Shown here in pieces: positions 1-64,000 of a stretch of DNA of 64,000 nt. A program made the position numbers and the translations under genes. Numbering within the stretch: position 1 is the stretch's first letter; each line of letters opens with the position of its first letter. This DNA is from Hydrogenophilus sp. (lineage in GTDB: Bacteria; Pseudomonadota; Gammaproteobacteria; Burkholderiales; Thiobacillaceae), in contig DYFK01000013.1 in assembly GCA_020725265.1 (NCBI GenBank), positions 1 through 64,000 on the forward strand. The letters are read 5' to 3'. The notes beneath the pieces are model-generated. The model searched no databases. It saw only the letters and a list, made by a program, of their open reading frames with translations, and had not been told where the DNA came from.

Positions 1-2827
1 GCGCCCCGCCGCCGTCCACGGTCCACCCGCCACCGTCCATGACCAGTTCCGGCGCCGGCCGTCCAATCAGATACCCCTGCGCGTAATCGACACCGATTTC
101 CCGAAGGATGGCCAGGGTCGCCTCGTCCTCGACGAACTCGGCGATGGTGGTCTTGCCGAAGCCCTGCACCGCGTCGTTGAGCGCCCTGACGAAGACGACA
201 TCGTCGCTGTTGCGCGTCAGACCCTTGATGAAGGAGCCATCGATCTTGACGAAATCCACCGGCAGCTCCTTGAGATACTGGAACGAGCTGTAGCCGACGC
301 CGAAATCATCCAGGCCGAACGCGCAACCGAGCCCCTTGAACAGGGCCATGATCCGGGTGGTGCTGGCGAAATTGGCAAGCGCGGCGGTTTCCGTGATTTC
401 CAGCAACAGCCGATGGCCACCGACCCCGTGCCGGGCCAGCGCCGCGCGCATGATCTCGAAGGTCGATTCGTCATCGAAACTGCGGCTGGACAGGTTGATC
501 GCCAGCTTGATGTCCGGATGCGCGGCCGCGAAGGCGACACCGGCCTCGACCACCCAGCGGTCGACCGAACGGATCAGGCCGGTGCTCTCGGCGACATCGA
601 TGAACATGCCGGGCGGCACCAGCCTGCCGTCGTTGGCGCGCAAGCGCAGCAGCGCCTCGTAATGACCGACACGTCCGGTAACCAGGCATTGGATCGGCTG
701 GAAATGCAGGACCAGACGTCCTTCCTCGATCGCCTTTTCCAGTTCCGCGCTCCAGTAGGCGCGCCGGCCGGCGACCTCGTGATAGGGATCGTCCGGTGAA
801 TACAGGTGCCAGGAGGCGTGACCCTTGGCGCGCGCCTGCACCAGCGCGATCTCACCGTTGGCGAGCAGGGCGTCGGCGCTGTCGCCATGTTCCGGAAAGC
901 CAACCACGCCGACGCAAACCGACAATCGGCGGTGCTCAAGCCCGGGAGGCGGGACGGCATGGCTCATGGCCTGATTGAGCGCGCGCGCGAGCAGGATCGC
1001 CTCGGCGGTGCCGATGCCGACGATCATCAACGCGAAATCGTCGCCGCCCAGGCGCGCCGCCAGCGTCGGCGGCGGATTCAGTTCGCGTGCTTGACGGACG
1101 AATTCGTTGAGCACGCCATCACCGGCTTCATGGCCACCGGTTTCGTTGACCAGCTTGAATTCATCGATGTCGCACAACAGCAGCGCGCCGGATTCGCCGC
1201 GCGCCAGTCGAGCGTCCAGTTCCCGCTTGAAGGCGCGCCGGTTGAGCAGGCCGGTGACGCCATCGTGCGCCTCCAGCAGATTGAGGCTGCGTTCGACCTC
1301 GCGATAATCGGTGACGTCGAGCCCGACCGACAGATAAAGACGCTCGCCGCCAACCGTGTCCTGGCAGGAGTGGAACCAGACCACATCACGGACCTCACCG
1401 TTGGCGCGCGTGAATTCACTCTCGTTGTGCACCACCTCTCCCGGCTCCATCTCGCGCAACGCGGCCATGTGCATGGCGCGCAGGTCCGGGCGCAGGAAAC
1501 GCGCCGGAAAGTCGTGTCCGATCACCTCCGACGGCGTCAGCCCGACCGCCTGGATGGCATTGGCGTTGGCCAGACGGATCCGGCCATCGTCGGCATGGGT
1601 GAGGATCAGCACCGGCGCGGTATCGAGCAGGCCGGCGATGAAATCGCGCTCCTGTTCAAGCTGCCGGGCCTGGTTCTGGAGGGATACCGCGTGTTCGCGC
1701 GACAACCTTTGCAGATGCTCGAGGGTGTCGGCGAGCTCGCTGGCGAGCAAACCCAGGTCATGCACCTCGTCACGCACCAGCGGCGCACGCCCCTGGAATG
1801 CCGCGCGCGCCTCCTGAAAGCGGCCCTCGCCGAGCAGCGGCAGCGCGTGCAGGGCCTTGCCCAGCCGGTTCATGGTCGGCCGCTGCAACAGGTAGAGCGT
1901 GACCACCGCCAGCAGCAGAACCAGGATGCCGAGGGCGACGCTGGTCAACGCCGCCGCGCGCGCCTTGACCCGTTCCGCGGTGACGTCGTGCATGACCAGG
2001 ATGCGCAATTGCTCGCCGCCCGGCTCGTCGATCGGGAAACCGTAGATCAGGAAATGGCGGCCACCGAAGTCGGTGGCATGGATCGGCGCGCCGTCGGCCT
2101 GTTCGACATAGCGCCGGGCAAGATCCTGATAGAGGCTGCCTCCGCTGGCCGACAGCAGACGGGCGTCGCGGGCTGGAGTGATGGCGCACGGCGAAGCCGT
2201 CGGCGACTCCAGGAAGGCCAGTTCGGCGCCCGAGACATCGCGGAAATCCATGATGAAATCCTGCAAGCCCATCGCCAGAACCTCGACACCGAGATTACGC
2301 CCGCCCTCGACCAGCGGCACCGCCGCCAGGTAGACACAACGCGCCCCGCATTCCAGCCGGTACAGCGGCGTTTCACGCATCACCGCCTCGCGCGCGAGCA
2401 CCGGCATGTATGGCGTCGGCGCGTTCAGGCCCCAAAGCCCGAGGGTGTCACCCGTGGCGGAAAAGAAGGCGACACTGTCGAGCCCGTGAATCAGGTTGAA
2501 ATCCGACCAGAACGGCGAAAAGCCGCTGTCCAGCACGACCGCGTCCCCGGCGCGCAAGGCCTCGCGGACTCCGGGCAGATCGGCCATCAGCATGCCCAGG
2601 CCATGCAGGCGGGCGGCCTGTATTTTCATCAGACGGCTGGCCAGGTCGACCGTGCGGCGGTATTGCTGCGTCTGGAGATCCTCGCGGTGGCGGGCCTGGT
2701 AGTTGAGTTCGAGCAGTACGAAGGACGTGCTGGTGATGGCCAGAATGATCACCGCGAACAACACCACCTTGGTGCGCACGCTCAGGTAGCGTGGGCGCGG
2801 CAGGCGGGCGAGCAGGCGGGCGAACAT
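1..2827 (-). CDS. GGDEF/EAL membrane sensor protein (3' end outside window)
   Basis: Probable cyclic-di-GMP turnover protein. The reading frame starts at the ATG at 2827 and stays open to the left edge, so the last residues are missing. A hydrophobic segment lies near residues 20-38, then a sensory region of about 260 residues, a second membrane segment near 300-320, and a PAS-like region. A GGDEF domain follows; its signature reads GGDDF near residue 593, so the fourth position is changed and cyclase activity is uncertain. The C-terminal EAL domain has EALLR near residue 722, LDDFGVGYSS and KIDGSFIK, which fits an active phosphodiesterase. It lies 18 bp after a porin gene and is probably the last gene of the bamE-dapB-PBP-porin run. 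Membrane location and domain order are read from sequence; the signal sensed is unknown. Confidence 0.9.
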   Translation of the reverse strand, partial: MFARLLARLPRPRYLSVRTKVVLFAVIILAITSTSFVLLELNYQARHREDLQTQQYRRTVDLASRLMKIQAARLHGLGMLMADLPGVREALRAGDAVVLDSGFSPFWSDFNLIHGLDSVAFFSATGDTLGLWGLNAPTPYMPVLAREAVMRETPLYRLECGARCVYLAAVPLVEGGRNLGVEVLAMGLQDFIMDFRDVSGAELAFLESPTASPCAITPARDARLLSASGGSLYQDLARRYVEQADGAPIHATDFGGRHFLIYGFPIDEPGGEQLRILVMHDVTAERVKARAAALTSVALGILVLLLAVVTLYLLQRPTMNRLGKALHALPLLGEGRFQEARAAFQGRAPLVRDEVHDLGLLASELADTLEHLQRLSREHAVSLQNQARQLEQERDFIAGLLDTAPVLILTHADDGRIRLANANAIQAVGLTPSEVIGHDFPARFLRPDLRAMHMAALREMEPGEVVHNESEFTRANGEVRDVVWFHSCQDTVGGERLYLSVGLDVTDYREVERSLNLLEAHDGVTGLLNRRAFKRELDARLARGESGALLLCDIDEFKLVNETGGHEAGDGVLNEFVRQARELNPPPTLAARLGGDDFALMIVGIGTAEAILLARALNQAMSHAVPPPGLEHRRLSVCVGVVGFPEHGDSADALLANGEIALVQARAKGHASWHLYSPDDPYHEVAGRRAYWSAELEKAIEEGRLVLHFQPIQCLVTGRVGHYEALLRLRANDGRLVPPGMFIDVAESTGLIRSVDRWVVEAGVAFAAAHPDIKLAINLSSRSFDDESTFEIMRAALARHGVGGHRLLLEITETAALANFASTTRIMALFKGLGCAFGLDDFGVGYSSFQYLKELPVDFVKIDGSFIKGLTRNSDDVVFVRALNDAVQGFGKTTIAEFVEDEATLAILREIGVDYAQGYLIGRPAPELVMDGGGWTVDGGGA

Positions 2828-2845
2828 GATGGCCCGGCGCGCCGA

Positions 2846-4007
2846 TCAGAAGCGGTAGGCCGCTTGCAGCAACACCATGTCCCAATCCTTGGTGAAGCCG
2901 TCCGGATTGTCCTGCGGCGACAACATGCCGACCCCCTCGATCCGGTGCCACTCGGCCGACAGCGCCAAATCCGGGGTGAAATCGTGACGGACGCCGAGCA
3001 CGGTGGCATGGGTGCGACCGCGATAGGTTTCCTGGCCACGCACCGTGTAACGGCGGCCGGCCTTGTCATCGACGTTGAAATGCATGCCCTCGCGGCGCAG
3101 CCAGACGCTCCATTCCAGAGCCGGCCGCCAGGTCGCCTGGATATACGCGCCCTCGCTGTAAGCCTGGTAGGCGATCGGCTGGCTGATCACCTCGACGCGC
3201 GCCAGCTCGGCGGTGAACGTCCAGCTCTCGCGATTGTGCTGCAACGACAGCAGCAGCGGACGCATGCGCGCGACGCCAGCCGGGATCGGATCGCGCGCGC
3301 GCGGACGGTAGTCCATGGCAACGTCGCCGAATGACAGGCCGGCGCGCCAGCGCGCGCCATCGAGCTCGGCCAGCCCCTGCGCCAGCCAGGACGCGCGCCC
3401 CTCGAACCGTCCACCGGTATTGACCGGCAGGAACACGTAATTGAGTTCGTCGTTGTCGGCCTGCATTTTCATGCCCCCGACCTGCCAGCCCAGGTAATGG
3501 TCGCCGGAATCGTGCTCGCCGCGCAGCGCGACGCCCGGCGCGGCCAGGAAGAAGTCGCGCATGCGCTCCATGTAGATCGATTGCGGCAGCAGGATGCCGG
3601 GCCGGGTATGGGCGACATCGCGCGTGGTGTTGAAGAAACCGTAGGGATTCTTGATCTTGCCCAGACTGAGCGAAATCTGATGGGCGCCGTCGTTGAACAA
3701 CGCCCGCTCGACGAAGGCGTAATCGATGCGCGGTCCGCCCTCGTCGGTCTCGCCGGCCCAGCGCGACAGCACCTGGCCGGACAGCAGCCAGTCCGGATTC
3801 GGCCGCCAGGACAGGTTGACGCCCAGTTCACGCGCGTCGGTGGCGATGCCGTCATCGCTTGTGCCGCCAAAATTGTTGTCCGAGGTATGAATCAACCCCT
3901 GGCTGACGAAACCGTGGAATTGCACGCCGGCCCCCAGGTCGACGGCCACCACCGGCGCGCACGTCAGGGCCAGCAGGATGCCGGCGAGGCCGACGCGGGC
4001 GGAGCGA

Positions 4008-4018
<11 letters not shown>
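2846..4018 (-). CDS. Outer-membrane porin-like beta-barrel protein
   Basis: 390-residue protein with a clear signal peptide (hydrophobic core about residues 9-24, ending APVVAVD). The rest shows the alternating pattern, many aromatic and glycine residues, and terminal phenylalanine (AAYRF) typical of outer-membrane barrels. I chose the ATG at 4018 because it puts the signal peptide at the N-terminus; an upstream in-frame codon at 4039 would add seven residues. The start overlaps the 3' end of the PBP-like gene by 11 bp and the stop is 18 bp before the GGDEF/EAL gene, so the three are probably co-transcribed. Substrate is unknown. The pairing with a phosphate-binding-like protein suggests a sensory or uptake role, but this is inference. 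Confidence 0.75.
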
Positions 4019-6144
<2,126 letters not shown>

Positions 6145-6150
6145 TTCCGG

Positions 6151-7806
6151 CTATCCGCCCTCGAGCATGCGCGCGGCGTGGGCGCGCGTGGCGTCGCTGA
6201 TTTCGACGCCTCCAGCCATGCGCGCGAGCTCTTCGACCCGGCCGTCCCGGTCGAGGCGGATCACCGCCGAAACCGCCCGGCCGTCCCGTTCCCCCTTGCT
6301 CACCCGGTAGTGATGATCGGCGCGCGCGGCGACCTGAGCCAGGTGGGTCACGCACAACACCTGGCGGCCACCGCCCAGTCCCGCGAGCAGGCGACCGACG
6401 ATCTCGGCGACGCCGCCACCGATGCCGGCGTCGACTTCGTCGAACACCAGGGTCGGCGCCCCGGACACTCCCGACAGCACGGTCTGCAAGGCCAGGCCGA
6501 TGCGTGACAGCTCGCCACCGGACGCGGTCCGGGCCAATGGCTTGACGCCCTGCCCGGCATGCGGCGCGACCTGGAATTCGATCTCCTCCAGCCCATGCGC
6601 GGCGGCTTCGCGCGGCGTCAACGCCACCGCGAAGGCCCCGCCCTTCATGGCCAGTTGCCGCATGACGGCGGTGACCGCGCGCGCCAGTTCGGCGGCGGAG
6701 GCGGCCCGACGCCGGCCCAGATCGCGGGCCAGCCGGTCATAGTCGGCGGCGAGCCCGGCCTCCCTGCGCGCCAGCCCGTCCAGGTCGGCGGCGGCACCGA
6801 GCCGGGCCAGACGTTCTCGGGTTTCGCGCAGGTGATCGGGAATATCTTCCGGGCGCAGCCGGTATTTGCGCGCGGCGGCCTGCACCGTCGCGACCCGGGC
6901 TTCGGCCTGTTCGAGCGCCTGGGGATCGAGGTCGACGCGGTCGGCATAGCGGGACAGATCGCGCGCCACCTCGTTGAGGCCATCCGTGGCGCCCGCCATG
7001 AGCGCCAGCGGTTCGGACAGGCTCGCGTCGATCCCCGCCAGTTCCGCCAGTTCACCCCGGGCCACGCGCAGGCGTGCCAGGATGCCGGCTTCATCCGCCT
7101 CCAGCTGGTCGCAGACCGCGCGGGCGCCGGCCAGCAGCTCGGCGGCATGCGCCAGACGGCGATGCGTGTCCTGCGCTTCGGCCCAGCCCTCGGGGCTGAA
7201 TTCGAGCGCCGCCAGTTCCCGTTCGGTCCACGCCAGCCGCTCGCGCTCGGCGTCCGCCTCGCCGGCATGGCGCTCCGCGTGCTCGCGCTCGGCGACCGCT
7301 TCGCGCCAGGCGCGGAACGCGCGCGCGGTGTCGGAGGCGAGTTCCAGGCATCCGGCCCAGGCATCGAGCAGGCGGCGCTGTTCCGCTGCTTTCAGCAGGG
7401 AGTAATGGGCATGCTGCCCGTGGATGTCGACCAGTTTCTCGCCCACCGCCTGCAACTGCTGGGCTGTGGCCGGACGGCCGTTGACGAAAGCACGCGAACG
7501 CCCGGAAGCCTCGACCACCCGGCGCAGCAACAGGACATCGTCCTCGCCGTCCAGGCCGCTCTCCTCCAGCCAGTCGGTGACGCCGGCGATGCCGGCGATG
7601 TCGAACTCGGCCGCCACTTCCGCGCGCGCGGCGCCTTCGCGGACGACGCCGGTTTCGGCGCGGGCGCCGAGCACCAGCGACAGGGCGTCGAGCAGGATCG
7701 ACTTGCCGGCGCCGGTTTCGCCGGTGAGCACGGAAAACCCGGGCTCGAAATCGAGCGCCAGATGGTCGACCAGCACAAAGTCGGAAAGGGTCAGCGCGCG
7801 CAGCAT
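6151..7806 (-). CDS. recN: DNA repair ATPase RecN
   Basis: 551-residue SMC-like protein for double-strand break repair. The N-terminal half-ATPase carries Walker A GETGAGKS (residues 29-36). A long helical, Ala/Arg/Glu-rich coiled-coil region follows. The C-terminal half carries the ABC signature ASGGELSRIGLAL and Walker B LVFDEVDAGIGG. I place the start at 7806 (MLRALTLSDF), the usual RecN N-terminus; a longer frame back to 7863 adds residues unlike the family. It lies 76 bp downstream of nadK on the same strand, a common pairing. Confidence 0.96.
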   Translation of the reverse strand: MLRALTLSDFVLVDHLALDFEPGFSVLTGETGAGKSILLDALSLVLGARAETGVVREGAARAEVAAEFDIAGIAGVTDWLEESGLDGEDDVLLLRRVVEASGRSRAFVNGRPATAQQLQAVGEKLVDIHGQHAHYSLLKAAEQRRLLDAWAGCLELASDTARAFRAWREAVAEREHAERHAGEADAERERLAWTERELAALEFSPEGWAEAQDTHRRLAHAAELLAGARAVCDQLEADEAGILARLRVARGELAELAGIDASLSEPLALMAGATDGLNEVARDLSRYADRVDLDPQALEQAEARVATVQAAARKYRLRPEDIPDHLRETRERLARLGAAADLDGLARREAGLAADYDRLARDLGRRRAASAAELARAVTAVMRQLAMKGGAFAVALTPREAAAHGLEEIEFQVAPHAGQGVKPLARTASGGELSRIGLALQTVLSGVSGAPTLVFDEVDAGIGGGVAEIVGRLLAGLGGGRQVLCVTHLAQVAARADHHYRVSKGERDGRAVSAVIRLDRDGRVEELARMAGGVEISDATRAHAARMLEGG

Positions 7807-7882
7807 GTCGGCGATGGCCGGCGCGCGCGCGTCGGCGCGCCATGGCGAGAGGAAGGCGGCCACGTGACGATGGCGCCGCGCA

Positions 7883-8764
7883 TCACAGCTTTTCCCCCCA
7901 GTGCAGCTTCTGGCGCAGGGTGTCGTAATAGTTGTGGCCTTCCGGGTGCAGCAACCGGATGGTGTTGTTGGCGCGACGGATCACCACGCGGTCGCCGATG
8001 CGCAGGTCGGCGTGCTGCTGGCCATCGAAGTGGACGCGGGCATCCTCGGCATGGATCAGGTTGATCTCGATCTCGGAGCGGCTGTTCAGCGCGATCGGCC
8101 GCGCCGACAGGGTATGCGGGCAGATCGGCGCCATCACCACCGCCTCCAGGGTCGGGTGCAGGATCGGCCCGCCGGCGGACAGGGCGTACGCGGTCGAGCC
8201 GGTTGGCGAGGCCACCACCAGGCCGTCGGCGCGCTGGCTGTAGACGAACTGGTTGTCGACGTAGACCTCGAATTCGATCAGCCGACCCATCGTGCTCTTG
8301 CTCACCACCACGTCGTTGAACGCGTAATTGGCGATCAGGATGTCGTCGTGCCGTTCGACGCTGGCTTCCAGCATGATCCGGTCCTCGGCCATGTACTGGC
8401 CGGACAGCATCTCGTCGAGGGTCGAGAACATGGTGTCCAGCGGCACGTCGGCGAGAAAGCCAAGCCGCCCCTGGTTGATGCCGATCAGCGGAATGCGATG
8501 GTCGACCAGTGCCCGCGCGATGTTGAGCAGGGTGCCGTCGCCACCCATGACCAAGGCCAGATCGACCAGGCCGCCGATCTCCTTCAGGGTCGACACACGA
8601 TAGCCGCGCAGGTCGTCGATCTCGCACAGATCGGCGGTATGCGCGGCCAGCACCACCTCGTGGCCACGCTCGCGCAGAAACGCCGCCAGCCGCAGCAACG
8701 ACGCGCCGCAGGCCGGGCTGTTGTACTTTCCCACCAGTGCGATGGTCTTGAAATCGGCTTCCAT
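7883..8764 (-). CDS. nadK: NAD kinase
   Basis: 293-residue cytoplasmic enzyme that phosphorylates NAD to NADP. Diagnostic motifs: VMGGDGTLLN near residues 72-81 (the GGDG active site), GINQGRLGFL, and DGLVVASPTGSTAYALSAGG in the C-terminal beta domain. Length is typical of proteobacterial NadK. It is divergent from hrcA across 37 bp and upstream of recN on the same strand. Confidence 0.97.
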   Translation of the reverse strand: MEADFKTIALVGKYNSPACGASLLRLAAFLRERGHEVVLAAHTADLCEIDDLRGYRVSTLKEIGGLVDLALVMGGDGTLLNIARALVDHRIPLIGINQGRLGFLADVPLDTMFSTLDEMLSGQYMAEDRIMLEASVERHDDILIANYAFNDVVVSKSTMGRLIEFEVYVDNQFVYSQRADGLVVASPTGSTAYALSAGGPILHPTLEAVVMAPICPHTLSARPIALNSRSEIEINLIHAEDARVHFDGQQHADLRIGDRVVIRRANNTIRLLHPEGHNYYDTLRQKLHWGEKL

Positions 8765-8801
8765 GGCGCGAAATTATAGGGTGCCGTTATGATTGCCCGC
8801 C

Positions 8802-9821
8802 ATGCTCAACGACCGCGCCCGCATCCTCCTCAAGTTTCTGGTCGAACGCTATATCGAAGACGGCCAGCCGGTCGGCTCGCGGACCCTGTCCAAGCACACC
8901 GGTCTGAACCTGTCGCCGGCGTCGATCCGGAACATCATGGCCGACCTCGAGGAAGGTGGCTACATCGCCAGCCCGCACACCTCGGCCGGCCGGATCCCGA
9001 CGCCGCGCGGCTATCGCCTGTTCGTCGACACCCTGCTGACCGTCAAGCCGCTGGAAAAGGGTCAGGTCCGCCAGATCGAATCGACCCTGGCACCGAACGA
9101 TCCGCAACGCCTGGTCAGCGCGGCCTCGCATCTGCTCGCCGAACTCACCGCTTACGCCGGCGTCGTGCTGACCCCCAAGCGACGCAACCAGGGCTTGCGC
9201 CAGATCGAATTCCTGGCGCTCTCGGACAAACGCATCCTGCTGATCATGGTCACCGCCGAGGGCGAGGTGCAGAACCGCGTGATCGTCACCGACAAGCCTT
9301 ACGAGCCAAATCAGCTGGTGCGCGCCGCCAACTATTTCAACCAGCATTTCGCCGGCCTGTCCTTCGAACAGGTGCAGCCGCGCCTGGCCGGGGAACTGGC
9401 GGAACTCAAGAGCGACATCAGCCGGCTCATGGAAATGGTCGTCGTGGCCGGCAACGAAGCGTTCAGCGGCGCCGGCAAGGAATACGTGCTGTCCGGCGAG
9501 CGCAACCTGCTCGGCGCTCCCGAGCTGTCCGCCAACATGAGCCGCCTGCGTGAACTGTTCGGCCTGTTCGAGCAGAAGACCGAACTGATGCAACTGCTCG
9601 ATGTCAGCCACGCCGCCAACGGCGTGCAACTGTTCATCGGCGCCGAATCCGGCGTCGCCCCGCTCGACGAATGCAGCGTCATCGCCGCGCCCTACGAGGT
9701 CGATGGCGAGATGGTCGGCACCCTCGGCGTGATCGGCCCGACGCGCATGGCTTACGAGCGCGCGATCCCGATCGTCGACATCACCGCCCGGCTGCTGTCC
9801 AACGCGCTGTCCTCGCATTGA
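8802..9821 (+). CDS. hrcA: Heat-inducible transcription repressor HrcA
   Basis: 339-residue repressor of class I heat-shock genes, which normally binds the CIRCE inverted repeat. The N-terminal winged helix includes [13 protein letters not shown] and [15 protein letters not shown], followed by [16 protein letters not shown], all characteristic of HrcA. The C-terminal GAF-like half ends in [19 protein letters not shown]. The ATG at 8802 is chosen over an upstream TTG at 8793. I see no CIRCE element in this window, so its targets (groESL, dnaK) lie elsewhere. hemH follows 45 bp downstream. Confidence 0.97.
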
Positions 9822-9866
9822 CGCGCGCGGCCTGGCGGACCCTTTCCAACCTCTTCCCGCGCCGCC

Positions 9867-10973
9867 ATGTCCTATTACCTGCCCGAACCCCCTCATCGCC
9901 ACGACCGCGTCGCCCGCGTCGGCGTGCTCCTGATCAACCTGGGCACCCCGGAAGCGCCGACCGCGCCGGCCTTGCGCCGCTACCTCAAGGAGTTTCTATG
10001 GGACCGGCGCGTCGTCGAGATCCCGCGCCCGCTCTGGTGGCTGATCCTGAACGGCATCATCCTGAACACGCGGCCGCGCAAATCGGCCGAGAAGTACGCC
10101 GCGATCTGGCGGCCGGAAGGATCGCCGCTCAAGCATTACACCGAGCGTCAGGCCGCGCTGTTGGCCGAAGCGTTGGCGCGACGCACGCCGGCGCCGCTGG
10201 TGGTCGACCACGCCATGCGCTATGGCGCGCCCGACGTCGCCGGCCGCATCCAGACCATGAAGGCCCAGGGCGTCGATCGTCTGCTGGTGCTGCCGCTCTA
10301 CCCGCAATACGCGGCCAGCAGCAGCGGCTCCGCGCTCGACGCGGTCTGGCGGACACTCGAACGCCTGCGCAATCCTCCGGAAATCCGCGCCGCCCGGCAT
10401 TTCCACGATCACCCCGGCTACATCGACGCCCTGCGCCGCAACGTTCAGGCCCAGTGGGATCTGCACGGCCAGGGCGATGTCCTGGTCATGAGCTTCCACG
10501 GCGTGCCCCGGCGCAGCCTGGATCTAGGCGACCCCTACCACTGCGAATGCCAGAAAACCGGTCGACTGCTCGCGGAAAGCCTGGGCCTCGCGCCGGACCG
10601 TTACCGGATCACCTTCCAGTCCCGCTTCGGTCGCGCCGAGTGGCTGCAACCCTATACCGACAAGACTCTGGAGGAACTCGGTCGCGCGAAAACCCGACGG
10701 GTCGACGTGATCTGCCCCGGCTTCGTCGCCGATTGTCTGGAAACCCTGGAAGAAATCGCGCTGGAAGGCAAGGCCACCTTCCTGAACGCGGGAGGCGGCG
10801 AATATCGTTACCTGCCCGCGCTGAACGACGAGCCGGTCTGGATCGACGCCCTCGCCGACCTGACCGTGTCCCTTCTGCAAGGATGGTTACCCGCCGACTG
10901 GGACGCGGAAAGCGCCGAAACGGCCGCCCGAAACACCCTGGAAAACGCCCGCGCGCTGGGCGCGAAAATCTGA
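9867..10973 (+). CDS. hemH: Ferrochelatase
   Basis: 368-residue enzyme that inserts Fe(II) into protoporphyrin IX, the last step of heme b synthesis. Motifs: [14 protein letters not shown] at the N-terminus, [17 protein letters not shown] in the centre, [10 protein letters not shown] with the conserved active-site His, and a late [10 protein letters not shown] with the conserved Glu region. Length fits proteobacterial HemH. It lies downstream of hrcA on the same strand; this order is frequent in Betaproteobacteria. Heme supply is relevant here because at least nine c-type heme sites are encoded in the window. Confidence 0.97.
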
Positions 10974-11061
10974 TCGAAACAGCCGGGAACCCGCGCCAAT
11001 ATTAGAGTTTGCTTGTTGACTGGCGGAAAAACCCCATGCAAATATCGGCGCGCTGGTGCTT

Positions 11062-11075
11062 TTGACCCAGGTCAA
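11062..11075 (+). promoter_or_regulatory. FNR/ANR-type box upstream of the first fcc pair
   Basis: TTGACCCAGGTCAA is a perfect inverted repeat (TTGAC-N4-GTCAA) close to the FNR/ANR/DNR consensus TTGAT-N4-ATCAA. It ends 75 bp before the ATG of fccA1. A weak TTGACT (11016-11021) lies upstream with no good -10. Redox control of this operon is inferred. Confidence 0.5.
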
Positions 11076-11150
11076 GAATGGGTCCAAGGCGAACCGAAAA
11101 TTCGGTCTGGTTGGCGGGTGACCGCCATTTTTTCTTTCCTGGAGGAGCAC

Positions 11151-11450
11151 ATGAAGAAATCCCTCGCTGTCACCCTGCTGCTGGCGGGCGCCCTGGGCGC
11201 TGTCGCCTCGGCCCACGCCGATCCGCGCGCGCGGTTCATGGCCGCCAACTGCGCCTACTGCCACGGCCCGGAAGGCAAAAGCCATGGTGCCATTCCCAGC
11301 CTGGCCGGCCTGGAAGCCAAGTATTTCGTCGACCAGATGAAGGCGTTCAAGGATGGTTCGCGTCCCGGCACGGTGATGCAGAAGCACGCCAGCGGTTACA
11401 CCGAAGCCGAATACCTGGCCATGGCCAAGTATTTCGCGGCCATCAAGTAA
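11151..11450 (+). CDS. fccA: Monoheme cytochrome c subunit of flavocytochrome c (locus 1)
   Basis: 99-residue secreted c-type cytochrome, probable electron-accepting subunit of flavocytochrome c sulfide dehydrogenase in the periplasm. Signal peptide: MKKSLAVTLLLAGALGAVAS, cleaved near AHA. One heme site CAYCH follows shortly after, and GTVMQKHASGY supplies a candidate axial Met. A strong GGAGGAG ribosome site 4 bp before the ATG fixes the start, and the longer upstream frame is discarded. The gene is only 17 bp before the flavoprotein gene. Paralogs lie at 45659 and 54139. Confidence 0.88.
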   Translation: MKKSLAVTLLLAGALGAVASAHADPRARFMAANCAYCHGPEGKSHGAIPSLAGLEAKYFVDQMKAFKDGSRPGTVMQKHASGYTEAEYLAMAKYFAAIK

Positions 11451-11467
11451 TCAGAGGAGCAGACAAC

Positions 11468-12778
11468 ATGGCCATCATCGATCGCCGCGAATTCCTGAAA
11501 GTTTCCGCCGGTGCCGCCAGCGCCGTCGCCGTGGGCGGCCTCGCCGGCTGCGCCACCACGCCCAACGCCGCTTCCGCCGGCGGCGCCCGTCCCAAGGTCG
11601 TCGTGGTCGGCGCCGGTTTCGGCGGCGCCACCTTCGCCCGCTACCTGAAGATGTGGTACCCGAAGGCGGAAGTCACCGTCATCGAGCCGAACGACAAGTT
11701 CGTGTCCTGCCCGTTCTCCAACACCGTCCTGGCCGGCATCAACAAGATGGATGACATCACGATGCCGTACGACAACATCAAGAAGGTCGTCGACAACTTC
11801 GTCAAGGACACCGTCACCGCCATCGACTCCGGCAAGAAGACGGTCACCACCAAGGGCGGCAAGACCTTCGCCTACGACAAGCTGGTGCTGGCTGGCGGCG
11901 TCGAACTGATGTTCGACAAGGTCGAGGGTTATAACGCCGAGGCGCAGAAGACCATCATGCACGCCTGGAAGGCCGGTCCGCAGACCGCCACCCTGCGCAA
12001 GCAACTGGAAGAGATGCCCGATGGCGGCACTTTCGTCATGTCGGTACCGATGGCCCCGTACCGCTGCCCGCCCGGCCCCTACGAGCGCGCCTGTCAGGTC
12101 GCCCATTACTTCAAGCAGGCCAAGCCCAAGTCCAAGATCATCATCCTGGACGGCAACCCGGACATCGCCTCCAAGAAGGGCTTGTTCCTGGCCGCCTGGA
12201 AGAAGCACTACGGCTACGACACCCCGAACAGCATGATCGAATATCGCGCCAACAACATGCCGCGCGCCGTCGACCCGAAGAAGATGATGGTCGGCACCGA
12301 GTTCGACGACGTGAAGGGTGACGTCATCAACGTCGTGCCGCCGATGCGCGCCGCCGAGATCACCGGCATGGCCGGCGTTCGTGATGGCAACAACGGCACC
12401 TGGTGCACCATCGACTACCGCACCTTCGAATCCAAGGTCGTGCCCAACGTCCACGTGCTCGGCGACTCCGCCCTGACCAACTTCCCGAAATCCGGTTCGG
12501 TGGCCAACAACACCGGCAAGATGTGCGCCTACGCGATCAGCGAGATGTTCAGTGGCCGCGCCGTCGACCCGGCGCCGGTGGTCACCAATACCTGCTACTC
12601 GGCCAGCTCCGACAGCACCGCCTTCCACGTGGCGACGGTGTTCCGCTGGAACGAGGAAAAGCAGTCCATGCTGCCGGAAAAGGGCGCCAACGGCGTTTCC
12701 AAGGAAGAAAGCGAACTCGAGTTCGCCTACATGGAAGCCTGGGCCAAGAACGTCTGGGCGGATACGCTGGGCCTGTAA
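11468..12778 (+). CDS. fccB: Flavocytochrome c sulfide dehydrogenase flavoprotein (locus 1)
   Basis: 436-residue FAD subunit that oxidises sulfide in the periplasm and passes electrons to its cytochrome partner. It carries a twin-arginine leader (DRREFLK, residues 5-11) and then a Cys in a lipobox-like GLAGC context. The Rossmann motif VVGAGFGG is near residues 46-53. Cys81 in the FVSCPFSN segment matches the cysteine that links FAD covalently in Allochromatium FccB. Cys200 in YRCPPGPYER and the Cys in GTWCTID match the redox-active pair. An AGGAGCAGACAAC ribosome site precedes the ATG. The C-terminus is longer and more acidic than in the two other copies. Likely substrate is sulfide, by family. 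Confidence 0.9.
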   Translation: MAIIDRREFLKVSAGAASAVAVGGLAGCATTPNAASAGGARPKVVVVGAGFGGATFARYLKMWYPKAEVTVIEPNDKFVSCPFSNTVLAGINKMDDITMPYDNIKKVVDNFVKDTVTAIDSGKKTVTTKGGKTFAYDKLVLAGGVELMFDKVEGYNAEAQKTIMHAWKAGPQTATLRKQLEEMPDGGTFVMSVPMAPYRCPPGPYERACQVAHYFKQAKPKSKIIILDGNPDIASKKGLFLAAWKKHYGYDTPNSMIEYRANNMPRAVDPKKMMVGTEFDDVKGDVINVVPPMRAAEITGMAGVRDGNNGTWCTIDYRTFESKVVPNVHVLGDSALTNFPKSGSVANNTGKMCAYAISEMFSGRAVDPAPVVTNTCYSASSDSTAFHVATVFRWNEEKQSMLPEKGANGVSKEESELEFAYMEAWAKNVWADTLGL

Positions 12779-12802
12779 GCGCCAGTTCTCGCGCCAGCAA
12801 CG

Positions 12803-12829
12803 AAAGGAGGGGCTTGCCCCCTCCTTTTT
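12803..12829 (+). terminator. Rho-independent terminator after fccAB locus 1
   Basis: Stem AAAGGAGGGG pairing with CCCCTCCTTT around a short CTTGC loop, followed by a T-run. It lies 24 bp after the fccB stop and closes the two-gene operon. Confidence 0.9.
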
Positions 12830-12898
12830 CCATTCGGGCCGGTCATTCGCCATGCCGCCATCGCCATCCCGTCATATCGAGGTCATAAGGTCGCGCCC

Positions 12899-14029
12899 AT
12901 GAACTGTCCCGCCTGCGGAGCCACGCTCCCCGATACCGAATCCAGATTCTGCCGGGCCTGCGGCCATGCCATCGCCCCGCCGGAAATCCCCTGCGCCGCC
13001 TGTGGCGCCGCCAACAAGCCCGATGCCCGCTTCTGCCGGGCCTGCGGTCACGATCCGCGCGCCGCCGCGCCAACGGCCACGCGCCCCTGCCCGACCTGTG
13101 GCGCCGACAATCCGGAAGGACGCCGGTTCTGCAAGGCCTGCGGCCACGCGCTGAATGCCGCCGCCGCGCCCATCCCCGAATCGACCATCGCGACCACCGC
13201 GATCAACACCGCCACGGCCGAGCCTGATGCCATCGTCGTGCCGGACGAAGCCACCGCGGCGACACCCACGCAACCCGAATCGGTCCCGTCATCGCATGCG
13301 AGCCCGGACGACGCCGCGTCAACCGTCGCCTCCGTGGAAACGGCATCCGCGAGACCCCGGAGTAGTTCCGCGCCGCTGGCGGCCAACCGGCGTTCGGAAG
13401 GCGTGCCGGCGGCCGCCCTGCTGGTCGGCATCCTGTTGCTGCTGGCGGTCGTCGGTTTCGCCGCCTACTTCCTGTGGCCGAACGGAACGCCGGTGGCTGG
13501 GGACACGGAATCCTCGGATACCGCGACCATCATCCACGAAGGCGAACCGGAAACGGATGCCGCCGATGATGAATCCGCGACTCGCGATGAACCCGGCGAA
13601 ACCGCGACGCCGCCCGACGCCGGCACCGACTCCGCCAGGACCATCGCGCCGCCCACCGTGCCGCCGCCGGCCACCGCGCCGGAACGACCGGTCAGGCCGG
13701 CGGCCCGCCAGCCGGCGGAGGACGAGCCGAAATCACGCCCTCGCCGGGAACCGGCGGAGATCGATGACGAGCCTGCCTACCGGCCGGCGCGCGAGCCCGC
13801 CGCCGAACCGCGCCGCGCGCGCGAGCCGGAACCGGTCCAGACCGCGCCCGCGCGCAAACCGGAAGCCGAAAGCATCCCCGAACAACTCGCGCGGATGTGT
13901 TCCAGGGAAGGCAACGCCTTCGCGCGCAAGATCTGCGAGGAGCAAATGCGTCTGCGCCTGTGTTCCGGCAAATGGGGCGAAGTGCCCGGCTGCCCGAAGT
14001 TCGAATCCTCCAATCCCTTCAACCACTGA
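12899..14029 (+). CDS. Membrane protein with three N-terminal zinc ribbons
   Basis: 376-residue protein of unknown function. Three zinc-ribbon units stand in tandem in the first 80 residues, each with a CxxCG pair and an FCxACG pair (for example CPACG...FCRACG). A long low-complexity Ala/Pro/Thr/Glu linker follows, a single membrane segment near residues 168-190 (LLVGILLLLAVVGFAAYF), then a Pro/Arg/Glu-rich region. The C-terminal 50 residues contain four Cys (MCSREGN, KICEEQ, RLCSG, GCPKF) in a compact, probably folded domain. The ribbons should be cytoplasmic and the Cys domain periplasmic (inferred topology). It lies 17 bp before another zinc-ribbon membrane protein, so the two probably work together. 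Confidence 0.75.
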   Translation: MNCPACGATLPDTESRFCRACGHAIAPPEIPCAACGAANKPDARFCRACGHDPRAAAPTATRPCPTCGADNPEGRRFCKACGHALNAAAAPIPESTIATTAINTATAEPDAIVVPDEATAATPTQPESVPSSHASPDDAASTVASVETASARPRSSSAPLAANRRSEGVPAAALLVGILLLLAVVGFAAYFLWPNGTPVAGDTESSDTATIIHEGEPETDAADDESATRDEPGETATPPDAGTDSARTIAPPTVPPPATAPERPVRPAARQPAEDEPKSRPRREPAEIDDEPAYRPAREPAAEPRRAREPEPVQTAPARKPEAESIPEQLARMCSREGNAFARKICEEQMRLRLCSGKWGEVPGCPKFESSNPFNH

Positions 14030-14046
14030 CCCCCGGGAGATCCGCC

Positions 14047-15210
14047 ATGTCCGCCATTGCCCGACAACTCGACAATTCCGCCGGCCTGCTGCGCGCGCTG
14101 GAAGCCGCCACGCACTGGCGGGCGATCACCCTGCTGCTGGGCACGCTGGTCGGCTTCATCATCCTGCTCTCGCTAGGCGCGCTGACCGGTTCGCCGGCCC
14201 TGATCGGCCTGCTCACCCTGATCGGCGTGATCGAACTGGTGATCGGCTTCAGCGCCACCGGCTTCCTGCTCATGGACCAGGCCAGCGAGGCGCCGGAGCG
14301 TTCGATCATGGATGCCCTGCTCGCCGCGCTGTTCAGCCTGCACCGGCTGCTCGGCATCGCCATCCTGGTCACGCTCGCCTTCCTGGCGGTGCTGCTGGTG
14401 GTGGCGGTGATCATGGTGATCTGCAAGCTGCCCCTGGTCGGCCCACTGCTCTACGCGATCGCGTTGCCGATCACCTCGGTCGCGGTCGGTGTCGCCGCGC
14501 TGGCGCTGTTCTATGTCGGCCCGACCATCCTGCTGCCGTCGGTCTGGCAGGGTCACGGCGTGCTCGCCTCGATGGCGAGACTGTGGACCGTGGTCCGCCA
14601 GAACCTGCTGATGGTGGTCATCCATCTGCTGCTGCTGTCACTGATCCTGTTCGTGGTCACCGGCATCGTCTGGGGCGTGGCCGCCATCGGCTCGCTGTCG
14701 GTGCTCGGCGTATCGGTGCCGATCCTCGGCTATCAGGCCGGCGGCGACATCATGGGCATTTTCAACAACCTGATGATGATGATGAGCGGCTACGGCGACG
14801 GCGGCGAAACCGGTTACGTGTTCGCGTTCCTGTTCGGCTTCGGCGTGCTTTACGCGGTGGCCGCCTGCATCCCCGGCCTGGTCGGGCTGTCCGGCGCCTG
14901 CCACATCTACCTGCGCGCCTGCGAGGGTCTGGATTTCGCGGCCGCCGAGGCGCGTCTGGCCCAGGGCATGGAGGAAGCCCGCCGGCGTGCCCAGGAAGCC
15001 CAGGCGCGCGCGCAGGAAGCGGCCGCCAAGGCGCGCGAGAAAATGGCCAGCGCCAACGCGCCAGCCACCGGCGCCCCCGTCGAACCGACCGCCGGTACGG
15101 CGGAGACCGCCAGCCCGCCGGCGGCTTCCACGACCTGCCCGAACTGTCGGGCCGCAGTCGAGGCCGACGACGTGTTCTGCGGCAACTGCGGCGCCCGCCT
15201 GAAGGACTGA
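14047..15210 (+). CDS. Polytopic membrane protein with C-terminal zinc ribbon
   Basis: 387-residue protein of unknown function. Start is the ATG at 14047 after GGGAGATCCGCC. About six hydrophobic segments occupy residues 20-300. A charged Ala/Glu/Arg helix near 305-345 (ARLAQGMEEARRRAQ, then repeated AQARAQEAAAK) looks like a coiled coil. The last 35 residues form a zinc ribbon: CPNCRAAVE...FCGNCGARL. The neighbouring gene has three such ribbons at its N-terminus, so the pair may assemble through shared zinc-ribbon chemistry at the membrane (inference). Confidence 0.75.
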   Translation: MSAIARQLDNSAGLLRALEAATHWRAITLLLGTLVGFIILLSLGALTGSPALIGLLTLIGVIELVIGFSATGFLLMDQASEAPERSIMDALLAALFSLHRLLGIAILVTLAFLAVLLVVAVIMVICKLPLVGPLLYAIALPITSVAVGVAALALFYVGPTILLPSVWQGHGVLASMARLWTVVRQNLLMVVIHLLLLSLILFVVTGIVWGVAAIGSLSVLGVSVPILGYQAGGDIMGIFNNLMMMMSGYGDGGETGYVFAFLFGFGVLYAVAACIPGLVGLSGACHIYLRACEGLDFAAAEARLAQGMEEARRRAQEAQARAQEAAAKAREKMASANAPATGAPVEPTAGTAETASPPAASTTCPNCRAAVEADDVFCGNCGARLKD

Positions 15211-15226
15211 GCCCGACGGCGGCGGC

Positions 15227-16201
15227 TCAGTCGACCGGCTTGCGCGCCGCCGGAACGCGGCGCTGGTCGATGAACAGGCTGCTGCCGGGCATGCGTTTGG
15301 CCATGTGCTTGGCCTCGGAGGCGGCGCGCGCGACTTCCTGATGCAGCCGGAAGCTCGCGGCGTTGACCCGTACGGCGCCGATCGACAGCGACACCAGACG
15401 GTGGAACACGATGTTGCCGGCGCGATCCTCGGAACGATAACCGCCCTCGGCGACGTGGCCGGAATCGAAGAACGCCAGGCACTTCGCGTCGAACGCGTTC
15501 AGGATGTCCCGACAGCGCGCCTCCCAGTCCGCCGAGCGGAACAGCGCGACGAAATCGTCGCCGCCGACGTGGCCGATGAAATCCAGCGTCTCGTCGCAAT
15601 GGGCGCGTGTCAGCTCGGCCAGCAGGCGGATGATGTCGTCACCCCGGCGGAAACCGTAGACGTCGTTGTAGGGCTTGAACTGGTCGAGGTCGAAATAGGC
15701 GATGACGAAGTCCTCGCCGGTATCGAGCAAACGCTGGATCTCGTCCTGAATCGGAACATTGCCGGCCAGGCCGGTGAGCGGATTGGCGTAGCGCGCGGCC
15801 TGGATCTGCATCTGGGTGACCTCGCGCATCAGGTCGAAACCGGACCCCAGCCCCAGATAGCGGCCGCCCTCGCCGGTGATGATGAAACCCTGGGTGAACG
15901 CCGCCTTGCCCTTCCTGACCACCAGTTCGGACAGGTCGAGCAGGCGCGTGAAGCGGTCGACCACCAGCGGATCGGCATCCATGATCTCGCGGCTCGGCTT
16001 CTTGCCGTAGATCTCGCGGCCGTACATGCTCAGGAAACGGTCGAGCAGGGCCGGCCTGTGGATGATGCCGACCGGCCGTTCGCCGTCCAGCACCGCCACC
16101 GCGTGCTGATCGAAATGGTCGAGCATCAGGTCGAGCACGACGCGGCCTGGGGTATCGATCCGCACCGCCGGGGCCGGAATGATCAGTTTTTCCGCGATCA
16201 T
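15227..16201 (-). CDS. CBS-like plus GGDEF domain protein
   Basis: 324-residue soluble protein. The N-terminal 130 residues resemble a pair of CBS modules (AVAVLDGERPVGIIHR, and FIITGEGGRYLGLG). The C-terminal GGDEF domain has LTGLAGNVPIQDEI, IAYFDLDQFKPYND and a signature that reads VGGDDF, so the fourth GGDEF position is Asp instead of Glu, as in the protein at the left edge. Cyclase activity is possible but unproven. Start at 16201 (MIAEKLIIP); the longer frame upstream is out-of-frame read-through of the pyruvate-kinase-like gene. It lies 26 bp after that gene and is probably co-transcribed with it. Confidence 0.85.
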   Translation of the reverse strand: MIAEKLIIPAPAVRIDTPGRVVLDLMLDHFDQHAVAVLDGERPVGIIHRPALLDRFLSMYGREIYGKKPSREIMDADPLVVDRFTRLLDLSELVVRKGKAAFTQGFIITGEGGRYLGLGSGFDLMREVTQMQIQAARYANPLTGLAGNVPIQDEIQRLLDTGEDFVIAYFDLDQFKPYNDVYGFRRGDDIIRLLAELTRAHCDETLDFIGHVGGDDFVALFRSADWEARCRDILNAFDAKCLAFFDSGHVAEGGYRSEDRAGNIVFHRLVSLSIGAVRVNAASFRLHQEVARAASEAKHMAKRMPGSSLFIDQRRVPAARKPVD

Positions 16202-16227
16202 GCGCGCGCGTGGCGGGCGGCTCCGCC

Positions 16228-18096
16228 CTACCCCGACCCGTTCAGACCCTGGGAGACGTTGAGCCGGCGCATGACCGGCCGGCGCTTGACCCGGTGGCCG
16301 CTCATGCGGCCGAGCACGTCGGCGAGGAAACGCACGGTCTCGACGATGTACGGCCCCTTGTTCAGCATCACGCACTCGGCGCGCACGCCGAAGGCGGCGT
16401 CGGAGACCTCCGCGCGCGAGGGAATGCCGCGTTTGGCCATGCCTTCCAGCACCTGGGTCGCCCAGATCACCGGCACATGCGCCGCCTCGCACAGCCACAG
16501 GATTTCCTCCTGCACTTCAGCCAACCGCTGGAAACCGACTTCCACCGCCAGGTCGCCACGCGCGACCATGACCCCGACCGGCGGCGCCCGCAGGCTGGCG
16601 AGCAGGATGCGCGGCAGGTTGTCGAAACCCTGGCGGGTCTCGATCTTGAGCACCACGCCCGGCCGCCGACCATCCGGCCCGGCCAGCGCGTCCAGGCGCG
16701 CGTGCAGGTCGAGCACGTCGCCGGGCGCGCGCACGAAGGACAGACCGATCATGTCCACGCGCGGCGCCAGCACCGCCAGATCGGCCACGTCCTTGGCGGT
16801 GAGCGCCGGGATCGCAAGTTCGGTGTCGGGCAGGTTGATGCCCTTTTCCGGGCGCAGCTTGGAACCCTGCGGCGAGGCATGGGTGATCTCGATGGTGATC
16901 ACGCGGTTGCGCGTCGACAGGATGTAGCCACCGATCTTGCCGTCGTCGAACCAGATCGCCTGGCCCGGCCGGACGGCGTCGAACACCGCGTCGAGCGTGC
17001 ATGGAATCGAGGCCGGCGCGATCAGCTCGCCGGCCTCGTCATGGCGGGCCGGCTCGCCCGGCTGGTCGGGCGGTGTCAGCAGCAGGCGGTCGCCGCGCCG
17101 CAACACGATCGGCATCACCGCTTCCGGTAACGGGCCGACGCTGCCGCGCGCCAGTTGCACGACGTCGCGGTAGAGCGCGCAGCCGGCGCCCTCGCGCAGA
17201 TAGACGTGTTGATGGCCGTGCGCCAGCCAGGAATGGCCGATCCGCTCGACCAGGGTCAGATCGCGCTGACCGCCGCGGCTGTCCTCCAGCGCCAGACTGT
17301 CGCCCGGACGCGCCTCGGCGAGCACCGCGTCATCGACCGGCAGCGAGGTCGGCACGTCGGCCGGCGCCGGCTCCGGCTGGCCGCGCGGCGTGATCCAGAC
17401 CCGCGCCGGGCGGTCGACCCGGCCCCAGACGTCGCGTGTCGGTTTGAACTCCAGCTTGTGGCCGACCGGCCGGATCGGGCCGGTGCGCAGTTTCGGTCCG
17501 GCCAGATCGGCATGCACCTTGCACGTCCGGCCCAGTTCGCGTTCGGCGACGCGCAGATGTTCGATCATTGCCAGCCAAGCATCGGCGTCGTCGTGCGCGC
17601 AGTTGATGCGCATCACGTCCATGCCCGCTTCCAGCAACGCGCGGACCATGCCCGGATCGGTCGCCGCCTCGGACGGCATCGTCACCATGATGCGCGCCGT
17701 CCGCCGAGCTGGAACTTCGCCGAGCAGGGCGCGGGCATGCTCATCAAGCAGTTTCTGGCCGCCGCGGATCGCCACCGGCGCCCGCGCGCGCCGGGGCGCG
17801 GCGTGGCCGGCCAGGGCATGCAGCGCCGCCAGCACGGCGTTGATGCTGCTCAGGGTATGCGCCTCGGAGCGGCCCAGCCGGGACAGGCCGAGCAGCGACA
17901 GATCCTCCTGCAGGGACCGGATGTCACTCTGGCGCAGCGCCAGGTAATGCACCAGGTTGCGCGCGCTGGCCTGATAGCCGGCCGGAATCGGCGCGAGCAG
18001 GGCGGCATTGCCGCGCTCCAGCGTCAGCGCCTGCTCGCGCAGGGTCTCAAGGGCGGGGATCAGATGGTCGACGAGTTGGCGGAAGGAACGGCTCAT
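16228..18096 (-). CDS. Long pyruvate-kinase-like protein
   Basis: 622-residue protein. Residues 1-130 are helical and unrelated to normal pyruvate kinase. The rest matches the pyruvate kinase barrel: VMRINCAHDD (usually RLNFSHG), ADLAGPKLRTG, VVLKIETRQGF with the catalytic Lys, VMVARGDLAVE, and QVLEGMAKRGIPSRAEVSDAA. The B domain is enlarged by about 100 residues, and the usual SGETAKG segment is replaced by NKGPYIVE. The C-terminal allosteric domain is absent. Such long forms are known in Proteobacteria, but whether they make ATP from PEP is not clear to me. It could be a regulatory or reverse-direction enzyme. The downstream GGDEF gene is 26 bp away. Confidence 0.8.
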   Translation of the reverse strand: MSRSFRQLVDHLIPALETLREQALTLERGNAALLAPIPAGYQASARNLVHYLALRQSDIRSLQEDLSLLGLSRLGRSEAHTLSSINAVLAALHALAGHAAPRRARAPVAIRGGQKLLDEHARALLGEVPARRTARIMVTMPSEAATDPGMVRALLEAGMDVMRINCAHDDADAWLAMIEHLRVAERELGRTCKVHADLAGPKLRTGPIRPVGHKLEFKPTRDVWGRVDRPARVWITPRGQPEPAPADVPTSLPVDDAVLAEARPGDSLALEDSRGGQRDLTLVERIGHSWLAHGHQHVYLREGAGCALYRDVVQLARGSVGPLPEAVMPIVLRRGDRLLLTPPDQPGEPARHDEAGELIAPASIPCTLDAVFDAVRPGQAIWFDDGKIGGYILSTRNRVITIEITHASPQGSKLRPEKGINLPDTELAIPALTAKDVADLAVLAPRVDMIGLSFVRAPGDVLDLHARLDALAGPDGRRPGVVLKIETRQGFDNLPRILLASLRAPPVGVMVARGDLAVEVGFQRLAEVQEEILWLCEAAHVPVIWATQVLEGMAKRGIPSRAEVSDAAFGVRAECVMLNKGPYIVETVRFLADVLGRMSGHRVKRRPVMRRLNVSQGLNGSG

Positions 18097-18184
18097 GGCG
18101 GCAATCGGACAGGTTGCCACCAGACTAGCGGGGAATTGTTACAGGGTGGTGATGGGTGCGTGGGAGTAGGGAGTGGGAAGTGGG

Positions 18185-18946
18185 TTACAGGGTGAGGATC
18201 TGGCCGGGGGTCAGGGCTTGGGCGGGTTGGCCGAGGGCGTGGCCGATTTCCTCGAGGATGCGCGCTTCGCCGCCCGGTTTCAGATGAGTGATCCAGAGTC
18301 CGACGTCGGCGCGCAGACCGGTGAAATCCTCGGCCAGCAGGCTCGGGCAGTAGTGCTTGCTGGCGCGCGCGAGTTCCAGTTCGGCGTCGGGGAAGGAACA
18401 TTCGACGGCGACGTGGCGGACATCCGGGGTGGCGTCGATCAACGCGCGCAGGGCCGGGTTGACGCAGGTATCGCCACTGAACACGAAGGCGCCGGTGGCG
18501 CCGCGCATCAGGTAGCCGACCGTCGGCACCACGTGGTTGGCCGGCACCGGCACGAACTCGCGCGCGCCGAGCCGCGCCGATTCACCGAGCGCCAGCGGCC
18601 GGTAAGCCAGGAACGGCGCCTCGACGCTGGGCAGCGCGGCGAAATCCGGCCACAAGCGCCAGTTGAAGCAATGCTGGCGCAGGACATCGATGACCTCTGG
18701 CGTCGCGTGCACGGTGACCGGCTGGGCGCGCTCGCCGGCGACGCTGTCGAGCAGCAGGGGCAGACAGAGAATGTGATCGAGATGGGCGTGGCTCAGGAAG
18801 ACGTGGTCGATGCGCCGGAGCTGGTCGCGCGTCAGCGTGGTCAGGCCGGTGCCTGCGTCGACCAGGATGTCGTCGTCGACCAGAAAGCTGGTGGTATGGC
18901 GTCCGTCGCCGATGCCGCCGCTGCAACCGAGAACCTGGATACGCAT
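18185..18946 (-). CDS. MBL-fold protein, probable 3',5'-cyclic-nucleotide phosphodiesterase
   Basis: 253-residue metallo-beta-lactamase fold protein. The N-terminal MRIQVLGCSGG, the FLVDDDILVDAGTG strand pair and the metal motif SHAHLDH (His53, His55, Asp57, His58) resemble class II cyclic nucleotide phosphodiesterases. A later FSGDTC supplies the next metal ligand, and THLKPG carries the last His. It starts 15 bp after a CHASE2 adenylate cyclase gene, which supports a role in cAMP breakdown (inference from context and family). Another MBL hydrolase activity cannot be excluded. Confidence 0.75.
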   Translation of the reverse strand: MRIQVLGCSGGIGDGRHTTSFLVDDDILVDAGTGLTTLTRDQLRRIDHVFLSHAHLDHILCLPLLLDSVAGERAQPVTVHATPEVIDVLRQHCFNWRLWPDFAALPSVEAPFLAYRPLALGESARLGAREFVPVPANHVVPTVGYLMRGATGAFVFSGDTCVNPALRALIDATPDVRHVAVECSFPDAELELARASKHYCPSLLAEDFTGLRADVGLWITHLKPGGEARILEEIGHALGQPAQALTPGQILTL

Positions 18947-18961
18947 GCCGGATGTCTCCGC

Positions 18962-21166
18962 TCACTTGCTGGTGAAAGTGTATACACCGTCCCAATCGGC
19001 GGGCGGCGGATTGAAGCGGTATTGCATGATCCGGTCCAGGTAGACCTGATACAGCTTGCGCGGGTTGGCGCGCCCGAGTTCCATCAGCTTGGCCTCGGCG
19101 GCATCCCATCGGCTGGCCTGGTAATCGGCGAACGCCGCCTCGAACAGCTCGGCCTCGCGCAGGCGTTCCGGCGTCACCTCGGCGGCCGGGCCGAGCGGCT
19201 CGTGGATCGCCACCGGCGCGTCCTTGCCCTTGACCCGGACCCGGTCAACCAACTGGAAGACCAGATCCGGACAGGCGGCCACGGTCGCCTCGCCGGCGAG
19301 CACGCCGACGCCATATTGCTTGGTCAGCCCTTCCAGGCGCGAGGCCAGGTTGACCGCGTCGGCCATCACCGTGTACGCCATGCGGAATTCCGAGCCCATG
19401 TTGCCGACGCTCATGCGGCCGGTATTGACGCCGACGCCGATGCGCACCGCCGGCCAGCCGCGCGCTTCCAGCCGGGGATTGAGCTCGGCCAGCGCCGCCT
19501 GCATCGCCAGCGCGGCCATGACGCCGTCGCGGGCGTGGCGTTCGTCGCTCATCGGCGCGCCCCAGAACGCCATGATGGCGTCGCCGATGTATTTGTCGAT
19601 GGTGCCGCGTCCCTGCTGGACGACGCGGGTCATAGCCGACAGATAAAGGTTGAGCATCTCGGCCAGCTCGGTCGCCTCCAGGCTTTCCGAAATGCTGGTG
19701 AAGTCGCGGATGTCGGAAAACAGCACGGTCATCACCCGCGACTCGCCGCGCAGGCTGTAGCGGCCGGGATCCCTGGCCATCTCGTCGACCAGCTCCGGCG
19801 GCACGTACTGGCCGAACAGCCGGGTGATCTGGGCCTTGGAACGGGCTTCCAGAAAGAAACCGTAGACCATGTTGATCATGAACAGGCCCCAGATCGCCAG
19901 CAACGGCGCCGCCGGCGGCCACTGCGCATGGCTGGCGCGCCAGGCGTAGGCGTTGGCCACCGCCAGCAGCAGGCTCAGGGCCAGCGCCGCCAGCGCCGAC
20001 CACAACGGCGTCAGCGCCGGCAGCAGCGCCGCCAGCGCCAGCCCACCCAGCAGCAGGACCGCGACCATGATCGCGCCGATGCCGACCGGTTCCCACTTGA
20101 CGGTGCCGTCGAGCAGGCCGGCGATCAGGTTGGCGTGAATCTCGACGCCGGGCAGCACTTCCGCGACCGGCGTCACGCGCAGATCCATCAGGCCCGGCGC
20201 GGTCGAACCGATCAGCACGATGCGCCCCTCCAGCGCGGCGGCCGGCGCGCGCGCGTGGATGACATCGGCGGCGGATACGTAGTCGAAGGCATTGGCGGCC
20301 CGGTACGGCACCATGGCCTGACCGTCGGCGTCGATCGGCATGACCAGCCCGTCCAGATCGAGCGCGACCGGACGCCGGCCCTCGGCCGGCCGGATCGCGA
20401 TCTGGTCGCCGCCCATGCCGGCGCGCGTCGCCAGCAGCGGCAACGCGCCATAGCACTGGCCGCGATAGTCGATCACCGCCGGCATGCGTCGGGCGACGCC
20501 GTCGAAATCCGCGCTCATGTTGAAGAACGCGGCATCGCCGGCGCGGGTCTGAAGTCTCGCCAGATTGGCGTTGTAACCCTGGGCGACGCGCGGCGTGACG
20601 CCGTGCCCGGCCAGTTCCGCGCAATCGAACAGCGGCGCCGGCAACTGGCCGACGGTTTCCGCCGGCGCCGCGTAATTGAAGTAGTAGCCGAGCACCGACG
20701 GCCCGGTCGCCAGCGCGTCGGCCAGCTTGCCGTCGTAATCGAGCCGGTCGCGGATGCGCGCCAGGCTGGCCTGGAACCCGGCGTCGCCAGCCAGCGGCCC
20801 TTCCCGCGCCAGGCGTTCCAACACCGGCAGGCCGGAGCTCTGGTCCGGCTCGGCGAACACGACGTCGAAGCCGACCGCGGCGACACCGTACTGTTCGAAC
20901 AGGTTGCGGGTCAGCCGGGCGGTACGGTCGCGCGGCCAGGGCCAGCGCCCGATTTCCTTGAGGCTTTTCTCGTCGATGTCGACGATGACCACGCGCGGGT
21001 CGGTCGCGGTCTCGGCGAAGGCGCGCACCTTCATGTCGTAGAGGACGGCATCGAGCTTGGCGATCAGACCCAGGCCGTAGAGACCACCGGCGTGACCGGC
21101 CAGGATCAGCAGGAACACGGCGCTGAGCGCCATCTGCACGGCGAAGCGGCGGGAACGCAGGGTCAT
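18962..21166 (-). CDS. CHASE2-domain adenylate/guanylate cyclase
   Basis: 734-residue membrane protein. One N-terminal membrane segment is followed by a periplasmic CHASE2 sensor (about residues 30-330) with VVIVDIDEKSLKEIGRWPWPRD. Three membrane helices (about 340-430) lead to a class III cyclase domain with VLFSDIRDFTSISE, the metal-binding IGDAIMAFWGAP and TVMADAVNLASRLEG. By family it makes cAMP (rarely cGMP) in response to an unknown extracytoplasmic cue. It lies 9 bp after the M48 peptidase gene and 15 bp before the MBL gene, inside a four-gene operon SH3-M48-cyclase-MBL. Confidence 0.92.
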   Translation of the reverse strand: MTLRSRRFAVQMALSAVFLLILAGHAGGLYGLGLIAKLDAVLYDMKVRAFAETATDPRVVIVDIDEKSLKEIGRWPWPRDRTARLTRNLFEQYGVAAVGFDVVFAEPDQSSGLPVLERLAREGPLAGDAGFQASLARIRDRLDYDGKLADALATGPSVLGYYFNYAAPAETVGQLPAPLFDCAELAGHGVTPRVAQGYNANLARLQTRAGDAAFFNMSADFDGVARRMPAVIDYRGQCYGALPLLATRAGMGGDQIAIRPAEGRRPVALDLDGLVMPIDADGQAMVPYRAANAFDYVSAADVIHARAPAAALEGRIVLIGSTAPGLMDLRVTPVAEVLPGVEIHANLIAGLLDGTVKWEPVGIGAIMVAVLLLGGLALAALLPALTPLWSALAALALSLLLAVANAYAWRASHAQWPPAAPLLAIWGLFMINMVYGFFLEARSKAQITRLFGQYVPPELVDEMARDPGRYSLRGESRVMTVLFSDIRDFTSISESLEATELAEMLNLYLSAMTRVVQQGRGTIDKYIGDAIMAFWGAPMSDERHARDGVMAALAMQAALAELNPRLEARGWPAVRIGVGVNTGRMSVGNMGSEFRMAYTVMADAVNLASRLEGLTKQYGVGVLAGEATVAACPDLVFQLVDRVRVKGKDAPVAIHEPLGPAAEVTPERLREAELFEAAFADYQASRWDAAEAKLMELGRANPRKLYQVYLDRIMQYRFNPPPADWDGVYTFTSK

Positions 21167-21175
21167 CGCGTCGCC

Positions 21176-22147
21176 TCAGCGTAGCCGGTAAAACCGGGAT
21201 GCCCCGCTCTGCCCTTCGGGCAGACCGTCGAAGCGGTCGCCCACCGCTTCGGCCAGATGACCCAGGCGCTGCTCGGGATGCGGATGGGTCTTGAACAGCA
21301 AGGACACGCTCTTGTCGGTACGGGCGATGTGGCCGATATCGGCCAGCACCGCCGGCAGCGCATAGACGTCGTAACCGGCGCGCGCGGCCAGCACCATGCC
21401 GATCCGGTCGGCTTCGTGCTCGGCGTCCTGGTCGAGCCCGCGCGCGACGATCTCGGCGCCATTGCCGATCAGGTTCTGCACGATCTGATGCTCGTCGCCG
21501 AGCCGGCCGCCGACCAGCGCGCCGAGCGCGGCGATGCCGCGCGATTTGCGCAGCAGCTCCAGGTGATGCTTGCGGATGACGTGACCGATCTCGTGCGCCA
21601 GCACGCCGGCCAGTTCGGCCTCGTTGTTCAGGCGCCGGTACAGGCCCTTGGTCAGGAAGACGTAGCCACCGGGCGCGGCGAAGGCGTTGATGTCCTCGCT
21701 GTCGAGCACGCCGAAGCGCCAGGCCAGGTTCGGCCGCTCGCTTTGCAGGGCGAGCCAGCGGCCAACCTGGTTGACGTAGCGTTGCAGCGCCTCGTCGCGC
21801 ACCAGCGGCACCGCGCCGAGCAGGTTGCCGGCGATCTGCTGGCCGATGCGCGCCTCCTCTTCCGGCGAAGTCTTGCCGGCGATCAACGCGCGCAGCAACT
21901 GATCGCGCGGCCGTTCCGGCGCCGGCGTGGCGGTTCCGGCGCCCGGCTGTTGGGGCGCGGCCGGCGCCGCCGGCGCGCTCGGCGTGGTGGGGGGTGCGGG
22001 TTGCTGGCTGGGTTGGGGGGTTGGCTGCGAGGATTCACCCTTGCCGCGGAGCACGCCTTTCAGCAGTTTCTCCAGATCATTGGCCTGGGCGGTGTGGGCG
22101 GCCAGGCCGAGGACCATGGCCGCCAGGGGGAACAATGCGCGTTTCAT
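21176..22147 (-). CDS. Secreted M48 family metallopeptidase
   Basis: 323-residue periplasmic zinc protease. Signal peptide: residues 1-22 (ending HTAQAN). A Pro/Ala/Gln-rich linker spans about 40-80. The M48 catalytic core has LAHEIGHVIRKHH (HEIGH at 185-189), a third zinc ligand in the EHEADRIG segment near 245, and a late THPHPEQRLGHL typical of the LoiP/YcaL/BepA group. It may take part in envelope quality control. The operon with an SH3 protein and a CHASE2 cyclase suggests a link between envelope state and cAMP signalling (inference). Confidence 0.88.
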   Translation of the reverse strand: MKRALFPLAAMVLGLAAHTAQANDLEKLLKGVLRGKGESSQPTPQPSQQPAPPTTPSAPAAPAAPQQPGAGTATPAPERPRDQLLRALIAGKTSPEEEARIGQQIAGNLLGAVPLVRDEALQRYVNQVGRWLALQSERPNLAWRFGVLDSEDINAFAAPGGYVFLTKGLYRRLNNEAELAGVLAHEIGHVIRKHHLELLRKSRGIAALGALVGGRLGDEHQIVQNLIGNGAEIVARGLDQDAEHEADRIGMVLAARAGYDVYALPAVLADIGHIARTDKSVSLLFKTHPHPEQRLGHLAEAVGDRFDGLPEGQSGASRFYRLR

Positions 22148-22168
22148 GTCGGGAATCTCGCGGATCGA

Positions 22169-22711
22169 TCAATAACCGGGCGTCGCCCAGGGGCTCGTTT
22201 TCGTGGCCGAATCGGAGGACTGGCGCGCGGGCCGGGGCAGGTAATCCACCCGTCTCGGCGTCAGTCCGGCGACCCGCGCGAAGCGTTCGGCCTCGGCGCG
22301 GTCGGTCTGGTAACGCTCCAGCAGCGCGAGTTCGTCGGCGTTGAATTTCGCCAGCTTCAGTTCCTGCTCGGTCAGACCGCGCAAGCCGGCGACCGCGACC
22401 ACCCGGCTGGAATCCGGCCGCGTGGTGCCGGCGCCGACCAGGCCGGCGAGATCGGCGGCGCCGGCGGCCGGCGCGCTGGCGCGTACCGACAGGATGCGCA
22501 CCCAGCCGGTCCGGCCGGCGGCGCGCACCTGGGTCCAGCCGCCCTGGCGGGCGAGGATTTCGACCTGGGCATTCCTGGCCAGCCGGCCGACGCTGGCGGC
22601 GCGCGCGTCGGCGGCGGCCAGCAGGACTTCATCGCGCAACATCACGCCGGGCGCGGCCCAGGCCGGCAGCGCCAGACCGAACAAGGCGGTCAACAGGATC
22701 AGTATTTTCAT
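22169..22711 (-). CDS. Secreted bacterial SH3-domain protein
   Basis: 180-residue protein with a signal peptide (MKILILLTALFGLALPAWA) and one bacterial SH3 domain (about residues 24-75: SVGRLARNAQVEILARQGGW, then TGWVRILSV). The remaining half is rich in Ala/Glu/Arg and has no recognised fold; it contains a GLTEQELKLAKFNADEL helix. SH3b domains often bind peptidoglycan. It is the first gene of the SH3-M48-cyclase-MBL operon, 21 bp before the peptidase gene, and is divergent from the AEC transporter. Confidence 0.8.
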   Translation of the reverse strand: MKILILLTALFGLALPAWAAPGVMLRDEVLLAAADARAASVGRLARNAQVEILARQGGWTQVRAAGRTGWVRILSVRASAPAAGAADLAGLVGAGTTRPDSSRVVAVAGLRGLTEQELKLAKFNADELALLERYQTDRAEAERFARVAGLTPRRVDYLPRPARQSSDSATKTSPWATPGY

Positions 22712-22889
22712 GACATCGGTTCCTTGCGTTCAGGGGGGATGCTAGCAGCCCGTCCGACTCCGGGGAAATCGGATGCCGGGCACCGAACCGGACGGACGGC
22801 CCGGACGCGCCGGGGTTCCGGCGGCGCGCGTTTCGGGCTATATCGAAACGGCGCGCCGGGCCGCCGGCGCCAGTCCCGGACGCCGCGTC

Positions 22890-23786
22890 GTGAATCTCGC
22901 CCTCATCATCCTGCCCATCTTCGTCCTGATCCTGCTCGGCGCCGGCCTGCGCCGCCATGCTGGCGTCGGCGAGGAAGGCTGGCGCGGCATCGAGCGGCTG
23001 ATCTATTTCGTGTTCTTTCCGGCCCTGCTGTTCCAGTCGCTGTCGCATGCCCGCATCGATTTCGACGCCGCGCTGCCAATGCTGCTCACCGGTCTGGCCG
23101 TCACCGTCATCGGCATCGGCCTCGGTTTCGCCAGCCGGCTGCTGTTCGACGATCCACCGCAGGTGTTCGCCGCCGCCTTCCAGGGCTCGTTCCGGTTCAA
23201 CAGTTACGTCGGTTTCGCGGTCGCCGGCGCCCTGCACGGCCAGGCCGGCATCGCCGCGATCGGGCTGTTGTTCGGTTTTCTGGTGCCACTCGCCAACGTC
23301 GTCTCGGTGCTGGTGCTGGCCCGCCACGGCGAAGCGCGCTGGTTGCGCGAAGTGCTCGGCAATCCGCTGATCCTGGCCACCGCCGGTGGCCTCGCCTTCG
23401 CGCTCGCCGGCCTGACCCTGCCGGCCCTGCTCGACGGCATCCTGGAACTGCTGGCGCGCGCCTCGTTGCCGCTCGGCCTGATCGCGGTCGGCGCCGGCCT
23501 GCGTCTGGACAGTCTCGGCCAGGCGCGCGGCCACCTCTGGTATGGCGTCGCGGTCAAGCTGCTGGTGCTGCCGGCCTGCGCCTGGGCACTGAGCCAGGCG
23601 TCCGGACTGAGCGGCATCTATTACCAGACGGTGATGCTGTTCGCCGCGCTGCCGATGTCCACCGTCGCCTACGTGCTGGCCACGCGCATGGGCGCCGACG
23701 GCCGCGTCACCGCCGCCCAGGTCGCCGTCACCACCCTGCTGTCCATGCTCACCCTGCCGCTCTGGCTGGCGCTGGCGCGCGTCTGA
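22890..23786 (+). CDS. AEC family transporter
   Basis: 298-residue membrane protein of the auxin efflux carrier (AEC) family, with about ten hydrophobic segments and family features: GRIERLIYFVFFPALLF-like start (here IERLIYFVFFPALLFQ), FRFNSYVGFAVAG, a central ASLPLGLIAVGAGL and late MLFAALPMSTVAYVLA. The start is uncertain. I chose the GTG at 22890 because it places the first helix (LALIILPIFVLILLGAGL) at the N-terminus; a frame open from 22773 would add about 39 mostly polar residues. The substrate, possibly a carboxylate, is not known. Confidence 0.8.
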   Translation: MNLALIILPIFVLILLGAGLRRHAGVGEEGWRGIERLIYFVFFPALLFQSLSHARIDFDAALPMLLTGLAVTVIGIGLGFASRLLFDDPPQVFAAAFQGSFRFNSYVGFAVAGALHGQAGIAAIGLLFGFLVPLANVVSVLVLARHGEARWLREVLGNPLILATAGGLAFALAGLTLPALLDGILELLARASLPLGLIAVGAGLRLDSLGQARGHLWYGVAVKLLVLPACAWALSQASGLSGIYYQTVMLFAALPMSTVAYVLATRMGADGRVTAAQVAVTTLLSMLTLPLWLALARV

Positions 23787-23874
23787 ATCCGCTTCCAGGC
23801 GCCTACGCAACTTGTCGTCGGGAAAGCGGTCATTCATGCTTGGCCGCACTCCTCTTCCACGCTCCGGACCCCGC

Positions 23875-24519
23875 ATGAAACCGAACGCCCCGACCCTCCT
23901 GATCCTGTTGTTCCTGGCCACCGGCCCGAGCTCGGCCGCGACGCCCACCTCGACGCCCACCTCGACGCCGGCCACGTCCGCCGAGCCCGCGCCATCCGCG
24001 CGCGTGCTGACCATGGCCGACCGCTGCACCGACTTCACCACCAATGGCTGGGGCTTCAAGTCGCCGCGCAACTTCCTGCACTGGCTGGACATTTTCAGCA
24101 CCCCGGACATCCATCTGGAATTCGCCCGCCGGGCGCTCGACCCGCTCCAGACGGTGCGCGCGTTGAACAGCCTGCTCGACCCTGGCACCCCGCGCAACTA
24201 TCTGGAATGGACCCACCCCGAGCTCTATGAAGGTTGGATGCGCGCGCTGCCGGAGCCGGAATTCCAACAGGCGGTACTCGGCATCGTCGGCGACGCCGAC
24301 CGGCTGGCGCGCTGGATCGCCCTGCCCGCCGACCCGAGGCCGTGGCGGCTGCTCGCCGACGCGTTCAGCGTCAATACCGTCAACGCCTGGCTGACGGCAC
24401 CGACCAACCCGGCCACCCAGGCCCTGTTCGCGCGCGCCAGCGATCCCGCCACGTTCGAGAACTGGGTCCGGGAACTGGCCGACCCGGACAATTACGCAAC
24501 CCCGGCGCTCCCGCGCTGA
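23875..24519 (+). CDS. Secreted hypothetical protein
   Basis: 214-residue protein. Signal peptide MKPNAPTLLILLFLATGPSS, then a Thr/Ser/Pro/Ala linker with a short TPTS repeat. The mature part is compact, helical and rich in Trp, Leu and Asp, with recurring units containing NFLHWLDIF, NYLEWTHPELYEGWM, RLARWIAL and FENWVRELADPDNY. These aromatic helix pairs look like a degenerate repeat of about 35 residues. No enzyme motif is seen. It converges on prpD, and the 41-bp gap contains an imperfect GC hairpin. Function unknown. Confidence 0.6.
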   Translation: MKPNAPTLLILLFLATGPSSAATPTSTPTSTPATSAEPAPSARVLTMADRCTDFTTNGWGFKSPRNFLHWLDIFSTPDIHLEFARRALDPLQTVRALNSLLDPGTPRNYLEWTHPELYEGWMRALPEPEFQQAVLGIVGDADRLARWIALPADPRPWRLLADAFSVNTVNAWLTAPTNPATQALFARASDPATFENWVRELADPDNYATPALPR

Positions 24520-24560
24520 GCCGCCCACCCGGGAGCCGGCGCGCTACCGCCGCGCCCGGC

Positions 24561-26012
24561 TCAAGCCACGAACAACGCCATGAAGTCCTGCACCGGTGTC
24601 GCTTCCAGGCGCGTCTGATCGGCGCACAGCGCGTTCAGCGTGGCGCATTTCTTGGGCGACAGCCGAGCGGCGATGGCGGCCTCGAACTTCTTGACCAGGA
24701 TGGGGATGCCCTCGGCGCGGCGCAGCCGGTGGCCGATCGGCGCGTCGATGCTGACCTTTTCCGTATGACTGCCGTCGTCGAAGAACACCTGCACGCTGTT
24801 GCCGATGTAGCGCTTGTCGGCTTCCAGGTACTCGCGGGTGAAGCGCGGGTTCTCCTTCACCGTGGTCCTGGCGCGCAGCGCGTCGATGCGCGGGTCGGCG
24901 GCGCCGGCGTCGGTGTAGTCGTCGGCGGTCAGGCTGCCCTTGATCAGCGGCACGGCGACCATGTACTGGATGCAGTGGTCGCGGTCGGCGTAGTTGTTCA
25001 TCGGCCCGGTCTTGTCGATGATGCGGCAGCCTGCCTCCTGGGTTTCGATCTCGATGCGCGCGATCCGGTCGAGCCGGTCCTTGACCTGTGGATGCAACGC
25101 CAGCGCGCATTCCACGGCGGTCTGCGCGTGGAACTCGGCCGGGAAGCTGATCTTGAACAGGATGTTCTCCATCACGTAGCTGGCGAACGGCTGGCTGAAC
25201 TTCAACTCGTTGCCGCGGAACAGCGCGTCCTGGAAACCCCAGGTCTTGGCGGTCAATGCCGACGGGTAACCCATCTCGCCGGTCAGCGTGATCAGCGCCA
25301 GATGCACGCCGCGCGAGCTGGCGTCGCCGGCCGCCCAGGACTTGCGCGAGCCGGTGTTGGGCGCGTGCCGGTAGGTGCGCAGCGAGCAGCCGTCGATCCA
25401 GGCGTGCGAGGCGGCGTTGAGCACTTCCTCGCGCGTGCCGCCCAGCATTTTCGCGGCGACCACGGTGGAGGCGATGCGCACCAGCATGACGTGGTCCAGG
25501 CCGACGCGGTTGAAGGCGTTCTCCAGCGCGGTGACGCCCTGGATTTCATGCGCCTGCACCATTGCCATCAACACGTCCTTCATCGTCATCGGCGGCTTGC
25601 CTTCGGCCACGCGCCGGCGCGACAGCCAGTCGGCGATGCCGAGTATCGCCCCCAGGTTGTCGGACGGATGGCCCCATTCGGCGGCCAGCCAGGTGTCGTT
25701 GAAGTCGAGGAAGCGGACCACGCAGCCGATGTCCCAGGCCGCCTTGACCGGGTCGAGTTCATGCGCGGTGCCGGGCACGCGGGTGCCGCCGGGCAAGGTG
25801 GCGCCGGGCACGATGGGACCGAGCAGCTTGGTGCATTCCGGGTAATCCAGCGCCATCAGACCGCAGGCCAGCGAGTCCATCAGGCAGTAGCGGGCGGTTT
25901 CCATCGCCAGCGGCGACTGGCTGGCATCGTAGTCCATGACGTAATCGGTCATGGCTTGCAGGACGGTGTCGAACGGCGGACGTTCGGCGGAACGGATATC
26001 GTGGGCGGACAT
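24561..26012 (-). CDS. prpD: 2-methylcitrate dehydratase
   Basis: 483-residue MmgE/PrpD family enzyme that dehydrates 2-methylcitrate to 2-methyl-cis-aconitate. Diagnostic segments: FLDFNDTWLAAEWGHPSDNLGAIL, DHVMLVRIAST, and RTYRHAPNTGSRKSWAAGDASSRGVHLAL. Length is normal for PrpD. It is the last gene of prpE-B-C-D; 70 bp including a perfect palindrome separate it from prpC. No acnD or prpF is seen, so PrpD probably carries this step. An AAGGAAATCCC ribosome site precedes the ATG. Confidence 0.96.
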   Translation of the reverse strand: MSAHDIRSAERPPFDTVLQAMTDYVMDYDASQSPLAMETARYCLMDSLACGLMALDYPECTKLLGPIVPGATLPGGTRVPGTAHELDPVKAAWDIGCVVRFLDFNDTWLAAEWGHPSDNLGAILGIADWLSRRRVAEGKPPMTMKDVLMAMVQAHEIQGVTALENAFNRVGLDHVMLVRIASTVVAAKMLGGTREEVLNAASHAWIDGCSLRTYRHAPNTGSRKSWAAGDASSRGVHLALITLTGEMGYPSALTAKTWGFQDALFRGNELKFSQPFASYVMENILFKISFPAEFHAQTAVECALALHPQVKDRLDRIARIEIETQEAGCRIIDKTGPMNNYADRDHCIQYMVAVPLIKGSLTADDYTDAGAADPRIDALRARTTVKENPRFTREYLEADKRYIGNSVQVFFDDGSHTEKVSIDAPIGHRLRRAEGIPILVKKFEAAIAARLSPKKCATLNALCADQTRLEATPVQDFMALFVA

Positions 26013-26046
26013 GGGATTTCCTTCGGTAAGGTCGGATGGTTCATGC

Positions 26047-26074
26047 CGTCATTCCCGCATGCGCGGGAATGACG
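26047..26074. repeat. Perfect 28-bp palindrome between prpC and prpD
   Basis: Twelve-base arms CGTCATTCCCGC and GCGGGAATGACG enclose ATGC. This is the REP-like GTCATTCCCGC element common in Proteobacteria. A diverged relative sits inside the cytochrome gene at 55815. In mRNA it would form a strong hairpin and may tune prpC/prpD transcript stability. Confidence 0.85.
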
Positions 26075-26082
26075 ATGCGAAA

Positions 26083-27258
26083 TCAGGGGCGTTGGTCGAT
26101 CGGCACGAACCGCTGATCCTCCGGGCCGGTGTAATTGGCCGATGGCCGGATGATCTTGCCGTCCAAACGCTGCTCGATGACGTGCGCGGCCCAGCCGGTG
26201 GTGCGCGAGATGATGAACAGCGGCGTGAACATGGCGGTGGGCACGCGCATCATGGCGTAGGACACGGCGCTGAACCAATCCAGGTTGGGGAACATGTTCT
26301 TGATCTCCTTCATCACCGCTTCCAGACGGTCGGCGACGTCGTACAGCTTGCGGTTGCCGGCGTGCTCGGCGAGCCGCCTGGCAACCGCCTTGATCACCAC
26401 GTTGCGCGGATCGGACACCGTGTAGACCGGGTGGCCAAAACCGATGATCACTTCCTTCATTTCCAGCACGCGCCGGCGGATGTCGGCCTCGGCTTCGTCC
26501 GGCGTGTCGTAGCGGCTCTGGATGCCGAACGCCGCCTCGTTGGCGCCACCGTGCTTGGGGCCGCGCAGGGCGCCGATGGCGCCGGTGACCGCGGAATACA
26601 TGTCCGAGCCGGTGCCGGCGATCACCCGCGCGGTGAAGGTCGAGGCGTTGAACTCGTGCTCGGCATAGAGGATCAGCGAGGTATGCATGGCGCGCACCCA
26701 GATTTCCGGCGGTCCATCCGGCAGACTCGCGCCGTGCAGCAGACGCAGGAAATGGCCGCCGATGGAATCGTCCTCGCTCTCGACTTCGATGCGCCGGCCG
26801 TTGTGGCTGTAGTGGTGCCAGTACAGCAGCGCGGAGCCCAGACTGGCGATCAGCCGGTCGCCGATGTCGCGCGCGCCGGCGACGCTCTGCTGCTCCGCCT
26901 CCGGCAACAGACAGCCGAGGGTGGACACCGCGGTGCGCATCACGTCCATCGCGTGCGTCGATGCCGGCAACTGTTCCAGCACGGTTTTCAACACCACCGG
27001 CAGGCCGCGCAACGCGCGCAGCTTGGCCTTGTAGGCGGCCAGCTCGGCGCGGTTGGGAAAATGGCCGTGGATCAGCAGATGCGCGACCTCCTCGAATTCG
27101 CACACGTCGGCGATGTCGAGGATGTCGTAGCCGCGATAGTGCAGGTCGTTGCCGGTGCGCCCGACCGTGCACAGCGCGGAATTGCCGGCGACGACGCCGG
27201 ACAGGGCGACGGATTTCTTCGGCTTGGGGGCGGCGGGGTTTGCGTTGGTATCGCTCAT
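26083..27258 (-). CDS. prpC: 2-methylcitrate synthase
   Basis: 391-residue citrate-synthase family enzyme that condenses propionyl-CoA with oxaloacetate. Conserved parts: [24 protein letters not shown] (His region), GPKHGGANE, and [13 protein letters not shown] (catalytic His and downstream Asp region). Length and operon context identify 2-methylcitrate synthase rather than the TCA enzyme. It lies between prpB and prpD on the minus strand. Confidence 0.96.
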
Positions 27259-27334
27259 GTCGTCTCCTGGGTTGTATGGGCGGGTCGCTTGTTGGCCGAC
27301 ATCCCCGCCGCGAGCGCGAACGCCTTAAGGTATT

Positions 27335-27372
27335 CGCGACTCACCACTCGCTACTCACTACTCGCTACTCCC
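27335..27372. repeat. Low-complexity ACTCGCT tract after prpB
   Basis: Tandem near-copies of a CACTCGCTACTCACTA-like unit cover the end of prpB and the first part of the prpB-prpC gap. No role is evident. It may be a slippage-prone spacer. Confidence 0.5.
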
Positions 27373-28252
27373 GCCCCTCGGCGAACAGCGCATCCAGCTT
27401 CTGCTCGAAATCGTGATAGCCAAGGTGTTCGTACAGTTCCATGCGCGTCTGCATGGTGTCCAGCACGCCCTGCTGCGTGCCGTCGCGGCGGATCGCGCCA
27501 TACACGTGCAGCGCCGCCTGGCTCATGGCGCGGAACGCCGACAGCGGATACAGCACCAGGCCGACGCCGACCGCGCGCAGTTGCTCGACGGTGAACAGCG
27601 GCGTGGCGCCGAACTCGGTGATGTTGGCGAGGATGGGCACCTTCACCGCCTTGGCGAAGGCTTGGTACTGCGCCAGTTCGGTCATCGCCTCGGGAAAGAT
27701 CATGTCGGCGCCGGCCTCGACGCAGGCGCCGGCGCGGTCGATGGCGGCTTGCAGGCCCTCCGCCTGCAAGGCATCGGTACGCGCCATGACGACGAAATCC
27801 GCATCGATCTTCGCGTCCACCGCCGCCTTCACCCGGTCCACCATCTCCGCCTGGCTGACGATGGCCTTGCCCGGCCGGTGGCCGCAGCGCTTCTGCATGA
27901 CCTGGTCCTCGATGTGCACCGCCGCCACCCCGGCGCGGGTCAGCGCGCGAATGGCGCGGGCGATGTTGAAGGCGCCGCCCCAGCCGGTATCGATGTCCAC
28001 CAGCAGCGGCAGTTCGGTCACGTCGGTGATGCGGCGCGCGTCGATCAGCACGTCTTCCAGCGTCGTGATGCCCAGATCGGGAATGCCGCAGGAACTCGCG
28101 GCGACGCCGCCGCCGGACAGATACAGCGCCTTGAAACCGGAGTGCTCGGCCAGCCGCGCGGCATAGGCGTTGATGGCGCCGACCACCTGCAAGGGCTGCT
28201 CGGCGGCGACGGCGGCGCGGAAACGGGCGCCGGCGGATGGGGTTTGGGTCAT
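27365..28252 (-). CDS. prpB: 2-methylisocitrate lyase
   Basis: 295-residue ICL/PEP-mutase family enzyme that cleaves 2-methylisocitrate to pyruvate and succinate. The catalytic loop is KRCGHRPGK with the Cys of the KKCGH-type motif. Other family parts are [34 protein letters not shown] and [10 protein letters not shown]. Length is typical. It is transcribed after prpE and before prpC. Confidence 0.97.
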
Positions 28253-28335
28253 GGCGTGTCGATGCTCCTGGCTAAAAGGTTATCGCGCTCCGCTTGATGC
28301 ACTGGCTCCGAATGGCTGACGGCGGACGCCGTAAG

Positions 28336-28361
28336 CCCCTCTCCCGCAAGCGGGAGAGGGG
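28336..28361. repeat. Palindrome between prpE and prpB
   Basis: Arms CCCCTCTCCCG and CGGGAGAGGGG around CAAG form a perfect hairpin in the 134-bp gap. It lacks a T-run, so it looks like a dispersed REP-type element or an mRNA-processing hairpin rather than a terminator. Confidence 0.75.
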
Positions 28362-28386
28362 AGCAAACCCGCGATTCCGCGCGGGC

Positions 28387-30279
28387 TCACTTCTTCACCG
28401 CCTTCCGGATCTCCTCCAGCGCATTCGGATCATCCAGCGTCGACAGGTCGCCGGTCTCGCGGCCTTCCGCCAGCGCCTGGATGGAGCGGCGCAGCAGCTT
28501 GCCGGAGCGGGTCTTGGGCAGCGCGTTGACGAAGTGCAACTTGTACGGCTTGGCCACCGCGCCGAGCAGTTCGGCGACCTTGGCGATGCATTCCTTCTCC
28601 AGCAGCGCGCGCGCGGTGGCGTCGGCGATGCGCGCCGGGTCCTTGACCGTGCAGAAGCCGATCGGCACCTGGCCCTTCAGCTCGTCCTGCACACCGACCA
28701 CCGCCACCTCGGCGATGGCCGCATGCGCCTGCAAGGCCTCCTCGATCTCGCGCGTGCCGAGGCGATGGCCGGCGGTGTTGATCACGTCGTCGGTGCGGCC
28801 GAGGATGAAGAAATAGCCGTCGTCGTCGCGCAACGCCCAGTCGGACGAGGAATACAGCAGTTCCTTCTCGAACTGGCCAAAGTAGCTGTTGATGAAGCGC
28901 TGGTCATCGCCCCACACCGTGGTCAGGCAGCCCGGCGGCAGCGGCGGTTTGACGGTCAGCACGCCCTTCTCGTTGGGGCCGCACTCGGCGCCGGTCATCT
29001 CGTTGACCACGCGGATGTCGAAGCCGTAGGCCGGGAAACCGGGCGAGCCGAACTTCACCGGCTTCATCTCCACGCCCGGCAGCAGGGTCAGCATCGCCCA
29101 ACCGGTTTCGGTCTGCCAGTAATGGTCGATCACCGGCACGCCGAGGCCATCGGTGATCCAGCGCGAGGTCGGCTCGTCCAGCGGCTCGCCGGCGATGAAT
29201 AGATAGCGCAGGCTGGAGACGTCGTACTTCTTCAGCCAGGCCGGGTCCTGCTTCTTCAGCACGCGGATCGCGGTGGGCGAAGAGAACATGGTGGAGACCT
29301 TGTGATCCTGCACGATCTTCCACCAGATGCCGGCGTCCGGCTTGATCGGCAGGCCCTCGTAGACGATGGTCGCCATGCCGTGGATCAACGGCCCGTAGAC
29401 GATGTAGCTGTGCCCCACCACCCAGCCGATGTCGGAGGTGGTGAACATGGTTTCACCCGGTTGCGCGCCGTAGATGTATCGCATGGACGCCGCCAGCGCC
29501 ACCGCGTAGCCGCCGACGTCGCGCTGCACACCCTTGGGCTTGCCGGTGGTGCCGCTGGTATAGAGGATGTAGCTGGGCTCGTTGGCCTCCAGCCAGGTCA
29601 CCGGCACCTCGGCGTCGCGGTGCTCGTCGCGCAGATCCCAGTAATCCTCGTCGCGGCCGTCCACCCACTTCATGTCGGCGTCGAGGCCGCGGTCGACGAT
29701 CAGCACCTTGGGCGGCGCGTGTTTCGCCTCGCGCATCGCCTCGTCCACTAGATGCTTGTACGGTACCGGCTTGCCGCCGCGCATGCCGGCGTCGGCGCAG
29801 ATCAGCAAACAGGGTTTGGCGTCGTCGATGCGCAGCGCCAGGTTGTGCGCCGCGAAACCGCCGAACACCACCGAATGCACCGCCCCCAGGCGCGCGCAGG
29901 CCAGCATGCAGAACACCGCTTCGGCGATCATCGGCATGTAGATCACCACCCGCTCGCCCTTGCCCACACCCAACGCGCGCAGCACGGCGGCGCAGCGGTT
30001 CACCTCGCGGTGCAGCTCGGCATAGGTGTAGGTGCGTTCCTCGCCGGTCTCGCTGGACAGATAGATCAGCGCCGGCTGCTCGCCGCGCGCCGCCAGATGG
30101 CGATCCACCGCGTTGTGGCACAGGTTGGTCTCGCCGCCGACGAACCACTGGCGGAACGGCGGATGCGCGTAATCGAGCACCTTCTCCGGCGGCCTGCGCC
30201 ACTCGATCAGCTTGGCCTGGTCGCCCCAGAACCCCTCTGGATCGTCGATGGAACGACGATAGAACGCCTGGCTGTCCAT
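28387..30279 (-). CDS. prpE: Propionyl-CoA synthetase
   Basis: 630-residue acyl-CoA synthetase (adenylate-forming family) that activates propionate. Motifs: ILYTSGTTGKPKGVQRD (P-loop-like AMP motif), DHYWQTETGWAML, SSDWALRDDDGYFFILGRTDDVINTAGHR, and the C-terminal LPKTRSGKLLRR with the acetylation-target Lys. The start at 30279 is preceded by GGAGGAGACACC; a frame open to 30330 adds residues with no ribosome site. The length and prp operon separate it from Acs. First gene of prpE-B-C-D. Confidence 0.96.
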   Translation of the reverse strand: MDSQAFYRRSIDDPEGFWGDQAKLIEWRRPPEKVLDYAHPPFRQWFVGGETNLCHNAVDRHLAARGEQPALIYLSSETGEERTYTYAELHREVNRCAAVLRALGVGKGERVVIYMPMIAEAVFCMLACARLGAVHSVVFGGFAAHNLALRIDDAKPCLLICADAGMRGGKPVPYKHLVDEAMREAKHAPPKVLIVDRGLDADMKWVDGRDEDYWDLRDEHRDAEVPVTWLEANEPSYILYTSGTTGKPKGVQRDVGGYAVALAASMRYIYGAQPGETMFTTSDIGWVVGHSYIVYGPLIHGMATIVYEGLPIKPDAGIWWKIVQDHKVSTMFSSPTAIRVLKKQDPAWLKKYDVSSLRYLFIAGEPLDEPTSRWITDGLGVPVIDHYWQTETGWAMLTLLPGVEMKPVKFGSPGFPAYGFDIRVVNEMTGAECGPNEKGVLTVKPPLPPGCLTTVWGDDQRFINSYFGQFEKELLYSSSDWALRDDDGYFFILGRTDDVINTAGHRLGTREIEEALQAHAAIAEVAVVGVQDELKGQVPIGFCTVKDPARIADATARALLEKECIAKVAELLGAVAKPYKLHFVNALPKTRSGKLLRRSIQALAEGRETGDLSTLDDPNALEEIRKAVKK

Positions 30280-30307
30280 GGTGTCTCCTCCTATGGCTGG
30301 CGAACCA

Positions 30308-30349
30308 TTGTGCACTGCAAAAGCTGACACGTACCTGACAATGATCAGG
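30308..30349 (-). promoter_or_regulatory. Candidate operator region upstream of prpE
   Basis: Two dyads lie 29-70 bp before the prpE ATG. On the minus strand TTTTGCAGTGCACAA (30322-30308) is a near-perfect palindrome, one mismatch in seven pairs. CCTGACAATGATCAGG (30334-30349) has five-base arms. No regulator gene is adjacent, so the binding protein is unknown. Confidence 0.35.
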
Positions 30350-30553
30350 CAAAGTCACCCGCCGCGGCCATCAACTGACCGAAGAAGCGCATGAGGCGCC
30401 TGGTTTATTGCCCCAACATGCCGGCCGCCTGACATGCCCCTAAAGCATCCCCATCGCCACCCGCACGCTCTTCTCCACCGCCGCATATCGATTCACAGCG
30501 AAGGGGCTTGTTAGCCTTGGGAATATCCGCGCACTTCAGGAGAGCTTGAGATG

Positions 30554-30982
30554 TCAGGTTTCCACCCGCATCCCCAACGCCCGCGCCGCTTTAACCAGCT
30601 TGTCGTCGAAGGCCAGAAAGCGGAAGTCCCCGCCGGCCAGGGCCTGCGATACCGATTCCGCCGCCGCCAGGTGGACGCTGTCGTAGCCGCGCAGGCCGAA
30701 CTGTTGTGCCAGAGCGCCGGCGCGGCGAATCATGCTCTCGGTGACGTTCAGTACCTGGGTCGAGGTCCAGTCCGCTTCCATGCGCAGGAGTTGCCGGCCA
30801 AGTTCGTTGTGGGTCAGGCGCCCTTCCCGGACAGTTTTCGCAAGGGTGGCGCGCAGTTCCGCGTAGGCAATGAGGTGGGTGCAGATCGCCCCGGCTTGGT
30901 CCTTGACTGCCACCACCTGTTCGGACCCCGGCTCGGCGACGTAGAGTTTCACGTAGGCCGAGGTATCCAGGTAAATGATCAT
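30554..30982 (-). CDS. PIN-domain ribonuclease toxin (VapC-like)
   Basis: 142-residue PIN-domain protein. Acidic active-site residues can be placed at Asp6 (YLDTSAYVKLY), Glu42 (YAELRATL), Asp100-region (GYDSVHLAAA) and near FLAFDDKL. By family it is an endoribonuclease that cuts tRNA or rRNA when unchecked. Its ATG overlaps the antitoxin stop by four bases (ATGA, 30979-30982). About 270 bp without a gene separate it from prpE; the only thing I see there is the prpE operator region and a short open segment that may be a gene remnant. Confidence 0.88.
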   Translation of the reverse strand: MIIYLDTSAYVKLYVAEPGSEQVVAVKDQAGAICTHLIAYAELRATLAKTVREGRLTHNELGRQLLRMEADWTSTQVLNVTESMIRRAGALAQQFGLRGYDSVHLAAAESVSQALAGGDFRFLAFDDKLVKAARALGMRVET

Positions 30983-31272
30983 TCCCGGTCTTCCAGCACA
31001 CTGTCGGACAGCATTTTCAGACCGGGTTCCCAGGGTATGGGTCGATCCGAACCTTGCACCTTTTTACCGTCCCCTGGCCGTATCCAGGGCAATGCTTGCA
31101 GGCGGGCGATGGCCTCGGCTTCGATCTCTTCCGGGGTTTGGGCGACGGGCAACGGCGTGGTCAAACGAGCAACCGGCTTGCCGTGGGAGGTCACCACCAC
31201 CTCCTGGCCGGCGGCGACCTGGCGCAGATATTCGGACAGGTGGGTTTTCAACTCACGAACCGAGACTTCCAT
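30979..31272 (-). CDS. Phd/YefM-type antitoxin (VapB-like)
   Basis: 97-residue DNA-binding antitoxin. The N-terminus MEVSVRELKTHLSEYLRQV followed by GQEVVVTSHGKPVARL is typical of the Phd/YefM fold. The C-terminal half is acidic and proline-rich, as expected for the toxin-wrapping tail. It is the first gene of the pair and overlaps the toxin start. A perfect inverted repeat lies 34-66 bp upstream and probably mediates autoregulation. Confidence 0.88.
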   Translation of the reverse strand: MEVSVRELKTHLSEYLRQVAAGQEVVVTSHGKPVARLTTPLPVAQTPEEIEAEAIARLQALPWIRPGDGKKVQGSDRPIPWEPGLKMLSDSVLEDRE

Positions 31273-31305
31273 GACAGGGACACCGTGTAGTAACGATACG
31301 CTGAA

Positions 31306-31338
31306 TTGTAGTCTCGGAATTTCGTCATGAGACTACAA
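31306..31338 (-). promoter_or_regulatory. Inverted repeat, probable vapBC operator
   Basis: TTGTAGTCTC (31306-31315) and GAGACTACAA (31329-31338) are perfect ten-base arms separated by 13 bp. The minus strand holds a TACAAT at 31310-31305 that could be the -10 hexamer, so antitoxin binding would cover the promoter. Confidence 0.65.
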
Positions 31339-31610
31339 CTTGGCTACGGCTGTGCGGGTATGTAGCTGTCATCGCTACGATGGTGGTGACGATGTCACCG
31401 TGTTGGGGTCTGGCCCAATAAGGAAGCCGGGCTTTAGGCGCGGGCCGAATAGCCGGATGGACAACAAGTCCTTACGCCATAATTCCAGGAAAAATCGCCG
31501 CTGAAAAAAATTACCTCGTGGCTCGTCTGGTGAGCCACCGGGCCGGGAGAATACGAAAAGAAGACAACAGGAGGACTCATGGTGTAGGCGGTATCGATCT
31601 CGTTGCGCAG

Positions 31611-31638
31611 GCCTCCCCCGCGTACGCGGGGATCGACC
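31611..31638 (+). repeat. Single unit resembling a type I-E CRISPR repeat
   Basis: 28 bp with inner palindrome CCCCGCG-TAC-GCGGGG followed by ATCGACC. About 20 of 28 positions match the Escherichia coli type I-E repeat. No second copy and no cas gene are nearby, so it is an orphan or a chance look-alike. Confidence 0.35.
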
Positions 31639-31685
31639 TTTGCCCGGCGCCAGGGCGGACCAGATCGAGGGCAGGGGCGCAAGGT

Positions 31686-31719
31686 GTTTCCGGGGCAACA
31701 GCCCCGGCCTCATTGAAGC
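31686..31719 (+). repeat. CRISPR-repeat-like unit A (ends CATTGAAGC)
   Basis: 34 bp beginning GTTTCC, with hairpin CCGGGGC-AACA-GCCCCGG, ending CCTCATTGAAGC. The layout (GTTTC start, central hairpin, ATTGAAGC/ATTGAAAC end) is typical of CRISPR repeats. A related copy lies 263 bp downstream. Confidence 0.4.
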
Positions 31720-31950
31720 GTCTGGCGTTATAGCGTGATCGGGATTCCGAAATTGTCCGGCTGATTCAGAAGGGACAAAAGAAATGAGGCGGCACCTGGA
31801 CCGCCTCGTGGACGCTGCGCGGTGGGCTCCCCTGACCACCGACGTAACCTTTGGGCCCCAGGTCTGCCCTCAGCGGATGCCGGGAGGCTTTGCCGCAACG
31901 TCTTGATTGGAGGGTAGCACCATGATCTCCATGGAAGAACAAAACCGCGG

Positions 31951-31981
31951 CGCGGGGCGGCAGCCCCGGTCTCATTGAAGC
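31951..31981 (+). repeat. CRISPR-repeat-like unit B
   Basis: Related to unit A: GGGGC, a GGCA loop, GCCCC, then GGTCTCATTGAAGC. The first bases differ. The 231 bp between A and B is too long for one spacer, so this is not an array. Confidence 0.4.
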
Positions 31982-31997
31982 CATCCGGCGCGCGCGG

Positions 31998-32750
31998 TCA
32001 ATGATCCGACAGCAACGCCAGGACTTCGGTCTCGAAGCTGCTGGCCCGCGCCGAGGAGGCCACCGCCGCGATGACCTTGCGCCCGGCGGCGACCGCTTCG
32101 ATGAATTCCGCCCGGTTGTGCGCGCCATTCAAGCGGGCGTAGACCGGCGAACGCTCGCCGACCAGGGCGCGGATGGTCTCCAGCGCGTGCATCTTGGCGG
32201 ATTCGATGCCGTTCATGCGTGCCGGATTCGGGTTCGGACTGGCCGCCGGCACGTGACCGGAAACCGGCAGGTTGAGGATGGCCAGCACGCCGGCCTCGAA
32301 GGCCGCGGCCTGCGCCGCCGAGGCGATGGTCGCGAGCATTTTCCGGGCGTAGCCGATGGCCTGGGTGAAGGTTTCGGCATCGCTGGCGTCGCGGACCCGG
32401 GCATAGGCTGGAGACTGCTCGCCGGCGAGATCGGCGAGCACGCGCAGCGCGTGCTGGCGCGCGGCCTCCAGACGCGAGCCGGCGAGCAGACTGAGCGCGT
32501 CGCCGATACCGATCTCGCTCTCTGGCATGCCGGCCCGTTTGACCTGGCCGATGTAGCCCTCCTGCCAGAGATGTTCCAGGATCGCGTCCAGCTCCTGACA
32601 GGCCGGCAATTTCTCGCGCAGCTCGGCGACGCCGATGGCGTCGTTGATCAGGAACAGTACCTGGCGCTGACGTTGTTTCAGGGCATGCGCCGTGCCCAGC
32701 AGTTCGGCGCGCCCCTTCTCGGTGCGCGCGAAAAAATGACGATCATCCAT
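31998..32750 (-). CDS. Hypothetical protein with an internal duplication
   Basis: 250-residue soluble protein, not recognised. Residues 1-75 may be a winged-helix-like domain (QRQVLFLINDAIGVAELREKL...ILEHLWQEGYIGQV). Then two copies of a unit of about 60 residues: HALRVLADLAGEQSPAYARVRDA...AFEAGVLAIL and HALETIRALVGERSPVYARLNGA...SFETEVLALL, separated by a Pro/Asn linker. The copies share R-L-GE-SP-YAR and an A-GRK-A-IAS-A pattern. The start at 32750 (MDDRHFF) is supported by a GAGGGGGCC-type site; an upstream frame adds 15 residues. Similar winged-helix plus helical repeat layouts occur in stand-alone regulators, but this is inference. Confidence 0.65.
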   Translation of the reverse strand: MDDRHFFARTEKGRAELLGTAHALKQRQRQVLFLINDAIGVAELREKLPACQELDAILEHLWQEGYIGQVKRAGMPESEIGIGDALSLLAGSRLEAARQHALRVLADLAGEQSPAYARVRDASDAETFTQAIGYARKMLATIASAAQAAAFEAGVLAILNLPVSGHVPAASPNPNPARMNGIESAKMHALETIRALVGERSPVYARLNGAHNRAEFIEAVAAGRKVIAAVASSARASSFETEVLALLSDH

Positions 32751-32892
32751 CGAGGCCCCCTCCGAAACTCGAATCGATACGTGCACCCTTTCCATGCGGC
32801 GGAAAGGTCGCCGGATCGTCCTCCCGGCGGAGAACCGCTGTCAATGCGCGCGCGGGCGGTCCAAAACTACCAGCAACGGCCTGTGGGAACCG

Positions 32893-33222
32893 CTAAGCCA
32901 GCGCGTCAAGGAAGCGCCGACGTGCCGATTCCAGCATCGCGCGCGCGGACGCCGCCCGCGCCAGATCGCTATCCGCCGCGTCGAGCAGACGCCGGCACTC
33001 GTCATGAAACACCTCGAACGCGGCCATCACCACCGCCTCATCAAGCACCCGAGCCGCCCGAACCGGCGGCGCGATGGGCGCGTCCAGCGGTTTCAGCACC
33101 GCCGAACGCGGAATCATGCGCGACCCGCCGCGCTCCGACGTCGCCGTCAGCGGCCCGGTCTTCACGTACGCCACGCCCTCGAACTCGAAACGGGCGCCCA
33201 TCGGCAATTGCTGGAATTTCAT
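32893..33222 (-). CDS. Small conserved hypothetical protein
   Basis: 109-residue protein starting [16 protein letters not shown], with [29 protein letters not shown], a beta-rich segment I associate with short uncharacterised betaproteobacterial proteins. The C-terminal half is a charged helix ([32 protein letters not shown]). The start at 33222 excludes an upstream extension made of translated direct repeats. Function unknown. Confidence 0.6.
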
Positions 33223-33248
33223 TTCTGGCCATCCTGTGACAACAAAAC

Positions 33249-33357
33249 CGACTCGCGGTCCACCGTGCCGGCTTGCGCACCCGGGGATCTGGACCGCGCC
33301 GCAGCCTGGCCGCTGCTGGCCGACTCGCGGTCCGCCGTGCCGGCTTGCGCGCCCGGG
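33249..33357. repeat. Direct repeat with 72-bp period
   Basis: Two units of about 37 bp, starting CGACTCGCGGTCC at 33249 and 33321 and running through GTGCCGGCTTGCGC to CCCGGG, differ at only a few positions. They lie in the gap between the small hypothetical gene and the carbonic anhydrase gene. Confidence 0.75.
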
Positions 33358-33445
33358 CAAGGCTGAACAATTCGCCGCTTTCCGCATCCAATCGTCAGGC
33401 CGACGGGGGCCCGCCGGCTGTCTCCGTAGCAAAGGAGGAGGAATC

Positions 33446-34069
33446 ATGAGCAAAGTTTTCCAGGAAGTCCTGCGCGCCAACCAAACCTACGTCGACGCGT
33501 TCGGTGACAAGGGCAAGCTGGCGATGCCGCCGGCGCGCCGTTTCGCCATCCTTACCTGCATGGACGCCCGCCTCGATCCCGCCAAGTTCGCCGGGCTGGC
33601 AGAGGGCGACGCGCACGTGATCCGTAACGCCGGCGGCCGCGCCAGCGACGACGCCATCCGCTCCCTGGTGATTTCCTACAAGCTGCTCGGCACGCGCGAA
33701 TGGTTCGTCGTGCATCACACCCACTGCGGCATGGAAACCTTCACCAACGACATCATGGGCGACCTGCTGGCGAGCAGCCTGAGGACCGCCAGCCTGGGCC
33801 CGGACGGCTGGCGCGACGTCGGCCCGGGGCCGGGTTCGCCGGAAGGCAGGAAGATCGACTGGCTGACCATCCGCGACATGAAGGCAAGCGTGGTCGAAGA
33901 CGTGACGCGCATCCGTAATCATCCGCTGGTGCCTAAGGACATCCCGATCTACGGCTACATCTACGAGGTGGTCTCCGGCCGCCTGCTGGAAGTGCCGGAG
34001 GCGATGGTCGCCGGCCAGGCCACGGAAGGCGAGTTCGCGCACAAGGTCGAGCACCGCATGGCCGCGTGA
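33446..34069 (+). CDS. Beta-class carbonic anhydrase family protein
   Basis: 207-residue enzyme that should interconvert CO2 and bicarbonate. Zinc ligands fit Cys38 (in TCMDARLDP, with the Asp40-Arg42 dyad) and His91/Cys94 (in HHTHCGM). [12 protein letters not shown] segment near the C-terminus matches the family. An AAAGGAGGAG ribosome site fixes the start. A chemolithoautotroph would use it for carbon supply (inference). A hairpin with T-run follows about 85 bp downstream. Confidence 0.9.
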
Positions 34070-34470
34070 ACGCGATCGCCTCGACCACGGCCCGGGTCGT
34101 GGCCGGGGCATCGTGGTCGGTGCGTGCTTCCAAACGCCGGCCGCCCGAAACTAAAATCCCGCCCACGTGGCGGGGTTTGCCTGGGGAGGCAAGAGGGCAA
34201 CCGATTCTTCCGTCATGCCTTCTCCTTTCCACGTGGCGCGATGTACGCCACGCCCAGCCTCAAGCGCATCCTCCATGCGGGTCCAGCCGGGCCAGACCGC
34301 CCTGCCCGCTGCCTGAAACGCCCAGGTCGCATCGCATCCCCTGTCTTCGACATCGTGGATCACTCACATTCATAGGTACGGCGAGCAATTGCTTTTATGC
34401 AAAAACATATTATGTCATCATGTTTTTCAGGGCGAGGGCCCGTTGAACCAACGAGCATGAAGGAGAAACC
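34070..34470. other. 400-bp intergenic region before the MscS-like gene
   Basis: No gene seen. It holds a terminator hairpin near 34153-34180 and an unusually AT-rich patch (34387-34430) with TTGCTT and TATTAT-like hexamers at poor spacing. The patch probably contains the promoter of the downstream gene. Confidence 0.6.
34153..34180 (+). terminator. Terminator hairpin after the carbonic anhydrase gene
   Basis: AAATCCCGCC pairs with GGCGGGGTTT around CACGT. The T-tract is short, but position and stem fit a rho-independent terminator. Confidence 0.6.
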
Positions 34471-35934
34471 ATGGAATTCGATACCCTGCTGAACACGTTG
34501 CAGAGCAGTCTCGGCAATCAGCTGCCCGCCATTTTTGGCGCGCTGGCCATCCTTGCCTTGGGCTGGATATTGGCGGTCATGGCCCGCGCGGCGACCACGC
34601 GCCTGCTGAGCGTGGTGAAGCTCAACCAGCGCGTCAAGGAAAGCATCGGCCAGGAACTCGGGCTGGAACGGGGCGCCGCGCTGGGGGTGTTCTGGCTGAT
34701 CCTGCTGGTAACCCTGGTGGCCGTGTTCAACGTACTCGATCTCCAGAGCGTATCTGGACCATTCTCAGTGCTGGTGGGACAGATTGTCGGTTATCTGCCC
34801 CATCTGCTGGCAGGGATCATCCTGACCCTGGTGGCCTGGCTGGCCGCCACCATCCTACGGGCCCTGGTGAAAAAGGGGTTGTCCGTCACCACGCTTGATG
34901 ACCGGCTTACCAGTGAGGCCGGCATGGAACCGATGAGCCGGCACCTGGGCGATGTGGCCTTCTGGCTGGTGATCCTGCTCTTTCTGCCGGCCGTGCTGTC
35001 CGCTTTCCAGCTGACCGGCCTGCTCGAACCGGTCCAGGGCATGGTCGACCAAATGCTGAACAAGCTGCCACAGGTCTTCGGCGCGATCATCATCGCGTTC
35101 GTGGGCTGGCTGGTGGCCACCATCCTGCGTACTTTGGTGGGCAACCTGTTGCAGGCCGCCGGAGCGGACCAGTTTGGCGGCCGGATTGGCCTCATGGAAA
35201 CAGTGCGCCTGTCCCGTCTGGCGGGCACCGTGGTGTTCATCCTGGTATTCGTGCCAAGCCTGATCGCGGCGCTTGAAGCCGTTCAGATCGAAGCCATTTC
35301 TGGACCAGCCACCGACATGTTGCGCCAGTTTTTCCTGGCCGTGCCCAACATCCTGGCCGCCGTGGTGATCCTGATGCTCACCTATTACGTGGCTCGACTG
35401 GCCGCCGGCCTGGTCAGCCGCCTGCTGGAAGGCGTGGGAACGGATCAGCTGCCCGCCCGCCTGGGTTTCTCCCACGCGTTTCAGGGAGAACTTACGCTGT
35501 CCCGCGGCGCGGGCAAGTTGCTGGTGTTTTTCGCCATGTTGTTCGCCACCGTCGAAGCGGCCAACCGGCTCGGATTCACCCAGGTGCGCGATGTCGTCAC
35601 CCTGTTCATCGAGTTCGGTGGGGACGTGCTGCTGGGCGGGGTGATCCTGGTGGTGGGGTTCTGGCTGGCGAATCTGGCCTATCACGCCATCGACCAGGCC
35701 AGTGGGCCTCGCACCGCCGGTCTGGCGAGCATCGCCCGGGGCGCCATCCTGGGTCTGGTGCTGGCCATGGGCTTGCGGGCCATGGGAATCGCCGACGACA
35801 TCGTCAATCTTGCCTTTGGTCTGACCCTGGGCGCCATTGCCGTGGCGGTTGCCCTGTCTTTTGGCCTCGGTGGCCGGCAAGCGGCGGGGAAGCAGATGGA
35901 ATACTGGCTGTCCCGCTGGCGCGGCGAGGGTTGA
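34471..35934 (+). CDS. Mechanosensitive-channel-like protein with repeated TM helices
   Basis: 487-residue membrane protein built from repeats of the MS_channel TM-helix unit: LGWILAVMARAATTRLL, LVAWLAATILRALVKK, FVGWLVATILRTLVG and ILMLTYYVARLAAGLVSRLL recur about every 100 residues, each followed by an amphipathic segment. Such proteins (DUF/PF05552 type) lack the MscS beta domain; ion-channel activity is uncertain. A GAAGGAGAAACC site precedes the ATG. Base usage looks less rich in GCGCGC than neighbouring genes, and the upstream AT-rich patch also differs, hinting at acquisition. Confidence 0.8.
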   Translation: MEFDTLLNTLQSSLGNQLPAIFGALAILALGWILAVMARAATTRLLSVVKLNQRVKESIGQELGLERGAALGVFWLILLVTLVAVFNVLDLQSVSGPFSVLVGQIVGYLPHLLAGIILTLVAWLAATILRALVKKGLSVTTLDDRLTSEAGMEPMSRHLGDVAFWLVILLFLPAVLSAFQLTGLLEPVQGMVDQMLNKLPQVFGAIIIAFVGWLVATILRTLVGNLLQAAGADQFGGRIGLMETVRLSRLAGTVVFILVFVPSLIAALEAVQIEAISGPATDMLRQFFLAVPNILAAVVILMLTYYVARLAAGLVSRLLEGVGTDQLPARLGFSHAFQGELTLSRGAGKLLVFFAMLFATVEAANRLGFTQVRDVVTLFIEFGGDVLLGGVILVVGFWLANLAYHAIDQASGPRTAGLASIARGAILGLVLAMGLRAMGIADDIVNLAFGLTLGAIAVAVALSFGLGGRQAAGKQMEYWLSRWRGEG

Positions 35935-35969
35935 TGCGGGTTCACCCGCGCCCTTGAACGGGTGAGTGG

Positions 35970-36005
35970 AAAGGCCGCGACTCCGGACGGAGTCGCGGCC
36001 TTTCG
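35970..36005 (+). terminator. Strong terminator after the MscS-like gene
   Basis: Fifteen-base arms AAAGGCCGCGACTCC and GGAGTCGCGGCCTTT around GGAC, ending in a short T-run; it also works as a terminator for the opposite strand. Confidence 0.88.
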
Positions 36006-36078
36006 CATGGCGTTCCCGATGGTGGGTTCGCCTGCTGCCAGTCCGGGCAGTGGCCGGCCACGGCCTCCCGGTTTCGGG

Positions 36079-36786
36079 TCATTCCAGCCAGACCCTTCCG
36101 CCCGGTCGCGAGCTGTTGTCAAAACGGTAGACCAGTGGCACGCCGGCCGGGATTTCCACGCTTTCCATGGCCTCCGGGCTGAGGCTTTCCAGGTGCATGA
36201 CCAGGCCGCGCAGGGTGTTGCCATGGCTGACCACGAGCAGGCGGCGGCCGGCGGCCAGGCGTGGCGCCAGGATTTCCCGCCAATACGGCAGCGTTCGCCG
36301 CTGGCAGTCGGCCAGACTCTCGGCGGACGGTAGCAGGACCGGATCGAGGTCGGCATAGCGCGCGTCGAAGCGCGGGTGGCGGGGATCGTCGTCCGCCAGC
36401 GGCGGCGGCGGTTCCTGGTAGCCACGCCACCAGGCGCGCGAGCGCCGCTCTCCCCAGAGCGCGAAGATGGCGTGCTTGCGCATGCCCTGCAGGGCACCGT
36501 AATGGCGTTCATTCAGGCGCCAGGTGGCGAACATCGGCGCGCCGACGGCGCCGGCGCCGACCAGGGCCGCGCGCGCGCTCTGACGGGTGCGGCGCAGCAC
36601 CGAAACATGGACTTCGTCGATGCCCAGGCCGGCGCGCGCGATGCGGCGGCCGGCGGTTTCCGCCTCGTCGATGCCGATGCCGGTCAGGGCGATGTCGGTC
36701 CAACCGGTGAAACGGTCGGTCAGATTCCACGCGCTGTGGCCGTGACGCAGGAGTATCAGCGTCTGGCCACCACCAGGGCCGTTCAT
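36079..36786 (-). CDS. gpmA: 2,3-bisphosphoglycerate-dependent phosphoglycerate mutase
   Basis: 235-residue histidine-phosphatase fold enzyme of glycolysis/gluconeogenesis. The N-terminal LRHGHSAWNLTDRFTGWTDIALTGIG carries the phospho-acceptor His (residue 15); the usual RHGES/RHGQS reads RHGHS. The family inserts WRLNERHYGALQG and a late VVSHGNTLRGL with the second His identify dPGM rather than a general phosphatase. The ATG overlaps the stop of the preceding phosphatase gene (ATGA, 36783-36786), so the two are coupled. A terminator lies between its 3' end and the convergent MscS-like gene. Confidence 0.92.
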   Translation of the reverse strand: MNGPGGGQTLILLRHGHSAWNLTDRFTGWTDIALTGIGIDEAETAGRRIARAGLGIDEVHVSVLRRTRQSARAALVGAGAVGAPMFATWRLNERHYGALQGMRKHAIFALWGERRSRAWWRGYQEPPPPLADDDPRHPRFDARYADLDPVLLPSAESLADCQRRTLPYWREILAPRLAAGRRLLVVSHGNTLRGLVMHLESLSPEAMESVEIPAGVPLVYRFDNSSRPGGRVWLE

Positions 36787-37415
36787 TCCGGCGCCTCCGT
36801 CAACACATGGCCGAGATGGTGTCGATCCGCCCAACGTTCCAGATGCCAGCCACGCCCATCCATGTGGAACCAGTTGAGCGCGCAATTGGGTATTTCGAAG
36901 TCGCGCGGCGCTTCCAGAGGCTGGCCGGTCGCATGCCGGCGGAGCACGTCGAGCACGCCGCTGTGGCAAACCGCGAGCAGGGTCTGGCCGGCATGATGCC
37001 GGACCAGCCATTCGATACCGGCCATGATCCGCGCCGCGAACGCGCGCAGGGATTCGCCGGTCTCGAAGTCGTACTCGGGATCGCGCGCCAGGTAGCGGGC
37101 GTGCGCGTCCGGATAGGACACGGCCGCCTCGGCGGCGGTGAGTCCCTGGAAGATGCCGTAGTGGCGTTCGCGCAGCGCCGGCAGCGGCCGGACCTCCAGG
37201 CCCTCGCGCTCGGCCAGCGCGGCGGCGGTTTCCAGCGCGCGCGACAGATCGCTGCTGTAGACCGCGTCGAAGCGATGGTGGGCGGCGTTGTAGGCCATCG
37301 CCAGTGCCTGCGCGCGGCCGGTGGCGTTGAGCGGCACGTCGGTGTGGCCCTGGATGCGGCGCGCCAGGTTCCAGTCGGTTTCGCCGTGGCGGACCAGGCA
37401 GAATCGGGTGACCAT
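36783..37415 (-). CDS. Histidine phosphatase family protein
   Basis: About 210 residues of the phosphoglycerate-mutase-like phosphatase branch: FCLVRHGETDWNLARRIQGHTDVPLN at the N-terminus (catalytic His), SSDLSRALETA, LRERHYGIFQGL, and VCHSGVLDVL with the second His. It is a cobalamin-pathway (CobC-like) or general phosphatase; the context gives no substrate. Start uncertain: 37415 (MVTRFC) fits the family best; an ATG at 37433 would add six residues. It overlaps gpmA and is divergent from earP across about 100 bp. Confidence 0.88.
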   Translation of the reverse strand: MVTRFCLVRHGETDWNLARRIQGHTDVPLNATGRAQALAMAYNAAHHRFDAVYSSDLSRALETAAALAEREGLEVRPLPALRERHYGIFQGLTAAEAAVSYPDAHARYLARDPEYDFETGESLRAFAARIMAGIEWLVRHHAGQTLLAVCHSGVLDVLRRHATGQPLEAPRDFEIPNCALNWFHMDGRGWHLERWADRHHLGHVLTEAPE

Positions 37416-37515
37416 GTCGGGATCGGCCGGCATGCCGGCGCAAACGGAAACGACGCGATTTTATGGAGACCCGGCGGCCGCGCCCACCCGTGGCCGCCGG
37501 ACGGAGCGGACACGC

Positions 37516-38670
37516 ATGACCTGGGACATTTTCTGCGCCGTGGTCGACAACTACGGCGACATCGGCATCACCTGGCGGTTGTCGCGACAACTGGCGGACG
37601 AACACGGCATCGCGGTCCGACTCTGGGTCGACGATCTGGCCGCGTTCCGGCGCATCCGCCCGGAAATCGATCCGGACCGCGCGATCCAGCACCTGGCCGG
37701 CGTCGAAATCCGCCGCTGGACCACGCCGCTGCCGGACGTGGAGCCGGGCGAGCTGGTGATCGAAGCGCTCGCCTGCGATCTGCCCGAGGATTTCATCGCG
37801 CGCATGGCCGCCCGGCGGCCATCACCGGTCTGGCTGAATCTGGAATATCTGTCGGCCGAGGACTGGGTGGAAGGCGTGCATGGGCTGCCGTCGCCGCATC
37901 CGCGCCTGCCGCTCACCAAGTATTTCTTCATGCCCGGCTACACGCCGGCCACCGGCGGCCTGCCGCGCGAACGTGGACTGACCGCGCGACGCCAGTCCTT
38001 CCAGGCCGACGCCGAGGCCCGCGCCGCGTTCTGGGCCGGACTCGGCCTGCCCGGCGAAGACCCGGAAACACCGCGCGTCTCGCTGTTCTGTTATGACAAC
38101 GCCGCGTTGCCCGGCCTGCTCGACGCCTGGGCCGCCGGTCCCCGGCCGATTCGGCTGCTGGTGCCGGAAGGCAAGGCTCTGCCGGTCATCGCCAGGCATC
38201 TTGGCCTGGCCGCGCCAATGCCGGCTGGCGCCAACTGGCATCGCGACGCCCTGAGTCTGCATGTCCTGCCGATGCTCGACCAGGATGCCTACGACCGCCT
38301 GCTATGGGCCTGTGACCTCAACTTCGTGCGCGGCGAGGATTCGTTCGCGCGCGCCCAGTGGGCGGCGCGGCCCCTGGTCTGGCAGGCCTACCGGCAGAAC
38401 GAGGAAGCCCATCTGGCCAAGCTCGATGCCTTTCTGGCCCGCCTCCGCGCCCATGCCGACGAAACCGGCGCAGCCGACGCCGCCGATCTCGCCGCCGGCT
38501 TCTGGCGCGCATGGAATCGCGAATCTCCGGCCTGCGCGACGCTGTGGCCGTCGTTCTCGGCGGCGTTGCCGGCGCTCGCCGGATTAATGGAAAGCTGGCG
38601 CGCGCGCCTGGAAAAGCAACCCGATCTGGCCACAAATTTGCTGAATTTTTATCGTAAGTTGTTAAAATGA
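37516..38670 (+). CDS. earP: EF-P arginine rhamnosyltransferase EarP
   Basis: 384-residue glycosyltransferase (GT104) that attaches rhamnose from dTDP-rhamnose to an arginine of elongation factor P. The family signature appears at the N-terminus ([18 protein letters not shown], with the conserved Asp in DNYGD) and in [14 protein letters not shown] near the C-terminus (nucleotide-sugar binding Glu/Asp). The gene is directly followed, 31 bp downstream, by efp, its substrate. The target arginine is present there at position 32, which confirms the assignment. Confidence 0.96.
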
Positions 38671-38701
38671 CGGGCTTTTTCAATCCCCCAGGAAGTCCCG
38701 C

Positions 38702-39262
38702 ATGAAAACCGCTCAAGAACTCCGCGTCGGCAACGTCATCATGGTCGGCAAGGATCCGCTGGTGGTGCAGAAGGCCGAATTCTCCAAATCCGGTCGCAAC
38801 GCCTCCGTGGTCAAGATGAAACTCAAGAACCTGCTCACCGGCGCCGGCAGCGAGACGGTCTACAAGGCGGACGAGAAGTTCGACACCGTCACCCTGGAGC
38901 GCAAGGACTGCACCTACTCCTACTTCGCCGACCCCATGTACGTGTTCATGGACGCCGACTACAACCAGTACGAGGTCGAGGCCGACAACATGGCCGATGC
39001 CCTGCCCTACCTGGAAGACGGCATGCCGCTGGAAGTGGTGTTCTACGAAGGCAAGGCGATCTCCGTGAACATGCCCTCCTCGGTCGTGCGCGAAGTCGAA
39101 TACACCGAACCCGCCGTCAAGGGCGACACTTCCGGCAAGGTGCTCAAGCCCTGCCGGATCAAGCCCACCGGCCACACCATCCAGGTGCCGGCATTCGTGG
39201 AAATCGGCGACAAGATCGAAATCGACTGCGCCACCGGCGAGTACCGCAACCGCGTCAAGTAA
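38702..39262 (+). CDS. efp: Elongation factor P
   Basis: 186-residue translation factor that relieves ribosome stalling at proline stretches. The KOW-like domain I has the modification loop SKSGRNAS, with arginine exactly at residue 32, the rhamnosylation site of the EarP branch. The two OB domains follow, with [13 protein letters not shown] and the C-terminal [17 protein letters not shown]. It lies after earP, with an AGGAAG ribosome site. Confidence 0.97.
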
Positions 39263-39280
39263 TTCCGGCTCCGGCCGTCG

Positions 39281-39316
39281 GCCCGGCCCCGCCTCCCTGG
39301 CGCGGCCGGGCTTTTT
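39281..39316 (+). terminator. Rho-independent terminator after efp
   Basis: GCCCGGCC pairs with GGCCGGGC across a 15-base loop, followed by TTTTT, 18 bp after the efp stop. Confidence 0.85.
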
Positions 39317-39406
39317 CATGGCCGGGACAAAATCCGGCCCGCGCGCTTCCTATACTCGGAACGGAAGGCGGCCGATGCCCGGGCCGCCACGATCCGGAGG
39401 TCATCA

Positions 39407-40006
39407 ATGCGAATCCACGCTGGCGCCGTCGCCCTGAGCGCGCTGCTGTCGATGCCGCCGATGGCCATGCCGGCGCGAGCGGACGAAGCGCCCCGCGCCG
39501 GCATGGCGTGGACCCTGCTGGCCGGACAGAGCACGCGCAACCAGTGGGAGGATTTCTTCACGGCGCCGCGTTCGCTCGATTTCGTCAACGACTCGCGCCT
39601 CTATGTCGGCGCGCTTTCGAAACCCGTGGCCTGGCTGCAAGGCGGACGCATGAGCGTGGAACTGGAAGGCCAGCTGGTCCGCCATGCCGGCGCCCAGCGC
39701 CACTGGGAAGCCAACCTGCCGGTGGTCGCGCGCTGGCATGCCTTTCCCTGGAACGCGGATTTGCGCACCACGGCCGCGTTCGGCGTCGGCCCGTCGTGGT
39801 CATCGCGCCATCCGGTGCTGGAGGACGAGGTCAAGGGCGAGAGCCACCGCTGGCTGGCGCACTGGTTCTTCGAAATCACCCTGGGCGCGCCGGAACGCGA
39901 CTGGGACGTTTCGATACGCCTGCACCACCGCTCGACCGCGTTCGGGCTGTTCGGCGAGGAAGGCGGCCTCAACAGCCTGGTGCTGGGCCTGCGCCGGAGT
40001 TTCTGA
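39407..40006 (+). CDS. Secreted outer-membrane barrel-like protein
   Basis: 199-residue protein with signal peptide (residues 1-24, ending MPARA). The mature part has alternating short strands, many Trp and aromatic positions, and ends GLRRSF with terminal Phe, typical of outer-membrane barrels. The late segment LHHRSTAFGLFGEEGGLNSLVLGL recalls a family of small uncharacterised barrels with HHRS and GLF motifs. A GGAGG ribosome site precedes the ATG. No catalytic triad is seen. It converges on the TPM gene across 14 bp. Confidence 0.7.
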   Translation: MRIHAGAVALSALLSMPPMAMPARADEAPRAGMAWTLLAGQSTRNQWEDFFTAPRSLDFVNDSRLYVGALSKPVAWLQGGRMSVELEGQLVRHAGAQRHWEANLPVVARWHAFPWNADLRTTAAFGVGPSWSSRHPVLEDEVKGESHRWLAHWFFEITLGAPERDWDVSIRLHHRSTAFGLFGEEGGLNSLVLGLRRSF

Positions 40007-40020
40007 AGCCGCGCGCCGGC

Positions 40021-40518
40021 TCAGACCCGATGCGGCCGATCCGGCAATTCGTTGGCCTTGTCCCGGCTGTAGGGGAAATGGCGGCGGATCAGGGCATCGA
40101 TATTGGCGATGCCGGCGAGCAGGCCGGCCTCGAATTCGCCGCGCGCGAAAAACGCCTCCATGTCGCGGCATACGGTTTCCCACTCGGCCACCGTCACCCG
40201 ATCGTTGAAACCGCGATCGGCGACGATCTCGACGTCGCGGTCGGCCATCAGCAGGTACAGGAGCACGCCGTTGTTGGCCTCGGTGTCCCAGACCCGCAGA
40301 TCGGAAAACACCTCGATCGCCCGTGCCCGCGCGTCGACACCGCGCAGTAGCGCGGGCAAGCCCAGCGCGCCTTCGACACAGACCCGGATTTCCCCGTCGT
40401 GGCCGCGCTCGGAAGCGGCCACCGCCACCTCGACGCGGGCCAGCGCGGCATCCGGCAACGCCTTGCGGGTCAGCCAGTCGGGACGCAGCAGATGTCGGAA
40501 TACGCGCGCGAAATCCAT
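40021..40518 (-). CDS. TPM-domain protein
   Basis: 165-residue protein carrying a TPM (TLP18.3/Psb32/MOLO-1) domain: EVAVAASERGHDGEIRVCVE at the start, VFSDLRVWDTEANNGVLLYLLMADRDVEIVADRGFN in the middle. It lacks a signal peptide. It lies 8 bp after a larger TPM protein. The pair TPM1-TPM2 often follows lemA, but no lemA is present here. Function of the pair is not settled; some TPM domains act as phosphatases. Confidence 0.82.
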   Translation of the reverse strand: MDFARVFRHLLRPDWLTRKALPDAALARVEVAVAASERGHDGEIRVCVEGALGLPALLRGVDARARAIEVFSDLRVWDTEANNGVLLYLLMADRDVEIVADRGFNDRVTVAEWETVCRDMEAFFARGEFEAGLLAGIANIDALIRRHFPYSRDKANELPDRPHRV

Positions 40519-40526
40519 GTTCCCTC

Positions 40527-41387
40527 CTACCAGCGACCGGACGCGCCGCCGCCGCCGAAGCCGCCGCCGCCCCCGGAGAAACCGCCGCCGCCGCTGGAAT
40601 AACCGCCGCCTCCACCACTTCGCCCGCCGCCGCCACGTCCGCCACTGGCGCCACCGATCAGCGCGAGCACGAAGGCAATGATGCCGATGGTGATGGCGGC
40701 GGCGAACGTGCCGATCAGCCACCAGGCGCCCAGGAATCCGGCGGCGCCGGCGATCAGCGCGCCGATCAGGCTGCCGAACACGGCGCGCAACAGGCCGCTG
40801 GCGACGAACACGAACATCATGAACAGCGGTACGTACTCGTCGGCCTCACCGAATTCCCGGCCGGGTTCCGGCTCCGGCAGCGGCTCGCCGCGCACCAGAC
40901 CGATCAGCGCGTCGGCGCCGGCGCCGACGCCGCCGACGAAATCGCCATCGCGGAAACGCGGCACCACGATTTCCTCGATCACACGCTTGGCGATCGCGTC
41001 CGGAATCGCGCCCTCCAGGCCGTAGCCGACCTCGATGCGCAAGGTCCGGTCGTCCTTGGCGACCAGGAACAGGACGCCGTCATCGATCTTTTCACGCCCC
41101 AGCTTCCAGGTTTCCGCCACGCGCAGCGCGTATTGCTCGATGCTCTCCGGCTGCGTGGTCGGCACCAGCAGTACCGCGATCTGGCTGCCCTTCTCCTGTT
41201 CCAGCGCCGCCAGCCGGGCTTCCAGCTCGCCGGCGCTGGTGGCGTCGAAGGTGCCGGTCAGGTCGGTGACGCGCGCTTTCAACGGTGGCACCGCGACCTC
41301 GGCCAGCGCGCCACCGATCAACGCCAGCAACAGGGCGGCCAGCGCCAGCAGGTGGATCGTCAGGGAACAGCGCGGGATGGCGGTCAA
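40527..41387 (-). CDS. TPM-domain membrane protein with Gly/Ser-rich tail
   Basis: 286-residue protein: signal/anchor (residues 9-30), periplasmic TPM domain (about 35-180; VTDLTGTFDATSAGELEARLAALE, IAVLLVPTTQPESIEQYALRVAETW, GYGLEGAIPDAIAKRVI), two C-terminal membrane segments, then a tail of GGGG/SGGGG repeats ending GGASGRW, which is typical of the family. It is first in the TPM1-TPM2 operon and divergent from the HD-GYP gene. Confidence 0.88.
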   Translation of the reverse strand: MTAIPRCSLTIHLLALAALLLALIGGALAEVAVPPLKARVTDLTGTFDATSAGELEARLAALEQEKGSQIAVLLVPTTQPESIEQYALRVAETWKLGREKIDDGVLFLVAKDDRTLRIEVGYGLEGAIPDAIAKRVIEEIVVPRFRDGDFVGGVGAGADALIGLVRGEPLPEPEPGREFGEADEYVPLFMMFVFVASGLLRAVFGSLIGALIAGAAGFLGAWWLIGTFAAAITIGIIAFVLALIGGASGGRGGGGRSGGGGGYSSGGGGFSGGGGGFGGGGASGRW

Positions 41388-41565
41388 GCGAAATCTCCGG
41401 AATCGGGCCAGGCGGGTGAAAAATCGTGAACCAGGCTACGTCAACCAAACGGCAGCGCCGGATTATCCCCAGGCCCGCGAGCAATGCAAACCATCGGCGA
41501 TGCGGCATCGGCCGGCTTATCATCCGGCGGCACGCCACCCATGGCCACCAGTCGCCAAGATCACC

Positions 41566-43152
41566 ATGACCACACCCGAGTCCGCCCCGCTCCGCAAGCT
41601 CGAACAGCTCAACGCCATCGGCGTGGCGCTCTCGCGAGAGGAAAACATCGACCACCTGCTGGAGCGCATCCTCCGCTCCGCCATCGAGCTGACCAGCGCC
41701 GACGCCGGCACCATCTACCAGACCAATCCGGCGCGCGAGCTGGAGTTCCGCATCCTGATCAACCGCACCCTGGGTCTGGAACTGGGCGGCAGCCAGGGCG
41801 GCGGCATCGATCTGCCGGCCATCGCCATGTTCGACGCCGACGGCCGGCCCAACGACCGCATGGTCGCCGCCCATGCCGCCGCCCGCCAGACCACGGTCAA
41901 CATCGCTGATGCCGAGCAGGCGCAAGGCTTCGATTTTTCCGGCACGCGTGAATTCAACCGGCGCCTGGGCTACGTCTCGAAATCCTTCCTGACCGTGCCC
42001 CTGATCGACCACCACCGGGAAACCATCGGCGTGCTGCAACTCATCAACGCGCTCGACGCCGGCACCGGCGCGATCCGCGCCTTCACCGCCGACGAACAAG
42101 CGCTCGCGGAATCGCTCGCCTCGCAGGCGGCCATCGCCTATACCAAGCGGCGCCTGATCGACCAGTTCGCGCAATTGTTCGAATCCCTGGTCACCCTGAT
42201 CAACAACGCCATCGACGAGAAATCACCGTACACCAACCGGCATTGCGAACGGGTGCCGCTGCTGACCATGATGATCGCCGAAGCCGCGCACCGGGAAACC
42301 GACGGCCCGCTCGCCGATTTCCGCATGGACGACCGCGACCGCTACGAACTGCGCATCGCCAGTCTGATGCACGACTGCGGCAAGATCACCACGCCGGTTC
42401 ACGTGATGGACAAGGCCACCAAGCTGGAAACCCTGTTCGACCGCATCGAACTGATCGACACCCGTTTCGAAATCCTGCGCCGGGACGCCGCCATCGCGCG
42501 CCTGGAAGGCCTGCTGGCGAACCCGGCGGAGGCCGAACGCATCGACGCGGAATACCGCGACCGGCTGGCCCGGCTCGCCGACGACCAGGCCTTCCTGCGC
42601 CGCTGCAACATCGGCGGCGAAACCATGGCGGCGGCCGATCAGGCGCGCGTCGGCGTCATCGCCGGCCAGCGCTGGCGCGACGCCGAGGGCCGGGAACAGC
42701 CCTTCCTGAACGCCGACGAGACCGCCTGCCTGCGCATCGAACACGGCACCCTGACCGAGGCGGAGCGGGAAATCATCAACAACCACATCCTTTCCACCAT
42801 CCACATGCTGGAAGCGCTGCCCTGGCCCAAGCACCTGCGGCGCGTGCCGGAATTCGCCGGCGGCCACCACGAACGCGTCGATGGCAAGGGCTACCCGAAA
42901 GGCCTGACTGGCGACCAGATGTCGGTACAGGCCCGGATCATGGCCATCGCCGACATCTTCGAAGCCCTCACCGCCGTCGACCGCCCTTACAAACCGCCCA
43001 AACCGCTCTCGGAAGCGCTCGCCATCATGCGCGCCATGGCCGGGGAAGGGCACATCGACCCGGACATCTTCGCAGTCTTCGTGCGCGAAGGAATCCACCT
43101 GGACTACGCCCGGCAATACCTCGAACCAGCGCAGGTGGATGTGACGGGATGA
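41566..43152 (+). CDS. GAF plus HD-GYP cyclic-di-GMP phosphodiesterase-like protein
   Basis: 528-residue cytoplasmic protein. A GAF domain spans about residues 15-185 (LVSREENIDHLL-like start, KSFLTVPLIDHHRETIGVLQLIN). The HD-GYP domain has HDCGK (His269-Asp270) and HHERVDGKGYP (His434), so the key residues are present. The distance from HD to the HHE motif is about 165 residues; in ordinary HD-GYP domains it is about 60. The extra roughly 100 residues are charged and helical. Start at 41566; a longer frame to 41035 is antisense to the TPM gene. It is the third c-di-GMP-related protein in this window. Confidence 0.88.
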   Translation: MTTPESAPLRKLEQLNAIGVALSREENIDHLLERILRSAIELTSADAGTIYQTNPARELEFRILINRTLGLELGGSQGGGIDLPAIAMFDADGRPNDRMVAAHAAARQTTVNIADAEQAQGFDFSGTREFNRRLGYVSKSFLTVPLIDHHRETIGVLQLINALDAGTGAIRAFTADEQALAESLASQAAIAYTKRRLIDQFAQLFESLVTLINNAIDEKSPYTNRHCERVPLLTMMIAEAAHRETDGPLADFRMDDRDRYELRIASLMHDCGKITTPVHVMDKATKLETLFDRIELIDTRFEILRRDAAIARLEGLLANPAEAERIDAEYRDRLARLADDQAFLRRCNIGGETMAAADQARVGVIAGQRWRDAEGREQPFLNADETACLRIEHGTLTEAEREIINNHILSTIHMLEALPWPKHLRRVPEFAGGHHERVDGKGYPKGLTGDQMSVQARIMAIADIFEALTAVDRPYKPPKPLSEALAIMRAMAGEGHIDPDIFAVFVREGIHLDYARQYLEPAQVDVTG

Positions 43153-43183
43153 AACGAACCGGCGCGGCCGGTGGGAGCCAGCC

Positions 43184-43492
43184 TCAACCCACGTCCACCC
43201 AGACCTGGCCGGCGTCGCGCTTGGTGGGGTAGGTGACCAGCGGGCAATCCGCCGGTTCGTTGAGCGGCTGGCCGCTGGCGAGGTCGAAGTAGCTGCCGTG
43301 CAGGGAACACTTGATGGCGTTGCCCTTCACGCAGCCGAACCAGAGCGAATAATCCTCGTGGCTGCACATCTCGTCGACGCAGTAATGGCCAGCCTCGGCG
43401 CGGACCAGCAGCAGCGGCTTGCCGGTCGGGGCGACGCGCTTCATCTGGCCGACGGCGAGTTCATCGGCGTCGGCGACCGCGATCCAGGTCAT
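43184..43492 (-). CDS. Rieske [2Fe-2S] ferredoxin
   Basis: 102-residue soluble Rieske protein. Cluster ligands: Cys and His in MCSHEDYSLWFG and Cys and His in KCSLHGSYFDL, the C-x-H ... C-x2-H pattern of the NirD/BphF-type ferredoxins. No membrane anchor. It lies 13 bp after the TrpD-like gene and is probably co-transcribed, suggesting electron delivery to a partner linked to that protein (inference). Confidence 0.9.
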   Translation of the reverse strand: MTWIAVADADELAVGQMKRVAPTGKPLLLVRAEAGHYCVDEMCSHEDYSLWFGCVKGNAIKCSLHGSYFDLASGQPLNEPADCPLVTYPTKRDAGQVWVDVG

Positions 43493-43505
43493 GATCGCCC
43501 CCCGC

Positions 43506-44636
43506 TCAGCGGACGCGGGTCGCCGCGCGGCCGGAATCGAGCGCGGCGCGGACCAGGTCGGAGGCGGCCTTGAGCGTGGCGGCGCGGCCGAGGTGGTGCA
43601 GGATCAGGCTGGCGCCGAGCACCAGGGAATCGTAGGTGGCGCCCTTCTCGCCGCGCAGCGCGGCCAGACCGACGCGGGCCGCGGCCTGGGCGGTGGCCTG
43701 GATGTCGACGGCGATGGCGACCTCGTCGTCGCGCTCGGTCCTGGGCAGATCGTCCGGCAGCGGCACCGCGCGCGCGGTCTGCTCGATGCCGAGCTGGGCC
43801 GGGTCGAAGTCGATCTCGTATTCCTCGCCGTGGTTTTCATAGCGGCTGGCCTTGCCGGGCTGGCGCAGCGACGGGATGACGCCGCCCTCGACGCCGCGGA
43901 TGATCAGCGCGGAATCGAAACCGGCGTGGCGGGCGAGCATGGCGTAGATGGGCGGATAGGGCTTGTGCACGTAGCCGGTGACCAGATGGGTCTTCTTGCG
44001 GCCGGCCAGCGGATGGGCCTGGGTCTCGACCGTGGTCACCGCCTGGCGCTTGATGATCTTGGCGCGCAGCGGGATCAGGTCGTGCAGCGCCGGGCAGAAG
44101 TGGGCCTGGTCGACATAGCTCCAGCCGAGCGCCGGATCGGCCAGGCGGGCGGCGGCGGCCTCGGGCGTCAGATCGACGTCGACGCCGGCGGCGCGCAGCA
44201 CGTGGCGAGCGGTGACGCCATATTTCGGGCCGACCGCTTCCAGGCCGTGGCTGACCGCCGGCACGCCCAGCTCGGCCAGCAGCGGCGCCAGGAACGGCGC
44301 GGCCGGCAGACAGCGGTTGTAGCCATCGTAGGGATCGGAGATGTCGACCAGTTCGTCGACCTCGGCGGTGACCCGTTGGGTGGCGGTCAGGATGGCGTCG
44401 AGGATGCCCTTGAATTCGTCATGGGTCTCGCGCTTCATGCGCAGGGCGATGAAGTAGATGGCGGCCTGGACCGGATCGACCGCGTTTTCCAGGATCGCGC
44501 GCATGCCCAGCGCGGCCTCCTCGCGCGAGATGTCCTTGGACAGCTCGGGGCCGGTGGCGATGCGCTGGATGATGGAATGCATGGTCCTGGCCAGATCGGC
44601 CGAAGCGGGTTGGGCGGAGGGGGTGGTGGCGTTCAT
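43506..44636 (-). CDS. Anthranilate phosphoribosyltransferase-like protein (TrpD2/YbiB type)
   Basis: 376-residue protein with the glycosyltransferase-3 family N-terminal helical domain (ISREEAALGMRAILENAVDPVQAAIYFIALRMKRET) and a nucleoside-phosphoribosyltransferase-like body (FLAPLLAELGVPAVSHGLEAVGPKYGVTARHVL, ALIIRGVEGGVIPSL). The pyrophosphate-binding loop is divergent from true TrpD, so tryptophan synthesis is unlikely; TrpD2 relatives bind nucleic acid. An AAGGAGTTGCTA site precedes the ATG at 44636. It is paired with a Rieske ferredoxin, which is unusual for TrpD2. Confidence 0.78.
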   Translation of the reverse strand: MNATTPSAQPASADLARTMHSIIQRIATGPELSKDISREEAALGMRAILENAVDPVQAAIYFIALRMKRETHDEFKGILDAILTATQRVTAEVDELVDISDPYDGYNRCLPAAPFLAPLLAELGVPAVSHGLEAVGPKYGVTARHVLRAAGVDVDLTPEAAAARLADPALGWSYVDQAHFCPALHDLIPLRAKIIKRQAVTTVETQAHPLAGRKKTHLVTGYVHKPYPPIYAMLARHAGFDSALIIRGVEGGVIPSLRQPGKASRYENHGEEYEIDFDPAQLGIEQTARAVPLPDDLPRTERDDEVAIAVDIQATAQAAARVGLAALRGEKGATYDSLVLGASLILHHLGRAATLKAASDLVRAALDSGRAATRVR

Positions 44637-44768
44637 TAGCAACTCCTTAAAGATGCCGGAGCATAGGGAGCCGGGCCGGCTCCGGTCAACCTTGGCAAGG
44701 GTGGGGGCGGCACGGCTCGACCGGCCTGGCCGTGGCGCGGCATACTCCACGCCCCCTCCCATCCCACC

Positions 44769-45392
44769 ATGTCCATGCCCTGCGTCTGTGAAAACGGCTG
44801 TTCCCTCGATCGCACCCAGGCGCGCCAGCGCGCCACGCTGCGCGCGGTGCTGGCGATCAACGCGGTCATGTTCGTGGTGATCGTCGCGGCCGCGCTGTAT
44901 GGCCGCTCCGCCGCCCTGCTGTCGGACAGTCTCGACAACCTGGGTGACGCGATCACCTACGGATTGAGCCTGTACGCGGTCACGCGTGGCGCCGGAACGA
45001 AGGCGCGGGTGGCGCTGTTCAAGGGCATCCTGATCCTGCTCGCCGCCGGCGCGGTGGTCGGCCAGATCGTCTGGCGACTGTGGCATCCGGTGCTGCCGAT
45101 GTTCGAGGTGATGGGTCTGTTCAGCCTGCTCGGCCTGGCCGCCAACGGACTCTGCCTGTTCCTGCTCACCCGCCATCGCCACGAGGACATCAACATGAGC
45201 TCGGTGTGGGAATGCTCGCGCAACGACATCGCCGCCAACCTGTCGGTGTTCGTCGCCGCCGGCGCGGTCTGGCTGGTTGGCGCCGGCTGGCCGGACCTGG
45301 TGGTCGCCGCCGCGCTGGCGACGCTGCTGATGCGCTCGGCCTGGCGGGTGATCGGCGCCGCGCGCCGCGAACTGTCGACGACTGGTCGTTGA
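44769..45392 (+). CDS. Short CDF-type cation transporter
   Basis: 207-residue membrane protein with about five or six helices. The helix-2 metal site reads SLDNLGDAITYG (Asp-x3-Asp), and a second site may lie in the ECSRNDIAANL segment near the C-terminus (Asn-Asp). It is shorter than typical CDF proteins (about 300) and lacks their C-terminal cytoplasmic domain. The N-terminus carries CVCENGC, an added Cys cluster that could bind metal. Substrate (Zn, Co, Cd or Fe) unknown. It is divergent from the TrpD-like gene. Confidence 0.8.
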   Translation: MSMPCVCENGCSLDRTQARQRATLRAVLAINAVMFVVIVAAALYGRSAALLSDSLDNLGDAITYGLSLYAVTRGAGTKARVALFKGILILLAAGAVVGQIVWRLWHPVLPMFEVMGLFSLLGLAANGLCLFLLTRHRHEDINMSSVWECSRNDIAANLSVFVAAGAVWLVGAGWPDLVVAAALATLLMRSAWRVIGAARRELSTTGR

Positions 45393-45583
45393 CGCGCGCG
45401 GCATGTGCGCCGGACACGCGACAATCGTTGCATTGTCGACAAGCCGCCCGGTCCACCGTCGCATCCTAACCATCTGATTTTTCCGGAATCCGCCCCCTGA
45501 GCAGGCCAGGCACGGGTTTTGCTTGACAAGGGCGGGATATTTTGCCCCCCGCCATTTGGCATACCGTTCCCGCGTGAAATCCT

Positions 45584-45608
45584 ACCGGCCTTCTGGGCCG
45601 GTTTTTTT
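45584..45608 (+). terminator. Terminator-like hairpin upstream of fcc locus 2
   Basis: ACCGGCC-TTCTG-GGCCGGT followed by TTTTTT. It lies 190 bp after the CDF stop and 50 bp before fccA2. It may end the CDF transcript or a short transcript from a TTGACA at 45522, or act as an attenuator of fcc locus 2. Confidence 0.75.
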
Positions 45609-45658
45609 AGTCAGTCATATTAGAAAATCACTATTTACTTACGGAGTCGCACCCGGTC

Positions 45659-45979
45659 ATGAGTCTGTCCCAACGCCTCGCGCGCCTGTTCGCGCTGATC
45701 ACCGCCACCTTCGCCGCCAGCGCCATCGCCGGCAAGGAACCCGCCATCGCCACCGGCAAGATGCTCGGTGACACCTGCGCCTCCTGCCACGGCACGCGCG
45801 GCAAGAGCTTCGACGAATACATGCCGTCGCTGGCCGGCATCGACCGCCAGCAACTGGTGCGCGCCATGCGCGACTATCGCGCCGATCGCCGCGCCAGCGT
45901 GGTGATGAACCGTATCGCCAAGGGCTACGACGACCGCGAGATCGAAGCCATCGCCGACTATTTCTCACGTATCCGCTGA
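45659..45979 (+). CDS. fccA: Monoheme cytochrome c subunit of flavocytochrome c (locus 2)
   Basis: 106-residue periplasmic cytochrome. Signal peptide about residues 1-24 (LFALITATFAASAIA). One heme site CASCH, a possible axial Met in VVMNRIAKGY, and the C-terminal DREIEAIADYFSRIR helix shared with the paralogs at 11151 and 54139. It starts the fccA-fccB-diheme cytochrome operon, 11 bp before fccB2. The ribosome site GGAG is 12 bp upstream of the ATG. Function by family: electron acceptor for sulfide oxidation. Confidence 0.87.
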   Translation: MSLSQRLARLFALITATFAASAIAGKEPAIATGKMLGDTCASCHGTRGKSFDEYMPSLAGIDRQQLVRAMRDYRADRRASVVMNRIAKGYDDREIEAIADYFSRIR

Positions 45980-45990
45980 GGAGACCCGTC

Positions 45991-47280
45991 ATGCCCATCT
46001 CCCGCCGAGAACTGCTCAAGGCGCTGGCCGCCGCCGGCGCCCTGCTGCCTACCGCCACCCTGGCCAAGCCGCGCGGCCGCGCCGGCCACGTCGTCATCAT
46101 CGGTGGCGGCATCGGCGGCGCCACCGCCGCCAAATACCTGCGCCTGGCCGCGCCGGCCGTCCGGATCACGCTGATCGAACCCGGCAATCGCTTCCTCACC
46201 TGCCTGCGCAGCAACGACGTCATGGTCGGGCACATGAAGCTCGACGACATCACCTTCACCTACGACGCGCTGCGCAGCCGCTACGGCATCGAAGTGATCC
46301 ACGATCGCTGCATCGGCTTCGATCCGAAGCGCAAGACCGTGCAGCTAGACCGGGGTGGCAAGCTCGGCTACGACAAGCTGATCGTGTCGCCCGGCATCGA
46401 CATGATCCATGGCGACGTCGAGGGCTATAACCGCGAGGTCGCGGAAAGCGTGATGCCGCACGGCTGGAAAGCCGGCGCGCAAACCCTGTTGCTGAAAAAG
46501 CAGCTGGAAGCCGTGCCGGCGGGCGGCACCTGGCTGATGGTGGCGCCACCGCTGCCCTACCGCTGTCCGCCCGGCCCCTACGAGCGCGCCTCGCTGGTGG
46601 CGGAGTGGTTCCAGCGGCACAACCCGACCGCCAAGGTGGTCATCCTCGATCCCAAGGACGCCTTCACCAAGGACGTGCCGTTCCGCAAGGCCTGGGAGCG
46701 TCTGTACGGCTACAACACGCCGAACTCGATGATCGAATGGATTCCCGCCGCGCAAGGCGGCAAGGTGCTGCGCGTCGATGCCGCCGCCGGGATCGTGCAT
46801 GCCCAGGCCGGCGCATTCCGGGCCGATGCCATCAACTACATTCCGCCCCAGCGCGCCGGCACGCTGGCCTTCCGGCTCGGCCTCACCAACCGCGACGGCT
46901 GGTGCCCGGTGAACCGGCGCACGTTCGAATCGGAAGTGGTGCGCGACGTCCACGTCATCGGCGATGCCAGCGTGGCCGACGCCATGCCCAAGTCCGGCTA
47001 CTCGGCCAACTCCCAGGCCAAGGTCGCCGCCCAGGCGGTGGCCGACATGCTGGCCGGACGGACGCCGGGCGAGCCGGCCATGATCAACGTCTGCTACAGC
47101 CTGGTCAGCCAGGACTACGGCATCTCCATCGCCGACATCTTCAAGGTCGTCGACAACCGCATCATCAAGCTGCCCGCGTCGGGCGTCTCGCCGATCACCG
47201 ATTCGCCGGCGCAACCGTTGCTGGAAGCCATCTACCAGCGCAACTGGCATCGCACTTTCGCCAATGACTGCTTCGCCTGA
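45991..47280 (+). CDS. fccB: Flavocytochrome c sulfide dehydrogenase flavoprotein (locus 2)
   Basis: 429-residue FAD subunit with twin-arginine leader (SRRELLK, residues 4-10). FAD-binding motif VVIIGGGIGG near 34-43. Cys71 in FLTCLRSN occupies the covalent-FAD position. Cys192 in YRCPPGPYER and the Cys of GWCPVN are the redox pair. The late HVIGDASVADAMPKSGYSANSQAK is the FAD-binding C-terminal segment of the family. GAGGAGACC ribosome site. It is closer in sequence to the locus 3 protein than to locus 1 by eye, including the C-terminus (TF-NDCFA/TFTEDCFA). Confidence 0.9.
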   Translation: MPISRRELLKALAAAGALLPTATLAKPRGRAGHVVIIGGGIGGATAAKYLRLAAPAVRITLIEPGNRFLTCLRSNDVMVGHMKLDDITFTYDALRSRYGIEVIHDRCIGFDPKRKTVQLDRGGKLGYDKLIVSPGIDMIHGDVEGYNREVAESVMPHGWKAGAQTLLLKKQLEAVPAGGTWLMVAPPLPYRCPPGPYERASLVAEWFQRHNPTAKVVILDPKDAFTKDVPFRKAWERLYGYNTPNSMIEWIPAAQGGKVLRVDAAAGIVHAQAGAFRADAINYIPPQRAGTLAFRLGLTNRDGWCPVNRRTFESEVVRDVHVIGDASVADAMPKSGYSANSQAKVAAQAVADMLAGRTPGEPAMINVCYSLVSQDYGISIADIFKVVDNRIIKLPASGVSPITDSPAQPLLEAIYQRNWHRTFANDCFA

Positions 47281-47286
47281 CCGAAC

Positions 47287-48015
47287 ATGAAAAAAACCTG
47301 CCTTGCCCTTACCCTCGCCACCCTCCTGTGCGGCGGCGCCGCCGTCGCCGGCAACAGCGCCCGGACCAACGCCATGCCCGAGTGGGACAGCGACCAGCTC
47401 GAACAGATCCTGACCCGTGCCAACACCGGCAACCCGGTGGAAGGCGAACGCCTGCACCATTACCTGTATTGCTCGGCCTGTCATGGCCACGACGGCAACT
47501 CGCCATCGCGCAACTGGCCAAGCCTGACCGGCCAGAAGCCGGACTACGTCATGAAGACGCTGCTCGACTACCGTCAGGACATGCGCCGCGACCATTACCG
47601 GAAAGCCGAGGTCATGACGCGCATGACCCGCTTGCTGGACGAGACCCAGATGGCCGATCTGGCCGCCTACTACGCCAGCCGGCCGGCGCCGGTGGTGCCA
47701 CCGCAGACCAAGCCGTTACTCGCGAAAAAAGGTGCCCGGCTGGCGCGTGACGGCGACGGCAAGCGCGGCATCGCCGCCTGTTCCGGCTGCCATGGCGAAC
47801 ATGGCGAATCCGGCATCACGCCGGACACCCCGGCGCTGGCCGGGCAAACACCGGAATACTTCATCCTGGCCATGAAGATGTATCGCGACGGCATGCGCAC
47901 TTCCGATCTCGGCGGCGTCATGCGCATGTTCGCGAAACCTCTGACCGACGCGGAAATCGAGGCGCTCGCCCACTATTACGCCAGCCTGGGCAGCAAACGC
48001 GAGGCGATGCGCTAG
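47287..48015 (+). CDS. Diheme cytochrome c (c4-like), locus 2
   Basis: 242-residue periplasmic protein with signal peptide MKKTCLALTLATLLCGGAAVAG and two c-type heme sites (CSACHGH and CSGCHGE), each followed by the SLTGQ/ALAGQ segment typical of cytochrome c4 halves. Candidate axial Met residues lie in the MTRMTRL and MRMFAK segments. It lies 6 bp after fccB2 and probably accepts electrons from the FccAB complex. Its stop codon shares a CTAG with the convergent radical SAM gene. The paralog at 55778 has the same layout, but with a repeat in its leader. Confidence 0.88.
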   Translation: MKKTCLALTLATLLCGGAAVAGNSARTNAMPEWDSDQLEQILTRANTGNPVEGERLHHYLYCSACHGHDGNSPSRNWPSLTGQKPDYVMKTLLDYRQDMRRDHYRKAEVMTRMTRLLDETQMADLAAYYASRPAPVVPPQTKPLLAKKGARLARDGDGKRGIAACSGCHGEHGESGITPDTPALAGQTPEYFILAMKMYRDGMRTSDLGGVMRMFAKPLTDAEIEALAHYYASLGSKREAMR

Positions 48016-49960
48016 CGCCTGCCGGCGCCGCCGACGCGCTGACCGAGCGCCCGTTCGATGAAGTCGCGCGGCACCCGGGCGCGCGGCACCCGGTCCTCGA
48101 ACCAGCCGCGCACGTCGTCGTCCAGGCCAAGGCCGTGCATGTAGTTGTATAGCGCCTTGTTCAGGGCGACGCCGAGCGCGTCGTGATCGACGCCGGTGGG
48201 GTCGGTGAACGGCACGTCGTTCTTCGCGAAGGTGATGGCCGGCAACGGCTTCAGCGTGATGCCGTAATGCGCGGGGTCGAGGCCGACCGGGGAATGCGCG
48301 GTGCAGGCGAAGCGATGGAAGAAGCCGGACTGGATGCAGCCGGCGGCGAACAGTTGGCGCACGTATTCGAGGGCGTCCACCGTGTCCTGCGCGGTCTGGG
48401 TCGGGAAACCGTACATCAGGTAGGCGTGGACCAGGATGCCGGCCTCGGTGAAGGCGTGGGTGACGCGCGCGACCTGCTCCACCGACACGCCCTTGTTCAT
48501 CAGCTTGAGCAGGCGGTCCGAGGCGACCTCGAGGCCGCCCGACACGGCGATGCAGCCGCTGTCGGCGAGCTGCTGGCAGAGTTCCGGCGTGAACGACTTC
48601 TCGAAGCGGATGTTGCCCCACCAGGAGATGGCGCGGTTGCGCCGTTGCAGCTCCTCGGCCATGGCCTTGAGCGCCTTCGGCGGCGCGGCTTCGTCGACGA
48701 AGTGGAAGCCGGTCTGGCCGGTTTCGGCGATCACCGCCTCGATGCGGTCGACCAGCAGTTCGGCCGAGGCGGCCTCGTAGCGGGCGATGTAGTCCAGGCT
48801 GACATCGCAGAAACTGCATTTCTTCCAATAGCAGCCGTGGGCGACGGTGAGCTTGTTCCAGCGCGCGTCCGACCACAGCCGGTGCATGGGATTGAGCATG
48901 TCGAGGACGCCGAGATAACGGTCCAGTGGCAGACCGTCCCAGGTCGGCGTGCCCACCTCGGCGAAGGGGATGTCCGGCTCGCCACAATCGATGTAGCGCG
49001 CCACGCCGGCCTCGCGCAGGAAAGTCCGCGCCAGTCGATCAACCGGCCGTTCCCCTCGCAGGTGCTCCAACAACGCCAACACCGGCCGTTCGCCATCGTC
49101 CAGCGTCACATAATCGAAAAAGTCGAACACGCGCGGCTCCGCCAGCTCGCGCAATTCAGTGTTGACGTAACCGCCGCCGAGCACGGTGACCACGTCCGGG
49201 CGCGCGGCCTTGATCGCCCGGGCGATGCGGAAGGCGCCATAGACCGAGCCCGGGAACGGCACCGAGACCAGCACCACGTCCGGCGCGTGGCGGTCGAGCG
49301 CGGCCACGGTCAGTTCGCGCAGCGTGGCGTCGACCAGGGTTTCCGGCGCCGCCAGCGCCTCGGCCAGCGGCGCGAAGGTCGGCTGGCTCAGAGCCAGCGA
49401 CTCGGCGTAGCGGACGAATTCGAAACGCTCGTCGACCGCCTCGCGCAGCACGTCGGCGAGATCGTTCAGGTACAGGGTGGCGAAGTGGCGCGCGCGATCA
49501 TGCGTGCCCAGCGCGCCGAATGCCCAGGCCAGCGGATCGCCGCCGTCCGGGTCGTAGTAGACGTCGAGGGATTCGAAACGCGCGCCTTCCGGCAGGAAAT
49601 GCCGGCCGGCGATACGGTGCGCCATGCTCGGGTCGCGTCCTTGCAGGAAAGCGACGGCGGCATCGACGCTGGCCAGATGGCGGTGGAATTCGCGCAGGAA
49701 CGCCTTGGTCCGTCGGCCGCGCCGCTTGCCCGGAATCGCCTCGATGGCGGCGCGCATCGCCCGCAAACCGTCCGCCGAGAACAGCTTCAGCACCAGCGCC
49801 AGCGCCAGATCCTCCTGCGCCGCGTCGATGCCACGCGAACGCAGGAAACCGGTCAGGTAGGCGGTGGACGGATACGGGACATTGAGCTGCGTCATCGGCG
49901 GGATGACGGCCAGGACGCGCGGGGTCATCGGCATCCGTCGTTCAACCGAGGATTCGAGGT

Positions 49961-49964
<4 letters not shown>
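48012..49964 (-). CDS. B12-binding domain radical SAM protein
   Basis: 650-residue protein. The N-terminal half includes a cobalamin-binding-like Rossmann region (VVLVSVPFPGSVYGAFRIARAIKAARP, VTVLGGGYVNTEL). The radical SAM domain (about 330-560) has the cluster motif GCYWKKCSFC, which is Cys-x4-Cys-x2-Cys rather than the common Cys-x3-Cys-x2-Cys; such GCYW forms occur in one radical SAM subgroup. Later parts include GGLEVASDRLLKLMNKG and LMYGFPTQT. The start at 49964 overlaps the sigma-54 regulator stop (ATGA); an ATG at 49928 is an alternative. Substrate unknown. Coupling to the activator suggests a role linked to the divergent operon. Confidence 0.85.
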
Positions 49965-51256
<1,292 letters not shown>

Positions 51257-51283
51257 GGCGACACGGCAGGCCTTCGCCGGAAC

Positions 51284-51297
51284 TGTCAATATTGACA
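51284..51297. promoter_or_regulatory. Perfect palindrome, candidate activator-binding site
   Basis: TGTCAATATTGACA is a 14-bp perfect palindrome. Half-sites GTCAA recur nearby (51316, 51325 region, 51360), making a cluster about 60-140 bp upstream of the -24/-12 element. This is the usual place for an enhancer-binding protein. Confidence 0.7.
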
Positions 51298-51423
51298 ACA
51301 ATATTCGACAAAACCGTCAATTACGTCAACACCCTCGATGAAAAACCCGGGGACCACCCGGTCAACATATTTTTTGTTAATTTTATCAACAAGTTGCCAT
51401 AAAAACATAACCATTGTTGGATA

Positions 51424-51441
51424 TTGGCGCGCGTTTTGCTT
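51424..51441 (+). promoter_or_regulatory. Sigma-54 (-24/-12) promoter of the oxidase-fcc operon
   Basis: TTGGCGCGCGTTTTGCTT: GG at 51426-51427 and GC at 51438-51439 with exactly ten bases between, matching TTGGCACG-N4-TTGCT at nearly every position. It lies about 45 bp before the ATG of the first operon gene, and a sigma-54 activator gene is divergent. Confidence 0.85.
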
Positions 51442-51484
51442 TATGCCTCTTGTGTCATTTCACTTCGCACAGGACGTTCAAAGC

Positions 51485-52900
51485 ATGGATTATGTCGGCC
51501 TCTATCCCGTCTGGTACGAACCGGGCATCGGCAGCGGCTGGATCGTCGGCCTCATCGCCACGGTCCACGTGCTGTTCTCCCACACCGCCGTGGGCGCGGC
51601 CCTCTTCTTCGCGTACCTGGCCCACACGGCCTACCGGCGCGACCAGCCGGAACTGCTGGACTTCATCAAGCGGTACGGCCTGTTCCTGCTGGTATTCAGC
51701 TATGTGCTGGGCTCCATCACCGGGCCGGGCATCTGGTACTCCACCACGGTGGCCAGCCCCCGGGGCATCTCGGCCCTGATCCACAGCTTCGTGTGGAAGT
51801 GGGCGACGGAATGGGTGTTCTTCGTCATCGAGGTGGTGGGGGTCTACATGATCATCTACCTGGTGGGCAAGGTGGACCGCGCCACCCACCTGCGCATCTC
51901 GGTGATCTTCGGCCTGGCCTCCTACGGCACCATGCTCATCATCATCGGCATCCTGTCCTTCATGATGTGGCCGGGCAAACCGGAGTGGTTCACCGAAGGC
52001 GGCTATCTCAACGGCTTCTACGGCGCCAACACCTTCGCCCAGCTGGCCCTGCGCACCGCCTTCATGTTCACCATGACCGCCGTGGTGGGGGGCATCGTCG
52101 CCGGGGCCATCAAGGACACGGCCTTCAAGCGGGAGATCACCCGCAAGCTGGCCCTGCTGGGCATGGCATCGGCGGTGATCGGCGGCCTGTTGTTCCAGTG
52201 GTACATGGCCACGCTGCCGGAAACCGCCGAGGTCATCGCCCAGAACCGGCTGCCGGAATGGTTCAGCCTGTCCCTGGTGGTGGCCTTGTCGGTGATCTTC
52301 GCCTGGTTCGCCGCCACCTGGTTACGGCCCGGCCTGCTCACCCCGGCCCTGGCTTCGGCCATGACCCTGGTGGTGCTGGTGTTCGGCCTGTGGCCCGAGG
52401 AAACCGCCCGGGAATCCCTGCGCAAGCCGTACGTGGCGGGTCAGTACGTGTATTCCAACCAGGTCATCGCCCGGGATGTGCCGGGGCTGGGCATCCGCTC
52501 GGAGATTCCGCTGCTGGAACGCCAGGGCTTCCAGCACAGCCAGGTGTTCGTGCCGCAGCGCCTGAAGACGGTGACGGCGGAGAACGCCGCCGAGGTGGGC
52601 CACAGCCTGGCCCTGACCACCTGCTCCAACTGTCATTCCCTGTCTGATACGGGCATGCGGCCCCTGGCCGGGTACTTCGGCGGCAATCGGGACGTGGCGG
52701 AGATCCAGGTCTATCTGCAAGGGGCCCTGGTTACGGGCAACACCCTCTACATGCCCCACATCCCCCTCAATGACGCCGAGGCCTTTGCCCTGGCCAGCTT
52801 CATCGCCGGCATGAACCGGACCTCGCCGCTGCATCCGGAACCGCGCCGGGTGGCCGTCAACGCCACGGCCGCGACCCCTGTCACCCAATCTCAGGAGTAA
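51485..52900 (+). CDS. Cytochrome bd-superfamily-like subunit I with C-terminal heme c
   Basis: 471-residue membrane protein. About eight helices fill residues 15-305. Helix regions LIATVHVLFSHTAVGAALFF, SYVLGSITGPGIWY and ALIHSFVWKWATEWVFFVIEVVGVYMI resemble CydA-type quinol oxidase subunit I, with His28, His33, His100 and Glu109/Glu116 as candidate heme ligands or proton-path residues. A soluble domain after residue 365 carries CSNCH (380-384), and LYMPHIP (Met423) offers an axial Met, so a c-type heme is fused to the C-terminus. The Q-loop of canonical CydA is not seen. Heme-c-bearing bd relatives are known from genome surveys, but their function is not established. First gene of the sigma-54 operon. 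Confidence 0.75.
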   Translation: MDYVGLYPVWYEPGIGSGWIVGLIATVHVLFSHTAVGAALFFAYLAHTAYRRDQPELLDFIKRYGLFLLVFSYVLGSITGPGIWYSTTVASPRGISALIHSFVWKWATEWVFFVIEVVGVYMIIYLVGKVDRATHLRISVIFGLASYGTMLIIIGILSFMMWPGKPEWFTEGGYLNGFYGANTFAQLALRTAFMFTMTAVVGGIVAGAIKDTAFKREITRKLALLGMASAVIGGLLFQWYMATLPETAEVIAQNRLPEWFSLSLVVALSVIFAWFAATWLRPGLLTPALASAMTLVVLVFGLWPEETARESLRKPYVAGQYVYSNQVIARDVPGLGIRSEIPLLERQGFQHSQVFVPQRLKTVTAENAAEVGHSLALTTCSNCHSLSDTGMRPLAGYFGGNRDVAEIQVYLQGALVTGNTLYMPHIPLNDAEAFALASFIAGMNRTSPLHPEPRRVAVNATAATPVTQSQE

Positions 52901-52903
52901 GCC

Positions 52904-54139
52904 ATGGAAGCCGCCATGCTCCAAGCCCTGCGGGACCCCGCCGGGGTGCCCTCCCACCCGGTGATCTTCCTGGTGCTGGGGGTGCTCACCTGGGCCCTGC
53001 ACATCGCCGCCGTGCAGGTCATGCTGGGGGCCTCCGCCCTCACCCTGTTCGGCGCCTTCAAACAGGACGCCCACTGGCGCCGGCTGGCCGCCGCCATGCT
53101 GAACACCGCCAAGGTGGCGGTGTCCGTGGCCATCGTCCTGGGGGTGGCGCCCCTGCTGTTCGTGCAGGTGATCTACGACCCCTTCTGGTACACCAGCAAC
53201 GTGCTGTCCGCCCGCTGGGTCATCGCCTTCATCGTCCTGCTGATCGGCGGCTACCTGGCCCTGTACGCCTTCTACTACCGCAACCCGGACATGCGCGCGG
53301 CATCGACCCGGGGTGCCTGGCATCTGGTGCTGTCCATCGTCCTGATGTTGGTGGTGGGCTGGATCATGCACGTGCTGAGCGTGCAGATGCTGCTGCCGGA
53401 GCAGTGGATGCAGTGGTACGCGCCGGCAGGCCACATCGACCCCTCGGGCCAGCAGCTGCACGCCTACCACCCGGCCCGCTTCGCCTTCTTCATCCTGCTG
53501 TCCGGCGCGGTGACCGGCCTGTGGCTGCTGGGCTACCGGCGCTACCTGATGGGCCGGGAGGATGGTCACCCCGCAGAGGATCCGACCTATATCGCCTGGC
53601 TCAAGCCCCTGGCCCTGAACCTGGCCCTGGCGGGGGGCGTGCTGGCCCTGGCCGCCGGCGCCGTGTGGATGCTGAGCCTGCCGGAGAAGATGGCCTGGTT
53701 CGCCACCTCCGCCTGGATGGGGGCCGCCCTGGTGGCCCTGCTGGCGGCGGTGAGCTTTCCCCGACTGCTGGGGGCCCGCCTCGATACGGGCCTGTGGGGC
53801 TACGCCCCCTTCGCCCTGGGGGCCGTGGCCCTGATCGTCGTGGCCGCCGCCCGGGAGGCCCTGCGCTTTATCACCCTGCTGGCAGCCCATGGCTACGACG
53901 CCCTGGACTACAAGCTCAACCTGGACTGGTACAGCACCGTGCTGTTCTTCGTCACCTTCGCGGTGCTGGGGGGCGTGGTGCTGGGCTACCTGCTCACCGT
54001 GGCCTGGAAAGCCGGCCAGACCAAGGGCGTCTATGTCCCCTCCCCGGGACTGACCCGGCTGGGCCAGGTGGGCGTGCTGCTGCTGGTGGTGTGGATCGTG
54101 CAGTACTTTGCCGTGGGGTTCTACGTATGGGCGCGCTGA
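52904..54139 (+). CDS. Polytopic membrane partner subunit of the oxidase-like complex
   Basis: 411-residue protein with about nine or ten hydrophobic helices and no CxxCH. Conserved-looking features: a first helix region FLVLGVLTWALHIAAVQVMLGAS with His, SVQMLLPEQWMQWYAP, a HPARFAFFILLSGAVTGLWLLGYRRYL segment, and late DYKLNLDWYSTVLFFVTFAVLGG. It lies 3 bp after the subunit I gene with an AGGAGTAAGCC site, so they are surely co-translated. By position it would be the second subunit, analogous to CydB, but sequence similarity is not obvious to me. A new quinol- or cytochrome-reactive subunit is possible. Confidence 0.7.
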   Translation: MEAAMLQALRDPAGVPSHPVIFLVLGVLTWALHIAAVQVMLGASALTLFGAFKQDAHWRRLAAAMLNTAKVAVSVAIVLGVAPLLFVQVIYDPFWYTSNVLSARWVIAFIVLLIGGYLALYAFYYRNPDMRAASTRGAWHLVLSIVLMLVVGWIMHVLSVQMLLPEQWMQWYAPAGHIDPSGQQLHAYHPARFAFFILLSGAVTGLWLLGYRRYLMGREDGHPAEDPTYIAWLKPLALNLALAGGVLALAAGAVWMLSLPEKMAWFATSAWMGAALVALLAAVSFPRLLGARLDTGLWGYAPFALGAVALIVVAAAREALRFITLLAAHGYDALDYKLNLDWYSTVLFFVTFAVLGGVVLGYLLTVAWKAGQTKGVYVPSPGLTRLGQVGVLLLVVWIVQYFAVGFYVWAR

Positions 54140-54444
54140 TGAAACCGATGATTGGGGCCGTGCTCATCGCGGTCGCCGTGGCCTGGCTGACACCCGCCCA
54201 GGCCGCTGGACAGCCTTCCGGCTCCGCCATGGCCCATACCTGCGCCGGCTGCCACGGCACCCAGGGCCGGCTGGGCACGGTGGAATTCGTGCCACTGGCG
54301 GGCCTGCCGGAGCGGGAATTCCTCAAGGCCATGGGTGATTTCCGCAGCGGCAAGCGGGCCGCCACCCTCATGGGCCACGTGGCCCGGGGCTTTTCCGACG
54401 ACGAACTCAAGGCCATGGCGCGGTATTTCGCCACGATGAAATGA
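54139..54444 (+). CDS. fccA: Monoheme cytochrome c subunit of flavocytochrome c (locus 3)
   Basis: 101-residue periplasmic cytochrome with signal peptide (MIGAVLIAVAVAWLTPAQA) and one heme site CAGCH. The FRSGKRAATLMGHVARGFSDDELKAMARYFA end matches the paralogs at 11151 and 45659, and gives a candidate axial Met. The ATG shares bases with the preceding stop (TGATG), and its stop overlaps the next ATG, so it is translationally coupled on both sides. Confidence 0.86.
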   Translation: MKPMIGAVLIAVAVAWLTPAQAAGQPSGSAMAHTCAGCHGTQGRLGTVEFVPLAGLPEREFLKAMGDFRSGKRAATLMGHVARGFSDDELKAMARYFATMK

Positions 54445-55781
54445 AGAGAAAACAGATGAATCGACGTCAATTCCTGCAAGCCGGCGCCGGCCTGGCCCTG
54501 GCTTCGGCCCTGCCTGGGCGGGCAGCGCAAGCTTCAGCCCAAGTGGTGATCATCGGCGGCGGCGTGGGGGGCGCCACGGCGGCCAAGTACCTGAAGCTGG
54601 CCAACCCGGCCCTGAAGGTGACGATCATCGAGACCAACCGTACCTACATCCGCCCCTACGGTTCCAGCGAGGTGCTGACGGGCCACGCCCGCATGGAAGA
54701 CCTGACGGTGTCCTACGACGCCCTGCACCACCGCTACGGCGTGGACTTCCTGTTCGACACCGTGACAGGCTTCGACCCGGACAAAAAACAGGTGCGCACC
54801 GCCGGCCGGCAGTCCCTGGCCTACGACAAGCTCATCGTCAGCCCCGGCATCCGCCTGGACTACGCGGCGATCCCCGGCTACAGCCAGGCCATCGCCGACA
54901 CGCGCATTCCCTCCGGCTGGATCCCCGGTCCCCAGACCGCCCTGCTGGCCAGGCAGCTCCAGGCCATGAAACCCGGAGGCACCTTCGTCATCGTCGCCCC
55001 GCCCACCCCCTACCGCTGCCCCCCCGGCCCCTACGAGCGGGCCGCCCTGGTGACGGAGTGGATGCGCCGCCACAACCCCACGGGCAAGGTCCTCATCCTG
55101 GACCCCAAGGACAACTTCGTCACCGACGCCACCATGCAACTGGGCTGGCACCGGCTGTACGGCTACGACATCCCCGCCGACTTCATGCAGGACATGCCGG
55201 CAGGGGTACAGAACACCGGCCGCCCCGCCCCCATCGCCTGGGTCCGCGCCAAGGATGGCGGCACGACCCGCGGGATCGACGCCCGCAGCCTCACGGTGCA
55301 CACCGAAGGCGGGCCCGTGCAAGCCGACGTGCTCAACGTCATCCCGCCCATGCGTGCCGGCAAGCTGGCCTTCGACCTGGGGCTGACCAACGAAACCGGC
55401 TGGTGCCCGGTGGAGCGCCGTACGTTCGAATCCAGCGTCCACGCGGATGTGTACGTGATCGGCGATGCCAGCATTGCCGACGCCATGCCCAAGTCCGGCT
55501 TTTCCGCCAACACCCAGGCCAAGGTCACCGCCCAGGCCATCGTCGATACCCTGGCCGGCCGGGCCCCGGCGGAACCCGTGTGGGGCAACACCTGCTACGC
55601 CCTGGCGGGGTCGGACTACGGCCTGTTCGTGGCGGACGTGTTCCGCCTGAAGGGCGGCAAGATCACCCAGGTCTCCGGCAAGCGCTACCTGCCCCTGGAT
55701 GCCAGCCCCACCCAGATCCGCCTGGGGGCCGTCTACCAGCAAGCCTGGCTGAAAACCTTCACGGAGGATTGCTTCGCATGA
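54441..55781 (+). CDS. fccB: Flavocytochrome c flavoprotein, third copy, lacking the FAD-linking Cys
   Basis: 446-residue paralog of the copies at 11468 and 45991. Twin-arginine leader NRRQFLQ; FAD motif VVIIGGGVGG. In the copies at loci 1 and 2 the cysteine in FVSCPFSN and FLTCLRSN is the covalent FAD position; here the segment reads TYIRPYGSSEVL with no cysteine, and no other Cys occurs before YRCPPGPYER. The redox pair (YRCPPG and GWCPVE) remains. FAD would thus be non-covalent or the substrate changed. Start 54441 overlaps fccA3 (ATGA); 54456 is an internal alternative. Co-operonic with the oxidase-like subunits. Confidence 0.9.
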   Translation: MKRKQMNRRQFLQAGAGLALASALPGRAAQASAQVVIIGGGVGGATAAKYLKLANPALKVTIIETNRTYIRPYGSSEVLTGHARMEDLTVSYDALHHRYGVDFLFDTVTGFDPDKKQVRTAGRQSLAYDKLIVSPGIRLDYAAIPGYSQAIADTRIPSGWIPGPQTALLARQLQAMKPGGTFVIVAPPTPYRCPPGPYERAALVTEWMRRHNPTGKVLILDPKDNFVTDATMQLGWHRLYGYDIPADFMQDMPAGVQNTGRPAPIAWVRAKDGGTTRGIDARSLTVHTEGGPVQADVLNVIPPMRAGKLAFDLGLTNETGWCPVERRTFESSVHADVYVIGDASIADAMPKSGFSANTQAKVTAQAIVDTLAGRAPAEPVWGNTCYALAGSDYGLFVADVFRLKGGKITQVSGKRYLPLDASPTQIRLGAVYQQAWLKTFTEDCFA

Positions 55782-56581
55782 AATCCAAACCATTCCCTGG
55801 CCTATCCACCGCGCCGTCATTCCCGCGCGGGCGGGAATCCGGCCTGCTCTGGGCACCCGCCCACGCTGGCGCGACGGTACTACTGGTCGCCGGCCTGCTG
55901 TTCGCCCAGTCGGCCTTCGCCATGCCAACCGCTTCCCGGACCACCAGCCTGGGACCGGCCGAACTCCGCGCCACCCTGGCCAGCATGCCCAAGGGCGATG
56001 CCGCACGGGGCGCGATCCTGCACCGGAGCCACATGTGCGCCAGCTGCCACGGCGATGACGGCGTCGCCCCCACCGGCAACTGGGCCAGCCTGGCGGGCCA
56101 GAAGGCCGCATACACCTACAAGAGCCTGCTCGATTACCAGACCGGCCGTCGCCTGGAACACGGCCGCGCCAACCTGATGCGGGTGGCGGTGCAGGTCCTG
56201 AGCCGCCAGGACATGGCCGATCTGGCAACCTACCTCGCCGATCTGCCGGCGGTGGCCGCGCCCGTGCCTGAATCCTCGCCGCAAACCGCCAAGGCCGCCG
56301 AATTGCTGGTCCGGCGCGGAGATCCCACGCGCCTGATGACGCCCTGCGCGTCCTGCCACGGCGCTCGTGGCCAGGGTGGCGTCAACGCCACGCCGGCGCT
56401 GGCCGGGCAGACCGTGGGTGCCTTCACCCGCGCCATGCTGGATTACCGGGAAGGCCGCCGCGTCAGCGACGCCCATGAAGGCATGCGTCAGTTCAGCAGG
56501 CGCCTGAGCCTGGAGGAAATCGACGCCCTCGCGATTCATTACGCCCGCCTGGGCAAACGCCGGGAAGGCGCACAGCCATGA
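55778..56581 (+). CDS. Diheme cytochrome c (locus 3) with a repeat in its signal peptide
   Basis: 267-residue paralog of the cytochrome at 47287, with heme sites CASCHGDDG and CASCHGARG and candidate Met ligands. The N-terminus reads MKSKPFPGLSTAPSFPRG, then GRES...PAHAGAT, before a hydrophobic core VLLVAGLLFAQSAFA. The inserted part is the translation of a palindromic genome repeat (55815-55876). The extension makes a leader of about 47 residues. The ATG overlaps the fccB3 stop (ATGA) and the stop overlaps the next ATG. Export should still work because the hydrophobic core and AFA cleavage site remain (inference). Confidence 0.85.
   Translation: MKSKPFPGLSTAPSFPRGRESGLLWAPAHAGATVLLVAGLLFAQSAFAMPTASRTTSLGPAELRATLASMPKGDAARGAILHRSHMCASCHGDDGVAPTGNWASLAGQKAAYTYKSLLDYQTGRRLEHGRANLMRVAVQVLSRQDMADLATYLADLPAVAAPVPESSPQTAKAAELLVRRGDPTRLMTPCASCHGARGQGGVNATPALAGQTVGAFTRAMLDYREGRRVSDAHEGMRQFSRRLSLEEIDALAIHYARLGKRREGAQP
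55815..55876. repeat. Palindromic GTCATTCCCGC-type repeat inside a leader sequence
   Basis: CGTCATTCCCGCG with GCGGGAATCC (55815-55840) forms an inverted repeat; 55853-55876 is a degenerate inverted second part (CCACGCTGGCGCGACGG). It belongs to the same family as the perfect palindrome at 26047. It lies in frame within the cytochrome signal peptide. Confidence 0.75.
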
Positions 56582-57036
56582 AAATCGCCGTCGCCAGCCA
56601 GAATCGCAAGACCGTCACCGGCCATGCCGGCAAGTGCCGACGTTTCTGGATCTATGACATCGCCAGCGGCCGCGCGGGCGCGCGCGTCCTGCTGGAACTC
56701 CCGCGTGAACAAAGCCTGCACGCCGGCGGACACGACGCTCCGCATCCACTCGACGGGGTCGACGCGCTGATCTGCGCGGGCCTGGGCGAAGGCTTGCTGG
56801 CCCGCCTGCGACGACGTGGCATCCACGCGGTCGCCACGCCGGAATCCGATCCCGATCGCGCGGTGGCCGCCTGGTTGGCCGGCACCCTCGAAGAGCTGCC
56901 CGCGCATGCCCAGGGTCATGACCATGCCCATGGACATGGCCACCACCATGAGCCCACCATCCCGGCGGGTCCGGCCTTGACCGTGGTCTCGGTCGAGCAG
57001 CTGTTCTCCAACCAATTCCAGGAGCCGCAACGATGA
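56578..57036 (+). CDS. NifX/NifB-like iron-molybdenum cofactor family protein with His-rich tail
   Basis: 152-residue protein of the Nitro_FeMo-Co superfamily: MKIAVASQNRKTVTGHAGKCRRFWIYDI start, GVDALICAGLGEGLLARLRRRGI core. The C-terminus has a His-rich stretch, HDHAHGHGHHHEP, probably metal-binding. No nif genes are nearby. Stand-alone members may handle iron-sulfur or metal clusters. Both ends overlap neighbouring genes by four bases, so it is coupled to the cytochrome and to the DUF2141 gene. Confidence 0.78.
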   Translation: MKIAVASQNRKTVTGHAGKCRRFWIYDIASGRAGARVLLELPREQSLHAGGHDAPHPLDGVDALICAGLGEGLLARLRRRGIHAVATPESDPDRAVAAWLAGTLEELPAHAQGHDHAHGHGHHHEPTIPAGPALTVVSVEQLFSNQFQEPQR

Positions 57037-57467
57037 TCCCCGTTCATTCCCATCCCTGGCGCTGGCTCGGCATCTCCGCGCTCGCGCTGGCCGGCGCCGG
57101 CCAGGCCGCCGATCTGGTGGTCGCCGTCGATGGCGTGCGCGCCGCCGATGGCCAGGTCAAGCTGATGCTGTTCGATCGCGAGGAAGGCTTCCGCAAGGAG
57201 GACCAGGCCCGCCAGGTGCTGACGGTGCCCGCCACCAGCGCCGGCGTCGCCGCGACCTTCGCCGGCCTGCCGCCCGGCCGCTACGCGGTGATCGCCTATC
57301 ACGACGAAAACGGCGACGGCAAACTCAACCTGCGCTTCGGCATGTTCCCGAAGGAAGGTTATGGCCTGAGCAACAACCCCAGGCTTTCCGGCCCGCCGAA
57401 GTTCCGCGACGCGGCATTCGAGCTCGGCGAGGCCGGGCGGCGGATCGACATCCGCCTGGCGTACTGA
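57033..57467 (+). CDS. DUF2141 secreted protein
   Basis: 144-residue protein with a signal peptide (WLGISALALAGAGQAAD). The mature beta-sandwich-like domain contains QVKLMLFDREEGFRKE, GLPPGRYAVIAYHDENGDGKLN and a late GMFPKEGYGLSNN, which define DUF2141. Function unknown. The start overlaps the previous stop (ATGA, 57033-57036), so it is probably the last gene of the sigma-54 operon. The 142 bp after it holds the dyad at 57553. Confidence 0.82.
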   Translation: MIPVHSHPWRWLGISALALAGAGQAADLVVAVDGVRAADGQVKLMLFDREEGFRKEDQARQVLTVPATSAGVAATFAGLPPGRYAVIAYHDENGDGKLNLRFGMFPKEGYGLSNNPRLSGPPKFRDAAFELGEAGRRIDIRLAY

Positions 57468-57552
57468 CCGGCGGCGAGCGATCTAATCTGTCGATTGGTA
57501 CATTCGTAACAATCCATTTCACGGATAACCCGAAAATCTGGAGACTACGTCC

Positions 57553-57568
57553 ATTAGCAAACGCTAAT
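57553..57568 (+). promoter_or_regulatory. Inverted repeat before the peroxiredoxin gene
   Basis: ATTAGC-AAAC-GCTAAT is a perfect dyad, 41 bp upstream of the ATG of the peroxiredoxin gene. The surrounding 57470-57600 is AT-richer than average. It could bind a redox regulator; the protein is unknown. Confidence 0.5.
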
Positions 57569-57609
57569 AAATCGACTCCGAAGATTCCCAACCGATGAAA
57601 GGAAACATC

Positions 57610-58257
57610 ATGTCCGAAACCAACAACTGCCCCGTCATGCCCCGCCTCAACGAACCGGCCCCCGACTTTGAAGCCAAGACCACGCACGGCGTCAAGAAGC
57701 TCGCCGACTACAAGGGCAAGTGGCTGGTGCTGTTTTCCCACCCCGCCGACTTCACGCCGGTATGCACCACCGAGTTCATGGCCTTCGCCAAGTACTATCC
57801 CGAGTTCCAGAAGCTCAACTGCGAGCTGATCGGCCTGTCCATCGACAGCTACTACGCGCACGTCGCCTGGGTACGCAACATCAAGGAGAAATTCGGCGTC
57901 GACATCCCGTTCCCGATCATCGAGGACCTGTCGATGAAGGTCGCCAAGGACTACGGCATGATCCAGCCCGGCGCCTCGGATACCTCGGCGGTGCGCGCCA
58001 CCTTCATCATCGACCCCAACGGCGTCCTGCGCGCCATGGTCTACTACCCGATGACCAACGGCCGCTCGATTCCCGAGTTCGTCCGCCTGGTCGCGGCATT
58101 GCAGACCTCCGACGCCAACAAGGTCGCCACGCCGGAAGGCTGGCAGCCGGGCGACAAGGTCATCGTGCCGCCGCCACAGGACGTCGATGCCGCCGAAGCG
58201 CGCATGAACGAGGGCCACGAGTGCGTCGACTGGTACTTCTGCAAGAAATCGCTGTGA
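57610..58257 (+). CDS. Peroxiredoxin (1-Cys/Prx6-type)
   Basis: 215-residue thiol peroxidase that reduces H2O2 or organic peroxides. Active-site segment FSHPADFTPVCTTEF carries the peroxidatic Cys; the C-terminal arm ends GHECVDWYFCKKSL, with two more Cys as in the archaeal-type long Prx6 group. The start is the ATG at 57610 with GGAAAC before it; an upstream ATG at 57595 adds five residues. A terminator hairpin follows at 58284. Confidence 0.93.
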   Translation: MSETNNCPVMPRLNEPAPDFEAKTTHGVKKLADYKGKWLVLFSHPADFTPVCTTEFMAFAKYYPEFQKLNCELIGLSIDSYYAHVAWVRNIKEKFGVDIPFPIIEDLSMKVAKDYGMIQPGASDTSAVRATFIIDPNGVLRAMVYYPMTNGRSIPEFVRLVAALQTSDANKVATPEGWQPGDKVIVPPPQDVDAAEARMNEGHECVDWYFCKKSL

Positions 58258-58283
58258 TCCAGCGCCTGTAAACTTCACCATCG

Positions 58284-58307
58284 CCCGCCCCCATCCGGGG
58301 CGGGTTT
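58284..58307 (+). terminator. Terminator-like hairpin after the peroxiredoxin gene
   Basis: CCCGCCCC pairs with GGGGCGGG around CATCC and is followed by TTT, 27 bp after the stop. Confidence 0.6.
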
Positions 58308-58323
58308 CGCCATTGGAGCCCGC

Positions 58324-58839
58324 ATGAACCCCCGACGCCTGTCCACGCCCTTCCTGTCCATCCTGACCCTCTCCGCCACGCTGCTGGCCATGCCGGCCTC
58401 GGCCCAGGCAGCGGCCGAACCCGGCGATGCCCGCGCCATCGTCGTCGAGGACGTCAGCCGCGCGCCGTTCGACGATACCCTGCGCGTGCTCAAGGATCAG
58501 CTCGCGGCCGATGGCTGGAATCTGGTCGCGGAAATCAACCTGGGCCGCAATCTGGCCAAGCGCAACGTCGAGATTCCCGGCGGCCTGGTCATCCTGGAAC
58601 TGACCAGCGGCGGCGACACCATCCCGCTGCTGCGCGACGAATCCACCCGTTACATCTCCGCGCTGATGCCCTGCACCGTTTCCGTCTACGGCACGAGCGA
58701 CGGCCGCGTGATGATCTCGCGCATCAACGCCCACAGCCTGTCGGCGATGCTGGAGCCGCGCGCCGCCGAGGCGATGCGCCGCTCCGCCGCCCGCCTGGAC
58801 GCGAGCGTCGAACGCGCGCTGGCCAGGCTGCCGAAGTAA
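58324..58839 (+). CDS. DUF302 secreted protein A
   Basis: 171-residue protein with signal peptide (to about residue 30, ASAQAAAE) and a DUF302 domain: APFDDTLRVLKDQLAADGWNLVAEINLGRNLAKRNVEIPGGLVILELTSGG, then a SALMPCTVSVYGTSDGRVMISRIN segment. DUF302 proteins occur with sulfur and metal stress genes; function is not established. A second DUF302 protein without signal peptide is at 60468. It lies 14 bp before the SQR-like gene. Confidence 0.8.
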   Translation: MNPRRLSTPFLSILTLSATLLAMPASAQAAAEPGDARAIVVEDVSRAPFDDTLRVLKDQLAADGWNLVAEINLGRNLAKRNVEIPGGLVILELTSGGDTIPLLRDESTRYISALMPCTVSVYGTSDGRVMISRINAHSLSAMLEPRAAEAMRRSAARLDASVERALARLPK

Positions 58840-58853
58840 GCGGGCGGCGTCTC

Positions 58854-59990
58854 ATGTCCACGCCCCGCATCGTCATCCTCGGCGCCGGCTTCGCCGCCCT
58901 CACCGCCGCGCGCGAACTGCGCAAGCGCGCGCCGGCCGCGCGCATCACGCTGGTCGCGCCGAAGGCCGAATTCGTCTATCTGCCCAGCCTGATCTGGATT
59001 CCGTCCGGCCTGCGCCAGGGCAGCGACCTGGTGTTGCCGCTGGACCGCTTCCTGCGCGACCACGACATCGAATTCGTCGCCGGCCGGGTCACCGGCCTGA
59101 ACGACGGCGGCCGGGTGGTGCTGACCGATGGCGGCGAGATCGCCAACGACGCCCTGCTGATCGCCACCGGCGGCCGCTTCATCCGGAAGCTGCCGGGCAT
59201 CGAGCACGCCCTGACCCTGTGCGAGGGCGTCGCCTCGGCGGAAGCCATCCGCGACCGGGTCGACGCCATGCGCTCCGGTCGCATCGCGCTCGGCTTCGGC
59301 GGCAACCCGAACGAACCGTCGGCGATGCGCGGCGGACCGATGTTCGAACTGCTGTTCGGACTGGATACCCACCTGCGCCGGACCGGCCGGCGCGAGCGCA
59401 TCGAACTGACCTTCTTCAACGCCGCCGCCGAGCCGGGCAAGCGTCTGGGCGAGAAGGCGGTATCCGGACTGCTGGCGGAAATGGCGCGCCGACGCATCGA
59501 CACCCACCTCGGCCACAAGCCGATCGGATTTTCCGAGCGCGGCGTCGACACCGAGGGCGGCCACGTCAATGCCGACCTGATCCTGTTCATGCCCGGCCTG
59601 ACCGGGCCCGACTGGGCGCCGGCAGCGGGCCTGCCGCTGTCGCCGGGCGGTTTCTTCCAGGCCGACGAATTCTGCCGGGTGACCGGCGCCGACAAGGTGT
59701 TCGTGGCCGGCGACGCCGGCAGCTTCCCAGGCCCGGACTGGCTGCCCAAACAGGCGCACATGGCCGACCTGCAAGCGCGAGCGGCGGCGGAAAACCTGCT
59801 CGGCGCGCTGGCCGGCCGACCGCCGACCGCGAGGCCGAAGATCGAACTGATCTGCATCGTCGACACCGTCGACCAGGGCATCCTGGTCTACCGCGATCTC
59901 AAGCGTTCCTTCCTGCTGCCGTCCTCGCGCCTGTTCCATTGGGCCAAGCGCTATTTCGAGCGGCATTACCTGCGCGCATTCCGCGCGTGA
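58854..59990 (+). CDS. SQR-like FAD-dependent oxidoreductase
   Basis: 378-residue flavoprotein of the sulfide:quinone oxidoreductase/NADH dehydrogenase fold. N-terminal Rossmann IVILGAGFAALTAAREL, second motif IALGFGGNPNEPSAM, and C-terminal KVFVAGDAGSFPGPDWLPKQAHMADLQA. Candidate functional Cys occur in LTLCEG and in IELICIVDT; the three-Cys pattern of classical SQR is incomplete, so activity is uncertain. No signal peptide. It probably works at the cytoplasmic membrane surface. It is part of the DUF302-SQR-like run. Confidence 0.82.
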   Translation: MSTPRIVILGAGFAALTAARELRKRAPAARITLVAPKAEFVYLPSLIWIPSGLRQGSDLVLPLDRFLRDHDIEFVAGRVTGLNDGGRVVLTDGGEIANDALLIATGGRFIRKLPGIEHALTLCEGVASAEAIRDRVDAMRSGRIALGFGGNPNEPSAMRGGPMFELLFGLDTHLRRTGRRERIELTFFNAAAEPGKRLGEKAVSGLLAEMARRRIDTHLGHKPIGFSERGVDTEGGHVNADLILFMPGLTGPDWAPAAGLPLSPGGFFQADEFCRVTGADKVFVAGDAGSFPGPDWLPKQAHMADLQARAAAENLLGALAGRPPTARPKIELICIVDTVDQGILVYRDLKRSFLLPSSRLFHWAKRYFERHYLRAFRA

Positions 59991-60028
59991 CGGCAGTAAA
60001 ATCAGCAAGTTCTAATATTCCGGACGCC

Positions 60029-60445
60029 ATGAACATCCTCACGCACTACCAGCGCATCGGCGGCGAAACCAAGGTCCGCGAACTGGTCGACCGCTTCTAC
60101 GACCACATGGACGAACTGCCCGAGGTCTGGGACATCCGTAAGCTGCACGCGACCGACCTGTCCGGCTCGCGCCAGAAGCTGTTCGATTTCCTGTCCGGCT
60201 GGATGGGCGGACCGCCGCTCTATACCGACAAGCACGGCCACCCGATGCTGCGCCGTCGTCACCTGCCGTTCCCGATCGGCGACCAGGAACGCGACCAGTG
60301 GTTGCACTGCATGAAGCTGGCGCTGGACGAGGTGGTCACGGACGAGAAACTGAAAACCGAGCTGTGGCTGGCCTTCGTCAAGGTCGCCGACCACATGCGC
60401 AACCAGGCGGCATCCGCCACGCCTCCCCATCCTCATCCCCATTGA
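60029..60445 (+). CDS. Truncated hemoglobin, group II
   Basis: 138-residue protein of the group II (TrHbO) family. The proximal His is in the FPIGDQERDQWLHCMKLAL region, and the distal-site residues lie in LFDFLSGWMGGPPLYTDKHGHPMLRRRHLPF. It binds O2 or NO and may detoxify NO or deliver O2. The C-terminus ends PHPHPH. It lies 38 bp after the SQR-like gene. Confidence 0.9.
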   Translation: MNILTHYQRIGGETKVRELVDRFYDHMDELPEVWDIRKLHATDLSGSRQKLFDFLSGWMGGPPLYTDKHGHPMLRRRHLPFPIGDQERDQWLHCMKLALDEVVTDEKLKTELWLAFVKVADHMRNQAASATPPHPHPH

Positions 60446-60467
60446 TCCACATCGAAAAGGAATTCCC

Positions 60468-60857
60468 ATGTACGCGCACACCGTCGAACTCGATCTGCCC
60501 ATCGACCAGGCCATCGAAAAACTCAAGGCCGTGCTGACCGACGCCAAGATGGGCGTGGTCTCCGAAGTCAATGTCCAGGCGATCATGAAAGCCAAGCTCG
60601 ACCACGACATGCCGCCCTACCGCCTGCTCGGCATCTGCGCCGCCGGCATCGCCAGGCGCGTGCTCGAAGCCGACCGCGACGCCGGCGCGCTGCTGCCGTG
60701 CGGCTGCTGCGCCTACGAAGTCGCGCCCGGCCGCACCCGCTTCGCGCTCCAGGATCCGGCCGGCATCGCCACGCTGTCCGGCAACGCCGACATCGCCGCG
60801 ATCATGGCCGAGGCGCAAACCCACCTAGCCGGCGTGCTCGCCACGCTGCGCGGCTGA
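60468..60857 (+). CDS. DUF302 protein B (cytoplasmic)
   Basis: 129-residue protein matching DUF302 without a signal peptide: YAHTVELDLPIDQAIEKLKAVLTDAKMGVVSEVN and PYRLLGICAAGIARRVLEADRDAGALLPCGCCAYEV. The CGCC segment is a possible metal site. An AAAGGAATTCCC site precedes the ATG. It lies in the same run as the truncated hemoglobin and the rhodanese. Confidence 0.82.
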   Translation: MYAHTVELDLPIDQAIEKLKAVLTDAKMGVVSEVNVQAIMKAKLDHDMPPYRLLGICAAGIARRVLEADRDAGALLPCGCCAYEVAPGRTRFALQDPAGIATLSGNADIAAIMAEAQTHLAGVLATLRG

Positions 60858-60870
60858 AAAGGACGGGGCC

Positions 60871-61482
60871 ATGACCACTTCTCGTCGCCTCTCCCCGTTC
60901 GCTGCGCTGTCCGGCCTGTTTCTGCTGTTCGCGCTGATCGCCGCGCCCGCGCGCGCGGTCGACCCCGCCAGCCTGGCCAAGATCAAGGTGACCAAGCTGG
61001 GGCTCTATCTGGAAGCCAAGGACGTACCCGCCTTCCTCGACCGGCACGGCCGCGACAAGGTGCTGTTCCTCGATCTGCGCACGCCGGAGGAGCAACTGTT
61101 CGTCGGCGTGCCGGACGGCATCGATGGCGCGGTGCCGTTCGGCATCATGCATTACGACAAGTGGGACGACGCCAAGAACACCTATGTGCGCAATCCCAAT
61201 CCGGACTTCCTGTCCCAGTTCGAACTGCGCGCGATGGACAAGGATACCGACAAGGGAGATCCCATCCTGCTCATCTGCCGTTCCGGCGACCGCAGCGCGC
61301 TCGGCGCCGACTTCCTGGCCCGACATGGCTACACCAACGTCTGGTCGGTGGTCGACGGCTTCGAGGGCGACACGGCCAAGGACGGCCCCGGCAAGGGCAA
61401 GCGCGTGGTCAACGGCTGGAAGAACGCCGGCCTGCCCTGGAGCTACCAGTTGGACAAGGCGAAAGCGCACATCGCCAAGTAA
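60871..61482 (+). CDS. Secreted rhodanese-like sulfurtransferase
   Basis: 203-residue periplasmic protein: signal peptide (LSGLFLLFALIAAPARAV) and one rhodanese domain with VLFLDLRTPEEQLFVGVPDGIDGAVPF and the active-site loop CRSGDRSALGADFLARHGY (Cys nucleophile). By family it carries persulfide sulfur. The region 61487-61510 after the stop holds a GC hairpin without T-run. It is plausibly part of a sulfide-handling group. Confidence 0.88.
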   Translation: MTTSRRLSPFAALSGLFLLFALIAAPARAVDPASLAKIKVTKLGLYLEAKDVPAFLDRHGRDKVLFLDLRTPEEQLFVGVPDGIDGAVPFGIMHYDKWDDAKNTYVRNPNPDFLSQFELRAMDKDTDKGDPILLICRSGDRSALGADFLARHGYTNVWSVVDGFEGDTAKDGPGKGKRVVNGWKNAGLPWSYQLDKAKAHIAK

Positions 61483-61535
61483 ACTCACGCCGGCCGGCAT
61501 GGCCGGCCCCCCCACAACCCAAAGGAGACTTCCCG

Positions 61536-62120
61536 ATGAAACCCAACCGACTCGTCCTCGCCCTGCTTCCCGTCGCCCTGCTGGCCGGCTGCGCCAGCGC
61601 CCCGAGCGCCGAGAAACAGGCGGCGATGGCGGACGAGGCCCGCAAGACCGCGGGCGGCCTGATCCAGACCCTGGGCGGCGAACTGAAAGCGGCGATGACC
61701 ACTGGCGGCCCGGCCAACGCGATCGGCGTGTGCAAGGAGAAGGCGCCTCAGATCGCCGCCGAGGCGGCCCAGCGCACCGGCATGAAGATCAAGCGGGTCA
61801 GCCCGAAGAACCGCAATCCCAAGGGCGTGCCCGACGCCTGGGAAACCCAGGCCCTGGCCGATCTGGACAAGCGCCTGGCGGCCGGCGAGAAACCGGAAAC
61901 CCTGGACACCTGGGCGGTGGTCGATGCCGCCGGCGGCAAGGAGTTCCGCTACGCCAAGGCCCTGGTGACCCAGCCGGTATGCACCAACTGCCACGGCCCC
62001 GCGGAAAACCTGTCGCCCGAGGTCAAGGCCAAGCTCGCCGCCGAGTACCCGGACGACAAGGCCATCGGCTACGCGCCCGGCAGCATCCGCGGCGTACTGT
62101 CGATCCGCAAGCCGATGTAA
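61536..62120 (+). CDS. Heme c lipoprotein, DUF3365 (Tll0287-like)
   Basis: 194-residue lipoprotein (lipobox LLAGCAS; acylated Cys near residue 19). The mature domain has PANAIGVCKEKAPQIAAE, RVSPKNRNPKGVPDAWE and a c-type heme site CTNCH near the C-terminus, then the family end GSIRGVLSIRKPM. Tll0287-like proteins are PAS-like heme proteins that often sense gas or redox state. An AAAGGAGACTTCCC site fixes the start. A GC hairpin at 62129-62149 follows. Confidence 0.85.
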   Translation: MKPNRLVLALLPVALLAGCASAPSAEKQAAMADEARKTAGGLIQTLGGELKAAMTTGGPANAIGVCKEKAPQIAAEAAQRTGMKIKRVSPKNRNPKGVPDAWETQALADLDKRLAAGEKPETLDTWAVVDAAGGKEFRYAKALVTQPVCTNCHGPAENLSPEVKAKLAAEYPDDKAIGYAPGSIRGVLSIRKPM

Positions 62121-62191
62121 CCGGTTCGCCCGCGCGCCACGCGCGCGGGTCCGACCCGCCCGTCCGACACCATAACAACCCACCCGCTCCC

Positions 62192-63163
62192 ATGACCGAA
62201 ACCGCCGCCACCGAGCAGCCCAGACTGCGCCATTTTCCCGTCGCCTTTTTCGCCATGGTCATGGGCCTGACCGGTCTGACCCTGGCCTGGCGCAAGGCGG
62301 AGACCCTGCTCGATCTGCCGGTGGCCGCCAGCCCGGCGTTGCTGATGCTGTCGACCGGGCTGTTCGCGCTGCTGGCGGCGGTGTACGTGGCCAAGCTGAT
62401 CCGCTTTGGCGCCGCCGCGCGCCAGGAATGGCTGCACCCGATCAAGATGAATTTCGTTCCGGCGGTGAGCATCTCGCTGATCCTGCTGGCGATCGCCTGG
62501 CATCCGGTCAGCGCGCCCTACTCCCGGCTGCTCTGGCTGGCCGGCACCGCGCTGCATCTGGTGCTGACGCTGCACGCGGTCAGCCACTGGATGCAGCACG
62601 GCAAGCTGGAAATCGTCCATCTCAACCCGGCCTGGTTCATCCCGGTGGTGGGCAACATCCTGGTGCCCATCGTCGGCGTCCACCACGCGCCGATCGAGAT
62701 TTCGTGGTTCTTCTTCAGCATCGGCCTGATGTTCTGGCCGGTCCTGCTGACCATCGTGTTCTACCGGGTGGTGTTCCACGGCAGCCTGCCGGAGCGCCTG
62801 GTGCCGACCCTGTTCATCCTGATCGCGCCACCGGCGGTCGGCTTCATCGCCTACCTGAGCCTGACCGGCGCGGTCGACGCATTCGCCCACGTGCTCTACC
62901 ACGCCGCGCTGTTTTTCACCCTGCTGCTGTTCGCCCAGGCGCGCCGCTTCCTGGGCCTGCGCTTCTTCCTGTCGTGGTGGGCCTATTCGTTCCCGCTCGC
63001 CGCCATCACCCTGGCCAGCCTGGCCATGTTCCAGGAAACCGGCGCGGTGTTCTTCCTGCGCCTGTCCGGCATCCTGCTCGGCATCGCCAGCGTGGTCATC
63101 GCCGGCCTGCTGGCGCGCACCGCGCTGGCCGCCTGGCGCGGCCAGATCTGCGTGGCGGACTGA
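62192..63163 (+). CDS. TDT/SLAC1-family membrane transporter
   Basis: 323-residue protein with ten hydrophobic helices and family features (FPVAFFAMVMGLTGLTLAWRKAE at the start, FIPVVGNILVPIVGVHH in the middle, SLAMFQETGAVFFL late). Relatives export sulfite (Ssu1), transport C4-dicarboxylates, or pass tellurite or anions. Sulfite export would fit the surrounding sulfur genes (inference). Two GC hairpins (63166-63190) separate it from the convergent homocysteine methyltransferase gene. Confidence 0.85.
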   Translation: MTETAATEQPRLRHFPVAFFAMVMGLTGLTLAWRKAETLLDLPVAASPALLMLSTGLFALLAAVYVAKLIRFGAAARQEWLHPIKMNFVPAVSISLILLAIAWHPVSAPYSRLLWLAGTALHLVLTLHAVSHWMQHGKLEIVHLNPAWFIPVVGNILVPIVGVHHAPIEISWFFFSIGLMFWPVLLTIVFYRVVFHGSLPERLVPTLFILIAPPAVGFIAYLSLTGAVDAFAHVLYHAALFFTLLLFAQARRFLGLRFFLSWWAYSFPLAAITLASLAMFQETGAVFFLRLSGILLGIASVVIAGLLARTALAAWRGQICVAD

Positions 63164-63201
63164 GCGGCCGGTTCCGGGGGAAACCGGCCCCTGGCCGGCA
63201 T

Positions 63202-64000
63202 TCAGGCGGCGCGCGGCATCAGGCTGTCCCGGATCGCGGCGACATGACGGTGGTCGGTGCCGCAACAACCACCCACCACCGCCAGACCGGGCAGAAAGCC
63301 GGCCAGCGTCCGGTAGTCGCGGGCCAGTTCGCCGGGATCGCCCATGTCCAGTTCGGTGGCTTCGTCCAACTCGGCATGACTGCGCCGGGAGGCGTTGGCG
63401 CGCACGCCGCGCACCCGCCGCCGCCAGCTCGCCGACTCGTCCAGGCGATGCGCGAAATGACTGGGATGGGCGCAGTTGATCATGTAATAGGCCGGGTAGC
63501 CGGCGCTGGCGTCGTCGCAGGCATCGATGGCCTCGCCCAGCGTCATTCCGGACGGCAACCGGCCGTCGGTTTCCAGCGTGAACGACACGGCGACCGGCAT
63601 GTCGGCATCGGCCGCGGCCCGGGTGACGCCGATCGCCTCCTCGACATAGTTCATCGTGAACACCGCGACCATGTCGGCGGCGGTGTCGGCGAAGGTGTCG
63701 ATCTGCGCGGCGTGGTAGGCGCGCGCCCGCGCGGCGGTCATGCGCGCGTCGGCGCGGTAACCGTCGCCACGCGGCCCCAGGTTGCCGCTGATGACGATCG
63801 GACTGGCCGGCGTTTCCAAGCGCGCGCGCAGGTCGGCAAGTTCCGCTACCGCGCGCGCGTTGACCGCCGCCAGCCGGGCGGCGTCGTAACCCAAGCGGGC
63901 GCCCCAGTCCGGATTGGCGCGCCAGGTCGGGGTTTCCAGCACGATGCCGGTTTCCGCCTCCAGCGCCAGCGCGATGTGCTCGGCGTAATAGCGGCGCAGG
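63202..64000 (-). CDS. Homocysteine S-methyltransferase family protein (5' end outside window)
   Basis: The 3' part is present; the frame remains open to the right edge (residues before LETPTW). The zinc-binding Cys pair sits in LAVVGGCCGTDHRHV, with another Cys in INCAHPSHF. ISGNLGPRGDGY and SFTLETDGRLPSG match the methyltransferase barrel of the MHT/BHMT family. By family it moves a methyl group to homocysteine, or acts on a related thiol substrate. The missing start prevents full assessment. Confidence 0.85.
   Translation of the reverse strand, partial: LRRYYAEHIALALEAETGIVLETPTWRANPDWGARLGYDAARLAAVNARAVAELADLRARLETPASPIVISGNLGPRGDGYRADARMTAARARAYHAAQIDTFADTAADMVAVFTMNYVEEAIGVTRAAADADMPVAVSFTLETDGRLPSGMTLGEAIDACDDASAGYPAYYMINCAHPSHFAHRLDESASWRRRVRGVRANASRRSHAELDEATELDMGDPGELARDYRTLAGFLPGLAVVGGCCGTDHRHVAAIRDSLMPRAA

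Follow-up and report, generated by a model that had tools for sequence, protein, structure and literature searches.

The third FccB-type flavoprotein gene in the window, by which we mean the whole 64,000-nucleotide stretch of DNA analyzed here, encodes a protein (herein copy 3) that lacks the cysteine linking FAD in flavocytochrome c. Comparison with its relatives indicates that Cys-less copy 3 represents a whole lineage of FccB variants, and that another such case arose independently elsewhere; loss of the FAD-linking Cys in FccB, as traced through these sequences, is inherited across many species and goes back to at least two independent events. Copy 3 is best explained, with a probability of roughly 0.7, as a functional FCSD-type flavoprotein from a lineage that acquired an R-x-YG-S loop, lost the Cys once, and would hold its FAD non-covalently.

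Copy 3 (54441..55781, + strand; 446 aa) was identified from Pfam, PDB matches, and an AF2 model. It carries a Tat signal (RR at residues 8 and 9; Pfam TAT_signal match) and matches FCSD_central (3.9e-37) and FCSD-flav_bind (3.2e-17), both above the cut-off. Its phmmer matches to 1FCD, 5N1T, and 3VRD have E values of 2e-105 to 1e-102, with 44 to 45% identity to these three solved flavocytochrome c flavoproteins; the best SQR structure gives 1e-16, and identification of copy 3 as an SQR was rejected on these scores. The phmmer alignment sets N-x-x-Y-x-x-C-Y-L-S-N-E-V of 1FCD against N-R-T-Y-I-R-P-Y-G-S-S-E-V of copy 3 with no gap, and counting along it places Pro72 at Cys42 of Allochromatium vinosum 1FCD, the FAD-linking site. 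All three solved proteins have Cys in this column, in the phmmer and in the profile alignment alike. The R-P-Y-G-S-S-E motif (residues 71 through 77; 54651..54671, +), defined by the gapless alignment to 1FCD and by residue counts in 79 sequences, thus replaces [TS]-C-x-x-S-N; RPYGSSEV starts at 54651, with Arg71 at 54651-54653 and Pro72 at 54654-54656 (codons CGC CCC).

An earlier note on this DNA had described copy 3 as having no Cys before YRCPPG and had proposed an alignment with characterized FccB, which could have placed another Cys at the site. The description holds, and so does the gapless alignment: the protein's only cysteines are residues 193, 322, 385, and 444, so none lies upstream of YRCPPG, and a check of all of them found no replacement near the FAD site. 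Copies 1 and 2 keep the Cys, as the same note had stated, in SCPFSN (at 11705) of copy 1 (11480..12778, +), a distant paralog, and in TCLRSN (at 46198) of copy 2 (45991..47280, +), which falls in the group sister to the lineage described below. The designation "third FccB" is right for the window and not for the genome, where two further full-length FccB-like genes are present on contigs C32 and C28. The C32 paralog (L004:1495-2772) keeps the FAD-linking Cys (SCPMSN) and is alone among 79 sequences in having Ser at column 385, with GRCVSGPYER around the first redox Cys.

The redox-active pair, claimed to be kept in copy 3, is indeed retained. Counting along the alignment to 1FCD identifies it as Cys193 (55017..55019, +) and Cys385 (55593..55595, +), equivalent to A. 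vinosum Cys161 and Cys337, which we take to be the redox-active pair of FccB; both are present in 29/29 sequences of the group to which copy 3 belongs. Cys322, also widely conserved, is a third Cys outside the pair and was ruled out as the second redox Cys by the mapping on 1FCD, which gives Cys385. Glu64, located where the second strand ends and presumably a ligand of the FAD ribose, is Glu in 24 of the 29 sequences, Gln in 3, and Asp in 2; with Gln in three members, tighter non-covalent binding is not favored there. Glu199, Lys351, and Trp436 are invariant in all 29, and Thr384 is present in 27. Trp436 corresponds to A. vinosum Trp391 in the proposed flavin-to-heme path, the residues of which were taken from PMC12010331 (where the printed Thr and Trp numbers appear to be swapped). 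Copy 3 has Phe at the Tyr306 position of the electron path, one at which the group is mixed (Tyr 18, Phe 10, Ala 1); this weighs against our preferred explanation.

The AF2 model of copy 3 (mean pLDDT 93.7) matches 5N1T, 3VRD, and 1FCD with Z scores of 59.2, 58.3, and 56.0 and rmsd values of 1.2, 1.4, and 1.5 Å, respectively; the best SQR row reaches a Z of 38.8 at 3.0 Å. With a model near three FCSDs and a position nested among Cys-bearing FccB, copy 3 is an FccB by fold and descent, and an FccA-type gene, another mark of FccB whether mono- or diheme, adjoins it at 54136-54444. The FAD-linking Cys, itself a mark of FccB, is Pro72 in copy 3, and for this reason we class the protein as a descendant or variant of FccB and not as a typical member. 

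Relatives were gathered by a scan of genome contigs (7 loci) and by protein searches at several ranks (61 genomes of the family, 300 of the order, 369 of the class, 41, 27, and 1 of further groups, and 299 of the phylum), with at most the best 30 loci read from each protein search. In the family search 43 of 61 genomes matched, and one locus from each of the best 30 was read. The search for the same substitution elsewhere, which the earlier note had also proposed, was productive. Among 79 distinct family sequences read, 51 have Cys at the FAD column, a type that is under-represented because only the best 30 of the 43 matching family genomes were read, and 28 lack it (Pro 17, His 5, Arg 3, Gly 2, Ser 1), these being counts of sequences and not of events because two rows, L049 and L050, are nearly identical. 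The five His-bearing sequences (the RH lineage) all fall in one sub-clade.

Arg71, Tyr73, and Gly74 occur in 29 sequences (herein the R-x-YGS group), comprising all 28 Cys-less ones and the Cys-bearing L053 (RCYGSNE); 27 of the 29 also have Ser76. In the other 47 of the 76 sequences compared, the Arg71 column holds Thr, Ser, or Ala. The same 29 sequences carry an insertion at about residues 245 through 262 (55173..55226, +), found by column comparison, whose core columns 250 and 255 hold no residue in the FccB compared with them, 5 from the sister group and 42 others. Named members include Thiobacillus denitrificans UBA4768, two Hydrogenophilales, Thiothrix caldifontis, and T. lacustris. Plasmid matches comprised 54 records, all below 60% identity. 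Three genomes contain a second R-x-YGS paralog (L080, L081, and L082; RR), with Arg at the FAD site, Gln for Glu64, and a long branch; no membrane genes are in view at these three loci, one of which is at a contig end.

In a tree of 76 rows, the 28 Cys-less sequences form one branch (support 100/99), L053 adjoins this branch at a node that is not firm (91/66), and the copy-2 type is sister to both. A tree of 83 rows returns the same arrangement, with support of 100/99 for the 28 Cys-less rows and 93/74 once L053 is added, and again with the copy-2 type as sister. L053 is thus probably basal to the Cys-less clade, and on the simplest reading of these sequences the loop would first have become R-C-Y-G-S-N, followed by a single loss of the Cys and then by drift at the position.

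A phylum-wide test of uniqueness, in which 398 genomes were searched with PF09242, the C-terminal domain, produced 95 matches. In 28 of the best 30 of these 95 loci, a sample that gives no phylum-wide frequencies, the FAD column was readable, with Cys in 19 and Gly in 9. The nine Gly sequences (L152, L158, L161, L162, L168-L171, and L177) all belong to family f252 and have the loop SGPLSN, and the 83-row tree (100/99) separates this Cys-to-Gly loss from that of the R-x-YGS group. The f252 proteins resemble the group in having lost the FAD-linking Cys while keeping the redox pair and differ from it in their independent origin, their SGPLSN loop, and the absence of Arg71. A diheme FccA-like gene precedes FccB at 4/4 of the f252 loci read, and a gene like the first membrane gene of the copy 3 module (below) is found at 0/4 (L184 is a short contig).

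Among the literature listings examined, at the level of titles and opening lines of abstracts, we found no report of an FccB without the FAD-linking Cys; the classification of Sousa et al. 2018 may mention it. Passages in two Thiothrix genome papers (PMC8570282, PMC10532065) note fccAB only as present, and PMC12010331 describes the thioether Cys as conserved and covalent FAD as a feature of flavocytochrome c. The same paper states that the first Rossmann domain of FccB holds FAD non-covalently and that the thioether is additional, so loss of the Cys need not abolish FAD binding. The earlier note had suggested non-covalent FAD, an altered redox potential, or another substrate, and its interpretation is partly supported. 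Non-covalent FAD is the best-supported of these consequences, as 28 sequences with conserved fold and redox cysteines have Pro, Gly, Ser, Arg, or His at the site, and most likely the FAD of R-x-YGS enzymes is bound in this manner. Sulfide oxidation is most likely retained by copy 3. In several other flavoenzymes, variants without their covalent bond have lower potentials (PMC4148704), and by analogy the FAD potential is expected to be changed, and lower, in copy 3.

Four other explanations were weighed. Neutral drift, by which a dispensable covalent bond was lost without functional consequence, is possible, and we consider it the most serious of the four while still thinking it unlikely. It would fit with at least two independent losses, with the subsequent variation of the site (Pro, His, Arg, Gly, Ser), and with the S-x-P-L-S-N frame retained in the Gly lineage, but the R-x-YGS loop also gained Arg71, Tyr73, and Gly74 in 29/29 sequences and Ser76 in 27/29, together with the insertion, and this exceeds drift at one site. 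Slightly more doubtful is the proposal that loss of the Cys marks a change of substrate, to polysulfide, persulfide, a thiol, or another donor, and not only of flavin attachment. The presence of several FccB paralogs in one genome leaves room for such specialization, and the insertion and Arg71 are peculiar to the R-x-YGS group; all 29 sequences nevertheless keep the two redox cysteines, Glu199, and Lys351 unaltered.

That FAD is still covalently attached, through the invariant Tyr73 (8α-O-tyrosyl) or, in the RH lineage only, through the His at the site (8α-N-histidyl), seems improbable. A covalent bond can form without Cys, whose absence is no proof against one, and FAD attached through a histidyl or, rarely, a tyrosyl link is known (PMC4148704). 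Tyr fills the Tyr73 column in 29/29 of the R-x-YGS group, compared with 0/5 of the sister group and 5/42 other FccB, and the His at the site, present in 5/79 sequences, is confined to one sub-clade. A. vinosum FccB, however, has Tyr at the same column beside its intact Cys, so Tyr73 need not bind flavin; moreover, 23 of the 28 Cys-less sequences have Pro, Gly, Ser, or Arg at the site, and residues adjacent to it in an extended loop should face away from the flavin. A sequencing error, as the earlier note had allowed for, an assembly error, or a decaying gene can be dismissed, since the reading frame is open, the same Cys-less motif recurs in 28 sequences of many genomes, and dN/dS among seven members is 0.10 to 0.28 in 19 of 21 pairs (several with saturated dS, the other two uncomputable); a frameshift in copy 3 was rejected on the same grounds.

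Copy 3 lies in a module of five genes that abut or overlap. The first (51485..52900, +; the ORF opens at 51338 and the start was set by homology) encodes a membrane protein with a C-terminal CxxCH heme c motif, and the second (52904..54139, +) a multi-helix membrane partner with no assigned family, for which Pfam gave nothing above the cut-off (DUF2231 scored E 8e-4, below it). A monoheme, FccA-like cytochrome c gene (54136..54444, +; Pfam Cytochrom_C), whose product resembles PDB cytochrome c4 and the FccA of 3VRD, 1FCD, and 5N1T, overlaps the start of the FccB gene (54441-55781), and a diheme, c4-like cytochrome c gene (55778..56581, +) overlaps its stop. Counting relatives no more than 6 kb away on the same strand, the monoheme gene is near FccB at 29/29 R-x-YGS loci, the diheme gene at 24/29, the first membrane gene at 23/29, and both membrane genes at 21/29. 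The first membrane gene is absent nearby at six loci, four with open flanks (L069, L070, L081, L082) and two near contig ends (L073, L080). The neighborhood is clearly conserved within the R-x-YGS group, unlike in the set of a Thioalkalivibrio paper, which reports that genes around fccAB are not conserved in diverse sulfur oxidizers (PMC6382920).

Among the 369 class genomes, 9 have the first membrane gene and 15 a close FccB (E up to 1e-105). Where the FccB is of the R-x-YGS or copy-2-like type, the membrane gene occurs in 5/5 genomes, compared with 0/10 genomes that have other Cys types alone (Fisher p 0.0003, a descriptive value, as the groups were set post hoc and the genomes are related). 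Two of the remaining four genomes with the membrane gene, G542 and G646, have a Cys-bearing FccB, and the other two, G486 and G484, have no FccB in the stretch read. Since the FccB of G542 and G646 fall in the same super-clade of the 83-row tree (36 rows, 100/100), the membrane module is probably older than the loss of the Cys. Within the family, 7 of the 61 genomes have the membrane gene, including all 3 in which an R-x-YGS protein is the best FccB. Strict coupling of Cys loss to the membrane module was rejected, as the module also accompanies Cys-bearing FccB (L055, L056, L139, L140). In two of these (L139:10271-11578 and L140:10338-11642), the Cys-bearing FccB lies inside the module; Phe precedes its Cys (FCPGSN), and column 322, that of the third conserved Cys, holds Val. 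The membrane gene is found without FccB in the stretch read at L141, L142, L143, and L144, the stretches of L143 and L144 being nearly whole short contigs; L141 pairs it with a diheme cytochrome, and the partner gene of L142 has two CxxCH motifs.

The protein encoded at 51485-52900 has several predicted membrane segments, and H28, H33, H100, E109, E116, and C380-C383-H384 are conserved. A weak signal for cytochrome c was all that Pfam gave above chance. In a Foldseek search with its model, the 12 best rows were bd oxidase chains (E 0.01 to 0.45, none below 0.001), with TM scores of at most 0.55 from a model with a pLDDT of only 65.7. PF01654 (Cyt_bd_oxida_I) matches neither this protein nor G000 and scores E 4.6e-6 and 6.3e-4 on the relatives L124 and L126, both below the cut-off; hhalign profile-profile comparison with the bd family gave a probability of 0.5%, a result that is against a relation or uninformative. 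The protein (herein bd-like) may be distantly related to cytochrome bd subunit I, or to the bd superfamily. According to PMC13189123 and PMC10839748, the quinol site of this superfamily is carried by qOR enzymes, and OR-N enzymes presumably use cytochrome c.

In the mechanism that we propose for the R-x-YGS enzymes, the lineage would have exchanged the [TS]C..SN loop for R-x-YG-S, with one loss of the FAD-linking Cys, and FAD would be retained by the Rossmann fold alone; Arg71 and Tyr73 may, speculatively, compensate by packing near the flavin edge. Copy 3 would be exported via Tat, and Cys193 and Cys385 with FAD would oxidize sulfide or close sulfur species. By way of Trp436, electrons would then reach the monoheme cytochrome, whose gene immediately precedes that of FccB; from this point the diheme cytochrome would take part in carrying them, probably to the heme c domain of the co-encoded membrane pair. 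A bolder version, which we offer tentatively, is that the R-x-YGS protein may form the catalytic arm of a membrane-attached complex distinct from soluble FCSD and SQR, in which an exchangeable FAD of lower potential would pass electrons through mono- and diheme cytochromes and a bd-superfamily heme c membrane pair to quinone or oxygen, the flavin anchor having been released after recruitment of the module. The 6 of 29 loci without a nearby bd-like gene and the weakness of the bd relation count against the mechanism proposed above.

Other genes surround the module. The end of the diheme cytochrome gene is overlapped by 56578-57036, which encodes a dinitrogenase iron-molybdenum cofactor (NifX-like) domain protein with a relative in L014 at 1582-1995 on the other strand. 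Between copies 2 and 3, on the - strand at 48012-51301, are genes for a sigma-54-dependent-looking regulator and a radical-SAM-like protein (named by eye), which seem to travel with copy 2, as relatives flank the copy-2-type FccB in L092 (both) and L093 (the regulator). Further on, 58324-61482 encodes a DUF302-like protein (below the cut-off), a Pyr_redox_2-type FAD oxidoreductase (58854-59990), and a rhodanese-domain protein, relatives of which are all near the copy-2-type FccB in L092. A Pfam scan of ten other window ORFs found little, and several are evidently not genes.

If covalent FAD is dispensable in two lineages, the FAD-linking Cys is unfit for recognizing flavocytochrome c. Nature would also have provided a series in which a single frame carries Cys, Pro, Gly, His, Ser, or Arg and a Cys-bearing member stands at the base. 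Such a series offers a direct test of the purpose of the covalent flavin bond, for which copy 2, from the same genome, is a built-in control. The conserved tie to a membrane heme c protein suggests an unrecognized route for sulfide electrons in sulfur oxidizers of the Thiobacillus and Thiothrix types.

Among known systems, SQR (human 6OI5 and others) shares the fold of copy 3 (Z 38.8, 3.0 Å), and human SQR has no Cys at the FAD site; identity is 18%, and copy 3 differs in having the FCSD-flav_bind C-terminal domain and an adjoining cytochrome c gene. In the HMM alignment, human SQR, the sole SQR aligned, has Gln at the FAD column and Pro one residue later, and equivalence of that Pro to Pro72 was rejected because Gln occupies the column. 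The copy 2 group (L020, L021, L055, and L056, with L139 and L140 in the 83-row tree) is sister to the R-x-YGS group and keeps the Cys. The membrane module of copy 3 is found again at the loci of L055, L056 (= L090, L091), L139, and L140; those of L020 and L021 (= L092, L093), unlike that of copy 3, have no adjoining bd-like gene. In the Hydrogenophilus genome itself, the sole bd-like gene adjoins copy 3 and is separated from copy 2 by genes on the opposite strand. The FccB of the solved FCSDs (A. vinosum 1FCD, Thermochromatium tepidum 3VRD, and T. paradoxus 5N1T) share with copy 3 the fold, the redox pair, the Pfam FCSD domains, and an adjoining FccA-type cytochrome c gene. Copy 3 departs from them in the replacement of the FAD-linking Cys by Pro within an R-P-Y-G-S-S loop, in the insertion at residues 245 through 262, and in belonging to a module with a membrane pair.
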